From NCBI GenBank assembly GCA_030063045.1, contig JAQSEB010000124.1:186001-250000 (forward strand): a stretch of 64,000 nt of DNA, read 5' to 3'. Shown here in pieces: positions 1-64,000 of this stretch. Source of the stretch: Pratylenchus scribneri. Its lineage: Eukaryota > Nematoda > Chromadorea > Rhabditida > Pratylenchidae. The position numbers were made by a program, and so were the translations under genes. Numbering within the stretch: the stretch's first letter is position 1; every line of letters starts with the position of its first letter. The notes below the pieces were generated by a model. It did not search any database. It was not told the origin of the DNA and saw only the letters and a list, made by a program, of their open reading frames with translations.

Positions 1-321
1 ATAAAATAAAAACATTTCTTCAATTTCTCAGTATACATTTTATTTTAAAATTTAAAAATTTGCAATAATGCAGAATAAGTCCCAATTCTTTTTTTCTAAT
101 ATTAAATTAATTTTGCAAAAAATTAAACCCATAAATAATTGTTAATAAATATTTCATAAAATTTAAGAAAAATTGTTATTTTTCATAAATTTATCGAAAT
201 AATTCAGAATGTTCAAAAAATAATTTTATTGAAAAAATCCGGTGAATTTTTACAGAAAATAAGTCTAAAATTACATTCATTCATAGCATTTCTTAAATAC
301 TAAAATTTTCAATAATCTCAG
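1..321. other. AT-rich non-coding start of window
   Basis: No open frame with coding character is visible. The stretch is very AT-rich and ends at the 3' splice site (ATCTCAG) of the nuclear-receptor exon, so it is best read as intron of that gene, whose 5' part lies outside the window. Confidence 0.6.
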
Positions 322-915
322 AAGGAATGCGCAACTCCTGTCGAGCCTGCCGTCTCCGTACATGCATTGAGGCAGGCATGAACATTGATATGACACCAAT
401 TTCTTCATCCACAATAACAAATGCATCTTCTACTTCAACCGCCACAAATTCAATCAACCCAACTAATTCTACGGCAAACATCTTCATGATTTCGCCAACA
501 AACACAATGAGTTTGTATTTCGTTATTCATTTACGAAAATTTTTTATAAAGTAAAAAAACTTACCTTTTTAAGTTTTTTACAACTCATATAATAATTATC
601 ATTCTTTATTATTATTAAAAGTATAAAATAATTTTTTAATTATTTAAGAAAAATCGTAATTAGCATTAATTAAAAAAAATTAAAAATGGAATACTTAAAA
701 AAATTGCTTTTTCACCTTAAAAAATAATTATTTATTTTATGGGTTGAAGAATTTTCAATTTTTTTATTTATTTTTAAAGAAAATATTTTTTAAACCAAAT
801 TTTAAAAAAATTTTAAATTTATTTAAAAATAATGCATTTTTCAGTTCCAAGTTCTTCTACGGAAATTTTGCATCCGCCGGGCACATCAATGAGCCACTTA
901 AATTCGTCTTCGAAG
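322..915 (+). CDS. Nuclear hormone receptor, DNA-binding-domain fragment (two exons)
   Basis: Partial gene. Exons are 322-510 and 845-915. The first exon reads GMRNSCRACRLRTCIEAGM, the second zinc finger and C-terminal extension of a nuclear receptor DNA-binding domain (pattern RNxCRxCRxxxCxxxGM). A Ser/Thr/Asn-rich hinge follows. The donor after nt 510 leaves one base, and the acceptor TTTTTCAG at 844 supplies two, giving an open frame (IPSSSTEILHPPG...) that again looks like a hinge; it ends at AAG/GTTATT in phase 0. The first zinc finger must lie upstream of the window. No ligand-binding domain was found downstream. Receptors of this class are ligand-regulated or orphan transcription factors acting in the nucleus. 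The family call rests on the cysteine pattern; the subfamily is unknown. Confidence 0.75.
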
Positions 916-1095
916 GTTATTTTATTTTAAATTTGAATTATTCAAAACATTTTTTGAATCGGAAAAAGACCAAAAACCAAATTCCTTTTATAAATTTCGA
1001 TTCTTTAAATTTAAATTTTTAAGGAAAAATTATTCTTTTTATTTCATTCAAAATTTAAATTTTTTTATAATTCTATTATAAAAATATTTTAAATC

Positions 1096-1196
1096 TGACA
1101 TTTTATACATTCGATGCTTCTTGATGAGTTCAACAAAATGGTATAAGATTTATAGGGTCAAAAGCCGGTTTCTGATTTATTAGAAGTCAAAAACTT
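1096..1196. repeat. Half copy of the AACCGGTTT inverted-repeat family
   Basis: Carries ACATTCGATGCTTCTTGATG, then AAAATGGTATAAGATTTATA, GGGTC and GCCGGTTTCTGATTTATTAG, in the same order as one arm of the full elements near 7.6, 10.2, 13.0 and 16.1 kb. The opposite arm is not visible, so this is a truncated copy. Confidence 0.7.
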
Positions 1197-1309
1197 GGGA
1201 TTAATAAAAATACAAAGTGGGATAAAAAGATATTTTTCTATTTGAAATATTGAAATATAAAATATTTTCAATTAAAAATATTTTAAATAAAATTTAATAA
1301 TTTATAAAG

Positions 1310-1402
1310 GTGATCAGCAAATGCAATTGCAAATTCCAATGGTGTTGCCAAGTTGTGTGCGAAACTTGCCGAAATCGGACAGAAATATTCACATGCAAAT
1401 AG
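1310..1402 (+). CDS. Wnt C-terminal exon (isolated)
   Basis: A 31-codon open stretch after an acceptor (TTTATAAAG) ends at TAG. It reads [18 protein letters not shown]... and closes with FTCK-stop, the signature C-terminus of Wnt ligands (CxCKFxWCCxVxCxxC...CK). Spacing of the cysteines and the terminal CK match the family. No other Wnt exon is visible upstream inside the window; instead nuclear-receptor exons precede it, and both ends are phase 0. It may be the last exon of a Wnt gene whose remaining exons lie left of the window, a stranded fragment, or a sign of misassembly. Confidence 0.8.
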
Positions 1403-2666
1403 AATAGACGAATAAAAAATAAAAATATTAACAAAAACAGATATTCAACCAAAAATTAATTCCAAATAAAATAAAAATTAACAATAAATTCCATTCCCTA
1501 TTAATTAAATTTTTATGCCCCCCCCCCCCGCCAATTATTATTTTCCTTATTAATATGTAAAGTTGATCTCGTCTCCAAATAATTTTTTGAAATTTAATAA
1601 AGCTTAAAAATGTATTTGGATGTAAAATATGCAATTATAAGTCAATTACGCCAATGCCACAGAATTATATATTTGAAAGTTTTAAATTTTTTTAAATAAA
1701 TTACATTAAAATTGAATTATCGAATCTAGAACTATTCAAATTACGATATTCAAAAGTTAGGATAATTTTATTAAGGGCAGAGGTTAATTTAATTACCCGC
1801 AATTATATATGAGCACCAGGGATGTGGCATGGGCATCGTATTGTAGAGCAAAGTTTATTGAACACACTCCAATTTTTAGCTACCATACCAATGAATTTAT
1901 TTTATTCTTCAAATCAGCATAATTTTTTTTGAAACTAAAGATGTCAATTTCAATTTATTCAATCCAAAGAAAGGGTGAATCAACTCTTTTCAAAATACTA
2001 CTAGAGTGAAAAAAGGAAATTGTATGGATATGGTCTCAATTGATAAAAATAAATTGGATCTGCTGGTTTTAAAATTGATAATAATAAGTAATAAAATAAA
2101 TTAGAACAAGGAAATTGAAAATGTGGAAATGAAAAGAAATGATAAAAAAATGTCTGGAGTCTGGACGGCATACAATTTTGTAGATTAAATAGCAATTTAT
2201 AATTCTAACTGATTGATAAACATATATGTAAACAATTGAATATGGTTATGGAGTAAATTCACGCATATATCCAAATCTTTGTTAGAGGAGGATGGGGAGG
2301 ACATTGTGGGAAATTATTGTAAATATTCATTAAATTAAAATATGATTAAATTATTAATTTCTGATATTCATTTTTTATATTTACCATCTTGATTAGGTAG
2401 ATTTTAGCTACCATATTTTAGCGTGATCTAAAGATCTAAACCTTATCTATCCTTATTATTATTATCATATAATTTTTTCCAAGAATTCTATTCAGTCTAT
2501 TACTTAAACATCAATATAGTACTTATTTGGACATTTTGGGAAATGTCCATTCTTTAAGCCTTTGTTCTAATTTTATAAATAATTCATATTATATAAAGCA
2601 GAAATAAATATAAGAATGATTAATTTATAATTATAATTTCAAGCTATTATTTTCACATATTTAATC
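1403..2666. other. Intergenic, no gene seen
   Basis: AT-rich DNA with a C10 run near 1520. Short frames on both strands lack any recognisable motif or splice structure. It separates the Wnt stop codon from the ZIP start codon and presumably includes the ZIP promoter, but no promoter element can be pointed to. Confidence 0.5.
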
Positions 2667-5600
2667 ATGAAAATTCACCTAACTCTTATAAATTCAACAA
2701 ATTCCACATTAACAACACCACCAACACAAAATGCGCTGAAATCAATTCTATTAATTGTACTCTTTTTTGGCACATTCCTCGCCGCAACCAGTTCATTCCT
2801 CCTCCGCCGTTTTGTTTTGGGCCAACAACAAAGTGGCCATCATCCAAATTCTTCGCCAACATTTAAGCTGGCATTTTCGTTGCTTTCCTGCTTTGGTGCC
2901 GGCGTCTTTTTGGCCACATGTTTGTTGGATTTGTTGCCGGATTCAATGGATTATATAAAACAAGCGGAAAAGAGGATGGGCACTGAAATCCAATTTCCAT
3001 TGCCTTCATTTTGTGTGGCATTCGGCTTTTTGCTTGTTTTGCTACTTGAACAGGTTTCCAGTTTCCACTCAAAAATTGGCTATCCGAATTTTGCGCATTT
3101 TGTTCAATATCTTGACAATATTTCGCAAATTTATTTATGGAGTTTATGGAGTACAGGGGAAAATGATGATGGGGTCGAATCCATCTGTCAATCAAATTGT
3201 CAATCGTCGGTGGATTAGAAAAGTTAGAACATTTCAGTGCCAATTTTGACGAGTTACAATCACAACTCAACAAAGAATGAAACAGTTTGATACGATTTTG
3301 GTAACATTTTATAGAGCTAATCAAGCTATATTGAATATTAATTTCGGGATCTATGAATAGGAAGATATCAATTTCAAGCTTCTAAATTATTAAAAATGAT
3401 TTTCATTCACTTTTCGACTTTAAATCACTTAAATTTAGATTAATTAGAAAAGTTTAATTCACAATTTAATAGAACGTAAAAAGCTCTATTTAGTGATACT
3501 AAGATGGTTTCAAACTGTTTCTTCTTTGCTGAGTTTTGACCCATCAAAATGACTGGCATCGGAACATATCACAGAGCATTGGCGGAGGAAAACCGGTTAA
3601 AATTAGCAAAAATTTAAAATTTTTAAATTTTTTTCGTCCATAGAAAATATAAAACAATGAATCTCGATGAGCTAAAGCTATGCATTAAAATCAAAAAAAA
3701 AAGTTAAGCTGTAAAAACAAATAACAGTCGCCCAGAGCAGAGTTGATATGACCCTTCTGCTGCCCTCTCATCAACCTCCAACTCCATCAATGATTGACAA
3801 TTTGGTTGACAGATTACATTGTCCATATATTACTTTCCCTTGAGTCTCCCTCCCAACTCCATCATTTGATGTAAAAATGATTATCAAAAACAAAAATTGG
3901 CCAACAGAATGATTGGCCAAAAAAAGAAAAACTCGATTTTGGTCTATTTTACCATTTTTGGTCAGAATTTTTTGCAATTTCCAATCAAATCTACTGAATT
4001 AGGGCTATAAAATTTATATCTAATTTACTAGATTTAATCTTAGATAGATTGAAAATTTGACTTGATGCATAAAATTCGGGTACAACAAATTAATTTCCTT
4101 GCAAAAATTATTATTCTTAATTTTCATTAGACTATCCTTTATGCACATAAACGTGGTTGGATCGGTAATAGTAGGATGGAACAACTTCTCGCGCATCAAG
4201 AAGATTCCGGTCTATTAACATCAACGAGAAGACATCATTCTCATGAAAATAATAATGATGAAGGTTTTGCCCAAATTGATGGCGAGGAGGAGGATGCCCA
4301 TTTCGATCCAAAAACACATTCAACTTTTCGGGTTCTTCTATTGGTTTTTGCCCTCTCATTACATGCTATGTTCGAAGGCCTTTCCATAGGAATGGTTTCG
4401 GATGTGCCAATTCTATTACAGGTTATTATAAAATAATCGAAAAAGAATAGTCCAATTTGTCGCCGTTCCAATTTTTTAGTGCTGATAATTGGTTATTTTG
4501 GTGGCAACTTAATGGAGAAATCTATTCAATGATATTATTTTTAAATTCATTCCGAATTGTTGGAGTTATGCTCAAAATCCATTTAAATAACTATAATTAA
4601 TGGATTAACCAAATTTTTAGTAGTTTTAAAGTTATAAGAAGCTCGATAACTATTAATCCAATGTTAATAAAATTAATATTATTGAATAGCAATCTCAATC
4701 TCAACTTGTTCTTTAATTTGGTAACAGAAACCATCAAAATTATTTTAATCCAGATAAGTCAAAAATGCTTGCAAAAGGTTGGATCGGTGACAAATTGGGG
4801 CTTATCCGCTTATCGCGCTAGGCAGTTTATACGATATGCAATCGAAATGTTAATAAAAAATTTCAAAATTATAAATCAAAAAATCATTTTTTTCAGTGAT
4901 AATTAAGAATAAATATTTAAATATGAATCTGCCTATCATTTATGACAATTTGGTTATGGTTAGCAAATCTATTATTTATCATGGAGAGGTCATATTAAAT
5001 ATTAATGTCGGCAATTGGGGTTACATAAATGTTGTAATATGAATAAAATAAGGTTACATTTATGTTTAAATCACAAAATTACATCAGAAAGACATATAAT
5101 TTTGCATAAAATTGATTGTTTTGTTAAATTTTTGGCTATTTTAAATTGCTTAAAAAACATAATGCATTAAATTCCCATAATCCATTATTCATTTACTATT
5201 TTGTATTTGTATAGATTTTCTTTGCTTTGATCATTCATAAAACTGTGGTTGGCTTCAGTCTTGGAGTTCGTCTTGTGCAATCAAAATTAAATTCAACAAA
5301 AATTGTTTTATCATGTGCCTTATTTTCTGGGCAAATATTGTTGGGAGGTTTCCTTGGTTTGGCCATTATGGACATTCTCAATGGAAGTTCTTCCATATTT
5401 CTCATTTCCGGAATACTTCAGGTTTCTTATATTTGGTTGAACAGAAATTTGTGCAATTCCGAATTTTGCTCTATAAAAAATTAATTAGGGAAAAGAATTA
5501 GTGGATTTGATTGGAAAATGAAAAAGCAGCAAAATGGGCCAATCGGCCAGTTTTGGTTTTTTCGCCATAACTTTCTGTCCAATTATGTTTTCGTTCAATC

Positions 5601-6321
5601 AATTTGATACAAAATGCTCTTGAAACAAATTTAAACTAATATTATTAATTTTTGTAATTTTCGATTATCCTGGGTCCAGATTGGAAATATTTTTTGAAAT
5701 ACTTTTACTCATAATTTGATTGTAAAACGATGAAAAACATGATTCTAGGTGATTTTAGGGTCACCAATTTTGGGGGTAGCTAAAAGGTAATTTGGGGGAA
5801 AAAATCTGGACCCAGATAACCGAAAAATACAAAAATTTGGGCAATGGGCACTTAATGTTTGGATCGATATTCGATAGGATATAATCGGGATTAGGGTTAG
5901 GATCGCCCTCAGGGATAGGATATCATCTCACGTATCCCTAACCCTAATCCTATTCATCCACTAATCTGGCTCAAATGGGGACCCATCATTTCCCCATCTC
6001 TACATAAAGGGAACCCAAAAACATATAAGTAAAGTGCCAAAATTTGTTGCTGTAAAAATATTGTCAGATAGTAGCTAATTCGTAAAATTCGGATGTCAAA
6101 TTTTATAGCCATTTTATTACCATTTTCCTTAATTTATTATAATATGATTTAATTGTGATATTAAATTAAAGGCCATTGCTTGTGGAACATTTTTATATGT
6201 GACTGCATTTGAAATTTTGCCCCATGAATTAGACAATGACACAAATATTCCATTGAAAATGCTTTCTTTATTAATTGGATTTGGAATGATCACCGGTTTT
6301 ATTGCATTATTTCCTGAATGA
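2667..6321 (+). CDS. ZIP family zinc transporter (SLC39A1-3-like)
   Basis: Four exons, 2667-3053, 4131-4421, 5215-5421 and 6172-6321, joined in phase 0, give 344 residues, the usual length for SLC39A1-3-type ZIPs. These are multi-pass transporters bringing zinc into the cytosol. Seen: hydrophobic segments near residues 25-46, 69-87 and 108-127; FGAGVFLATCLLDLLPD in the second; LLLEQ/TILYAHKRG after the third; a variable cytosolic loop with a short His stretch (RRHHSHEN) and an acidic run; then LSLHAMFEGLSIG and HKTVVGFSLGVRLVQS, the metal-path His/Glu motifs of transmembrane helices 4 and 5; finally IACGTFLYVTAFEILPHEL and a short hydrophobic C-terminus. The family is clear; the exact orthologue is not. 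Intron 3 holds repeat copies at 5495-5640 and 5658-5826. Confidence 0.92.
5495..5640 (+). repeat. Dispersed repeat (ATTAGTGGATTTGATTGG family)
   Basis: Contains TTAGTGGATTTGATTGG, GCAGCAAAATGGGCC, CCAGTTTTGG and CGCCATAACTTTCTG. Related, diverged stretches occur near 32443-32570, 39630-39750, 42645-42745 and 52795-52990 on the + strand, and near 3890-3995 and 45295-45375 inverted. No termini or target duplications could be fixed. Confidence 0.5.
5658..5826. mobile_element. MITE-like inverted repeat (TTATCTGGGTCCA family)
   Basis: Terminal inverted repeats TTTTCGATTATCCTGGGTCC (left) and TCTGGACCCAGATAACCGAA (right) bound about 170 bp in a ZIP intron. A relative lies at 42754-42957 in a gon-1 intron, with termini GGTTATCTGGGTGCA and TGCACCCGGATAAC. 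No transposase is present. Confidence 0.6.
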
Positions 6322-6548
6322 TGAGGAAAAATAAATTTTTTCAACATTGCCAGTTGCCACATTCCATTTTTATTGTCATTTTTGTATATTTATTATTTTA
6401 AAAATTAATTCGCATTTTTGATTTTAATTTTTAATTTGTGCAATATATAGTTTAAAAATCATTTTATACGTAAAATAGTCTGATGAAACTACAGAAATTA
6501 TTTTTCTAATTATTATAAAAGTACATATCAATTTTAAGCTTTTCTTCA

Positions 6549-8602
6549 ATGAGCAAAAATGCTTCTGATGAAATTGAAAGTCCACCAAAGAAGAAGGCTA
6601 AGAAAAGGTTTAAAAATAAAAATATTTTTTTATTTTTTTTTTTAAATTTGAACAGTATTAAATTCGGTGGTTGGTTTCCGGATTGTTTGGATTGGTTCAA
6701 ACGACCGGAATTGGCCCAATCCTCGTTGAGCACTTCCTCATCGATATTCAATCAATATTGTTGGCCAAAATTGCATGGAAGAAAAGTGAAACCTCACACT
6801 GTTCCGAGATTGATATTTACTCGCGAGAAGGATAATGAGGGCGGCAATGAGCGCAGCATTTTGAAAATCGGCCAACACAGTTTGTTTCCAATTGCGAAGA
6901 TAAACTTGCCGGAATACATTACTGGATTTGGTGAAATTACTTTCGAGTAATAAATATTTTAATCATAAATTTTTAAAAATAAAAATTTTTTATATTAGAT
7001 TTGTTGACGACGAAATTTTGCAATTTGTGCAGAAAATTGTCCCATTGTTGGAGGATAGAATCACAATACATTTCAATTTCCAAGCCAACCGTTGCCATCA
7101 AGGTTTTAAAGATCCTTTCATCAATCTGATGGAAATGTTGGCACCAAAGACGAACAAATTGGAAATTTATGATTCTGATTTCGATTTGATCAAATTTCAC
7201 CAGCGCATTCCCAACTTTATTTTTGGCCTTCAATCAATTTTAATTACAAATTTCACGAATAATTTGATGGATTTATTTGTGGAATGGTTGAATGTGTCAA
7301 CGGAAGATGAGAAGCCAAAAATGCTCTCAATTGGTTTCGCACATCGTGGTCACTCAGTGGATGTAATTGATCGTTTTAAAGAAGTTATAAATAATATTAA
7401 AAAAAAATATTTTGAATTTATATGACGGGTTAGTTCAATTCCATGCGAACCAACTTGTCCAATGTTTTTCATAATAAGAACAAACTAATTTTAATGTAAA
7501 TTAAAAAACAGACTATTTGCAATCTAATAATGATGTTAATTTTTGGTGCTATGACATTTCCACAATAGTATAAATATGGGCACTTCCACAATGGTAAAAA
7601 TATAAAGTTTTTGGTTTCTAATAAATCAGAAACCGGTTTTAGACCCTACAAATCTTATACCATTTTGTAGATCTCATCGAGACGCATCGAATGGCTATAA
7701 TTTTTATGGTTTGGTCAAAATAAACGAGTTTAAAACCAAAAATTTGAAAAATGATTTAATATCATTTAATTTTGGACCAAACCATAAAAAATTATATACC
7801 AATCGATGCGTCTCGATGAAATCTACAAAATGGTATAAGGTTTGTAGGGTCTAAACCGGTTTCTGATTTATTATAATCGAAAACGCCTATATTTGTACCA
7901 TTTTGGACATATTTGTACCGCCCCTTTACAGATTGTGAAAATGACCCCCGGATGGTTAATTTTATTTAAATCGGTTCAGAAATGATTAAATCATGAAATC
8001 ATGGCCTGAAAGCAAATTACAAATTTTCGAGTTTTTTGGCATAGTTCCATCATTTCTGAACAAATTTTAATAAAATTAATTGGATAGCCAACAATCTGCT
8101 CTTTAATTCGGTTAAAAACATCAAAATTAGTTCAATCCTTAATGAGTCATAAATCATTATAACGGCGAAAAGTTGGAGTTGGGGCATAAAAACCTCACCA
8201 AATTAAGTTTATTTTTTCAGTTATAAGTCTGGCAGGCACTAACCTAAATCTAAATCGGAAACCAAAGTCATCATTAATCATATTTTTTCACATTTGTATT
8301 TTAAGGAATTTTTCAAATGGGCTGAACCAGTCAATTATATCATTCAGCTATATTATTATGATGAACCAATATCAGCAGAAGAATTGGATGAAGAAGAAAT
8401 TTTCACGGAACAAATTGAAGAAGAAGAAATTTTCAAAATTGAGAACGAAATGACTGGGGAAATACTCAATTTGTATAACAAGCCAATTGAATTTGAACAT
8501 ATCCTTATAAGATACAAAAAAGATGGCGAAAAAACGCCAAAAAATGAATGGATGGAAGAATTGAAGCGAGAAGAGATTCCAACTATTTGGATCGGCGGAT
8601 GA
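6549..8602 (+). CDS. F-box-like protein of a plant-parasitic-nematode expanded family
   Basis: Four exons, 6549-6607, 6656-6946, 6999-7383 and 8306-8602, keep frame and give 343 residues. After a Lys/Ser-rich start (SPPKKKAKK), residues 20-60 (WFPDCLDWFKRPELAQSSL...) resemble a degenerate F-box helix pair. The middle part (EILQFVQKIVPLLEDR..., NLMEMLAPKTNKLEIYD) and the end (FKIENEMTGEILNLYNKP) follow the layout of a large family of F-box-like proteins I recall from cyst nematodes (Globodera, Heterodera). True F-box proteins bring substrates to SCF ubiquitin ligases; that role here is inference. The C-terminus has an acidic run (EELDEEEIFTEQIEEEEIF). A plausible splice-leader acceptor (ATTTTAAG, 6531-6538) lies ten bases before the ATG. 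The third intron (7384-8305) carries an AACCGGTTT repeat. The donor of exon 3 (GAA/GTTATA) is the least certain junction. Confidence 0.7.
7613..7885. repeat. AACCGGTTT inverted-repeat element, full copy
   Basis: The left arm (TTTCTAATAAATCAGAAACC, then GGTTTTAGACCCTAC, CATTTTGTAGATCTCATCGA, GACGCATCGAA) is mirrored by the right arm (CGATGCGTCTCGATGAAATC, AAAATGGTATAAGG, ACCGGTTTCTGATTTATTA). About 270 bp with long terminal inverted repeats and an AT-rich centre, inside an intron: a non-autonomous DNA transposon (MITE) by structure. Confidence 0.8.
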
Positions 8603-12698
<4,096 letters not shown>

Positions 12699-13040
12699 AT
12701 GAAAAAAGAAATGTGCAGAAGAAAAATGAGAAAGAAGTTTGAATATTCAATGGAATTCAAAATAGATATATGGAATTTAAATTTTATCATTTTGTAAATC
12801 ATTATAAAATTTTATTACATCAAAGAACTAAATTGCTTTGAATTTTGTTTTAAATTTTATTCACTTAAGAGTTTAAAAATAAAAAATATATATTTGTATT
12901 TTTTTGCAGAAGATTTTAAATTAGTCTTCAATAATATTATTTAAAAAATTTTCTTAATTTTAATTTAATTTATTAATTGTAAATTTATTCAATTTTTAAT
13001 ACTTTAAAAGGGACACTATTTTTTTACCCAAAAATTAGTT

Positions 13041-13330
13041 TTGACTTCTAATAAATCAGAAACCGGTTTAAGACTCCACAAATTTTATACCATTTTGTAG
13101 ATTTCATTGAGACGCATAAAATTGTTTATAAAATGTAAAGTTTTGGCACAAAAATAAAGAGTTTAAAACCAAAAATTGGAAATATTGCTTAAACGATTTA
13201 ATTCGATAATTTCAATTTAAATAAACTAAGAAATGAATATGTCAAAAAATGCGTCTCGATGAGATCTACAAATTGATAAGATTAAGGGTTTTAAAATCGG
13301 TTTCTGATTATACGATGTCAAAAACTACTT
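13041..13330. repeat. AACCGGTTT inverted-repeat element, full copy
   Basis: Left arm TTGACTTCTAATAAATCAGA, AACCGGTTTAAGACTC, CATTTTGTAGATTTCATTGA; right arm GCGTCTCGATGAGATCTACA, ATCGGTTTCTGATTATACGA. The same layout as the copies in the neighbouring introns. Confidence 0.75.
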
Positions 13331-13410
13331 TTTGGGTAAAAAAATATTATTTTTGGCTAAAAAATAATTACTGCTTTAAAAGTGGCATAATTTTTGTAAA
13401 AAATAAAGCA

Positions 13411-13447
13411 AATAACGCATTCTGACTGTCAGTCGGAATGCGTTATT
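13411..13447. repeat. Perfect 12-bp-arm hairpin
   Basis: AATAACGCATTC, a 13-nt loop containing TGACTGTCAGTC, then GAATGCGTTATT. It is next to an AACCGGTTT element and between two convergent genes. It could be a transposon remnant or a structured 3' element; nothing decides between them. Confidence 0.6.
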
Positions 13448-13866
13448 TATAATTTGAATTTGTGTGAAGGCGTATATATAGATGAGGGAAATCAACCCCG
13501 GGAAAAACGTCGTGGTGCAAAAAAGGTAAGGGAGAGGGAATATTCAGCAGCAGCGATCTCCACCCAATTCCAGCACTATTTCTCCATTTTTTCGTTTCTT
13601 TTTCCATTTGTTATATTGAGTATTGTTACCAATAATATAAGGAAGCACTTACCCAAAAAATTTTTTGTGATTTGTTCTAGAAAGTGGTTTTTAGAGATAA
13701 TGAGGGATCACGAATTCGGCAATAATTTTATCAAATCAAACAGTTTTATCAAAGATTTGTCGATATTTATCAAGAATTGTTAATAAAAAATAATTCGTCA
13801 AATTTCAATGGTTTTTATGCTTGTTTAACAAATTTAATTCTGCTGAATTGTATTTGATTGGCCCAA

Positions 13867-16800
13867 TCAGAGACTCATCCACTCTTCTTCATCTTCGATC
13901 TCTTCCTCTTCATCCTCATCTTCTTCTCCATCCTCATCATCCTCATCTTCTCCTTCTTCTTCGTAAACGCAAACTCCGTAGGGGCGGATGGCGTCGGCAT
14001 TTGGAAGGATCCAATATTCGGCATGGTTAGGGTCATTGTCGCCGGTTTTTACAATTTTCAGCTTCGATGGGTCCACTCGCGTTTGGATGATCACACGATA
14101 GGATTTTCCCTGAAAATAATGGGAGAGGATAATTTGATTCAATTAATTTGTAATTTTATTCGTAAAAAGGGGAATGATTTATCCAATGATGCCTAAAAAT
14201 TTATCTTACAAAACCCATTAAAAGGAATAAAAACTAAAAATATTTCTTTTTCAATAGAAGCAAAAAAAAATAATTTCAAAATTAAAAAAGAAAATTTGAT
14301 GGAATGGATTATAATAAATACCAACTTAAAATATTTTAAACGCAATCAATAAAGAGCAGATTTATATTGTTTTCAATATTTTTTGTTTGCGATTTAAAAA
14401 TAACTTGAAACCTATGTAAAACATTTCTTTATCAATGTTTTTGATGATTTTCATGATATTTTTTGTCAATATTCATCAATATTTTGCCATTTTTTGGCCG
14501 TCAATATTGACATCAATATTTCGGCATTTTGGCCACTTTCGTCAATATTGAAGATTTTTGAAAATTTTCAGTAAATTTTATAGTTTGTAAAAATTGAAAT
14601 TTTTTTGATAAAATTTTCGAAAAATTTTGCTACTTTTTGAAAAAATAGTGAAAAAATTGATTTTGGAATTTTTTGAAAAAATTATCAAAAATTGTTAGAA
14701 TTTATTGAATAAAAAAATAAAAAAAATTTTTTCAAATTTTTTACTAAAATTTATAATTTTTAAAAATTTAACAATATTTCAGGATTTTTCTCCAATATAA
14801 ACCCGCTCTCTAGCAATCAATTAAAAAACCCCCACCTCATGTTCGAAATGGGTAGCATAGTCGAGGGCTGCTTTCGGATTCGGCGTGCAGTAAATGCCCT
14901 TGCCGTACAAAAATCGAACACCCTTCGCCAGATCGAAACCATCTCGAGCGATTTCCTGTGCGTTCTTTTCCAGAGTGCCATGGTAGGCAACCGGCCATTC
15001 CTTATCATCGGTTCCGGTGCGATCGCCTGGTACGCCGAGCCAATCATTGTTCTCGTATTTGTCGAACACCTGTAGAAATTTTATAAATTTATTGTAAATT
15101 TATTCTTAAAATTTTTTAATTATATAGGATTAGGAAATAAAGGGCCGGAATTTTTATTGATAAATATTGTTGAAATTTTAAAAAATGATATATTTAAAAA
15201 AATTCGAAAATTTTTTGTTTTAATACATCTCATTCATACATTTTTTAAAAAATTCCCAAAATCAATTTTTACATTTTTTTTTTCAAAAAAGTGGCAAATA
15301 ACTAAAATTTTATGAAAAAATTTTCATTTTTTCCAAAATACTATAAAAATTCAGTAAAATTTTAAAAATCTTCAAAATATTGACGAAAATTACAAAAACC
15401 TGCCAAAAACTGCATTGACAGCTAAAAATGGCAAAATATTGATGTTAATAAAAATCCCAGCCCTAAATAAGGTATTATTCCCAATTTTTTTGTTATTTTT
15501 CATAATTCAATCATAATATTATTTTAAGCAATTAAAAATGATAAATATTCAACCTTAATGGCATAACGCATCGAGCCCAGCGGGCGATGATAGACAAACT
15601 TGTGACGCATATAAATTTCGTCATCATCCTATGAATGTGCAAATTATTAATTATTTTATCAATAAAAATTGCCTCAATCTGGGTAAAATCATAATCCCAT
15701 TCTTTGTCGAAGTATCGATGGTCAATAAAATAGATTGTCTCATGGCCACCGCCTCGAAGTCGAAGGACCAAATGCAAAATGAATTCGGCGCCAATTTTAT
15801 AATCACCCAGAGTGCGTCCATCTTCCAATTGCTTCTGAAAAGATAAAACAATTTTATATTGACAATGAAAAATTGTGAGAAAACCGCAGCGAAAATGAGC
15901 CGTTGTTGATCCGGCGGAATGCCCTCTTTGTCCTGGATCCTGCTTTTCACCTCTTCAATTGTATCGGATTTGTTGACTTTAAGCTCGATTGTCTTGCCAG
16001 TCAATGTTTTCACATAAATTGGATAGCAACTAATAAATATAAAATAGCATTTTTTTTTTTTAAATTGTGCCTTTTTTCATGAGAAACAAAATAAAATGGG
16101 AATATTTTTACCAGAAAAAGATTTTTTGACTTATAATTAATCAGAAACCGGTTTTAGACCCAAAAACCTTATACCATTTTGTAGATCTCATCAACTGATA
16201 TATAAATTAAATTTTGGGCTAAAGTGTTTAAAACCAAAACTAGCAATATGGTTTAAACTGTTTAACTCTTTAATTTTAGTCAAAATTTGGCATTTTTACC
16301 ATTCAATGCGTCTGGACTCTGGATGAGAACTACAGGTCAAATTGGTATATGCTTTGTAGGGACTAAAACCGGTTTCTGATTTAATAGAATTCAAAAAATT
16401 GTTTTTATTGGTAAAAAAAGCATTTTTGTCATTAAAAATATAATAGCTAATAAAGCACTTACTTCTCCGGAATTTCCACTTTTTTTGACTGATGATGATG
16501 ATCATTCGCTTTGGACAGCCGTTCCTTTTCCACCGTGATTCGTTGGTAAAATTGAGTAAAAATTGTGTTAATGTCCAGCGCCTCGCATGGGTATCCTTCT
16601 CCGCGCTTTGCCTCGACTTTTGCCTAAATATTAAAAATTGAATAAATATTACAAATCGGATCTGAGGCCATAGGCCTTTTTCTCTCTAATATATGTGTTA
16701 CAATTACAACAAAAGCTAGAAAAATGCAAAAGCTGCTGAAAATTTGAGTAAGAGACGCAGAAAATCGATATTAAGTTTAGGGCTAAGGCTAGGGGCTAGA

Positions 16801-17052
16801 CATAGGAATCTAGCGGAGAGAGCGCATATTCCCAACTTTTGCATTTTTCCAGCTTTTGTTGTAACATTTAAAATTTATTAAATTTATTTTAATTCAAATT
16901 AAATTATTATTAGTTGTAAATTATACTAAATAATTAATCTGGCATACATTTGGAATAAACCGCTTGGAATTGAGAGCAATTTTGCCATTGATTGGTCCAT
17001 AAATGCCATTCAGTGCCTCCACCAGTGCAGCATCAAGCGTTTCAGAGTCCAT
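13867..17052 (-). CDS. Ubiquitin domain fused to PARP/ART-like domain with acidic tail
   Basis: Seven exons on the minus strand, 17052-16948, 16623-16463, 16029-15885, 15834-15673, 15628-15554, 15069-14836 and 14109-13867, keep phase and give 374 residues. Residues 1-88 are an unrecognised N-terminal domain with HHHQ. Residues about 91-166 are a ubiquitin fold: [47 protein letters not shown] further Gly-His follows the diglycine. Residues 217-330 resemble ADP-ribosyltransferases of the PARP type: [39 protein letters not shown], then [28 protein letters not shown]. The last 30 residues are almost all Glu and Asp. I recall similar ubiquitin-ART layouts from Rhizophagus fungi. Intron 4 needs a GC-AG pair (GAG/GCAATT). 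Activity and cellular role are unknown; a link between ubiquitin signalling and ADP-ribosylation is inference. Confidence 0.85.
14440..14720 (+). repeat. Left arm of an inverted repeat pair flanking the ART exon
   Basis: Contains CATCAATATTTTGCCATTTT, TTCGTCAATATTGAAGATTT, AAAAATTGATTTTGGAATTT. The reverse complement of 15180-15470 shows the same blocks in the same order with moderate divergence. Lies in the last intron of the ubiquitin-ART gene. Confidence 0.75.
15180..15470 (-). repeat. Right arm of an inverted repeat pair flanking the ART exon
   Basis: On the minus strand it reads ACATCAATATTTTGCCATTT, TTCGTCAATATTTTGAAGAT, AAAAATTGATTTTGGGAATT, matching the left arm at 14440-14720. Lies in the intron before exon 6. 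The 234-nt exon 14836-15069 sits between the two arms. Confidence 0.75.
16127..16396. repeat. AACCGGTTT inverted-repeat element, full copy
   Basis: Arms TTGACTTATAATTAATCAGA, AACCGGTTTTAGACC and AAAACCGGTTTCTGATTTAA around AT-rich centre with CATTCAATGCGTCTGG. Inserted in intron 2 of the ubiquitin-ART gene. Confidence 0.75.
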
Positions 17053-18140
17053 ATATGATGCTTTTTTTCAGATGATTCGCAAATTTTGAATTAATAGCTG
17101 AAAATGAATTTGAATTTGTTTGATGATTAAATATGTTTTTTTTTTCATAGCATACGTATATATAAAAATGGGATAAAATTCTATAACCGAAACCTATATT
17201 GGGAATAATTTTAATATAAATAATCAATATTTTTAAAATTGAATTTATTAATATGCAAAGAAAAAGAATTCATTAAGAATGACCATTTTTGAGCGAATGG
17301 TTGGTAAGAAAATGAACAAAGATTCCTTTATTTTCCCTTGCTTATTTCCGAATGCGTCGGAAAATCGTGCCATTGCGGACGAAGGGTAAACCAACAAGCT
17401 GCTAAAAATTGAATTGTAAGAATGGAATAAATAAATCAGAAGAGGACTAAATTTTCACATATAGTCATAGCTCATAGTCAAGTCAGTCAGAAAGAATTTG
17501 AAAAAAGGAAATGAAAAAAGAACATTTGGAATGGATGGGCAAAAACAGCGCACAGGTGTGAAAAAGTCGCTTCCTTCCCTTGACCGCCATCCGCCATGAC
17601 ATTTTTTAAATATTCATCATCATCATCATCAATGTTTATGTTGTGTTATTTAAAAATCGATTATTGATTATTCAATGAAATGCATACTACTTATTTTTTG
17701 CCGATATTAAAAATGGGAATTTTATTTATTTTCACAATAATAAATAGGCATATTTTCTGGAAGTCTTAAGATCTAAAATTCACTTTTAAATTTTCTCTAA
17801 ATTAGTAAGTAGCATTTTTCTATTTTGTATTTTTATTAAATTGATAAAGTACTAAGTTTCTTTATAGAGTTCTATAGTATATTTAGATGTTCAACCAATG
17901 GATTAATATTTTTATCAAAAATAAATCTTGCCATAATTAAATGAATGATTTTGAAACAAATTTAATAAATTCGATCCATGAAAAGAATGAATCAAAATTA
18001 AGATAAGAAAACAATTGAATCTCTATTTGAATTTGGTTTTGGCTTCAGAGGATTATGTGATAAATTTATGTTGCAGCGAATATTGGAAATGGAATTCTTG
18101 TGCCATTTGTTTTGTATCCCATTTTTCGTTGAGAAGGGAC
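17053..18140. other. Upstream region of the ubiquitin-ART gene, no gene seen
   Basis: AT-rich. A small island of higher GC near 17340-17400 may be 5' untranslated sequence or promoter of the minus-strand gene. A CATCATCATCATC run is near 17620. No supported coding region. Confidence 0.5.
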
Positions 18141-18930
18141 CAGGGGTGCCATCTCCAAAAGTCAAAACCCCGGCATTCAGTTTCAAAATCCCGGCAAAAC
18201 CCCGGCAAAAATTTTCAAAACCCCGGTAAAAACCCGGCATCTTTTAAAACGTGTTAAAATGCAATTTAAAAGCTTGTAAAAATTTTCTACTTCAGATTTA
18301 TATTTTTAATTGACTTTTTGAGTACATTTTTAATTGACTTTTTGAGCATGTGCCTTATGAAATAAAGATATCATAAGCTTTAAAAATCGGTCTGTCGTCA
18401 AAAAGTTTAGCCAGAAAAAGCCACGAAGGAAGGAAAAAAATTAGCTAAAAATGGCCCTGATTGGAAGAAAAATTAGTTAAAAATGGCTGCGCACAGAAAA
18501 ATTAAAACCAAAAATGGCCGCGCAGCGAAAAATTTGACCCAGAAATGGCCGCGCAGCGAAAAATTTGACCCAGAAATGGCCGCGCAGCGAAAAATTTGAC
18601 CCAGAAATGGCCGCGCAGCGAAAAATTTGACCCAGAAATAGCCGCGCAGCGAAAAATTTGACTCAGAAATAGCCGCGCAGCGAAAAATTTGACCCAGAAA
18701 TAGCCGCGCAGCGAAAAATTTGACCCAGAAATAGCCGCGCAGCGAAAAATTTGACCCAGAAATAGCCGCGCAGCGAAAAATTTAGCTAAAAATTTAAAAA
18801 CCCGGCAAAAACACGGCAAATTATGAAAACCCCGGCAAAAACCCGGCATTCCCAAAACCCCGGCAAAACCCCGGCCGGGACATCAAAAACCCGGGAAATG
18901 CCGGGTTTCCCCGGTATTATGGCAGCCCTG
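18141..18930. mobile_element. Non-autonomous hAT element with 8-bp target duplication
   Basis: Ends CAGGGGTGCCAT and ATGGCAGCCCTG are inverted repeats with the CAGGG tip typical of hAT transposons. The element is flanked by a perfect 8-bp duplication GAAGGGAC at 18133-18140 and 18931-18938. The inside is built of CCCGGCAAAA-type repeats at both ends and a 31-bp minisatellite in the middle; no transposase is present. 790 bp long. The perfect duplication suggests recent movement. Confidence 0.88.
18517..18783. repeat. 31-bp minisatellite inside the hAT element
   Basis: Eight and a half copies of a 31-bp unit starting GCCGCGCAGCG, then AAAAATTTGACCCAGAAATG; copies start every 31 bases from 18517. 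Early copies end in ATG, later ones in ATA, and one has a C-to-T change. Degenerate units precede it from about 18440. Open on the minus strand, but only as a by-product of the repeat. Confidence 0.92.
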
Positions 18931-19280
18931 GAAGGGACAAAGTGAAAGGTCCACCCTTTGGGTCATCATCATCAGGATTATGGTTAGAGATTAGACTTCA
19001 TTAGGTGTTATGCCAAATCCAACAAAATCTCTATTTTCAAAATATCCAACTCATTTTCTTATTTCTTCTTTACAAGAAATTCCAATTGAATTAATTATTC
19101 TCGGCTCCAAGTAATTCGCATTCCAATGCAAATTTATAAAATGAATTAATCAGAATTATTATCAAATTTCCCAAAAATTAAAATTTCCAAAAAGACAGAG
19201 AAAAATAGGCCAAAAGGAAAAAGACAAAGTTCAAATTTCAATTCCCAGTTCCCACATAATTCCATTCGGTTTATTACAAT

Positions 19281-19458
19281 TAGAGTCCGGACCCGGGCCC
19301 GACCCGGATTTTATCCGGGCCCATGCCTGGAACTCGGGTAATTCCCGGGAAAAACCGGGTCGGGCCTGGGAAAAACCGGATTTCCGGGCCTGGTCCGGAA
19401 AAATTTTGAATAAAAACCCGGATACCCGGGCCCGGCAAATCTGAAAAACCGGACTCTA
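19281..19458. mobile_element. GC-rich inverted-repeat MITE (TAGAGTCCGG)
   Basis: TAGAGTCCGGACCCGGGCCC at the left and CCGGACTCTA at the right bound 178 bp filled with CCCGGG, CCGGATT and GGGCC motifs. Flanks ATTACAAT and ATTTACAAT look like an imperfect target duplication of 8-9 bp. Its ends recall the element at 25851-26021. Confidence 0.65.
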
Positions 19459-20635
19459 ATTTACAATCTGTCAATTATGGTCATTTCCGATTAAACGGAA
19501 CAGTGAACACTTAATGTTCTCATCAGTCTCAGCCATTAAATTTCTTCCATTGGTAGACTTTAATAACTTGAAAGAACAATCGCTTTTTCCCACAAACAAT
19601 GTAGTGGCTTTCTCACAAATCAGCGATCATTTTCCGGCCATTAAGGCACATTCCATTAAGAGCTTTTAAACACTTTGGCTGATTAATCTTTGATAAAAAT
19701 CGCAAAGGGATAAAAAAATGTTTCCACGATGGTAAAACGGAAACAAGAGATCACAGTTCATCTTCTATCCCAATTTCCAGTCACCGAGAATTGTCCTTTT
19801 TACCTTCGTTCTCGAGCGGATATATCCAGATAAATAAATATATTTATTCGCTTGACTAAATGGGGGTTTGGGGCCTTATTAGAATGGCCCACAGGGCCCG
19901 GGTTTATTGCAATTCCAGCAGTTTTCCCAAATCCTATTCACCAATTCCTCGGTATTCCTCCTTGTCCCCTCTGCTGGCTCAACATGCTTCACACTTATAC
20001 TTTAATGCATTTTCATTAATTGATAAATTTTTAAAAAACACAAATTGATTTAAGAAAAAGTTATTTAAAAATATGATTTAATTGGTTTACCAATAATTTT
20101 CAATTCCTATTATTAAAATTCTATGAGGCAAAGATTTTTCAATAAAATATCTATTAATAAATTTTTCCCTATATTTTATAATATTTTTGGTTTTCTAAAA
20201 ATTTCCTTCGATATCCAATATTTTTGGTTCTAAAAATATCCATCCATCCTCACCCACTATTCCCCTTTCCATTTTCGTTAATTTATTCCAAAATCCATCT
20301 CTTCTCATTCTCTCCCAATTGCTTCCCTGTGGTCCCATCATCTTTCACTTTACCGATTCACCATCCCGGGGCCATCACTTTGCTTTTGCTGATGTGGCCT
20401 ATGGAAAACGCAAATCATCATTTGAGTTTTCAGAAACGATGAATTAATGATTTCAATTTGCTTTTCCCCAATATGATTAAGCAGATAAGAAGGGCCATTT
20501 CCATTTTCCCCGCAGGCGACCTTTTTTCATTTTTGTCCATCACTTCACTTTCGCATCAACAATTTCATTTTATCAATCCATTGAATTTTGATTAGAAATT
20601 AATAAATAAAAATCCGGTCACACGTCATCAACCAG

Positions 20636-20737
20636 TACCGTAAATTTTCTATTAGAAACCTTCTCTCTAATAGAGCCCCCTTAGAGGGTATCTGAAATTT
20701 ATAAGACCCCGTGGTTTCTAATAGAGATTTTACGGTA
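20636..20737. mobile_element. MITE, ACCGTAAATT family (copy 2)
   Basis: TACCGTAAATTTTCTATTAG at the left and CTAATAGAGATTTTACGGTA at the right; TA at both ends may be the target duplication. The reverse complement aligns throughout with the copy in ADH intron 1. Confidence 0.75.
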
Positions 20738-21053
20738 TATAAATTTGTAAATTGGCTTTTTGAATATTACGTCTTTACTCTTTAATTCTTTAATTTCATT
20801 CATGCTTTGCTAATTGCTATATCCTCTCATTATGAAATATCTTTTAAAGTAAATTAACCATATCTAATATCCATATTTTTAATAGCATTGCTGGTTAGCC
20901 CCCCATTTGATTCCCATTTCCAATTCAAACATTATTCCAACACCCTTTTAAGCTTTATCTCTATATTTTATAACGATAGTGCAAATAATTTTCTGGGCCC
21001 GGATTTTAGTAATTTCATTTTAATGATCGATCTTCACAATAAAAAAAATATAA

Positions 21054-21291
21054 TACCGTAAATACTCTTTTAATTCCCCATGTGGAATTATTTTAAACTT
21101 CTTAAAATAATAGGAAAATTTGGGCTCCTCCTTAATTTGTGGACATTTTTGAACAAATTATAGCGGATTTTATAGAGCTTTAGTGAAAGAATAAAAATTT
21201 TTTAAAAGATCACCCTACTAGTATCTATGGGTCCTCAAAATCAAAATGGAGAATTATTAGAAGGTGGAGAATTAAAAGAAGTTTGACGGTA
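21054..21291. mobile_element. Inverted-repeat element related to ACCGTAAA family
   Basis: Left TACCGTAAATACTCTTTTAA, right AATTAAAAGAAGTTTGACGG then TA. The outer 8 bases resemble the shorter ACCGTAAATT elements; the interior is different. Confidence 0.5.
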
Positions 21292-21405
21292 TGTTTCTGA
21301 GAGAATTTTTAATTAATTCGAATCCTCTAAATTAATTATTTATTTTAAGCAGTCAAAATCAATTCTTTACTCAAAATCCTTTGTCCCTACTCCTATCGTT
21401 TTGGA

Positions 21406-24400
21406 ATGGAACCACAAAATCCAACAAAAACTTCTGGACCAGCAGCAGAACAAAATCAAAATGCCCTTCCACCCATATCGAGTCGCATTTTAAACCAACA
21501 ACAACAAGAAGTGCCGATAGCAAATGTTGGCGGAACATATACGTATACAAAGTAATTATTGTCAAAATACTTCCGTAAATAAAATTTTCTTTATTTTAGG
21601 AGTTTCACGTGGGAGGTAAGTGTTCATTTCATTGAATTTGAATCTTTTGGGAATTGGAAATATTATTATGGATGAAGCTTATTTATTTAATCATTTATAA
21701 ATTTCATAAACTATTTTTCAATTTCAAAATTCAAACCCATTTAAAAATATATATGAACTTTCTAAAAATGGAAATTTTTTTCTTAATTTGGCGGCAATCA
21801 TTTAAAATTAATGCATTTTAAAATTTTTAAAAATAAAAAATGAAAATAACTATTTTAATTTTTATTATAATCATTAAAATTATTTTAATTTTAGTATTGT
21901 TCAAAATTAAAAAATTGATCAATTTGATCACGATAATATTTATTATTCAAAAATAAAAAAAATTTTTTTCCACAAATTTGCATCATCCATAATTATATTA
22001 TTTTGAAATGGCGAGGACAAATTTTTTTGATTTATAATATTTTTTGCCAGATTACAAATGTTATGTCGCTTGCAGAGCCGGGAGAATATGTACAATCTGA
22101 GATTTTCACGTAATATATTTAATATACAAAATAAATATTAAATATTTTTATATAAGTATAACTTGTAAATTTTTATATGGAATACAAAACATTTAGCAAA
22201 ATGATTATTAAAAGTGTTTTCATTCAAAGCGAGGGTTGAAATAAATTTTAGAGTAAAACAAAACTCTGTTCTATTGCAGTTTACCGGATGGAAGGTAAAG
22301 GATGATGAAGATGAAGAAGGAGGAGAAAAAGGAGAAAAAGACAATGATGAGGATGATAATGCTAAGGTTGATGATGAGGATGATGAAGAAGATGATCCTC
22401 AGCTTCATCTGTTCTTCTTAATCATCATCATCTTCATCCTTATAACTTTCCATCAGCAAGTAAACTGCAATAGTACCCAAAACTCAATATATTATTTATT
22501 ATTTAATTCATTTCGAGAAGAAATCATTTATGGTTTTAAAAATTTTCACTTACCCTCAAATCGATAATTATTCTATTAAATTTATTCCTTGAATTTTTGA
22601 TCAATTTAAATTATTATTTTTAATTTTCTCGTCCCTTTCAATATTTTATTTTTTCAGTTCCAAAGGTCCATATGGACAGCAGGACGTGAAATGGACTCTG
22701 AGTCTTTTTCCGAAAGGCAAAAAAAGAGTTATTCCGAAGAATCGTCCCAGTGTTCCAGTTCCAGTTTATCTGCATTTAGTGGATGGAAATGGATCGAATT
22801 ATGTGAAAGTTGATTGGAAATTGGCCATTATTAATGAAACCGGAAATAAAGTCAATCAACAAGGTGGGCATTAATTTTTGTTTGGTTGAATTATAGTAAA
22901 ATTTTTAAAAAAAAAAGTAAAATTTTTATGTAATATTTAAGGAAAGGGTAATATTTAAAATGTAGAAAAAAAATTGCTGAAAAATGTAGAAATGAATGCT
23001 GAAAATGTCGAAAAGCTTATAGCAGTTCAGCGCTTTGTTTTAGAATTCCAAATCATAATCCATTCGATAGAGGATAGAGCTCGTCAAGACACATTGATTG
23101 GTATATTTTTGTCATGATTTAATTGATTTTGAACCTTAACTCATATGATGGTTTAAGTGGTTTAAAACCCTTAATTTGTGATCAAACCACGGCAAAATAT
23201 ATGCTAAACGACGCGTCTTAACGCGATCTATCCAATGGGTATAGTATGGATTGGGGGTCTAGGACAAACCACTGAACCGTTATAATCTTTTCGCCATTTT
23301 CATTGTTATTTTCGTCAAATTATTTATAATACCATCCTTTAAGGAAATAACAATTAAAAATCGAATACGGTATAAAATTTTTACAGTATTATTTTTCGGA
23401 TTACCCTAACCCTAGATAACAATTAAAATCCAAAATAACTATCAAATAATTTATCAAAATTAAAAAACTAAAAAATTAATTTTTTATAATTTTTAAATAT
23501 TTTTTTCCCTTTATAGAACAAAAATCGTGTCTGTTTGATTTGGAAGGCGATACGAATGACACAGGCTGGGTTTTTCCAAATTATATGACTCGGGCAACGC
23601 TGGACACCAAATACACTGTTGGCAATAAACTTACACTCATTTCCGAGATTTCTGTAAAAGTCGAAAAGGTAGTGCCATTTTTTAAATTAAATTAAAATAT
23701 TTATAAATTAATTAATTTGATGCCATTTTTTTTTATCCACCCAAAAATCATGTCCATAAAAATCGCATTCTTTTGTCATAAATCAGTTTTTGTTGGATAA
23801 CTTTTTTGTTCTTAATCCTAGACCCCCAAATCATTTAGACATTTTATAGAGCTCATCGAGACGCGTCGATTGATATATAGTTTTTGGGGTTTGGCCAAAA
23901 TTCAAAGTATTAAACCGTTTAAACCTTATCTGGTTTTTGATTTATACTCTTAGTTTCGAACCAAACCGAGACAAACTATATATAATTCGAAGTGGCTCGA
24001 TGAGCTCTATCGATTGGATTTAAGGTTTATAGGTCCAGGTTCAAGCACTAATAAGTTATTACATTGTGGACAAAAGAATGTGATTTTGTTCACAAAAAAA
24101 TGTTTTCTCATTAATAAAATTAATTTTTTCAAACATTGGACTAAAATTACTATATTTATTGCAGGATTTACAAGCCGAATTTTTGCAAAAAACGGAGTTA
24201 GCAAAGAGTTTGAAAAGGAAATTGGATGGGAAAGAAGCGGAAATTGGGAAGATTCGATCGGAAAATGAACAAAATCAGAAGCGAATTCGAGCTGAAATGC
24301 AAAAACTCAGAGAAGACCATTCGGCCACAATTGAAAAATACAAAAAGGAAGAAGAAGAACGGTACAAATAAAAAAAATTGTAAATAAATTTAATAATTTC

Positions 24401-24922
24401 AAATTATTGCACAGAACAAATCAACTGAATTTGGAAAATGAACAACGACTGACGATTCTTCGAGCAGAAATTGCAAATCTTTCGGCGGAAAAGACGGCGC
24501 TTCAAAAACGCCTAAATGATGAAGAAGAACGGTATAAAATATATAAAATAAATTGTTAAAAAAACAATTTAACATTCCCTTTTTAGTCATTCAAATCTGC
24601 AAAAACAGCTCAATCTGGAAAAGAGTGCTGCTATCGAGAAATACTCTGCAGAGAAGGAACGGTATCGATTGGAAAAAAAATATTTCGATAATTTCAATTC
24701 AACATTTATAGTTCAAATCAGCTCTGCTTGGAATATGAACAAAAATTGAAGCGTTCCGGAGAAGAAATTCAAAAGTTGGAAGAGGACAAATTGGCTGCTG
24801 CGGAAAAATGCAATAAATTAGAAGGAAAATATGCAAAAATGTCCGAATTTATGCGAAACAGTTCAAAATTGTTGGGAGAAATTGAGAAGGAAGATGCGGC
24901 CGATGATAATGGACTGGCCTAA
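21406..24922 (+). CDS. MATH-domain protein with C-terminal coiled coil
   Basis: Nine exons, 21406-21551, 21600-21615 (16-nt microexon), 22051-22109, 22658-22863, 23517-23668, 24165-24361, 24415-24531, 24587-24661 and 24712-24922, keep phase and give 392 residues. After a Gln/Asn/Pro-rich start, residues about 48-193 form a MATH (TRAF-like) domain: YTKSFTWEITNV, GEYVQSEIF, DVKWTLSLFPKGKK, VPVYLHLVDG, GWVFPNYMTRATLD, LTLISEISVKVEK. Residues 194-392 are a charged coiled coil (LRAEIANLSAEKTALQKRL, EEIQKLEEDKLAAAEKC). MATH domains bind peptides and trimerise in adaptor proteins; here there is no BTB, RING or protease part, so partners are unknown. MATH-only proteins are numerous in nematodes. Exons 6-8 all end in a Glu-rich stretch and CG/GTA in the same phase, suggesting exon duplication. 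Confidence 0.88.
23080..24035. repeat. Diverged AACCGGTTT-family copies in two MATH introns
   Basis: One copy near 23080-23290 (AACGACGCGTCTTAACGCGA, GGGGGTCTAGGACAAACC) and one near 23815-24035 (GAGCTCATCGAGACGCGTCG, TCGATGAGCTCTATCG) lie on either side of exon 23517-23668. They share the GACGCGTC core and overall order with the family but lack clear ACCGGTTT arms. A similar core occurs at 62818-62850. Confidence 0.55.
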
Positions 24923-26500
24923 ATATACAAAAATGGCAAATGATGTGGGATAGAAAATTGGATTGGAAGGAATTTTCTTTGATTTTTATAATTCGGATTA
25001 TTTAGGGAAATTTTCGGATTTTTTAATGTTTAAAATATATCCCCAATTTTGTTGATCTATAAATAAGTTTTTCGGTGCTATGTCAATTCCAAAAAAAAAT
25101 AAAAAATGTGGGTGATTCTAAAAAAAATAAAAATAATATTTTTTACTTATTGGAAAATGAAATATTAAAATAAAAAATAATATTAATTTATTTTTTAATC
25201 TTTCATTGCATGAATCTTTTCCAAGCTTATGGCCATAGTTATAAAAAGGATATTTTCAGTGTTTAAAAGCGACTGCTTCCGAAAAAATCTCCCTCAAAAA
25301 TTGGTTATTATTATAATTTTTTGGAAATTTTAAATAGCTTATTAAGTGGCTTCATCTTAAAAATTCGAGTTCACTGTGTATAAAGAAGTAATTTTAAATT
25401 ATAATTTATTAATTATAGAGAGATATTTTATGGACTTTCGAAAGTCAGATCGCTTTTAAAATTTGATAATTTCTTTTTTTATCTATTGTCATAAATATAT
25501 GATCAAAATTTATATATTGAAAGTTTAAAAAATAGATAAATAGTTTTAATATTATTTTATTTTTATATTTCATTTTCCAATAAGTATAAAATATTATTTT
25601 TTGTGGAATTGTCCACATTTTTACTTTTGTGACATCTGCCACATTTTATTTTAAATGCCCCTTCTTCTCTCCATTGTGGAATTGGAATTGTCCCCGGTTG
25701 GTATTTTTCTTAAAAATTCTGTGGATAAATTTACCGATTATTTAAATTTATTGATAAAATTTTTAATGAAAAATTTGTAATCGATTTTTTGTTAAAAATA
25801 ATTTTTTATAATTTATGATATTTTTTAATCCTTTGCCTTTATTAGCATCTAGAGAACGGCAAAATCCCTTCTGCTGGATTCCGGACTGGATTTTTTCCCC
25901 CACAATTTTTGCTGGACTGGATCCGGACTGGATAATCCAGGAAAATCCAGATCAAGAAAAATCAGGAAAATCCAGGAATCCAGCAAAATCCGGTGCTGGA
26001 TCCAGTCCAGTGCCGGTCTCTATTAGCATCTTCCATTTTATTCTAATATTGTCAATTTTAAAAGTCAGCTGTAGCCTAAATTTATTGAGAGGCTATTAAA
26101 AGGAAAATGAACTATAAAATTATCAGATATAAATCAAAATACATGAAATTCAATTTTAATTATTTTGGAAGTAGTTTATAATTTTGATTGCTGTTTATTA
26201 AATCAAATGAACTAAATTATTGTTTTGTATTGAACATAAAATGACTAATTTTAAATGAAGAATCTAGGCGCAAACCGCAACTTTTGTGGTTTCCCATTTC
26301 CGCTTTCACGGTTCATTACCACAAAGAAAGCGATCGCAAATGGGAAAGGGGGAATGATGCATTTTCCTTTTATGCTGTAATTTATAAACTCTTCCAAGAA
26401 TGTGTTTCTCGGAAAATTATTTGTATTTTCTTCCTTTCCTTCACCATTGATTTCCAATTTTTTGGCTTCATTCCAATATCTAAAATATAAATTGAAACAA
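24923..26500. other. Intergenic with two inverted-repeat elements
   Basis: A palindromic element spans about 25080-25660: TTTAAAAGCGACTGCTTCCG faces CGAAAGTCAGATCGCTTTTA, and TTACTTATTGGAAAATGAAA faces its complement near 25565-25590. A separate 171-bp element is at 25851-26021. No gene is supported. Confidence 0.6.
25851..26021. mobile_element. MITE with 10-bp target duplication (MULE-like)
   Basis: Ends AGAGAACGGCA and TGCCGGTCTCT are inverted repeats. Direct 10-bp flanks ATTAGCATCT stand at 25841-25850 and 26022-26031. The inside repeats TGGATCCGGACTGGAT-type and CCAGGAAAATCCAG-type motifs. A 9-10 bp duplication is the mark of Mutator-like elements; no transposase. Confidence 0.8.
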
Positions 26501-29461
26501 TTTTTATTCAAAAAATGTATTATTTATTTTGACATAATTTCTCTAAATTTTGAAATTTTTGCCCTCATTTTTTAAAGGATTTGGTTTCCCTTTTCCTTGC
26601 AAATTTATTGAGAATAAATTCCAAAAATGTTCATTAATTAATTATTCCTCCTTAATTTTCATAAATTCGCCTTTCACATTCCTTCCATTCATTTTCTGCC
26701 ACTAGGGAATTCAAATTCATCAAAAAATGTTCATTTTTCCAATTTCCAGTCTTTGGTTCTTCAAAGGGAAATTCTAAAAGACTTAAATTTTTACAAAAAA
26801 TCCAAAAAAATTTAAAAATATTTAGTGAAAAATAAACAAAAAATTAAAAAAAAACCAAAACATATTTTGGAGATTTATAAAAATATTTTAGTAAAACCAA
26901 AAATTTTGAAAATTTTGAAATTAAAAAAGCATAATTATTTTTAGGAAAAGAAAAAATCGGCTATATTAAAAAAGCAATTTTTTAAATTTTGTACTAGATG
27001 AGAATTGAAGTGACATTAAAAAAATTTATAATATTTTCCTGAGGGAAATATGCCAATTCCTAGTCTGCCTTTAGCCGAAGGGTCTAACGTCTAACCGACT
27101 TAATTCATTTAATCCCCCATTCCCATTTGGCATTCATCATTTTGCCCCAATTTTGAATGGGAAATACACAATTAGAAATGGCTCTTGGGCAAAAAACGGA
27201 GAGAATATTTTTGCTGAACGGCAGGACCGTTTTTTACGATTTCTTTGTCTCTGTTGATGGCTAAAAATGGGATGGGCTTAAATTGGTTGCAAAAGGGGAT
27301 GGCCAAATTTGGTAACATACTATATAAATTATTTTATTATGATGGGAAATTCAAACAAAGTTCATTCTCCATTTTTTAGTTCTAGCAAATATATTTATAA
27401 AAAATTATATTAAAGTTTATATATATATAATATTATATCCATATGAAATTATATATTTAATTTATTTAATTAAATTGTTTATATTTTTTATGCCATTATT
27501 GCAAACTAAATTAAATTCCATTATTAAACATTTTATTAATCAAATTATTTGTTGGGTTAAATAATTAGATTTAAAAAAACCCTCCAGAAATAATCTAATT
27601 TTTAACTGATATTTATATTTAAAATTAATATAATTGGAATGACATTTTAATACTGCACATTTTTAAATAAGTGCTATTGTTTTTATTTTTCAATGAGGCA
27701 CTAAATTAGATTAGAAGAATATTTAAAATTTAATATTCTATTGGAAATCCAAATTGTCCTTTACAATTTGGGTCTATTTAATTTCATGAAAATAATAAAA
27801 AAAAATTTTCGAGAAAAAGTGTTGAGTCTTGTTAATAAATTATTTTAAATCTTTTAGGGCAATGACAACATAACGACTTCCCCAAATTGGTGTTCCTTAT
27901 TAAGAGCTATGGGTCAAAAGAATGACTCAAATATTCATCGATTTCGACAATTTCAATATTTTCATTTTTCCGATCCGACCTCCATTTCTTCTCCCCCATT
28001 TCTATTTGCAAAATTGCTCCTATCATCATCACAATTTTACAAATATATTATTAAAGATATGAATATGAGCTTGAGGGGCACTTTCCATTTCCATTCCCGC
28101 AAACATCATCCCAAAATGATGATGCACACAAATAAACACATTAATAATTTGCATAATAAAACAGCAGGGGGGTTGGATGTTCATTTGAGCGAATTTGCGA
28201 GTGTGTGTGGGCAATGCGGGAAGCCGGCTGTGACGGACCCCGACGATCACTGCAGCGGGACACGGGTCGAGATTCGAGAGAGAATCATAGAATAAGAAGG
28301 AGGGTCTATTTTGAATATTTTAGTGGGCAAATTATCCCCTCTTGACCGTCCACTTTCTCCCCAAGAGGAGGGTGGGAGGGGGGGAGGAACACCGGTAGAA
28401 TGGAGATATTCATCTTCAGATCAGACCCGCTCCATTGGATGGAGAGGGGATCAACGCGTGTGTTTGGGGGAACCCGCCGTGAGACATAAATGAAAATTAG
28501 GAAGGAAAGTACATTGCGGGCAAATACAAACATTTCATCTTTAAAAAGTATTGTAGCGCGAATAAAATTGGAAGGAAATGTATGATGGCACTTCCGCAAT
28601 CCCTTTATTCAAATATTTTCCTGCTAAAAATAGAAATCTACGCGATTATTTAAAGTTATCGAGATAAATCCATTCTCATCAAGGATTTCGTTTTGGGGAA
28701 TTTGTTCTAGTTAAATTTGAATTTTTAATCCACTCCAATCCAAACTGTGATAATTTTATTTTAATTATTTCACTTTCCCTTCTTTTATTTATTTAATTTT
28801 TAGAACATATTGGATGCTAGTCTATGTATTTAAAATTTTAATTTTAAAAATAATTTCATAAATTAAACAATAGATAGAATTTAAATTAGTCGAAATCATT
28901 CTTCTATGATTTAATTGAACATTTTTTTTGGCATAGCTGTATTAAATTATTCTGTATTGTGATTCCGCATTAAAATTAATCATTTCAGGATTGAACATTT
29001 TTAAAAGCAAAAAAATTAATAATTTTTAGTGAATATTTTTATAAATAATTCAATTAATAATTTTTAGTTCATAATTAATTAATTTTTTTATTAATACAAT
29101 TCAATTTATTCCACTAAAAATTCGAAATTTCCATCATATTTCTACACGTCTATTTTCCCAATCTTTGCGCAAAATTTCCCTATTTTTGCACAAAAAATCT
29201 TCACCATTTAATTGCGGCATTTCCCTCTAAAAATATAAACTGCGACTCAATTTGAGCAGCTGCTTCCCGAATATAAAAATGGCTTTCTTTGCGCTGATTA
29301 TTGCGAATGGATGGTCATTCGTGCCAGCCTCCTGCTGTCCTGCCAATCCAAACACAGGTGTTTTTTGGATTGAGCTATATATTTCCCTTTCGTCCATTTA
29401 TGTGCCTTTGCCCGTTTATAATCGTCCATCCATTTCCCCTTCATTTCCTCTTTACCCCCTT

Positions 29462-29995
29462 CGGCGCGTTTTCCATTCCCATTCGCCGCCGTTTAGCGCG
29501 CACCAAAAAAAATGTGGTTAACGGGCAAAAGTAGAGGGGAAAATAAATGTGCGGTGAATGGACTATTCTACGTTCAATGCGTTTTTGGCAGCCACATAAT
29601 TTTTTCCATCGGCCCTCCCTCCGACAGGGACGATTTAGTACCGTTGAACGTTGATTAAGTGCATGTTCCGTTCTTTTGTAAGGGAACAACCAATTCGAGA
29701 AAACGATATCCAATTCGAGAGCCCTATTTATAAAATAACAGATTTTCTTCTAAAATTCGGGTTTATTAAATTCAAAAGACACCTTTTACCCCAGCGGCGG
29801 CGTTCCATTCCCATCCGCCGCCATTTAGCGGGCACCAAAAAAAATGTGGTCAACGGGCAAAAACGGAGAGGGGAAATAAATGTGCGGATGTGCAAATGGA
29901 CCCGCCGCCGTTCAATTTTGCGTTTTTGGCAGCCACATAATTTTTCATCGGCCAATTCCTCTTCCTCCGATGACAGAGATGATTTAGTACCACCG
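29462..29995. repeat. Direct duplication of a ~190-bp block
   Basis: 29467-29650 and 29803-29995 are diverged direct copies about 336 bases apart. Shared blocks: CCATTCCCAT then CGCCGCC, GCACCAAAAAAAATGTGGT, AACGGGCAAAA, AATAAATGTGCGG, GCGTTTTTGGCAGCCACATA, GATTTAGTACC; both are followed by GGAACAACCAATTC. Indels of unequal length break any shared frame, so the blocks look non-coding. Confidence 0.75.
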
Positions 29996-32900
29996 ATTGA
30001 ATGGATGGGGGTCATTTTTTGGCCCATAGCCCAACAAAGGAACAACCAATTCTGAAATAGAAAATGCTGCTATTTTAAAGCTCTATAGTCCTTTAAAAAG
30101 TGGCTTTACTAATTTTATTGTAAACTACAACAATTTCTGAAATATATTTTTCCTCAAGAATTCGGCATCATTAAACTCAAAAAGCCGAATTTCATCAAAT
30201 TAAAAAAAGCCGAATTGTAGAGGACACTTTGGGCTTTCCAATGGTTTATATCGCTTTATGGATAAAATAATTCCTCGCTGAAATTATTGAATAAAAAATT
30301 ACCTTTCTTCCTTTTTATATATTTAATCGCTTGCCAAAACTTAATTTATTGTAATTAAAAGCCAAAAAATTAGAAAAAACTTTTCTCTCTTTTTTGCATT
30401 TTTCACTTTTAGAAAAATAAAGATTAATTATAGTAAAAATTAGAAATAATTGATGCAGAAAATTAGCTCCAAAAATATTTTAAATATATTCGAATTATCC
30501 CAATTTCCATTGAATGACCCCAAACAAAAATTAGACCTTCCCCAGGCAAATGACCCCTTTTTATCATTTTCATAGCCGCCTCTTTTATATGGTAATGGAA
30601 ATTAGAACAAAAAGTGAAAGGGTGAATATTTTTGACCCAAGCCAAAAATGCGCACATCCATTCATCCATTTTGAGATTGGAATTGGGAATAGGAATTCCC
30701 TTTCAAAAATGGAATTATGTTAACCCATCATCCATTCAATTCACAGTCACTTCATAAGCCATAGTTAGCCGGAACAAATTGATGCGCGATTTTATTAATT
30801 TTCCCACCATGTGAATTTTTTTATAAATCATTTTTCCCTTTTTATTTGACCAAATTTTGCTTTTAATCAGACAATTTTTTCGTCAATTCTTTCACTTAAA
30901 TTAGTCCTCCATTTTGTTATCAACTAAACAGCAGAATGTGTCTCAATTCTCAAATAAGGCGATAATACATTTTAATAAGTTTTATCAATTACAATTACTA
31001 ATTTGCCTAGAGCAAAGATTGATTCAATAATTAGGGAAAGGAGTAATAAATTGATGACCCAGCAAATTCTGCAAGAGAAAGAGATAAGCAAATTATATAT
31101 ATTGAGTAAGGAAATGCACGCAATTCTTCCGGCAATCCACCCATAAAAATTCGCCCCAAAAATTGAATATTTACTGGGAGAATCCAAGCGAAGGATTTTC
31201 AGTGAATTTAATAATTTGAGAGTTTGGGGTGGATTTTAATGAAATTTAGATCCAAAACCCAAAAGGGCACAATCTTCTAAAATCTAAATTACCCAATTTT
31301 AAAAAATTTTACTTCAATAAAATATTCGTATCCAATATTTTCAATTTTGAATGAATTTGCAAATATCTATTAATTTTCCAACATTTCTTAAACTGTCCAT
31401 TTTCCCCATATTCAAAATGTGCGCGAACATTTTCCGCCCAATTTGTTTCCCACACACAATGAATGCCGTCCGTCCATTTCCATTATTCGGTCCATTATCG
31501 CGCGGCCATCCTCAGCAAAATTCGGAGGCGATGACCCCCAAAACACCCCCAAAATGGACTTTCACAAGGCGCACGGATTATCCCCCCCCCAGCCCTTTTA
31601 AGCCCCTTTATTCCCAGCAAAACCCCATCATTCATTTTCATTTGTATTTTCTTTTTGTTTGTCCATTTTTCTAATGCGCACCCCCATTGGACCATTTCCT
31701 TCCCAAAAATTTAGTCTCATCTTTCTTGGAATATTCCCACGGCCAATTAGGATTAGTAGTTCCTCAAAATAAAATAAAAATATAAATAAATATTTTAAAT
31801 AATTATTCATATATTTATTTTTATTATTAATTAATAATTAATTTATTTTTATTGATTTTTAAAGTAAATTAAAATTAATTTATATATAAATAATTAAGTT
31901 AAAAATTAATTCTATTTTTTTTCAATATTTTTATTTAATTAAAATTCTAAAATATAATATTTTTAAATTATTTTGGCAGATTTTATTTTGGAATTTTTTA
32001 AAATTTTTTTAATTTAAATAATTAAAAAAAAAATAAATTTATCCTCTAAAATATCAATTTTTAAACTTTAATCTCTTTTATCCATTTTTGAGGCCATTGA
32101 CCAAATTTTCCATTCTATTCTTTTTCGGATAGACCTTGCAATGAAATTAGGCCAATTTATCGGCAATAGATGCTGTCCAAATTCCATTTTGTCTCTCTCG
32201 AAGATGGACGGCACCCTGCTCTCTTTTTTTATTAAATTTTTTTAGTGGATTTATCCAAAAAATGACCAAAAATTAACCTAAAAAAATTGTTCAACATTTT
32301 TTCAAACCAATAAGATATTTTTTAGCTGAAACATTTTTGCCTTGATTTTAAATTTGAATTTAATAAAATTTACTCATCCGAATTTTGCCCACTAATTAAA
32401 TTTTTAACATGAATAAATATAGCTTTAAATTACTAAAGGATTAGTGGATTTGATTGAAAATTGGGAAAAAAATTATGACGAAAAAAAAGCTGCAAAATAG
32501 GCCAAAATTTAGCAGTTTTCGTTTGTTGGCCATAAATCATCTTAAAATCAAAATTCCCTCAATTGACAAAATTAAATAAATAATTTAAAAGTTTTATTAT
32601 TTAATTGTTGGACACTGTTCAAAATTTGGATTTTTTCCCATAATTAGGGTTTATTATCTCAACATTTTATCCGTCTTTCCTCCCTCTAAAAATCTCATTC
32701 AATCATCAATTTATTTATTCCTCACATGCACATACTCATTCAATGTGCTGGGCCAACAAAAAAGCGGACATTTGTTAAAGCTTAAAGTGGACTCTTGCTC
32801 GCCTTTTCCTTCCTTCTTCCCCCCGTCCAAATCCAAACAAAAAGTAGCCATCCGTTGGCTTTTCCCCCCTCAATTTTATCTCTTCAAAAGCACAAATTTC

Positions 32901-34889
32901 CCCGTCTTATTTTCTTCGGCGGATTTCTTTCCCTTCCTCTTGGCCATTTTCACCGTCCATTTTTCATTTTGATCCACTTTTTCGCCTTCCAATTTCCAAT
33001 CATCGTCAATTTTCTAGGCTTTTCCTCCACCATTTTTTGCCCATTCCCCTTTGGAGTTTGGACTTATCGGTCTTTCCCCGAGGGCAGCAGACGAAGCTCG
33101 GCGAACAAAAAAAAACACAGCTCATTTTGTTCAATGTGCGGACCTTTAATCATTGGTTTTTTGTTGTGGTTGCCTATTGGCCAACAATCAATGTGTGTTT
33201 CGCACATTTCCTTCCCCTTTTATCCGCCAATCGACCGAATTGAATATTTTTCCGTTACAAAGTGCATTTCCTCCTACATTTCTTCCACCTGCAAAAAATT
33301 GTTGCGAATCTTTCGCGTACTTTTTTTTTATTATTTATATGTTAAATTTTATTATTATTGATTAAAAAATAAATTTAAAATAATTTCATTTTTAATTCGC
33401 TTAATTTTTTTTATGCATTCATAAAATTTCAAATAAAAATTCAGCTTTTGTGACCAAAGAATGTGGTTAATTTCAGCTCCTCCTTATTAAAACAATACTT
33501 TTAAAACCTTATCATTTTGGCCACAATATTTGGCTTTTAAAATTTCTTATAAATTTTTTCCCTATATGAATTATATAATTTAATTTGAATCTAATGTGAG
33601 CGCACGCCTTTTTCGATTTGCATAAAATTATAAAAAAAATAGAAGCAAACCCTTTTTCCTTCTGCGCAAAATTATAATAAAATACATCAAACAATGATCA
33701 AAATTTCTAATTTTAGCAGCCATAAATTTATACAATTTTTTACTATTTTTATTAATGGTTGAAGAATAAATTCCTTTTAAATTCCGTTTTGCTAATAAAA
33801 TTTAATAATTTCTCTTTAATTAAAAGAATTATTGATTATTTCTCTACTGATAATAATCCAAATTTTGGTCAAAAAATTTACTAAAATTTAAAAAATTATA
33901 TTTTTCATCTTTTCTCTTAAAAATCAATATCTCAACATTTATCTAAACCCTAAACCCTCTTTTATTTCCAATTTGAATTCAGATTCCGCTTCCAATATTG
34001 ATATGCCCCTAAAGGTTTTCATTCTCCAATAGTACAATAATTCTCCCAAAGTCACAAACCAATCACAATTTTCCCTGAGGCAATACATATTTCCCATAAT
34101 ATTCCTACTTTAATATTCCCCCATTCGAAAGAGTGGTTTTGGTTATATATTACAATTCCTCCCAATCCCAACCGTCGTTCCTCATCCTCAATCTCATCGT
34201 AAACCCCATTTTCCCTAATACTTTTCTTCAGACTAATAATAAACCCTCAAGCAATTCATTCTGCCCAATCATTTTTAGCCCAAAAATTGCCGGCAGCCAA
34301 AAAGGAAAAAAGGACAAATTATAAATTATTTTCTTTCATATTTTGTTGCTGTTCACAGCTGGAAAGCATAAAAAATATTCTACTGGGTGATCAGTAAAAC
34401 AATAATTTTCAAATGTTCAATCAAAATCTTCAGTCAAAAACAATTCATTTTTGCATTTTTCCAAGTCCAGCTGGATAAAGGCGATCGTCAAGGAAATTAT
34501 TTGTGAGTTAAATTAAATTAAAAAGTAAATGATTTTAATTTCAATGAAAAAATTTTATTTTTTTAACAAATGATTTAAATTTTAAAATAAAAATTTCACC
34601 AAATTTTCAAACCATTACTTGGACCGTTTTTTAAAATTTTTAAAATATTTTTTTAATTTTTAAAATTATTTTTTTTATTTTTTAAAATTTTAAAATAATT
34701 TTTCAAAAATTTTTAAAATAATTTATTCCATTTTCATTTTTGACCTAATCATTAATCAGTTCGGCAAATATTTTACCCATTTTGCCACCCAAAAATGATC
34801 TATGAACTCTGCCACTTTCCCATCCTTAAAAAATGCTTCTAGACAAAAAGCCTCAATATTTCCCGAATGACTAATTTTTTGAAAGGAGC

Positions 34890-35290
34890 CCACTTTTAAA
34901 TTCGACCCAAAAGCCCGCCCAATTCACACATTCACACACACATTTCATTTCCATTCATTCATTCATTTGGCCCATTCAAAAGAGCGCTTCCCCCTCCAAA
35001 ATTTGGCCCATCGATATGGTCACCTTTTTTTGAGCTGTGTGCGAATCAAAAAATAAAAGCCGGGCCCACTCACACCGGCGATGGTGGGCTATATGGCCCT
35101 CTCCTCGACTGGCTGGTAGAATTGAATGAGCTGAATGGATGGATGGTGTGGAGTGAATATGTATTTTTGGGGGTGGCCTTCGTTCCCATCAGCCACCCAA
35201 TATTTTCCCGTCTCGCCCTTTTAGCATTTCCCTTCGGCGGACGATAAGCTAAATGGCCTTTTCCGCTTTCTTTACATTTTTATGAGACCG
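34890..35290 (+). promoter_or_regulatory. GC-richer block upstream of gon-1, candidate promoter
   Basis: Compared with the surrounding AT-rich DNA this block is rich in G and C, with AAAGCCGGGCCCACTCACAC and GATGGTGGGCTATATGGCCC. It ends about 400 bases before the gon-1 start. The call rests on composition and position only. Confidence 0.3.
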
Positions 35291-35689
35291 ATTTTTGATT
35301 GAGTTCAAATGGAATTGGACAAAAAATGTTATTTTTAATTGAATTTTTTACACTTTGATCAAAAATTGGCCTAAATTTTCCACCAATTAAAATAAAAATT
35401 AATAAAATATGTATTAAAAAATCCTAAAAATTTTTAGTCGAAAAATAAGTAATTTTTGAAAAAAAAATATAATTTAACTTTTATGAAATTTTAGGGCTTA
35501 AACAACTTCCATTGGCCAGATTTTATGGCCCAAAAATTTTTTGACATTAAAATTTGAGTACAAATTGTAAAAAAGAATTTTAGAAATAAAATGAAAAAAA
35601 TTTCTAAATAAAAATTTTTCACAAAATTTCCACTGAATTTTATTATCAAAATTTTCCATAATTTTTTAAAATACTAATTAATTTTTTAT

Positions 35690-35701
35690 AAATTTCAGTA
35701 A
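35690..35701 (+). promoter_or_regulatory. Splice-leader acceptor before gon-1 ATG
   Basis: AAATTTCAG ends at 35698, followed by TAA and then the ATG at 35702. In the coding frame TAA would be a stop directly after the acceptor, so a coding exon cannot be joined here in that frame; a trans-splice site (or a non-coding 5' exon) fits, and nematode leaders are often added a few bases before the start codon. Confidence 0.55.
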
Positions 35702-37048
35702 ATGTGGTTATCGGCTGCCAATTACACCGATGAACAGCCGAGCACATCCACCCAAGAAAATTCCACCAAAATTGAACAATGGCATCGACGACAAAGGCAA
35801 ATGCCCACTTCAATGCCAACATCAATGGGCAATGTTGGAAATGGACAACAAGAGGAAGATAAAGGAATTCGACGATCACTTTACCAATCATTGCCACTCT
35901 ATTGGCAAAAAGGTAAATAGTGGGAATTGTAAAAAATTTTTTGAAAATTTTTTTTATTTTTTAAAATTTAGAAAATTCAAATTTTTTAAATTTTATTTTT
36001 TTGCAGGTTGGCGAACTCATGGCGGCCCCCTTTCTTCTTCTACCGGTAATGATGACCAACAAAATGTGTCGGCGGCAGTGGCCAACTCAAAGGCAAAAAA
36101 GCAGCCAACATCCATCGCCACTTTAATTACCAAGTCAATCAATAAAAATTATAATTAAAAAAATATAATTTTCCGAAATTTTTCAGAATTATTGAAAATA
36201 AATAAATCAAATTTTTAAGTATTTATTGTAAATTAATTTATAATATTAGGCAAATTGCAAATAAAAATTAATAATTTGGGATAATTTAATAAATTAAAAA
36301 ATTTTTCCAGGCCATTAAACCAAAAGAAGAGAAGAAGGCAACGGCAACTTTCTTCTTCCTCTTCATCATCGGCAGCCTCCAACATTCCAGCAGCCATCGA
36401 TTTGGGCAATCGTCGTCCACTTTTGAATGGTCAAAAATACTCGGAGTCACAATCACAGAAATCTCATCAAAAATGCATTCCACCATCAAGGCGAACCGGC
36501 AAAAAATCCGATCGAAGGGTTAGGGGATAATTTTAAATATTTTTAATTTATATATTTCCAATATTTAAAAAATTAAATTTTTAAAAAATTTTTAAGTGAA
36601 AAATATTAATTTTAAAAAATTAATAAAAAAATTTTTTTATAGTAATTTAGAATTTTTTTCGCCTTTAAATTAAATAAATTTTTACAATATTAATAAAATT
36701 TTTATTATATTTATTTTTAAATTTTTATTTTTTCTCATTTAATGAAATATAATTTAATTTTTTCATTTGAATTTTTAAATAAAAAATTTTATTTTTAACA
36801 TTTTTAGTTCTCCAATGGCAATGATGGCCCTTGGCCAAAACAACAAATTCGGCATGGCCGCCTCATTTTATTGGCATTGATCTCGGGCAGCATTCTGCTC
36901 CTACTCATTTCCCTTTTCCTCATCATTGGCCCAGAATTCCTTTTTCCCCACCAAAACATTCGGCCCAGAATTATTGAAGAATTTGGCGCAAATTCAGGCG
37001 GAAATTCTCAACAACATTTCTTCCAAAGACTCAAAACCGCTTATTCTG
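35702..37048 (+). CDS. gon-1: gon-1 exons 1-4: basic N-terminus and membrane anchor
   Basis: Exons 35702-35912, 36007-36133, 36311-36518 and 36808-37048. Residues 1-200 are polar: a Gln/Thr/Ser-rich start, then [19 protein letters not shown] and further Lys/Arg clusters. Residues 201-223 ([20 protein letters not shown] and on) are one hydrophobic span, followed by acidic, Asn-rich sequence. There is no N-terminal signal peptide, so the segment would act as an internal signal anchor (type II membrane protein), unlike the cleaved signal expected for ADAMTS enzymes. All three junctions keep phase and a competing frame in exon 1 fails at exon 4, which supports the model. Still, a shorter isoform starting elsewhere is possible. 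Confidence 0.65.
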
Positions 37049-40000
37049 GTGGGCACATATTTTAAAAAATTAATATTCCAAAAAAATTTTTTTTATTTAA
37101 AAAAATATATTTTTACTTTTCCTTTTTTGGATCCATTTTTGCCAAAATTCTTTTTTTAATTTTTTTTTTTTTGCAATTCCTCATTTTAGGAATTTTTCTA
37201 AAATTAAAGAGGTAGAATCAATTGCCTAAAGGCAAGGGAAATTAAACTATTCCATACTACCTCATTCATAATGTTCCAATTCCAATAGAAAATAAAAATA
37301 GGCCCAAAGTCTCTAATAAATTCGTTCTCCATTCTCCATGGTTGAAAAATGTTACCAGAAAGTTTAGTGAATAAAAGGACCATTTTAATAAAAGGAATTC
37401 GCCTCCCTTTATCCCCTTGGCCTTAGTTAGTATTGGCGAGAAATCAATCCAGAGTTGGGATAATCGGCCCATCGGCTGGTCAAATGGAGTGAAAAAGAAA
37501 AATGGCAACATTCGTTTCATAGTAAACTTTGTCTCGTTTCCGCATAGAATAAGCCCAAAAGTCAAAACACAAACACCATTCGATCAATCTCCTTTCCATC
37601 GGGAGCGCCCATTCATCCTAATCGCCTTTGGGCAGCGAAGGTGGAAAATTGATCCACTCGACTTTGAGGAGGCTTTTTACTCTTCCCCTGGCCTAATGGT
37701 CAAGAAGAGCATATTGATGGTTTCTTTTTCAAGTGTTGGGGAAATCGGAAAAAGCGGATGGCGGGAAATGGGCGAAAAAATGATTGAAAAAGAGGGAAGC
37801 CGGAAAGGAGGATGGATGGAAATCGCAACATTTTTTTAGTCTAAGTAAGCCCCCGGCTTTTCGGACCCTTTTGACTTGCTAAAAGATGGCCGTGCCTGGC
37901 AATTGGCCAGAATTATTAGTCAACAAAAAAATAAATATAGGCGTTGTTTTTGTGTAAAGAAGAGAGTGGGAAAAATGTGCGGAAGAGTTGAAAAAAACTA
38001 TTCCGAGGGGTCAATCTATGGAAGAATTTAATTTTAATTGTTGATGATTAATAGAATCTATAATTGTAATTGGATAGATTTTTAATAAAAAAAAAATCTC
38101 ATATTTAAAGAAAATGGTAAAATATAAAATTGAGTGGGCATTCTTTAATAAATAAACTATTTAATGAAAAAATGCCTCTAGCATTTAATTATTTTGTCTT
38201 AATTATGTTTGAAATAGTCCAAAAATTTAATTAAATTATTTTTTATATTGAATACATAATATTAAATCATTCAAGTTTAGTGTGAAAAAAAATAAATATA
38301 TTTTTAAATTCTTATACATTTCCATAATTAAATATATTTTTAAATTCTTATACATTTCCATAATTAAATATATTTTTAAATTCTTATGCATTTCCATAGT
38401 TAAATATTTTTAATTTTATTATTAGGCATATTTTTTCCTTTCTAATTTATTTTAAGCTTTTTTCTTCTGTTATAAATAGTTTAACAAATGAGCCATAAAT
38501 AACTCTTATTTTTTACACCTTCACGGCAATTTTTCCATCTCAATTTTCGCCACTGACAAATTTGATTTATATAAGATAATTTAAAGGAAAAAATAGGTGC
38601 TAGAATGGTTGATTGACCACTTGGCTATTAGCCAATGGCCAATTTAGAATGATTGAAAATGAAAAGAGATTAAAAATAAGGGAAAATGTTGCAAAAAATA
38701 AGCGTGGGAGGAAAATGAAGGGAAAAATGAAAGGAAAAAATTATATGGAATGATTGACAATTTGTGGAAAATATTGCAAAAAAAGAACAATAAAGAAAAA
38801 AGGAAAAATTAGAAATAATTAAATATTTTTCAAATTATTTTTAACAAATAAAATAAAATATTTTTTCCGATAAAAAATATTATAAAAATTTATTTTTCCA
38901 TAAAAAATAATTAATAAATCTTAAATTAAAAATAAATTTAAAAAAAATTAGATTTAGAGAAATAAAAAAAGGAAAGTTAAAAATAAATATATATTTTTAA
39001 AATTATTTAATTAAAATAATTTTTCCAATAAAAAAATAAAATAATATATAAAAAAGTAATGATTTTAAATTTAAAAAAAATTCTTAAAAAATAAATTTTT
39101 CCAAAATAAAAAGATGGAAAAAAAAAATAACTTTCCCATTTTTTTATCATCCATTGGAAGAAGAGCAAATTTGGTTATTGAATACAAATGAATTTGTACG
39201 CCGACAAAAGCGTCAAGCCGTGATCTTGCCAAAATCCGCCTCTTTCCGAGATCCATTTTTGTTTGGATTGGCACGACTTTGTGGCCTAAGTTGTTCGGTT
39301 CAATTGAAACATGGAATTGGAAATCAAAATGATGGAACAATGGGAAGGGGTGAAATGTTGCGAATTAAATTAAACAGATGGAAGATGGAGGAATATTTGA
39401 ATGGAAAAAAGGAGCAGAGAAGGAGGAGAAGAAGGTTAGTGAAATGAAAATTGGAATTAAAATTAAATTTATTTCCATTCATTTTTTATTAGAAAGACCA
39501 ATATCAATTTAGATTTAAAATTAAATAAATAAAATAATTAAAATATTTTTTTTTAAACGATGATGAAATATATAAATTAGACAACCGAATAATCCTAACT
39601 AAATAATTTTTTTATTAGCTTAAATTAGCAAATTTTTTGTAATTAATGGCTCTGATTTTGATGAATTTAATTAAAAACAAAATGGGCCAAAATTTAGTAA
39701 TTTTTTGATCATAATTTACTGGCCAAATTATTTTTTGAAAAATCTTTTGATATCTAGATTCTCCAAAAAAAAGAGTTTAAAACCTTTATTAAAAAGCCTT
39801 AGGGATTGAGATATTTAATGGTGCGCACACTCAGCAATTTCTTGAAATATTTATGATATTTCTCTATTATTTTTCTTTAATTTTTTATTTATTTATTTAG
39901 TTTGCTGGAACCCAAATCTACTTCCTCTCAAAAATTTCCAAATTCATTCATTCCACTAATCCAAACAATGGATTCGTCCAATCAAACACAAATTCGACGA

Positions 40001-43000
40001 TCGAACATTTCCCCTTCCTGTTTCTATTATGCAAAAGTTGGAGAAGGCGAAGAGCAGAGTGTCGTCAATCTTTGCGATCGAAATGGCGGACTGGTAAATT
40101 TTTTACATTAGTTAAATATGAATTTATATGTACTAAAAGTTCCCAATTGTATTTCAAAAATATTCCTTTACTTATTTTTTGCCAAAAAAATTTTTAGCAC
40201 TAAATTTGTGTCGAAAATTCAGTATTTTTGAAGCCTTAAATTTTAAACAAACAGAATTTTAAACATAATTCACCGATCGCTAGTCCAAATTTAAGCTTAC
40301 AGTTAATTATAGCCAAGCTTTATGGCTATAAAATTGTAATGTAAAAAAATACGAATTTGGCCTATTTTCATTAATAAATGATCATCTTGGTATAAGAATA
40401 TGCCAACCTTTACAAATGTGTGACCTTGGCCTTATTGATAAGATGAATGTTCACATTAATAAATTAGGATAAATTAAATAAAATTGAGCCAAGAATCATG
40501 CTTTAATTATTTCTAGCCAAATAAAAATGCTTTTCTTGGATCAAAATAAAATCCTTTCTAAAGAATTCAAGATTACTTAAATTATTATCAATATGAATAA
40601 ATTTTTATAATTCATATTCATATTAGTTTGGCACACTTGCATTGCCAAATGGTGCTTTCCTAATTGAACCATTGGTGGATGAGAATAAAACGGAAAATGA
40701 AAATCATACAAGGAGAAGACAAAGACGATTCGCCGGCGGTGGCACCCAACTTCGAGCCCATTTAATTTATCCGGTTAGGACACAACATTTTGACGATGAT
40801 CAACAAGAAGGAAAGCAAAAGGCAACATCAAACAATGGAAGGCCTTCTGAATCGGAGGAATTGGCAATGGAAGAAAGGCGATTTTGGATGGAAAGAAAAA
40901 AGGAGGGGAAAAATGGCAACCAAATTGGAAGTGAATGGGAACAAATGAAAGAAGGTGGGGTGAACTGAATTATAAAAAATTAATTAATATAAATTTTAAA
41001 TAAGTAATTTAAAATAAAAAAAATATTTAATTAATTTGCCCAGATTTTTAGATATTAAAAATTTTTAATTTTTCAATTACCGGATTTTAATTTCATTTTT
41101 TAAATATAATTTATTCTCAAAAATTTGATAAAAAATTAGTTTAAAATAATAACTGGAAATATAACATATTAAAAAATTTAAAAATTTATGTTCTTTGATA
41201 TATCAAATTGAATTTAATGCATAAATATTGTTTAAAAATCAAAAATTCTGCGCAATGGATTTCCAATCCATGATCAATATTTTCTTTATTTTTAATATTG
41301 AACTTTTTTTAATATAATATAAATATTTTTTTTGAATTAAGATGTCCCTTTTCGTCGTTCCCGTCGATCAAATGGTGCAGCTAATTCCTGGGACCATTAC
41401 GTCGAAGTGTTGGCCGTTGCCGACTATCGAATGCTGCTTTATCATCAACAAAATTTGGAAAATTATGTGCTCACATTATTCTCAACAGTTTCTTCGATTT
41501 ATAGGTAAATATTTTTTGAATAAAAAATTCATCTAAATAAATTAGAAATAAATTTAATTAAAAAACATGAAAATGATATTTAAGAATAATTAGGAAAAAA
41601 TTTAAAGGAGAAAAGAACCAAAAAAATGTTCGGGGCAAAAATTTTTTCAATGAATTTTTGTGGCCTTTAATTTGATCTAATAAAAAGTTATAGTTTAGGC
41701 TTAGTATAATTTGGCCACATTTTTTTAAATTCAAAAGAATATCAACATATTTTTTGACTAAAATATAATTAATAAAATGCTTTAAGAAATTTGCAAAAAA
41801 ATAAATAAATAAAATTTCAAAATAATTCTCTAATAATTATCTAAAATATAAACAAATTATTTTCTATAATTTAGGCATCCATCATTGGGCGTTTCCGTCA
41901 ACATAATTGTTGTTCGATTGGTCATTCTGAAGAATGAGCAGGCGGGTCCGCTCATCTCAAATCGGGCACAAGAAACATTGCAACAATTTTGCCAATGGCA
42001 ACAATTGTACAATGACCGAAATGATGAATCGCTCAATCATCATGGTGAGTGCCATAAATTGGGCAAATATTAAATAATAAAAATTATCCATAAAATCAAA
42101 GAATTTATCCAAAATATTTCTGCTAGAAAATTTGCTATTTTAAGGACATTTTATTTAGCATAAAAAATAAGTGTTAAAACTTATATTTAGGATTAAGTTT
42201 TAAGCTGAATATTTATAATACGGAATATTATATATGTAGTCATGTTTTTGGCCTAAAAATGCTAATTTTTCTAAAAGAAAATTTGATTTATAATGATTTT
42301 ATTGGTAAATTGATTATAATCCTTTTATAGATGTGGCCATTCTCTTGACAAGACATGACATTTGTCGAGCCACAAACAAATGCGACACGCTTGGATTGGC
42401 CGAATTGGGCACAATGTGCGATGCCAAAAGGAGTTGCGCAATTATTGAGGATAATGGTGAGCCCTAATAATTTAATATGGAACAATAAAAAATATATAAA
42501 TTATTAAAAAAATTAATACATTTTCAATGTTTAAAAAATAAACCAAAAGGGGGATAGGGGATTTAGAAAATAAATTCAATTTTTAAGTGAATATTAGCTT
42601 TAATTTAGCACAAATTTGTTACCATTAATAATGCTAGATTAATTGATGAATATTGGATTTTATTGCAAATTGACAAAAATTTATGAGCAAAAAACGCCAA
42701 AATATACCAAAATCGGGTAGTTTCTTTTTTTGGCAATAACTTTCGGCACTTTTTGGTTATCTGGGTGCAAAGCAAATGATTTTGAAATGAACAGTCCCCT
42801 TTATATTTAAAGGTGATTAGGATTAGGTTTAGGGATACGGCAGATTATAAACTATCCCTGAATGACCCTAACCCTATACAGCTGGATGACTCGTAATTAT
42901 GGTAACCGTAATCTTTATAATGTTGATGACCAAAAAAATCTGCACCCGGATAACTTATAAGTACCTAACTTTCTTTGACAAATTATATTTTTTGTTCAAT

Positions 43001-46000
43001 TTCTGATATTAAAACTCTCTCAAGAAAGATAATTAAATTTTTTAATATTAATTCTCTTAAAATATTGTTAAGATATTAAGTCTACTAATAATATCAATTC
43101 TTTCATTTTTTAAGGTCTATCCGCCGCATTCACAATTGCCCATGAATTGGGCCACATTTTCAACATCCCACACGATGATGAACGAAAATGCGGAGAGCAT
43201 ATGCCATTGAACAAGGCCAATTACCATATAATGGCTCCAACACTGGAATATAACACAAATCCGTGGTCATGGTCAGCTTGTTCCTCCGCAATGCTAATTC
43301 GTTTTTTGGACACTCGACGGGGTCAAACCCAATGCATTTTGGACCAACCCGTTGAGAGACGATTCTATGAGAAAATGTTTGAGACACCGGCGCCTGGGGC
43401 AATGTTTGTCTAATTAAATTTCAAATTAAATATATTTTAATTTTATAAAATTTGTTTTTTTTTTTTTTGTAGTTATTCCGTTTCGCAACAATGCAAATTC
43501 GTTTTTGGTGCCAGTGCCGAAATTTGCCCATATATGCCAAGTTGCCGTCGCCTTTGGTGCTCCGTTTCATATGGTAAGAAGAATAACGAAAAATGTATAA
43601 ATATATTTTTAAATTTCATCACAAAAAACAATTTTAAAAATAAAATTTTGTACATTTTTATATTTATTTTCTTTGAAAAAAAAATATAAAAAAATTTAAT
43701 TATTTTTTTTATATTTTAAAAATTATTTTTTTATTATTTTATCATTGATTATGGCAATGTTTAATTTTACAAATTTTCTAAAATAATAAATTTAAACTTT
43801 GATAAGTCAAATTTTAATGGCCTTTATTTTTATTCATTAAAAAATATAATATTTCCCAGGCTACCAACTCGGCTGTCGCACCCAACATATGCCATGGGCA
43901 GATGGCACGGAATGTGGCCAACAAATGTGGTGCTATCGAGGCCAATGCGTGGGCATGTCCCCGCAACAAAGACAGCCATTGGATGGGGGATGGGGCGAAT
44001 GGAAGGAATGGATGGATTGCTCCAGGACATGCGGAGGAGGTTTTTAAACGATAATTAATTAATTAATTATATTTTTGTTTAAAAAATATAAAATTATATT
44101 AATTAATTTTAAGGTGTACAAAAAGCCTACCGTGATTGTGATTCGCCTCGACCCGAAAATGGTGGCAAATATTGCACCGGGCAAAGGGTTCGATATCGAC
44201 CATGCAATATTCAGGTGAATTTAATAATAAAATAAAAATGATTTTTAATAGACAATTTAAAAAAACAAATATTAATTTTAAAATTTTAAATTTTAGCATT
44301 ATTTAAATAAAATTTTTAATCATTAAAAAAATAAATATTACTACATAATTTTGAATTTTTGAAGAATCAATTTCTTAATTTTAAAATGCATAAAATATAA
44401 ATTTAACAAATTAATTAAATAATGATTTAAATTTTGAACAATTATTTAAATTTTTTACAATTATTTATTAAAAATTTTATTTAAAAATAATAATTAATCT
44501 ATATTTTAAATATTTTTTAAATATTATTTGATATATTTTATTGGCTATTTAATTTAAATATAATAAAATAATTAATTTATATTAATAATTATTTACTCCT
44601 TTCCAAGGACTGTCCCTGGGATATGCCCGGTTTCCGTGAACAACAATGCTCCGAATTCGATGACAAGGACATTGGCATTCACGGGGTACCCAGTGTTGGC
44701 ACTCGTTGGGTGCCAAAATACACTGGGGTGGCGGAGAATGAACGATGCAAATTGCAATGCCGTGCCGCCGATTCTGCGGCATTTTATTTGCTTAAAGAGA
44801 AAGTGGCGGATGGAACACCGTGTGATCGACATGGCGACGATATTTGCATTGATGGAGCATGCCATAAGGTAGGATTGAGGAATAAAATTAATATTATCTT
44901 CGGAAGATTCACCACTTTTCTGCATTGGGTAAATATCTCATAATCCACATATTTTAAGCTCTTAATAAAATCTTTTTATTAATTGCAAAGCATTTTGAAA
45001 TATAAAAATGGGTGACCAAAAATATAATTGGACAAAATGGGTACTTATGGAGTTCACATCCATTTTTTGAATAGTAAACACTAAACAGTCTCCACTCCAC
45101 TATGGGTCATCATCACGTGATTAGTGCTAGGGTCATTCAGTTTACGGATAGGATGGGATAAAAATCATCTCACGTAACCAATTACAATTACCTATCCCTA
45201 ACATCCGAAAGGGGGACGGAACCCTTCACTTTTACCCTTCACATCAAAAAAGCGGATGTAAACTCCATAATACCACAAAAGATTCTATTAAAAAGGGAAA
45301 ATTACTCAACTTCAGCCCATTTTGCCACTTTTTGGTCATAATTTTTTGCCAATTTCATATCAAATTCACTAATTCTTTCTATAATTAATTCATCTCATCT
45401 CAATTCAAAGGTCTATAAAAATGGTAGCTAATTTTTCTAATTTTATTTCATCTAAATATATTAAATTTAAAATTAAAATTTTACATAAGGCCGGTTGTGA
45501 TCATCGTCTTGGCTCGGACATGAAACGTGACATTTGCGGAGTATGTGGAGGTGATGGAGGAAGTTGCCGGGAATTTAAAGGAATCTACAATGATCGAGGA
45601 ACATTCGGTAAATTATCGACAAAAATTTGAATTAAAAAATTGGAAATTTTATTTCAATTTATTTTAAAATTTTGTTAATTATTTAAATTTTACCCCCAGG
45701 ATACAATGAAGTACTTCGAATTCCGGCCGGCGCTGCCAACATTGATATTAGCCAACAGGCACACAATGGACAAACGGAGGATGACAATTATTTGGCACTT
45801 CGATTGGCAAATGGAGAATGGCTTCTGAATGGTCAATATCAAGTTTCAGTTTTTCGACAACAAATTCCAATTCTCGATGCTGTCCTTGAAGTAATTTTAA
45901 AAATTGGGGAATTAATTTATAGAATAATAATCATATTAAATTTTATATTCGAAAATTTTTGTGTTTTTAATTAATAAATTCTCAAACAAAATTTTTAAGA

Positions 46001-49000
46001 ATATTTTTTTTAAAATAACAAGAATATAAGCTTATCATTGTCATATTTGGCTATCTTAAAAAGAATATGCCAAAATATACAAAAAATATTATCTCATTCA
46101 TAATAATATGCTTATAAAATTTAAAAAAAAAGCATAATTTTAGTCCAAATTTTTATGGTGATTTTTTATTTTATTCGGGATTAAGCATAGGGCAAATATA
46201 TTTCGAGAGCTTGCCTTTTTATTATTTATTAAAGAGTTACAATATTTGAAAAAGGAATTGAAATGTTTTGACTAGAAAAATATATTATAATTTGATTGAA
46301 AAATCCTCAGGCAAAATAATTTGTCAAAAGACAAAAGACGTATTTTCCGTCTATTTGGTGTTTGTCTTATCTTTTGTCTTTTGTCTCCCACAATTTGGAT
46401 TGGCCCCAGTAAATTTCGGAAAAATTATATTTTAAATACAAATTAAATTCCTCATAATCTAGCTAATATTCATTTTAGTATTCCGGAAGTGAAACAACAC
46501 TTGAACGGATCAATGGCACCGGCCCATTACGATCGGATGTGTATTTGCATGTTTTGAGTGTTGGCCAATTGAATCCACCAAATATCCATTATCGCTTCAT
46601 GGATCCTATTATGCCACAAGAGCAAAGGGCGGCGGCAACAGCCACCACCCATCAATTGATGCAGGCACCCGGCAGCTTTTATTGGCGTCAAATTGATCAG
46701 TGGAGTGAGGTGAACAAAATTTATTTATCTATTTTTTTCCCAATTTTTGTAGGTAATACAAACATTTATCGGTTGACCGACACTTGCGGACGAAACGGTC
46801 TGAAGCCGATGGAGATAAAGCTGCTCTGGCATTGTTTGTATCATTTAATTAGGCATAAAATTAACTACAAAATGATATCAAAAGCTTTGGTCAATCTTGA
46901 ATATTCACATGGCCAAAAAACCGTTGGTTTAATTAAAATTGTGTTCATGGAAGTTTTTGGCCATAATTCGGTGAATATTCAACATTGACCAAAACTTTTG
47001 ATGTCATTTTGTAGCTAATTTTATTTCTAATAAAATGATACAAACAATGTCAGAGCAGCTTTACCTCCATTGGCTCCAGATCCAGACCGTTTCATCCGCA
47101 AGTGTCGGGTCCGCAAGAGTCGTAATATGACAACATTTTTCATAGAGTATAGACATTAGTAAATAACAGCATTTTACCAAGATAACAAAATGAATGAAAT
47201 AGGGGCATAGCCAAAGAATCTAAAATAGCAAAATCAGATACAACTAATTATTCAGTATTACTAGGTTCTTCTTTAGGTCATAAGTCAACAAGGAAGAATT
47301 CTTTTCAAAAAGAAAATATGTCACTGAAAAAAGCACACTAAATATTCTCTATAGTGGCTTAACATTTTTTTAAAACATTTAAAACATTCCATTTAAAAAA
47401 GGATAAAATTCGAGTTATATTCACAAAAAAATGTAATTTTATTAAAGCTAGAATTCGCAAATTTTAAAAAGATCAAATTCTAGTGGATTTAAAGCTTTGG
47501 CACAGAGCTTTCCAAAATTTTCTATTATCTCATGGACTATAGGCCAAAAGAATGGCCCAGAAATTGAGTCACGCTTCGCAATCACAATTCATACCCTTCC
47601 CTCTCTCCCAAAAAAATTACTCTGAAAAAATTTAAAAATTTTGGTTTTTTGAATTTTTTAGTAAATTTTTAAAAAATTAATAAAATTATTCAATAATTCC
47701 CTATCTGGCAGTGTTCATTGAAATGCCAAGGCATACAAAGTCAACATTTAATTTGTACGGATGCCCTCAACAATCGTCAAACCAACTATTCAAATTGTGT
47801 CCATTTGAGAAGGCCCGATTTGCAGCAAAGAATGTGCAATGTTGATTGTTTCTACAAATGGCAACAAAGGTGAGAAAAAAGAATTTTGACCAATTGAATT
47901 CAGCAATTGAAATCTGAAAAATTTACTAAAATTTAATCGCATCTAAAATAAACGTTTGAATTTGCATAAAAATTTCTGAATTGTGTGCAATATTTTAAAA
48001 GATAAAAATGAAAATTATTAAAATAATTTTTTATTTTTGCCCATTTAATTCAGAAATTGAAAAAATTGTATAAAAAAAAGAAAAATTTACTATAATATAT
48101 CTAAAATAATAAGCATTCGAATTTACATAAAATTTGAATGAACAATATTTTTAAAAACTTAAAATTCAAATTTTCAAAACAAATCTTTTTTTTTTGATTC
48201 ACTCAAAAAATATTTTTTATTTGTGTAATTACGAATAGAATCCGAGGAGGATTGTAGAATCGGCAGAATTTTTTCCCAAAAATCACACACCTTTTTACAA
48301 CTTTAATTTAATTAGTATTTTTAAACATGAATCTGGCCTCGATTTTTCTATATATTTATTTACTAATCTTTCTAAACAATTCTTACATTTATTGTACAAA
48401 TTAATATTCTTGTTTTGGTTAAAATACCATAAAAAAATAATTTTCAAAAATTTTTCTTGAATTTTTGACCATAATATGTAAAAAGTATCAATTTAATGGT
48501 CATTTATTCATTAAATATTATCTCTTTTGATAATTTAATAATCATTTTATAAAATTATTGGAAAAATTTAATTTAATATTTAATTTAATATTTCTCATCA
48601 ATTAATTAACTAAGATTGAATGCGGATTCGTCGGGTCGTCGTTGGTATCAGAATATTTGCGTTCGTTCCTTCACAAATGGCCGAGAGGAACAAGCAAATG
48701 AGGATGAATGCCTGCAGGCCGGAGTGAATGGTCCAATTAGCAGGCATAATGGGCCACATCAAGTGGATCATGTGCCGGCTGGCAGCACTGAACAACAACA
48801 ACAATCGGCTGAAAATAATAATAAACAGCAGCAATCACTGCCTTCACATATTCCTACCGATCGAAAATGGGCATATTCTGAATGGAGTCAGGTATGAAAA
48901 ACAATGGACAAAAATTCTATAATTCTTTTTAAAAATACGGCTAAATTTTTTAATAATTTTTTAATATATTAAATTTAATTTCTAATGATTAGCAAAAATT

Positions 49001-52000
49001 ACACTTGATTTATTTAGAATAAAAATTTTGAATCAAAAGATTTGGCCAGTGGAGAAAAAATTAAGACCAAAAAATGAATGTGCCAAATTTATGAATTTTA
49101 AATGTTTGCAATCCTTTTTTTGCCAATTGAACAAATTCAAAATATTTTTTACATACGTTAAAAGATTTCTCACAAATCAAAATACATCAAAAATAATTAT
49201 CATTATAAGCTTATTTTAGTATATTAAAAGTGTCAAATTTGTATCATCTCTGTTGTGAGCCAAACAATGAAAAAGTTCCATCGAATATGATTAATAATTT
49301 AATTATATTGGCTGTCCAAAATTTTAAAATAAATAATTTGTACATGTTTTACCTTTTTCCTATATATTTAGTAAATTGATTAATTCAATTTAGTAATTCC
49401 ATTTAATCAAATTATTTAATCATTTCAAATATTTCTAAAAATTAATAAACACTAAAAATAAATAAATATAAACTCTTTATTATTAGTGTTCTGAATCCTG
49501 TGGCACCGGTGGAATCCGTCAACGAAGTCTCCATTGCATTGACATCCGAAATGGACGCAAACTTGACAACCGTTTTTGCGATGGAATTGCACATGAACCG
49601 GCACAAACTGAATGCAATCGGACACCATGCCCCAGATGGGCTCATGGACAATGGGGTGAATGCTCACGATCGTGTGGAGGCGGAATTCGGTGTGTTTTAT
49701 TTGTTGTAGAAATTAAATTAGTAAATTAATAATATGAATAGGGCAATAATGAATTTATGTATTTGTTAAATTGGCGAAAATGTTATGCCAAATATGTTGG
49801 ATAATTTCTATATTTTTTTAAAATTTTTTAGTTAAAATTTTTGCTTCCCCATATAATAGTGACCTATCCGCTTATATGTCTTTTCTATCAAATTTTACTT
49901 AAGAATTCTTCCAGCAATATTTAATCAATACATTGAATGAATTATGAATATTACATCCCCGGACTCGTTTAATATGGCAAAGGCAATTGCAAATGCACCA
50001 ACACATAAAAAATAAAATTTTAATGTGAAAAATTTTGTACAATATACGAATAAAATTTTGATAGATTCATAAAGCAAAATTAACAATTTTTTTAAAAAAA
50101 ATATAAAATTAAAAATTATTAATTGAATTTTAACATAGCAATTAAATTTTTAATTCCATATTAATGTTATAGTTTGAGACATGTAGCCTGCCAAGATGCC
50201 TCAGGCCGTGAAGTGAATCCATCAATGTGTTCTGCACAAAGCAAAATTGCGGATTCAGAAAAATGCAATGAACAAGAATGCACGGAATGGCGATTCGGTG
50301 CTTGGAGCCAATGTTCTGTTAGGTTAATATTTTATTTCATCAATCATCGGTTACTTTTCAATTCTTTTTATTTGCCTACTGACCTGCTGGTTATTTAATT
50401 ATGGTTAACTTAAATGGCCTGAAAAATTTCGAAAAATTTTCAGTAAATTCAATGTTTTTATGGGTAAATTAATATTAAATTTACTTTACATACATTAATT
50501 TTTTTAAAATCAATAGCAGGAAAAACAATTAAAAATTTTATTATTTTTAGCTGTGGTCAAGGTGTACAACGACGTGAAGCCAGTTGCGTGAATACCGCCG
50601 ATGGACGCCCGGTCGAAGAGAGTGAATGTGATGCAAGACAAAAAATTGTTGAAAAACAATGCGAATTGGCCGGATGCCCTCAATGGAAATTGGGATCATG
50701 GAGGTGAAAAAGAATTAAATAAATTTTTATTATAAATTATTAAAATTAAATAAAAAAAAAAAATTTAAAATTTTCAATTTTAAATCAATCCAAATTTTTG
50801 AGAATTAATTTAAAATAAATATTATTAAAATATTAATAATAATATAGTATAAAAATTTCCTTTAATATTTTTTAATTGTATTAAATTAAAAAATTTGGAA
50901 TAATTCTAAAATATATTTTTTCATTATTTAAATAATTCTCCACCATTTTTCCAGTCAATGTTCGGTCAGTTGTGGCGCAGATGGCTTCCAAACTCGTTTG
51001 GTCCAATGCGTCGATTCGGCCGATCGAAAATTGCCAGACCAACTTTGCCTACAAAAAAGCAGCCATGGAAGAAATGGAGGAGAAAAAGACAACGGCGGAG
51101 AATTACGTCCTCAAAGCCACAAAGTTTGTGCACCTGGCCCATGCCCATATTGGTTTGTGGGGAATTTTTTAATAAATATTTTAAATATTTTTTGAAAAAA
51201 TTATCAAAAAATTTTTATTGACAATTAGAAATTTGAAAATTTTCAAAATAAAATTTTATTTTAATTAAATTTATTTAAAGAAATTTTATTGCAACATTTT
51301 TAAAATTTATTAAAATTTAAGAAAATTCGAAAAATGAAAAAATAAATCCAATAAAAATAAAAATAAATATTTAATAATTAAAAAATAAAAAATGACATAT
51401 ATTTTCCCATTTTAGGCGTACCAGCGATTGGGGCCAATGTTCAGTGAGTTGTGGCCAAGGAATGCGAGAGAGACGTGTGGATTGTGTCCATCGAGACCAA
51501 ACAGTGGATGATTCCATTTGTTCGGAATTAACACGGCCGCCCAAACAAAATCGATGCGTCCTCTTGGCCTGCGCATTTTGGAACACTGAACCATGGGGGC
51601 AGGTTGAGTTCATTAAGGGGGAAAATATTTTAAAATATTTAAAATTATTTTTAAAAAATTTGAAAAATTCGAACTATTTTCAAAATTTCAAAAAATTTTA
51701 AAAATAATAAAAATTTTTGAAAATTTTAAAAAATAATGAAAATTTTTGAAAATTTTAAAAAATAATAAAAAATTTTTGAAAATTAAAAATCGAAATTTTT
51801 TGAAAATTTTAATTAATAATTTTTTATTTACCAAAAATTCTAGCCAAATAAAATTAAAACAATTTTTAGTGTTCGGCCACATGTGGCTGGGGAGTACAGC
51901 GAAGGGTGGTTAATTGTGTACGGCAAATGATGGGAGGCCAATTCATCAATAGCATCACAAATAATAACACAAATCGTTCCATTGTGGTCCATGAACGGGA

Positions 52001-55000
52001 ATGTTCGGTATGGAAAAAATAATAAATTTAACACCAACGTAAATATTCGAGCTTAAAAATATTTTAATTTTTACATTGAAAAGGCCTATAGTTTTTTTCA
52101 ATAAACAACGAATTTAATTTATTGTGATACCAAAACTTTTCGCGTCTCTATCTTTTTAATAAATTCTGGCCTAATTATATGGCCTTAAAATTGTTTTAAT
52201 TTTTTAAAGAATATTTTTATATAATTTTTTCTATTTATAAATTAAAAAATTTTTTCAATATTTTCTAACCAAAGTAATATTATAAAAATGAGAATTTAAA
52301 AGAATATTTTAATATTAAAATAAGATAAATATTCCTTCAAATTCCAATGGAGAAAAATCAAAAAAATTTCGTTAAAAATCTATCACAATTAAAATTTTTT
52401 ATTTAGATTTTTTGTAAAAAATATTTCCAAATTCATAGACCCAAAAGCCGAAGACAGAAAGAAGTTGTGAAAAATTGTCTTGTCCGGCAGCAATATTAAA
52501 TGGTGGGGCACATTGGGAGACGAGCCCATGGGGACAATGTGGTCAAAAAGGGGAATGCAAAAATGGGGAGAATGGAACACAAAAGAGGACGGTGGAATGC
52601 AGAAATGCACAACGACTGCTTCCCGGTGAATATTCCAAAATAATATTAATAATTATTTTTTATTTATTTTTCTCAATTAAAAATTAATTTTTGGTACATT
52701 CAACGAAATTTGTTCACCTAAATTTTTGCTAATTAAATCAATTTTACATTTTAGTTTTAAAATTTAGTTAATTTGTTAATCCATTGTAGCCCTGATTTGG
52801 ATGAATTAATTGGAGGAAAAAATTAATGAATTTAATTGGAAATTAGCAAAAAAATATGACCTTAAAAAGCAGCAAAATAGGTCAATTTCATGAAGTTTTC
52901 TTTTTTTTTTGGTCTATAAATTTCTGTGGACAATTATATTTTTGACCAATCATTTTGATATATGAAAATGATTTACAGGAAAAGATTAATCCAATGGTAA
53001 ATTAAGTACTGCCATTCGAGTAGCTGTTTAAAAATTAAATTTTTGACAACTTTTCTTAATTAATTATATTTAAATTTAATAGGACCATTTTGTTCTCATT
53101 TGGAGCGACCAAAAGACAGTCAGCCTTGTGAATGTCCCAGGCAACAAATGCCCACAATTTTGGCAAGAGATGATGCCAATGGGAATGGACAAAATGATGG
53201 TGGCAAAAATTCAACAACTGGCCAAAAAATGACAGTCAATGTTGCCAAATGGGAGACCGGCGAATGGTCACAGGTAGAACGAAATTTTTTTAAAATTATT
53301 CTAATTAAATTAAAATTAAATAAAAAATTTTATTAACTAATCCTTCTATTTTATTTAAATTTAATTTTAAAAAATAATAATTTAATTTTTAGTGCTCCGT
53401 TTCATGCGGCATCGGTGGATGGCGCCGTCGATCGGTGTTTTGTGCCATCCAAAATTCAACATCATCAACGGTGGCAAATCCACTAACCAATAATTTATTG
53501 CGATGCCCGGAGGCGGAAAAACCTTCACAATTTGAGCAATGCAATGGCAACAAAAAATGTCCAAAAGCTGATGAACAAAATGGCCGATTAAATAGGTGTG
53601 TTTATATGATAATAAAATTTTCATGAAAATAATTTATTTATACGGGAAAATATTATCAAAAATTCTAAATGGCGATTTATAAAATGTTATTATTAATGGT
53701 AATTTTAAGGAATTGCGTTAAAAATGGATCAGCCTTTTTAAGGCCATAAAACTTTGCAAATTCAGCCTTCTTTTTTAATCTCCTATTCTGCACTAATCCC
53801 TGGGCTAACCTAAACATAAAAACCAAGCTGAAATGGGCAGGTTAAATTGATTAAAAATTATTTTTAAAATTAAAAAAAATGTCGATAAATCTTACAGAAA
53901 TTAATTCGATGCCTTAATATTCATCTAATTTTTATCTTCAAAAAATATTTTAATTCCATTTTAATTTGAAAAGAAATTTTGATATCAGAACAATACCGCC
54001 AAAAATTCTGCAGCAAAAATTTTTTATTCTTTTCCCTTTTCCTCTATAAATGCAGTAGGAAAATAAAGTGAAAGAGAATGAGAAGAGAGAATGCGGAGAA
54101 CATTAAATTCTCCACTAATTCCCCCAACCATTTTGTTGCCCTTTCATTTGTTTCCCATTCAAAATATTTCAGCTCAATTCTATATAAATTTAAGCGAAAA
54201 CGAGGGATGCATCCTTGGGAGCCAGGAAATAAAACTTCGTTTATTACTACTGAAATTTTTGGAACGGGGGGATATCCGGTGCCCCCCTTAAAATAAACCA
54301 TTTAATTTTTTTAATGTCTATAATTATATAAATATAATTTAAAGGGGGTTCTTTTATTTAAAGCAGAATGGAATAATATTTTATATTTATTTTTTGAATA
54401 TTATTTCATTTTTTTGGTTATTTTTAAAGACTTAACGCCGATTAAGAGAGAAAAAAAACAAAACAATTTAAAAATTAATAATTGCATAAATTTAATTAAA
54501 TCTCTTATTTATTTAAGCGTAAATACCACTAAAATAAAATCCAGCAGCAAAACAGTTTGGCTAGACTACGCTTAATTTATTCTTTTCCTCTAGCAATAAT
54601 GCAGGAAAAAGAGTGTGAGAAAATGGAAGAAAGAATGAATAGAGCACATTGAATCTCCCATCATTTCCTCAACACGTCTATTGCCTTTCATTTGCTTCCC
54701 ATTCAAAATAGTTCGGTTCTTTTCTATATAAAATTGAAATGGCGAAAGGGAATGCACCAAGCTGCGTGGCAGCACAATACTACTTGAAATTTTTGGAACT
54801 GGGGGAATATCCGGAGTCCCCCTTAAAATATTTATCAACTATAATAAGTCAGTTCTGTCACACTAAAAATAGGGAGTCATTTATTTTGGCAAAAAAATGC
54901 TGAAATTGGCAAAAAAAATAATTATTTTGGCAAAAAGTAAATATATATTTATTTTGGCAAGAAATATACTGAAATTGGCAAAAAATATATTTATTTTGGC

Positions 55001-58000
55001 AAAAACAATAAAAAATATAATCGCTCGTTATAATCAATGCAAACCGGTTTAAAATGAACAGGATAGAATTACATTTTACGATATGATGATTGACAGAAAT
55101 ATTAACGAATGGAAAAAGTTTAATAATATATTATGATAAGAATTAATAAATTAGGTCAAAAGTTAAAACTCAAAATAAATAAATAAATTAATTAATTAAA
55201 CAAAATTAATGAAGACAGTTCAAATAATTTAGCTGAAAATGAAATGCTTGAAATTTCACGTATTCATATTTTTTCATCTTTGCCATTAATAATTGGATTT
55301 ATTTATAAAATTCTCTTCTATTTAATGTTTAATCCCAATAAAGCAAAAAAGCCAAGAGCAAATATTTTGGCGACCGCTTTTATTTTCTTCCTTTTCCTCT
55401 AGTAATGCAAGAGAAAAATAGAATATTAGAAAGTGTAAGAGAGAATGGAGAGACATTATAAATTCTCCACAATTTTCCCAACCATTCTTTTGCCCTTTCA
55501 TTTGCTTCCCATTCAAAATATTTCAGCTCAGTTCCATTTAAAATAGAGTGAAAATGGTGGATCGAGATTTTCTGGAGCCGGGAGCTCAATACCTTTACTA
55601 CTTATAATTTTTGGAACGGGGGATATCCGGAGTCCCCCTTAAAATATTTAAATAATTTTTTTTATTAATTACACATTCAAAAATAATATAATTTGAATGA
55701 CTTAAATGTACTGAGATAAATGGTAATATTTAATTTTTAAAAGGAAATCGTAAAAAATCGGTGTTTTTTAAATCATACCCTACCATAATGCTAGTCCTAA
55801 ATAATTTTAACTAAAAGTATTAGCACTTCATCATGGTCATGATAAATGAACTAAAGATGTTCTAAAGATGAATTTATTTTTATCACTTTATTTATCAAAA
55901 TTTTAATTCTTTAAAAATGAATTTTATGAAGTGAACCTCTTTTTCACCTACTTTTACCACAAAAAGGCATAAGCAATTAAATTTATTTTTTGAATATGGC
56001 TAAATTTGTTCAACAAATATTTAGCTACAAATTTTCGCTTTTTCTACGCTTTATTTTCTTCTTTTTTCCTTTAGCTATTGTGCAGGAAATAGAGTGTAGG
56101 AAAATGGAAGAGAGAACGTTGAATTCTCCACTATTTTCCCATCCCAATCCCAACCATTCTTCCCTTTCATTTGCTTCTCATTCAAAATATTTCAGCTCAA
56201 TTCTATATAAAATTAAGTGAAAGAGTATTGCCGTCCACGAGTCCGCCTCGTTTATCACTACTATTAATTTTTGGGACGGGGGAATATCCGGATTCCGGAG
56301 TTCCCCTTAAAAATATTTATTAAATGCTTTAAATATTTATTTAAAAAATAATAATAGAAATAAATGTTTACGGTTTTATGGTTCCATGTATTAAAAATAT
56401 TTAATATTTGCCGTTAATTTAAGCTTAACATAACCAGCCAAAGCCAATATAATTTTAAGGTTCCATAGTTAAATATTTAATATTCACCATTTTTATAATT
56501 GTTAAATTTATTTTATTTTATTTGTTTATTAGGCCCAACAGCAGCCAACACAATCTTTGCTAAACTAGATTTTTATTTATTTTCTTCCCTTTTTCCTCTA
56601 ATAATAATGCACAGAAAAATAGACTGAGAGAAAATGGAAAGAGAGAACATTGAATCCTCCAACCTCCACTATTCCCCCAACTATTCTGTCGCCCTTTCAT
56701 TTGCTTCCCATTCAAAATATTTCAGCCCTATTCAATATAAATTTATGTAAAAGAGTTTTGTTTATCTCGAGACCATGGTCTTGGCAAGACACTTATAATT
56801 TTTGGAACGGGGGTTATCCGGAGTCCCCCTTTAAAAAAATACATACAGCAGTTAAATATTTTTGTATTAATTATTTTTTAAATAATATAAATAACTCGAA
56901 TGAAAATTAAGTGAAATTTTAATATAATGGGATTGATAATAATTTTAAAAATGTCATAAAATGGGTGTCTGTTGAAACCATAAAATTTAGCCAAATCGTG
57001 CTTCATTTTAAACCACCTAACTAAACCAAAATTAAGACCTAAAATTTCCCATGATAGATGACCTAAAAAAAATTTTCAAAATTAATTTTTGTAAATTTAT
57101 GTCACTATATTTTTCAAAGTTTTAATTCTTTAAATATTCTATGGCTCTCTCTGTACATCGTAATTCTACCATCAAAACGAATAAGCAATTGAATTTGTTT
57201 TGGATTATGGCCAAATTAACCCAAAATATTTTTTATTAAAATATTTTATATATTTTTATTTAAAAAATAATAATAGTAAATTTTTACATTCTAGGTTTCA
57301 TTTATTAAAAATATTTTTCTCCATTAATTGGTTTTATTTTATTTATTTGTTTGTTAGATCCAAAAGCCAACACAGTCAAAGTTTCCCTTTCTTCTAGAAA
57401 TGTAGCAGAGGAAAATAAAGTCAAAGAGAATGGAAGAGAGAAAATGGAAAGAGCATTAAATTCTCCACCTTTTTTCCAACCATTCTATTGCCCTTTCATT
57501 TGCTTCCCATTCAAAATATTTCAGCTCAATTCCATTTAAAATGGAGTAAAAGAGTTTTGTTTAGCACGAGACCCCGGTCTCCTGGTATGACTACTTATAA
57601 TTTTTGGAACGGGGGGATATCCGGAGCCCCCCTTTAAATACTTTAATAATATTTTTAATAAATATTTATTAAAAAATGAATAATAAAAAATAAATGTTTA
57701 AACTTCCAGATTTGAATATTTAATATTTTTTCACCATTAATAATTGGTTCTATTTTATTTTATCTTTTAGGCCCAAACTCCAAATCCAACAGCAGCCAAC
57801 AGAGTCAAAGACAACAGCAAAAATTTTTTTGCTAAACTAGACATATTTATTCTCTTTTTTTCCTCTAATAATAATGCACAGAAAAATAGAGTAAGAGAAA
57901 GTGGAGAGAAAGAATGGAGAGAATAGAGGGAACATTAAATTCTCCACCATTTTCCCAACCATTCATTTTCCCTTTCATTTGCTTCCCATTCAAAATATTT

Positions 58001-61000
58001 CAGCTCAATTCCTTTTAAAATTAAGTGAAAGAGTCTTGCTTAACACGAGATCCCGGGTCTTTCTTAATGACTACTTATAATTTTTGGAACGGGGGGATAT
58101 CCGGAGTCCCCCTTAAAAGGCGTTAAATGATTTGTCATTTATGAATTCATTCTTGATTTTAATCAATTAATTAATTCAATGGCTAATTAATGCGTTTAAT
58201 TTATTTTTTTGCCATTACATTTTGTCAATGCCAGTTTATAATATCAATTTATATGAAATGTGGTAATATATTTACATTATTTTTCCCACGATTAACAAAC
58301 AATTTTTTCCAGTAAAAAACAAATTTTGAGTTAACGATTGACTTTCATACTGAATATGATTAAGCGAAATTTACTGTCCTGCAGAATTCCGCGGCCATTA
58401 TCAAAAACGAAATTTTTCTGCCCAATATCCATTCTCCGAATTCTGAATCCTAGCCTAAATCCTAAGATTCATCCACCGAATCCTTTTTTAAAATTTAATT
58501 TTGACCCTAAATTTTACTTTGTTGTACTTATATTTGTTATTGTTATTGGTTTTGGAGGGTCGCAAATTTCCCATACGCGCTAGCTATAAGGAAAAGAAAA
58601 GAGGGAAAAGAAGTGAGAAAATGGGAAGAGAGAGAATGATGGACGCGTCGTCTATTGGATGCCTCTGTTTGCTTCCCATTCCATTTTTTCCTACTTGAAT
58701 TTTAATAGCTGAGAATAAATTGAAAGTAACTCAATAGGCGTCGGCTGGCGGACTAAAACGTCCCCCTAAAATAAAATTTTTGGAACGGGGAGGAATCCGG
58801 AGCCTCCCTTAAAATTCTTTTATGATTATAAAATTCGCAAGGGCCTAAAATTGCGGTTCATTTTTTGCCATTTATCAATTTTATAACGTCAATTAATGTG
58901 GAGCTTATAAATTCATTTTACCCACAATTTTTTCTTACATTTAGCCAATAATTTTTCCAACTAAAACAAATTCCGAAATTTAACGATTGACCGGACCAGT
59001 TCAACTGGCCGATATCTTAACTGGACACCTTCGCTTTTAGCTCTTTAAGTAAGAAACCAATATAGATAATTTTAGTGTCAAATTAAAGAGCTCACTGCTG
59101 GCTATCCTATGATAAAAGAGTTATTTGTTTTGATTCAAGAAGAGTTGTACTTTAAAAACCATCATATTAAAAAAAAGACTATTATATTAGCAAATTTTTC
59201 ATGGTTTTTTGAATACAATTTTACCAAATTTTAACAAAACCATATTAATCTTATATCTATCGATAGCAAGCAGTAAGCTCTTTTATTTGACATCAAAATC
59301 ATACAAGCAAGCGATGGCGCCCAGGAAGTGAGAAAATGGGAAGAGAGAGAATGATGGACACGCCGCCAATTGGATGCCTCTATTTGCTTCCCATACATTC
59401 CTTTTCCCACTAAAGTGGTATAAATGAGAATAATAATTGAAGAAATTCAAAAGTAACCCAATACCTTTTGGCTTAGGACAAAAAAGTCCTAAAGTAATTT
59501 TTGGAACGGGGAGGAATTCCGGAGCCTCCCTTGAAATAACTTTACAATTATTAAATTCGTCGAACGAATGCCTAAAAATTGTGGTTCATTTCTTGCCATT
59601 TGCCAATTTTGTAACGGTCAATTAATTCGAATGCTTTAATTTATATTTTTTTTGCATTTTTTCTCGCAATTTAACGTTTAACCACAATTTTCCCTACTAA
59701 AACCGAGATTTAATGATTGGCTGCCTCCTTTCATATTCATAGCTAGGGAACGAGGGAAAAGAAGCAAGAAATTGTGAAGAGAGAGAATGATGGACAAGTC
59801 CCCACTCCCCAATTGGATGCCTCTGTTTGCTTCCCATACATTCCTTTTCCCATTGAAATTGTATAGATGAGAATTAAATTGATTAATACTAGTGACCGCT
59901 TAGGTTTGTGCTTAGGACAAAAAGTCCTAAAATAATTTTTGGAACGGGGAGGAATTCCGGAGCCTCCCCTAAAAAAATGCTAATAAAATTTACAAATTCC
60001 GAAATATAGAAAATTGAGTTTACATAAAATTAAAAAATTCGTCAACTCGGCTAATGTCAGCTTTGCGGTCAACCCTTTAGTCCCCACTTCAAATAAATTA
60101 TTATAGAGCGTCAGAAAATTTTTAAAATACTTTCATCTTTTGCAATAAAGTGTCTTCTATTTTATGGTATAAAAAATATTTTTGTACCACTAAAAAATTT
60201 TTTAAAGATAACCATCCCCTTTGTGAGCTGTGACAGTTTTTTTCATTTTATGTAAATTCAGCTTTAAAATGGGTATCAATTATTGGCATTGTAAATTTTA
60301 TAACGGTTTATTAATGTGAAAGCTTATATTATATAAATTCATTTTTAATGTAATTTTTTTCTCATGATCACGATTAGCCTACAATTTTCACAGTTAAAAC
60401 TAAAACCGAGATTTAATTATTGACTGCCTTGCCTATGCCTACTTTCATACAAAGGGAAATAAAGAAGGAAAAGAAGTGAGAAAATGGGAAGAGAGAGAAT
60501 GATGGACGTGTCTGCCAATTGGATGCCTCTGTTTGCTTCCCATACATTCCCTTTCCCACTAAAACGATATAGATGAGAATAATAATTGAAGAAATTCAAA
60601 ACTAAGCCTTTACCTATCCGCTTTGGACAAAAAAGTCCTAAAATAATTTTTGGAACGGGGAGGAATCCGGAGCCTCCCTTAAAAGCGCATTATTTAATTA
60701 TCTAGTTTTAAGGATTGAACTCCTTTCATACTAACTTTTTTATAAGGAAAAAAAAGATATATGAATTAAATTCAGGAAGGCCCAAAAATTGCGGTTCATT
60801 TCTTGTCATTGTTTAATTTTATAACGCTCAATTAATGTGAAGGCTTATATAAAATTTATATTTTTCTGCATAATTTTTCTCAATATTACCCAAAAAATGT
60901 TCTAAGTTATTGACTGCCTACTTTCATACCAAACCAAAGAAAAGAGGGAAAAGAAGTGAGAAAATATAAAAGAGAGAGAATGATGGACGCGTCCGCCTAT

Positions 61001-64000
61001 TTGATGCCTCTGTTTGCTTCCCATACATTCCTTTTCCCACTAAAGTGGTATAGATGAAAATAAATTGAGTAAACTCGTGGTCGTGGGAGGAAGCGTTTAT
61101 CCTATGCGCTTAAATAATTTTTGGAACGGGGAGGAATCCGGAGCCTCCCTTAAAATACTTTTGTAATTTTATTAAAATTTAATTTATTTATTTAATTAAA
61201 TGATATAATTTAATAAATATTTTCAATTATTTTTTAAAGTTCATCATTTTCCATTCCAACTGTGAGAAATGCCACCTCAAATTCCTCGATTACTTCGATT
61301 CCAAATGAAAAATCACTCGTTGGAATTTCAACAAATGCCACCAAATCCATTAAATCTGACTCATTTCTGCCTGATAATATGGAAAATACCGCTGGCATGG
61401 AATTGGGCCATCCTCGCTGGGAAAGTGGGCCTTGGAGTGCGGTGAGTTTTTTTTTTTGAAAAAATTTAATGAATTTTTTAAAATAAAATTAAAATTAATA
61501 TAATAATTTTATTTGATAGAATTATTATAAATTAATAAAAAATATTTAAAATTATTATCAAAATATAAATAAAATATTAAATTAAAAAAATAATATACAT
61601 TTTAAAATTAATTTAAAATTTATAAAAAATATTAAATATTTATTTAAAAAATAATAATTTAAAACTACTAAATTTAAAAAAAATATAATTAAATTTTAAA
61701 AATTGTTTAAAAAAATATCACAAAAATTTCCCATTAAATTCTCTCTATTAATTTAGTGCCCCCGGAATTGTGCTTCCAACAATCAATCGGTGAATCGGAC
61801 ACGTCGAATTCGTTGTGTTGATTCCATGTCGGGTCGGGAATTGGACCCAACCAAATGCCCGGCAAATTCGCGGCCATCCAGCGAGCATCGATGCCATCGC
61901 CAAACAAATTGCCCCAAATGGCATAAAGGCGAATGGGAATTGGTAAAATTTTAATATTGGAAATTATATAGATAAAAAATTTTTTATTAATAATTTAAAT
62001 TTTTATTTTTCAATAATTATTTATTAATTAATTTTATTTCAGTGTTCATCCAGCTGCGGTCCGGGAATCACTCGACGCGACGTTTTCTGCACAAAAGGCC
62101 GAACAATTCAATCTTCAATGATGCAGAAAGTGCCGGATGCCGAATGTATGACGCTGGAGTCGAAGCCATTTGAAACGCGCAAATGTGAACTGAGCAAATG
62201 TCCAAAATATGGATGGCGCGTTGGACCATGGTCAAAGGTGAGAAGTGATAAAATTTAAATTGAAAAAAATTAAATTAGAAACAGCATTTAATTTAATTAA
62301 AATTATCATTTATAGGCAACTATACTCTATGTTCCATTTTTTTGTTTTCTTTTCCTAAAAAAATGAGAATTTATTTTGTGATTTTTGCGACCTAAAAATT
62401 TATTAAATATTATTTAAAATTTTAAGTGGAATCACTTGGATTCCACGTTCCAAAAATTGCGCTAATCACGATTCTGATGTCTCGCACCTAACTTAAATCA
62501 GGGGTCTGATCTTCGTCTCTTGGTTAAGGGCTAAACCACAGTTAAAAACGCTAACTATGGTTAAGATTTGAAAAAAGTGATTTTCGTCTTTCCCAGTTAA
62601 GAGTTAACCATGGTTTTTTTAACTGCAGTTAACGCTCAATTTAACCACAGTTTAAATCTGTTAACCAAGGTTTACTCTAAATTTTGATTTTCGTTTAACC
62701 GTAGTTTAGAATCCCCCTTTATATTTTAACCAAGCTCCATGGCTTAGTTAACGGACTTTTTTGGCCATAACTTTTTTGTTTTTAAGTTTTATACAATATA
62801 AATTATATTTTCGTGTTTGGCTCATCGAGACGCGTCGAATGGTATATAAATTATTTCGAAAAAAAATGTAAAATTTTTAGACCCATAGGGGGGACCCTTC
62901 ACTTTTTGCCGAAAAATTTTTTCTCGAAAATAAGATAAAATAATTTTTATTATGAATAAGAATGCTTATTTATTATTTATTTTTAATTTTAAGCATGCAT
63001 AAATAAAAATAATAAAGCAAAATAAATTTTTTAATTTCTCCTTTATTTCCCTTGTAAAATCGTGGTTTATTTAACCATGGTTTAGCAAACTCTGGTTAAA
63101 GACGAAAATCAAAGTTTTAGTTGATTTTTAACCGCGGTTAAATAAACTATGGTTAAGGCGTTAACCATGGTTTGCTTAACCAAGAGACGAAGATCAGACC
63201 CCAGCAGGGGTTTTCGAGGTAAAGAAAACAACTTAAATGGGGGAATTTCTCTAACGAATGGTAAGAAAATTGAATAGGAAGCAGGCAGTCACATGCAATA
63301 AAAGAGAGACTCATTGCACTCTATTTCTTCATTTTCTGTCTTCTTTTACTTTCCTTTTCCCTTGCTGCTATGCCAATTCTCCCCCAAGCACATTGCCTTA
63401 ATGAAGGGAAAATAGTTCACTCTTGCTGGGACAGAGATTAAAAGTATTTCACTGGAAGTGGAAGCAGAGAATAAAATTGGTCAAAAATGACGTTAAAATT
63501 GGAAATTAATGCGGAGAGAAAGCAAAGGGATAATAGGAAATAGGGGTATAGTTTTCTGTGGAATTTGGTCGATTTGTTGATTCTCATATAATTATTTCCC
63601 CCATTCGGTTTGATATTTTGGAATTTTTTACCGTTATTAAGTTTAGTTTCTGCTGCAATGCGAACCGGTTTCTGAAATTTTTGCTTAAAAATAAAAATGA
63701 ATTTAAAAAAATTAAAAATTTATTTTAAAAATTAATAATAAAAAATAATAATATATTTTTTAGTGCGCCGATCCATGCAAACCAAGTGAACAGAAAAGGC
63801 GTGTCTATTGCATGAGGTAAATTGTGACAAAATAATAATATTAATATTTAAAAATAAAGGAGAAATTTTTAATAAAATTATAAATTAATTTAATTAAAAA
63901 TATATTTTTTAGTGATCAAGGGAAACGGGCGGCCACAAAAATGTGCCAGAATGAAACAAAAATTGCCAACAATGATAACGATGTTCAACCGCGGGAAACA
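35702..64000 (+). CDS. gon-1: GON-1, ADAMTS9/20-type metalloprotease (5' and central part, 34 exons; continues past window)
   Basis: The 34 exons joined here give 2094 codons without a break and run off the right edge. Order: basic Ser-rich N-terminus, hydrophobic anchor, propeptide, furin site, zinc metalloprotease domain, disintegrin-like region, central thrombospondin type 1 repeat (TSR), Cys-rich module, spacer, then a long TSR array. This order, and near-identity of stretches such as [17 protein letters not shown] and NGTGPLRSD to what I recall of Caenorhabditis GON-1, identify the orthologue. GON-1 remodels basement membrane during gonad and pharynx morphogenesis and also acts in ER-to-Golgi transport through its GON domain. 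The remaining TSRs and the GON domain should lie beyond 64000. Introns vary from about 70 bases to 7.6 kb; the largest holds twelve small RNA genes. Exon details are in the five entries that follow. Confidence 0.96.
37049..39160. other. gon-1 intron 4 with GC-richer block
   Basis: 2.1-kb intron. A block of higher GC at about 37370-37990 has a 140-codon frame without any recognised motif or splice signal; the rest is AT-rich. A 36-bp tandem repeat is at 38294-38403. The block could hold an internal promoter or enhancer, but nothing specific is visible. Confidence 0.45.
38294..38403. repeat. 36-bp tandem repeat, three copies
   Basis: Three near-identical units of 36 bp (AAATATATTTTTAAATTCTT, then ATACATTTCCATAATT) in a gon-1 intron; the third has two changes. 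Confidence 0.9.
39161..41404 (+). CDS. gon-1: gon-1 exons 5-8: propeptide and furin site
   Basis: Exons 39161-39434, 39901-40093, 40627-40954 and 41342-41504 (the last enters the protease domain). Exon 5 begins at a tandem acceptor (GGAAGAAG) where either AG keeps the frame, adding or dropping one Glu. It contains VRRQKRQAV, a possible early furin site. Exon 6 has [20 protein letters not shown], the propeptide Cys and motif of the M12B family (CFYxxxV...S.V.LC). Exon 7 gives [16 protein letters not shown], then [11 protein letters not shown], a second basic cluster. Exon 8 carries [20 protein letters not shown]: the RRSRR furin site at residues 532-536 releases the catalytic domain. The propeptide keeps the enzyme latent and aids folding. 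Confidence 0.88.
41405..43573 (+). CDS. gon-1: gon-1 exons 8-12: zinc metalloprotease domain
   Basis: Exons 41342-41504 (second part), 41875-42044, 42331-42456, 43115-43403 and 43473-43573. Seen in order: [77 protein letters not shown], then the reprolysin zinc motif [12 protein letters not shown] (residues 690-701; three His ligands and catalytic Glu intact) and the Met-turn HIMAPT (Met 720). Exon 11 must end at GCAAT/GTTTGT rather than four bases later: only that junction leads into [12 protein letters not shown] in frame. All residues needed for proteolysis are present. Family substrates are proteoglycans such as versican and aggrecan and basement-membrane matrix. Confidence 0.94.
42754..42957. 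mobile_element. MITE-like inverted repeat (TTATCTGGGTCCA family, copy 2)
   Basis: TTGGTTATCTGGGTGCA at the left and TGCACCCGGATAACTTA at the right. Inside are telomere-like phrases such as AACCCTATAC and TTAGGGATACGG. In the gon-1 intron just before the zinc-motif exon. Confidence 0.6.
43860..46709 (+). CDS. gon-1: gon-1 exons 13-18: disintegrin-like end, central TSR, Cys-rich module, spacer
   Basis: Exons 43860-44039, 44114-44214, 44608-44868, 45490-45607, 45700-45890 and 46479-46709. [14 protein letters not shown] closes the disintegrin-like region. [19 protein letters not shown] to YRPCNIQDCPW is the central TSR, with the WxxW tryptophans and CSRTCGGG fucosylation site. Then come [29 protein letters not shown] and [11 protein letters not shown] of the Cys-rich module, and the spacer with [36 protein letters not shown] and [19 protein letters not shown]. 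Spacing and cysteines match ADAMTS9/20. The intron at 44869-45489 holds a 234-bp inverted-repeat element. Confidence 0.94.
45041..45274. mobile_element. MITE-like inverted repeat in gon-1 intron 15
   Basis: GTACTTATGGAGTTCACATC at the left and GGATGTAAACTCCATAATAC at the right bound about 234 bp; the interior contains GGATAGGATGGGATAAAAAT and CCTATCCCTAACATCC in inverted order. Confidence 0.65.
47712..64000 (+). CDS. gon-1: gon-1 exons 19-34: thrombospondin type 1 repeat array
   Basis: Exons 47712-47869, 48615-48891, 49487-49689, 50173-50322, 50551-50703, 50955-51152, 51416-51602, 51870-52007, 52439-52625, 53083-53273, 53393-53595, 61240-61441, 61757-61942, 62043-62237, 63764-63816 and 63913-64000 (cut by the window). 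They encode about a dozen C-terminal TSRs, opened by motifs such as [56 protein letters not shown] and [14 protein letters not shown]. Exon borders fall in two places only: before the first Cys of CSxxCG (phase 0) or just after CSVS (phase 2). One TSR (exons 19-20) has lost the CSxxCG core, and one (exon 27) reads CGQKGEC. Exon 30 opens with a long Ser/Asn/Thr linker. TSRs bind matrix and cell surfaces. Confidence 0.93.
54200..54290 (+). ncRNA. SmY-like Sm-class RNA, copy 1
   Basis: Sm site AAATTTTTGGAAC at 54253-54265, then the 3' hairpin GGGGGGATATCCGGTGCCCC. The 5' structure is a longer stem AAACGA...TCGTTT around GGATGCATCC. The 5' end is estimated. Confidence 0.7.
54740..54825 (+). ncRNA. 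SmY-like Sm-class RNA, copy 2
   Basis: 5' stem GCTGC-GTG-GCAGC (54761-54773); Sm site AAATTTTTGGAAC; 3' hairpin GGGGGAATATCCGGAGTCCC. The 5' end is estimated. Confidence 0.75.
55555..55642 (+). ncRNA. SmY-like Sm-class RNA, copy 3
   Basis: 5' stem GAGC-CGGGA-GCTC (55575-55587); Sm site AATTTTTGGAAC (from 55606); 3' hairpin GGGGGATATCCGGAGTCCCC. Confidence 0.75.
56220..56310 (+). ncRNA. SmY-like Sm-class RNA, copy 4
   Basis: 5' stem ACGAG-TCCGC-CTCGT (56237-56251); Sm region AATTTTTGGGAC, one change from the others; 3' hairpin has a duplicated CCGGATT, so its loop is longer. Possibly weakened or decayed. Confidence 0.62.
56750..56833 (+). ncRNA. SmY-like Sm-class RNA, copy 5
   Basis: 5' stem AGACC-AT-GGTCT (56770-56781; the real loop must be larger than two bases); Sm site AATTTTTGGAAC; 3' hairpin GGGGGTTATCCGGAGTCCCC. 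Confidence 0.73.
57550..57635 (+). ncRNA. SmY-like Sm-class RNA, copy 6
   Basis: 5' stem GAGACC-CC-GGTCTC (57568-57581); linker CTACTTAT; Sm site AATTTTTGGAAC at 57599-57610; 3' hairpin GGGGGGATATCCGGAGCCCC. Confidence 0.77.
58030..58116 (+). ncRNA. SmY-like Sm-class RNA, copy 7
   Basis: 5' stem AGATCCCGGGTCT (58048-58060, one bulge); linker CTACTTAT; Sm site AATTTTTGGAAC; 3' hairpin GGGGGGATATCCGGAGTCCC. Last member of subfamily A. Confidence 0.75.
58730..58812 (+). ncRNA. SmY-like Sm-class RNA, copy 8
   Basis: First member of subfamily B. 5' stem GGAC-TAAAAC-GTCC (58750-58763); Sm site AAATTTTTGGAAC; 3' hairpin GGGGAGGAATCCGGAGCCTC. Confidence 0.75.
59069..59300. mobile_element. Inverted-repeat element between RNA copies 8 and 9
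   Basis: AGTGTCAAATTAAAGAGCTC, ACTGCTGGCTATC at the left faces GATAGCAAGCAGTAAGCTCT, TTTATTTGACAT at the right. About 230 bp, AT-rich inside, no coding capacity. Confidence 0.65.
59450..59533 (+). ncRNA. SmY-like Sm-class RNA, copy 9
   Basis: 5' stem AGGAC-AAAAAA-GTCCT (59475-59490); Sm site AATTTTTGGAAC; 3' hairpin GGGGAGGAATTCCGGAGCCT, one base longer in the loop. Confidence 0.77.
59890..59971 (+). ncRNA. SmY-like Sm-class RNA, copy 10
   Basis: 5' stem TTAGGAC-AAAAA-GTCCTAA (about 59912-59930); Sm site AATTTTTGGAAC; 3' hairpin GGGGAGGAATTCCGGAGCCT. Confidence 0.77.
60600..60682 (+). ncRNA. SmY-like Sm-class RNA, copy 11
   Basis: 5' stem GGAC-AAAAAA-GTCC (60625-60638); Sm site AATTTTTGGAAC; 3' hairpin GGGGAGGAATCCGGAGCCTC. 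Confidence 0.77.
61070..61153 (+). ncRNA. SmY-like Sm-class RNA, copy 12
   Basis: 5' stem AAGCG-(11 nt)-CGCTT (61091-61111), a sequence unlike its sister copies; Sm site AATTTTTGGAAC at about 61115; 3' hairpin GGGGAGGAATCCGGAGCCTC. Ends 87 bases before exon 30. Confidence 0.75.
62501..63202. mobile_element. 702-bp inverted-repeat element with TTAACC arrays
   Basis: Ends GGGGTCTGATCTTCGTCTCT and AGAGACGAAGATCAGACCCC are perfect inverted repeats of at least 27 bp, continuing into TTGGTTAA. The arms are rich in AACCATGGTTAA-type palindromes. CAG at both edges may be a 3-bp target duplication, which with GGG tips would suit PIF/Harbinger. A GACGCGTCG core of the AACCGGTTT family lies inside. Located in the gon-1 intron before exon 33. 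Confidence 0.75.

Follow-up and report, generated by a model that had tools for sequence, protein, structure and literature searches.

Organization of the locus

The window, meaning the whole 64,000-nucleotide stretch of Pratylenchus scribneri DNA analyzed here, contains twelve units on the same (plus) strand between ~54208 and 61157, inside a 7.6-kb intron (Table 1). The units are spaced 438–818 nucleotides from start to start. Their twelve Sm-like sites, all on the plus strand from 54254 to 61116, bear out the array that a preliminary description of this DNA had proposed. Two subfamilies are present, A (units 1–7) and B (units 8–12), where the classes A, B and other were set by our own loose motif rules.

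The same description had placed the array in an intron of gon-1, and the flanking sequence agrees. TSP1_ADAMTS exons are found on both sides of the array, an ADAMTS_spacer1 domain lies upstream of the array intron, and a GON domain is located 1.3–2.7 kb past the end of the window on the same contig (C124), which identifies the host as gon-1. The intron ends are inferred from the GT and AG dinucleotides. One TSP1 exon, used as the query of a protein search, returned no match. Elsewhere in the window we observe a ZIP zinc transporter exon (2667–3212, plus strand) and a ubiquitin-domain frame (15654–16076, minus strand).

Table 1. Features of the array and its surroundings (window coordinates unless a contig is named; each unit segment spans −46 to +42 around its Sm site)
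Feature	Position	Strand	Sm site	Promoter box	Remarks
TSP1_ADAMTS exon upstream of array	53393–53587				
gon-1 intron holding the array	53596–61239	+			Inferred from GT (53596) and AG (61238–61239)
Unit 1 (A)	54208–54295	+	54254–54265	54147–54158
Unit 2 (A)	54742–54829	+	54788–54799	54691–54702	TATA-like sequence at 54725
Unit 3 (A)	55560–55647	+	55606–55617	55501–55512
Unit 4 (A)	56220–56307	+	56266–56277	56170–56181	GGGAC variant of Sm site
Unit 5 (A)	56751–56838	+	56797–56808	56700–56711
Unit 6 (A)	57553–57640	+	57599–57610	57499–57510
Unit 7 (A)	58033–58120	+	58079–58090	57978–57989
Unit 8 (B)	58729–58816	+	58775–58786	58668–58679	5′ hairpin GGAC..GTCC
Unit 9 (B)	59450–59537	+	59496–59507	59383–59394 (by eye)	5′ hairpin GGACAAAAAAGTCC
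Unit 10 (B)	59888–59975	+	59934–59945	59826–59837	5′ hairpin GGACAAAAAGTCC
Unit 11 (B)	60599–60686	+	60645–60656	60532–60543 (by eye)	5′ hairpin GGACAAAAAAGTCC
Unit 12 (B)	61070–61157	+	61116–61127	61013–61024
Exons downstream of array	61757–61951, 62028–62255				Flanking exons with TSP1_ADAMTS
Thirteenth Sm-type gene, RNA part	62416–62505	−			Downstream of exon 62028–62255; 3′ stem GTGGAATC..GATTCCAC
Thirteenth gene, promoter part	63205–63358	−			Split from the RNA part in the window copy by an inserted element
Inserted element in thirteenth gene	~62501–63202				~0.7 kb; perfect 28-bp inverted ends
Thirteenth gene, counterparts	C201:178079–178379, C42:382348–382583, C81:258084–258318

The host gene is present in four copies, since all 20 GON-domain stretches among the matches listed in a search of the genome (227,248,964 bases in 276 contigs) fall on four contigs: C42, C81, C201 and C124, the contig of the window. 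We call these loci copies, a word that leaves their origin undecided; the P. scribneri genome paper points to a diploid in which many genes are duplicated (PMC10138993). Searches with one A and one B unit find 12 array units each on C124 and C42, and 11 each on C201 and C81. As pairwise matching of the units reveals, their order agrees unit by unit along the C42 and C201 arrays and across 8 of the 11 C81 units. The exon pair that flanks the array in the window is also found on C42 and C201, the two contigs compared.

The thirteenth Sm-type gene differs by 1% from its C201 counterpart in the RNA part (99% identity), and the promoter part beyond the inserted element is 83% identical. We had considered the minus-strand copy at 62447 as a retrocopy that would mark the transcript ends; this was ruled out, as the gene is split by the inserted element and is therefore uninformative on transcript ends. 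All four copies carry AAGTTAG/GTGCGAG, which makes an SL-type RNA a possibility for the thirteenth gene.

Sm site, 3′ stem and promoter box

An Sm site followed by a GC-rich 3′ hairpin had been described as common to the twelve units, and this holds throughout the array. The site is exactly AATTTTTGGAAC in 11 of the 12 units and reads AATTTTTGGGAC in the remaining one, at 56266; the hairpin is predicted after it in all twelve. With up to one mismatch the Sm-site pattern occurs 15 times in the window, as compared to a mean of 4.96 and a largest value of 13 in 100 shuffles. The 3′ stem-loop of unit 4 is 7 nucleotides longer than in its C42 and C201 copies.

Covariation supports the 3′ stem. Anchoring succeeded for 98 of 107 distinct units collected from the genome (9 were dropped) and yielded 42 distinct arm pairs. 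Stem positions 5, 6 and 7 pair in 34, 33 and 22 of these, against shuffled means of 26.6, 24.9 and 15.2, and the observed pairing was reached by 0, 3 and 7 of 2000 shuffles, respectively. Positions 1–4 are nearly invariant and so uninformative on covariation. Position 8 pairs in 12 arm pairs, below the shuffled mean of 22.1, which places the end of the stem at position 7. With RNAalifold, the 3′ stem alone is recovered in both subfamilies.

Upstream, each of the twelve window units carries a promoter box, TTTG[CT]TTC[CT]CAT, located by script in ten and by eye in units 9 and 11. A strict form of the box, GCTTC[CT]CA (a regular expression of our own), occurs 70–107 nucleotides 5′ of the Sm site at 81 of 112 collected Sm sites, a set in which one SmY gene and three further sites of Sm type are counted. 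By comparison, the strict box is found at 0.39% of 20,000 positions drawn at random from the window and at none of the window's 425 other AATTTTT motifs. It is absent from 31 of the 112 sites and a looser box from 16, and not every module copy in the family has a promoter box. By eye, similar boxes are seen upstream of the U1, U2, SmY and SL1 genes of this genome. The units thus have two features of Sm-class snRNA genes, namely an Sm site followed by a stem and an snRNA-type upstream element.

Comparison of the gon-1 copies localizes the conserved sequence. Identity to the window was averaged over ortholog sets from which rows with no true counterpart had been dropped (C81 for units 1, 2, 4 and 5; C201 for unit 12). 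It is 0.95 at −145 to −141, 0.92–0.98 over the promoter box (−105 to −81), 0.85–0.90 between the box and the 5′ half (−75 to −46), 0.83–0.98 in the 5′ half (−45 to −1), and 0.94–1.00 over the Sm site and 3′ stem (0 to +29). It remains 0.90–0.92 at +30 to +39 and falls to 0.64–0.77 beyond +40, where the ends of the alignments may have lowered the final bins. The constant module has a sharp end at about +39, and conservation makes no sharp step at the RNA start.

The 5′ parts and the start of the RNA

The 5′ parts are wholly different between the two subfamilies. The preliminary description had given all units one 5′ hairpin; we find a GGAC...GTCC hairpin in units 8–11 and different ones in the other units, so that no single hairpin is common to the twelve. 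The fold z-score is weaker than −0.9 in seven of them. Scored against shuffles over the 40 nucleotides before the Sm site, units 1–6 give z values of +0.10, −0.16, +0.09, −0.85, −1.79 and −1.62, and units 7–12 give +0.39, −0.38, −3.38, −2.78, −1.66 and −0.64, with a mean over the twelve of about −1.06. Among the units collected from the genome, the means are −0.49 for A (n = 23), −1.23 for B (n = 29) and −0.43 for the others (n = 55). The hairpin stands out most in units 9 and 10 and is weak in subfamily A, and in the ortholog alignment it looks broken in units 5 and 6 as found on C201.

The RNA 5′ end is not fixed by the sequence, because identity among the gon-1 copies shows no step there (at −75 to −46 it is as high as in some stretches of the 5′ half, or higher), and because the distance from promoter box to RNA start varies between gene types. 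The latter distance, read by eye, differs among the U2, SL1 and SmY genes, and we dropped it as a ruler for the 5′ end. We estimate an RNA of ~65–90 nucleotides.

Pairing of the 5′ halves with known RNAs was considered and rejected, there being no overall signal in the duplex z-scores of the twelve window units (means of −0.64 with SL1, 0.01 with the U1 5′ part, 0.11 with the U2 5′ part and −0.16 with SmY). Unit 2 reaches −3.32 with SL1, but as one of 48 tests. The idea that the ACTACT of subfamily A pairs with the branch-site region of U2 likewise found no support in the duplex test.

A genome-wide family

The array is one part of a much larger family. The 16-mer AATTTTTGGAACGGGG, which represents the Sm/3′-stem module, occurs at 114 places in the genome, and the reversed pattern used as control occurs at none. 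From 100 of these 114 places we built 41 clusters. Twelve of them have a U1, U2 or U5 gene at a distance of up to 10 kb (8 up to 5 kb and 14 up to 20 kb), and the 10-kb zones around these genes make up 0.66% of the genome. Cluster and family counts are not independent, because many clusters are homologous copies. The other 29 clusters, the gon-1 arrays included, have no such gene within 10 kb, and the gon-1 arrays stand 78–140 kb from the nearest U gene.

A search with an A unit gave 40 scored matches. The 27 that span the promoter are all in the four gon-1 arrays, and the other 13 cover the Sm/3′-stem module alone. Relatives of subfamily B are also present on C48 and C235, near U1 and U5 genes. 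On C48, two family genes, two copies of the SL1 leader and one U2 gene occur within 3 kb, and at least one of the two leader copies belongs to a true SL1 RNA gene. Related upstream boxes before U1 and U2 (by eye) and the neighborhood of 12 of the 41 clusters link the family to the U1/U2/U5 snRNA genes; unlike these, the array has no U-snRNA model match and its units are much shorter. When 20 other family loci were compared to the Rfam models, no SmY, SL or U-snRNA match was obtained at E ≤ 1, and there were three matches to unrelated families.

On the basis of the promoter box, the Sm site, the covarying 3′ stem, the conservation, the genome-wide family and its partial clustering with snRNA genes, the array probably belongs to an expanded orphan family of RNA polymerase II-transcribed Sm-class snRNA genes, in which a constant Sm/3′-stem module is joined to divergent 5′ halves.

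Relation to SmY RNAs

The preliminary description had called the units SmY-like. The estimated size and part of the layout fit that label: the Sm site and 3′ stem are clear, and the 5′ hairpin folds better than shuffles in some units only. Membership in the SmY family does not fit. Searching the array with the Rfam SmY and SL1/SL2 models, a check suggested in that description, produced no match at E ≤ 10; this is one half of the refuting outcome named there, the other being a lack of 70–100-nucleotide transcripts. Over 53500–63500, the Rfam search at this threshold gave no SmY, SL or U-snRNA, only 16 scattered sub-threshold matches to unrelated families, and at the gathering score no model matches anywhere in the window. 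The SmY model (RF01844) performs elsewhere in this genome, with 25 matches at E ≤ 10, six of them over the gathering score; these serve as positive control, and locus L031 scores 51.1 bits. The SmY stem-1 core (GGGCC..AAGACC), scored with a regular expression of our own, is present in 0 of 107 collected units versus 19 of the 25 Sm sites found where the SmY model has hits. With no model match at E ≤ 10 and no stem-1 core, we rejected SmY family membership for the array.

The SmY-like genes found elsewhere are of two kinds. An AT-rich group with GGGCCTTTTTTGAAGACCC includes the six over the Rfam gathering score (L031–L049, on C130, C140, C114, C86, C32, C168 and C107). A GC-rich group with GGGCCTAAAATTGTAGACCC has another 3′ stem and scores 31–32 bits, below the gathering score of 39 (L045–L048, on C50, C21, C236 and C8). 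A literature search on Meloidogyne and SmY found nothing relevant, and the words non-coding, snRNA and spliced leader are absent from the main text of the P. scribneri genome paper (PMC10138993).

The units could nevertheless be very divergent SmY RNAs that still help to recruit the SL1 snRNP with SNA-3/SUT-1, a reading that we regard as unlikely. Like SmY RNAs, which are also multi-copy, they are of a similar estimated size and have one Sm site, of the AAUUUUUGGA type, between a 5′ region (with a hairpin in some) and a 3′ stem, and by eye the promoter boxes are related. In C. elegans, SL and SmY RNAs are reported to have a common Sm site, AAU4-5GGA (PMC2200864). Many C. elegans smy genes are described as standing in introns of, or near, other genes (PMC11229312), and for this reason the intronic placement of Sm-class genes is not new. 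Against this reading, the array has neither the model match nor the stem-1 core, its 3′ stem is different, and genes that do have the core stand at separate loci in the same genome. Stem 1 of C. elegans SmY is reported as needed for binding to SNA-3/SUT-1, and SmY-10, given there as the sole SmY without the stem-1 motif, associates with Sm proteins, shows no binding to SNA-3/SUT-1 and gives no rescue (PMC11229312). The array RNAs would resemble SmY-10 as Sm-bound RNAs with no conserved stem-1 motif, their own Sm binding being an expectation; SmY-10 is, however, one gene, and here the Sm/3′-stem module is present in 114 exact copies.

Decay or maintenance

A second reading, which we judge improbable, takes the units for dead snRNA copies in a tandem repeat that is decaying and merely drifts along with gon-1. 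The two subfamilies presumably arose by tandem duplication, and several observations fit decay: the extra bases in the 3′ stem-loop of unit 4, the damaged look of units 5 and 6 on C201, and the thirteenth gene, cut from its promoter by the inserted element in the window copy. Drift alone is harder to reconcile with a promoter box, Sm site and 3′ stem that are better conserved than the sequence just downstream, with unit number and order largely kept among the gon-1 copies, and with a 3′ stem that covaries.

Relation to SL RNAs

We also considered SL RNA genes with unusual leaders, or recent descendants of SL RNA genes. Several observations point this way. The units have an Sm site followed by a 3′ stem and an snRNA-type promoter, and their GGAAC plus stem resembles the 3′ end of C. 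elegans SL RNA. Family genes flank SL1 leader copies on C48, at least one of them in a true SL1 RNA gene. At least one GT in the −75 to −15 interval is conserved in all copies compared for 9 of the 12 units, at varying places, and some are donor-like (TTAG/GTTTGT in unit 10, GAAA/GTAACT in unit 8 and AAAA/GTAACC in unit 9). For Meloidogyne hapla, many more SLs than first known are reported (PMC7986045).

The preliminary description had preferred SmY over SL RNA because it saw no leader with a donor at a fixed place, and its preference against SL RNA agrees with the donor counts. Scored with a generic donor table, and set against simple base shuffles of what are related sequences, sites above 6 number 0 in 23 A units (5.1 in shuffles), 2 in 29 B units (6.1) and 3 in 55 others (10.7), as compared to 5 in 7 SL1 genes (1.0) and 5 in 17 SmY genes (3.4). 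The family thus falls below its shuffled expectation where SL1 genes exceed theirs. Units 2, 11 and 12 have no GT at −75 to −15 that is conserved in all copies. The 3′ stems differ as well: the SL1 RNA gene at L056:1501–1609, which scores 42.8 bits relative to an Rfam SL1 gathering score of 75, has a longer and different one. Given the depletion of donor-like sites, the absence of a leader with a conserved donor at a fixed place, the lack of an SL1/SL2 match on the array at E ≤ 10, and 5′ parts that have nothing in common between subfamilies, we consider an SL RNA identity or recent SL ancestry very improbable.

The exact SL1 leader occurs 227 times in the genome (for example, L057–L065 and L072–L075). 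Most of the 20 copies examined are not SL RNA genes. They sit in different surroundings, many of them repeated, which gives the impression that transcripts carrying the leader were copied back into genomic DNA.

A probable orphan family of Sm-class snRNA genes

Sm-class snRNAs have their own promoter, a cap, Sm proteins bound at the Sm site and a protective 3′ stem. Because these properties are established for the class, we infer transcription, capping, Sm loading and 3′-stem protection for the array units as well. RNA polymerase II would transcribe each unit from its own snRNA-type promoter within the gon-1 intron, in the sense of the gene. The resulting RNA would consist of a short divergent 5′ part, with a hairpin in some units, the Sm site AAUUUUUGGAAC and the GC-rich 3′ stem. 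An Sm ring would be expected to assemble on AAUUUUUGGAAC and lead to a trimethylguanosine cap, and the stem would close and protect the particle. At least 114 copies of the Sm/3′-stem module belong to this family, which has its promoter type and Sm site in common with other nematode Sm RNAs but neither a conserved SL splice donor nor the SmY stem-1. As to function, our guess is that the RNAs form orphan Sm snRNPs, to be compared to C. elegans SmY-10, that act in connection with splicing or trans-splicing.

More tentatively, the family may represent a further large class of nematode Sm snRNPs, the third beside SL and SmY. In such a class, a constant module of promoter, Sm site and 3′ stem would be combined with many divergent 5′ halves, which might serve as interchangeable recognition parts of orphan snRNPs, with more than 100 copies in this root-lesion nematode and a twelve-gene array that stayed in its gon-1 intron as the locus was duplicated. 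In this plant-parasitic nematode, Rfam misses more than 100 copies of a likely snRNA gene module. A genome with SL1, SmY and a larger set of Sm RNAs that have neither a conserved donor nor the stem linked to SNA-3/SUT-1 would be a natural experiment on the role of the remaining parts of an Sm RNA.
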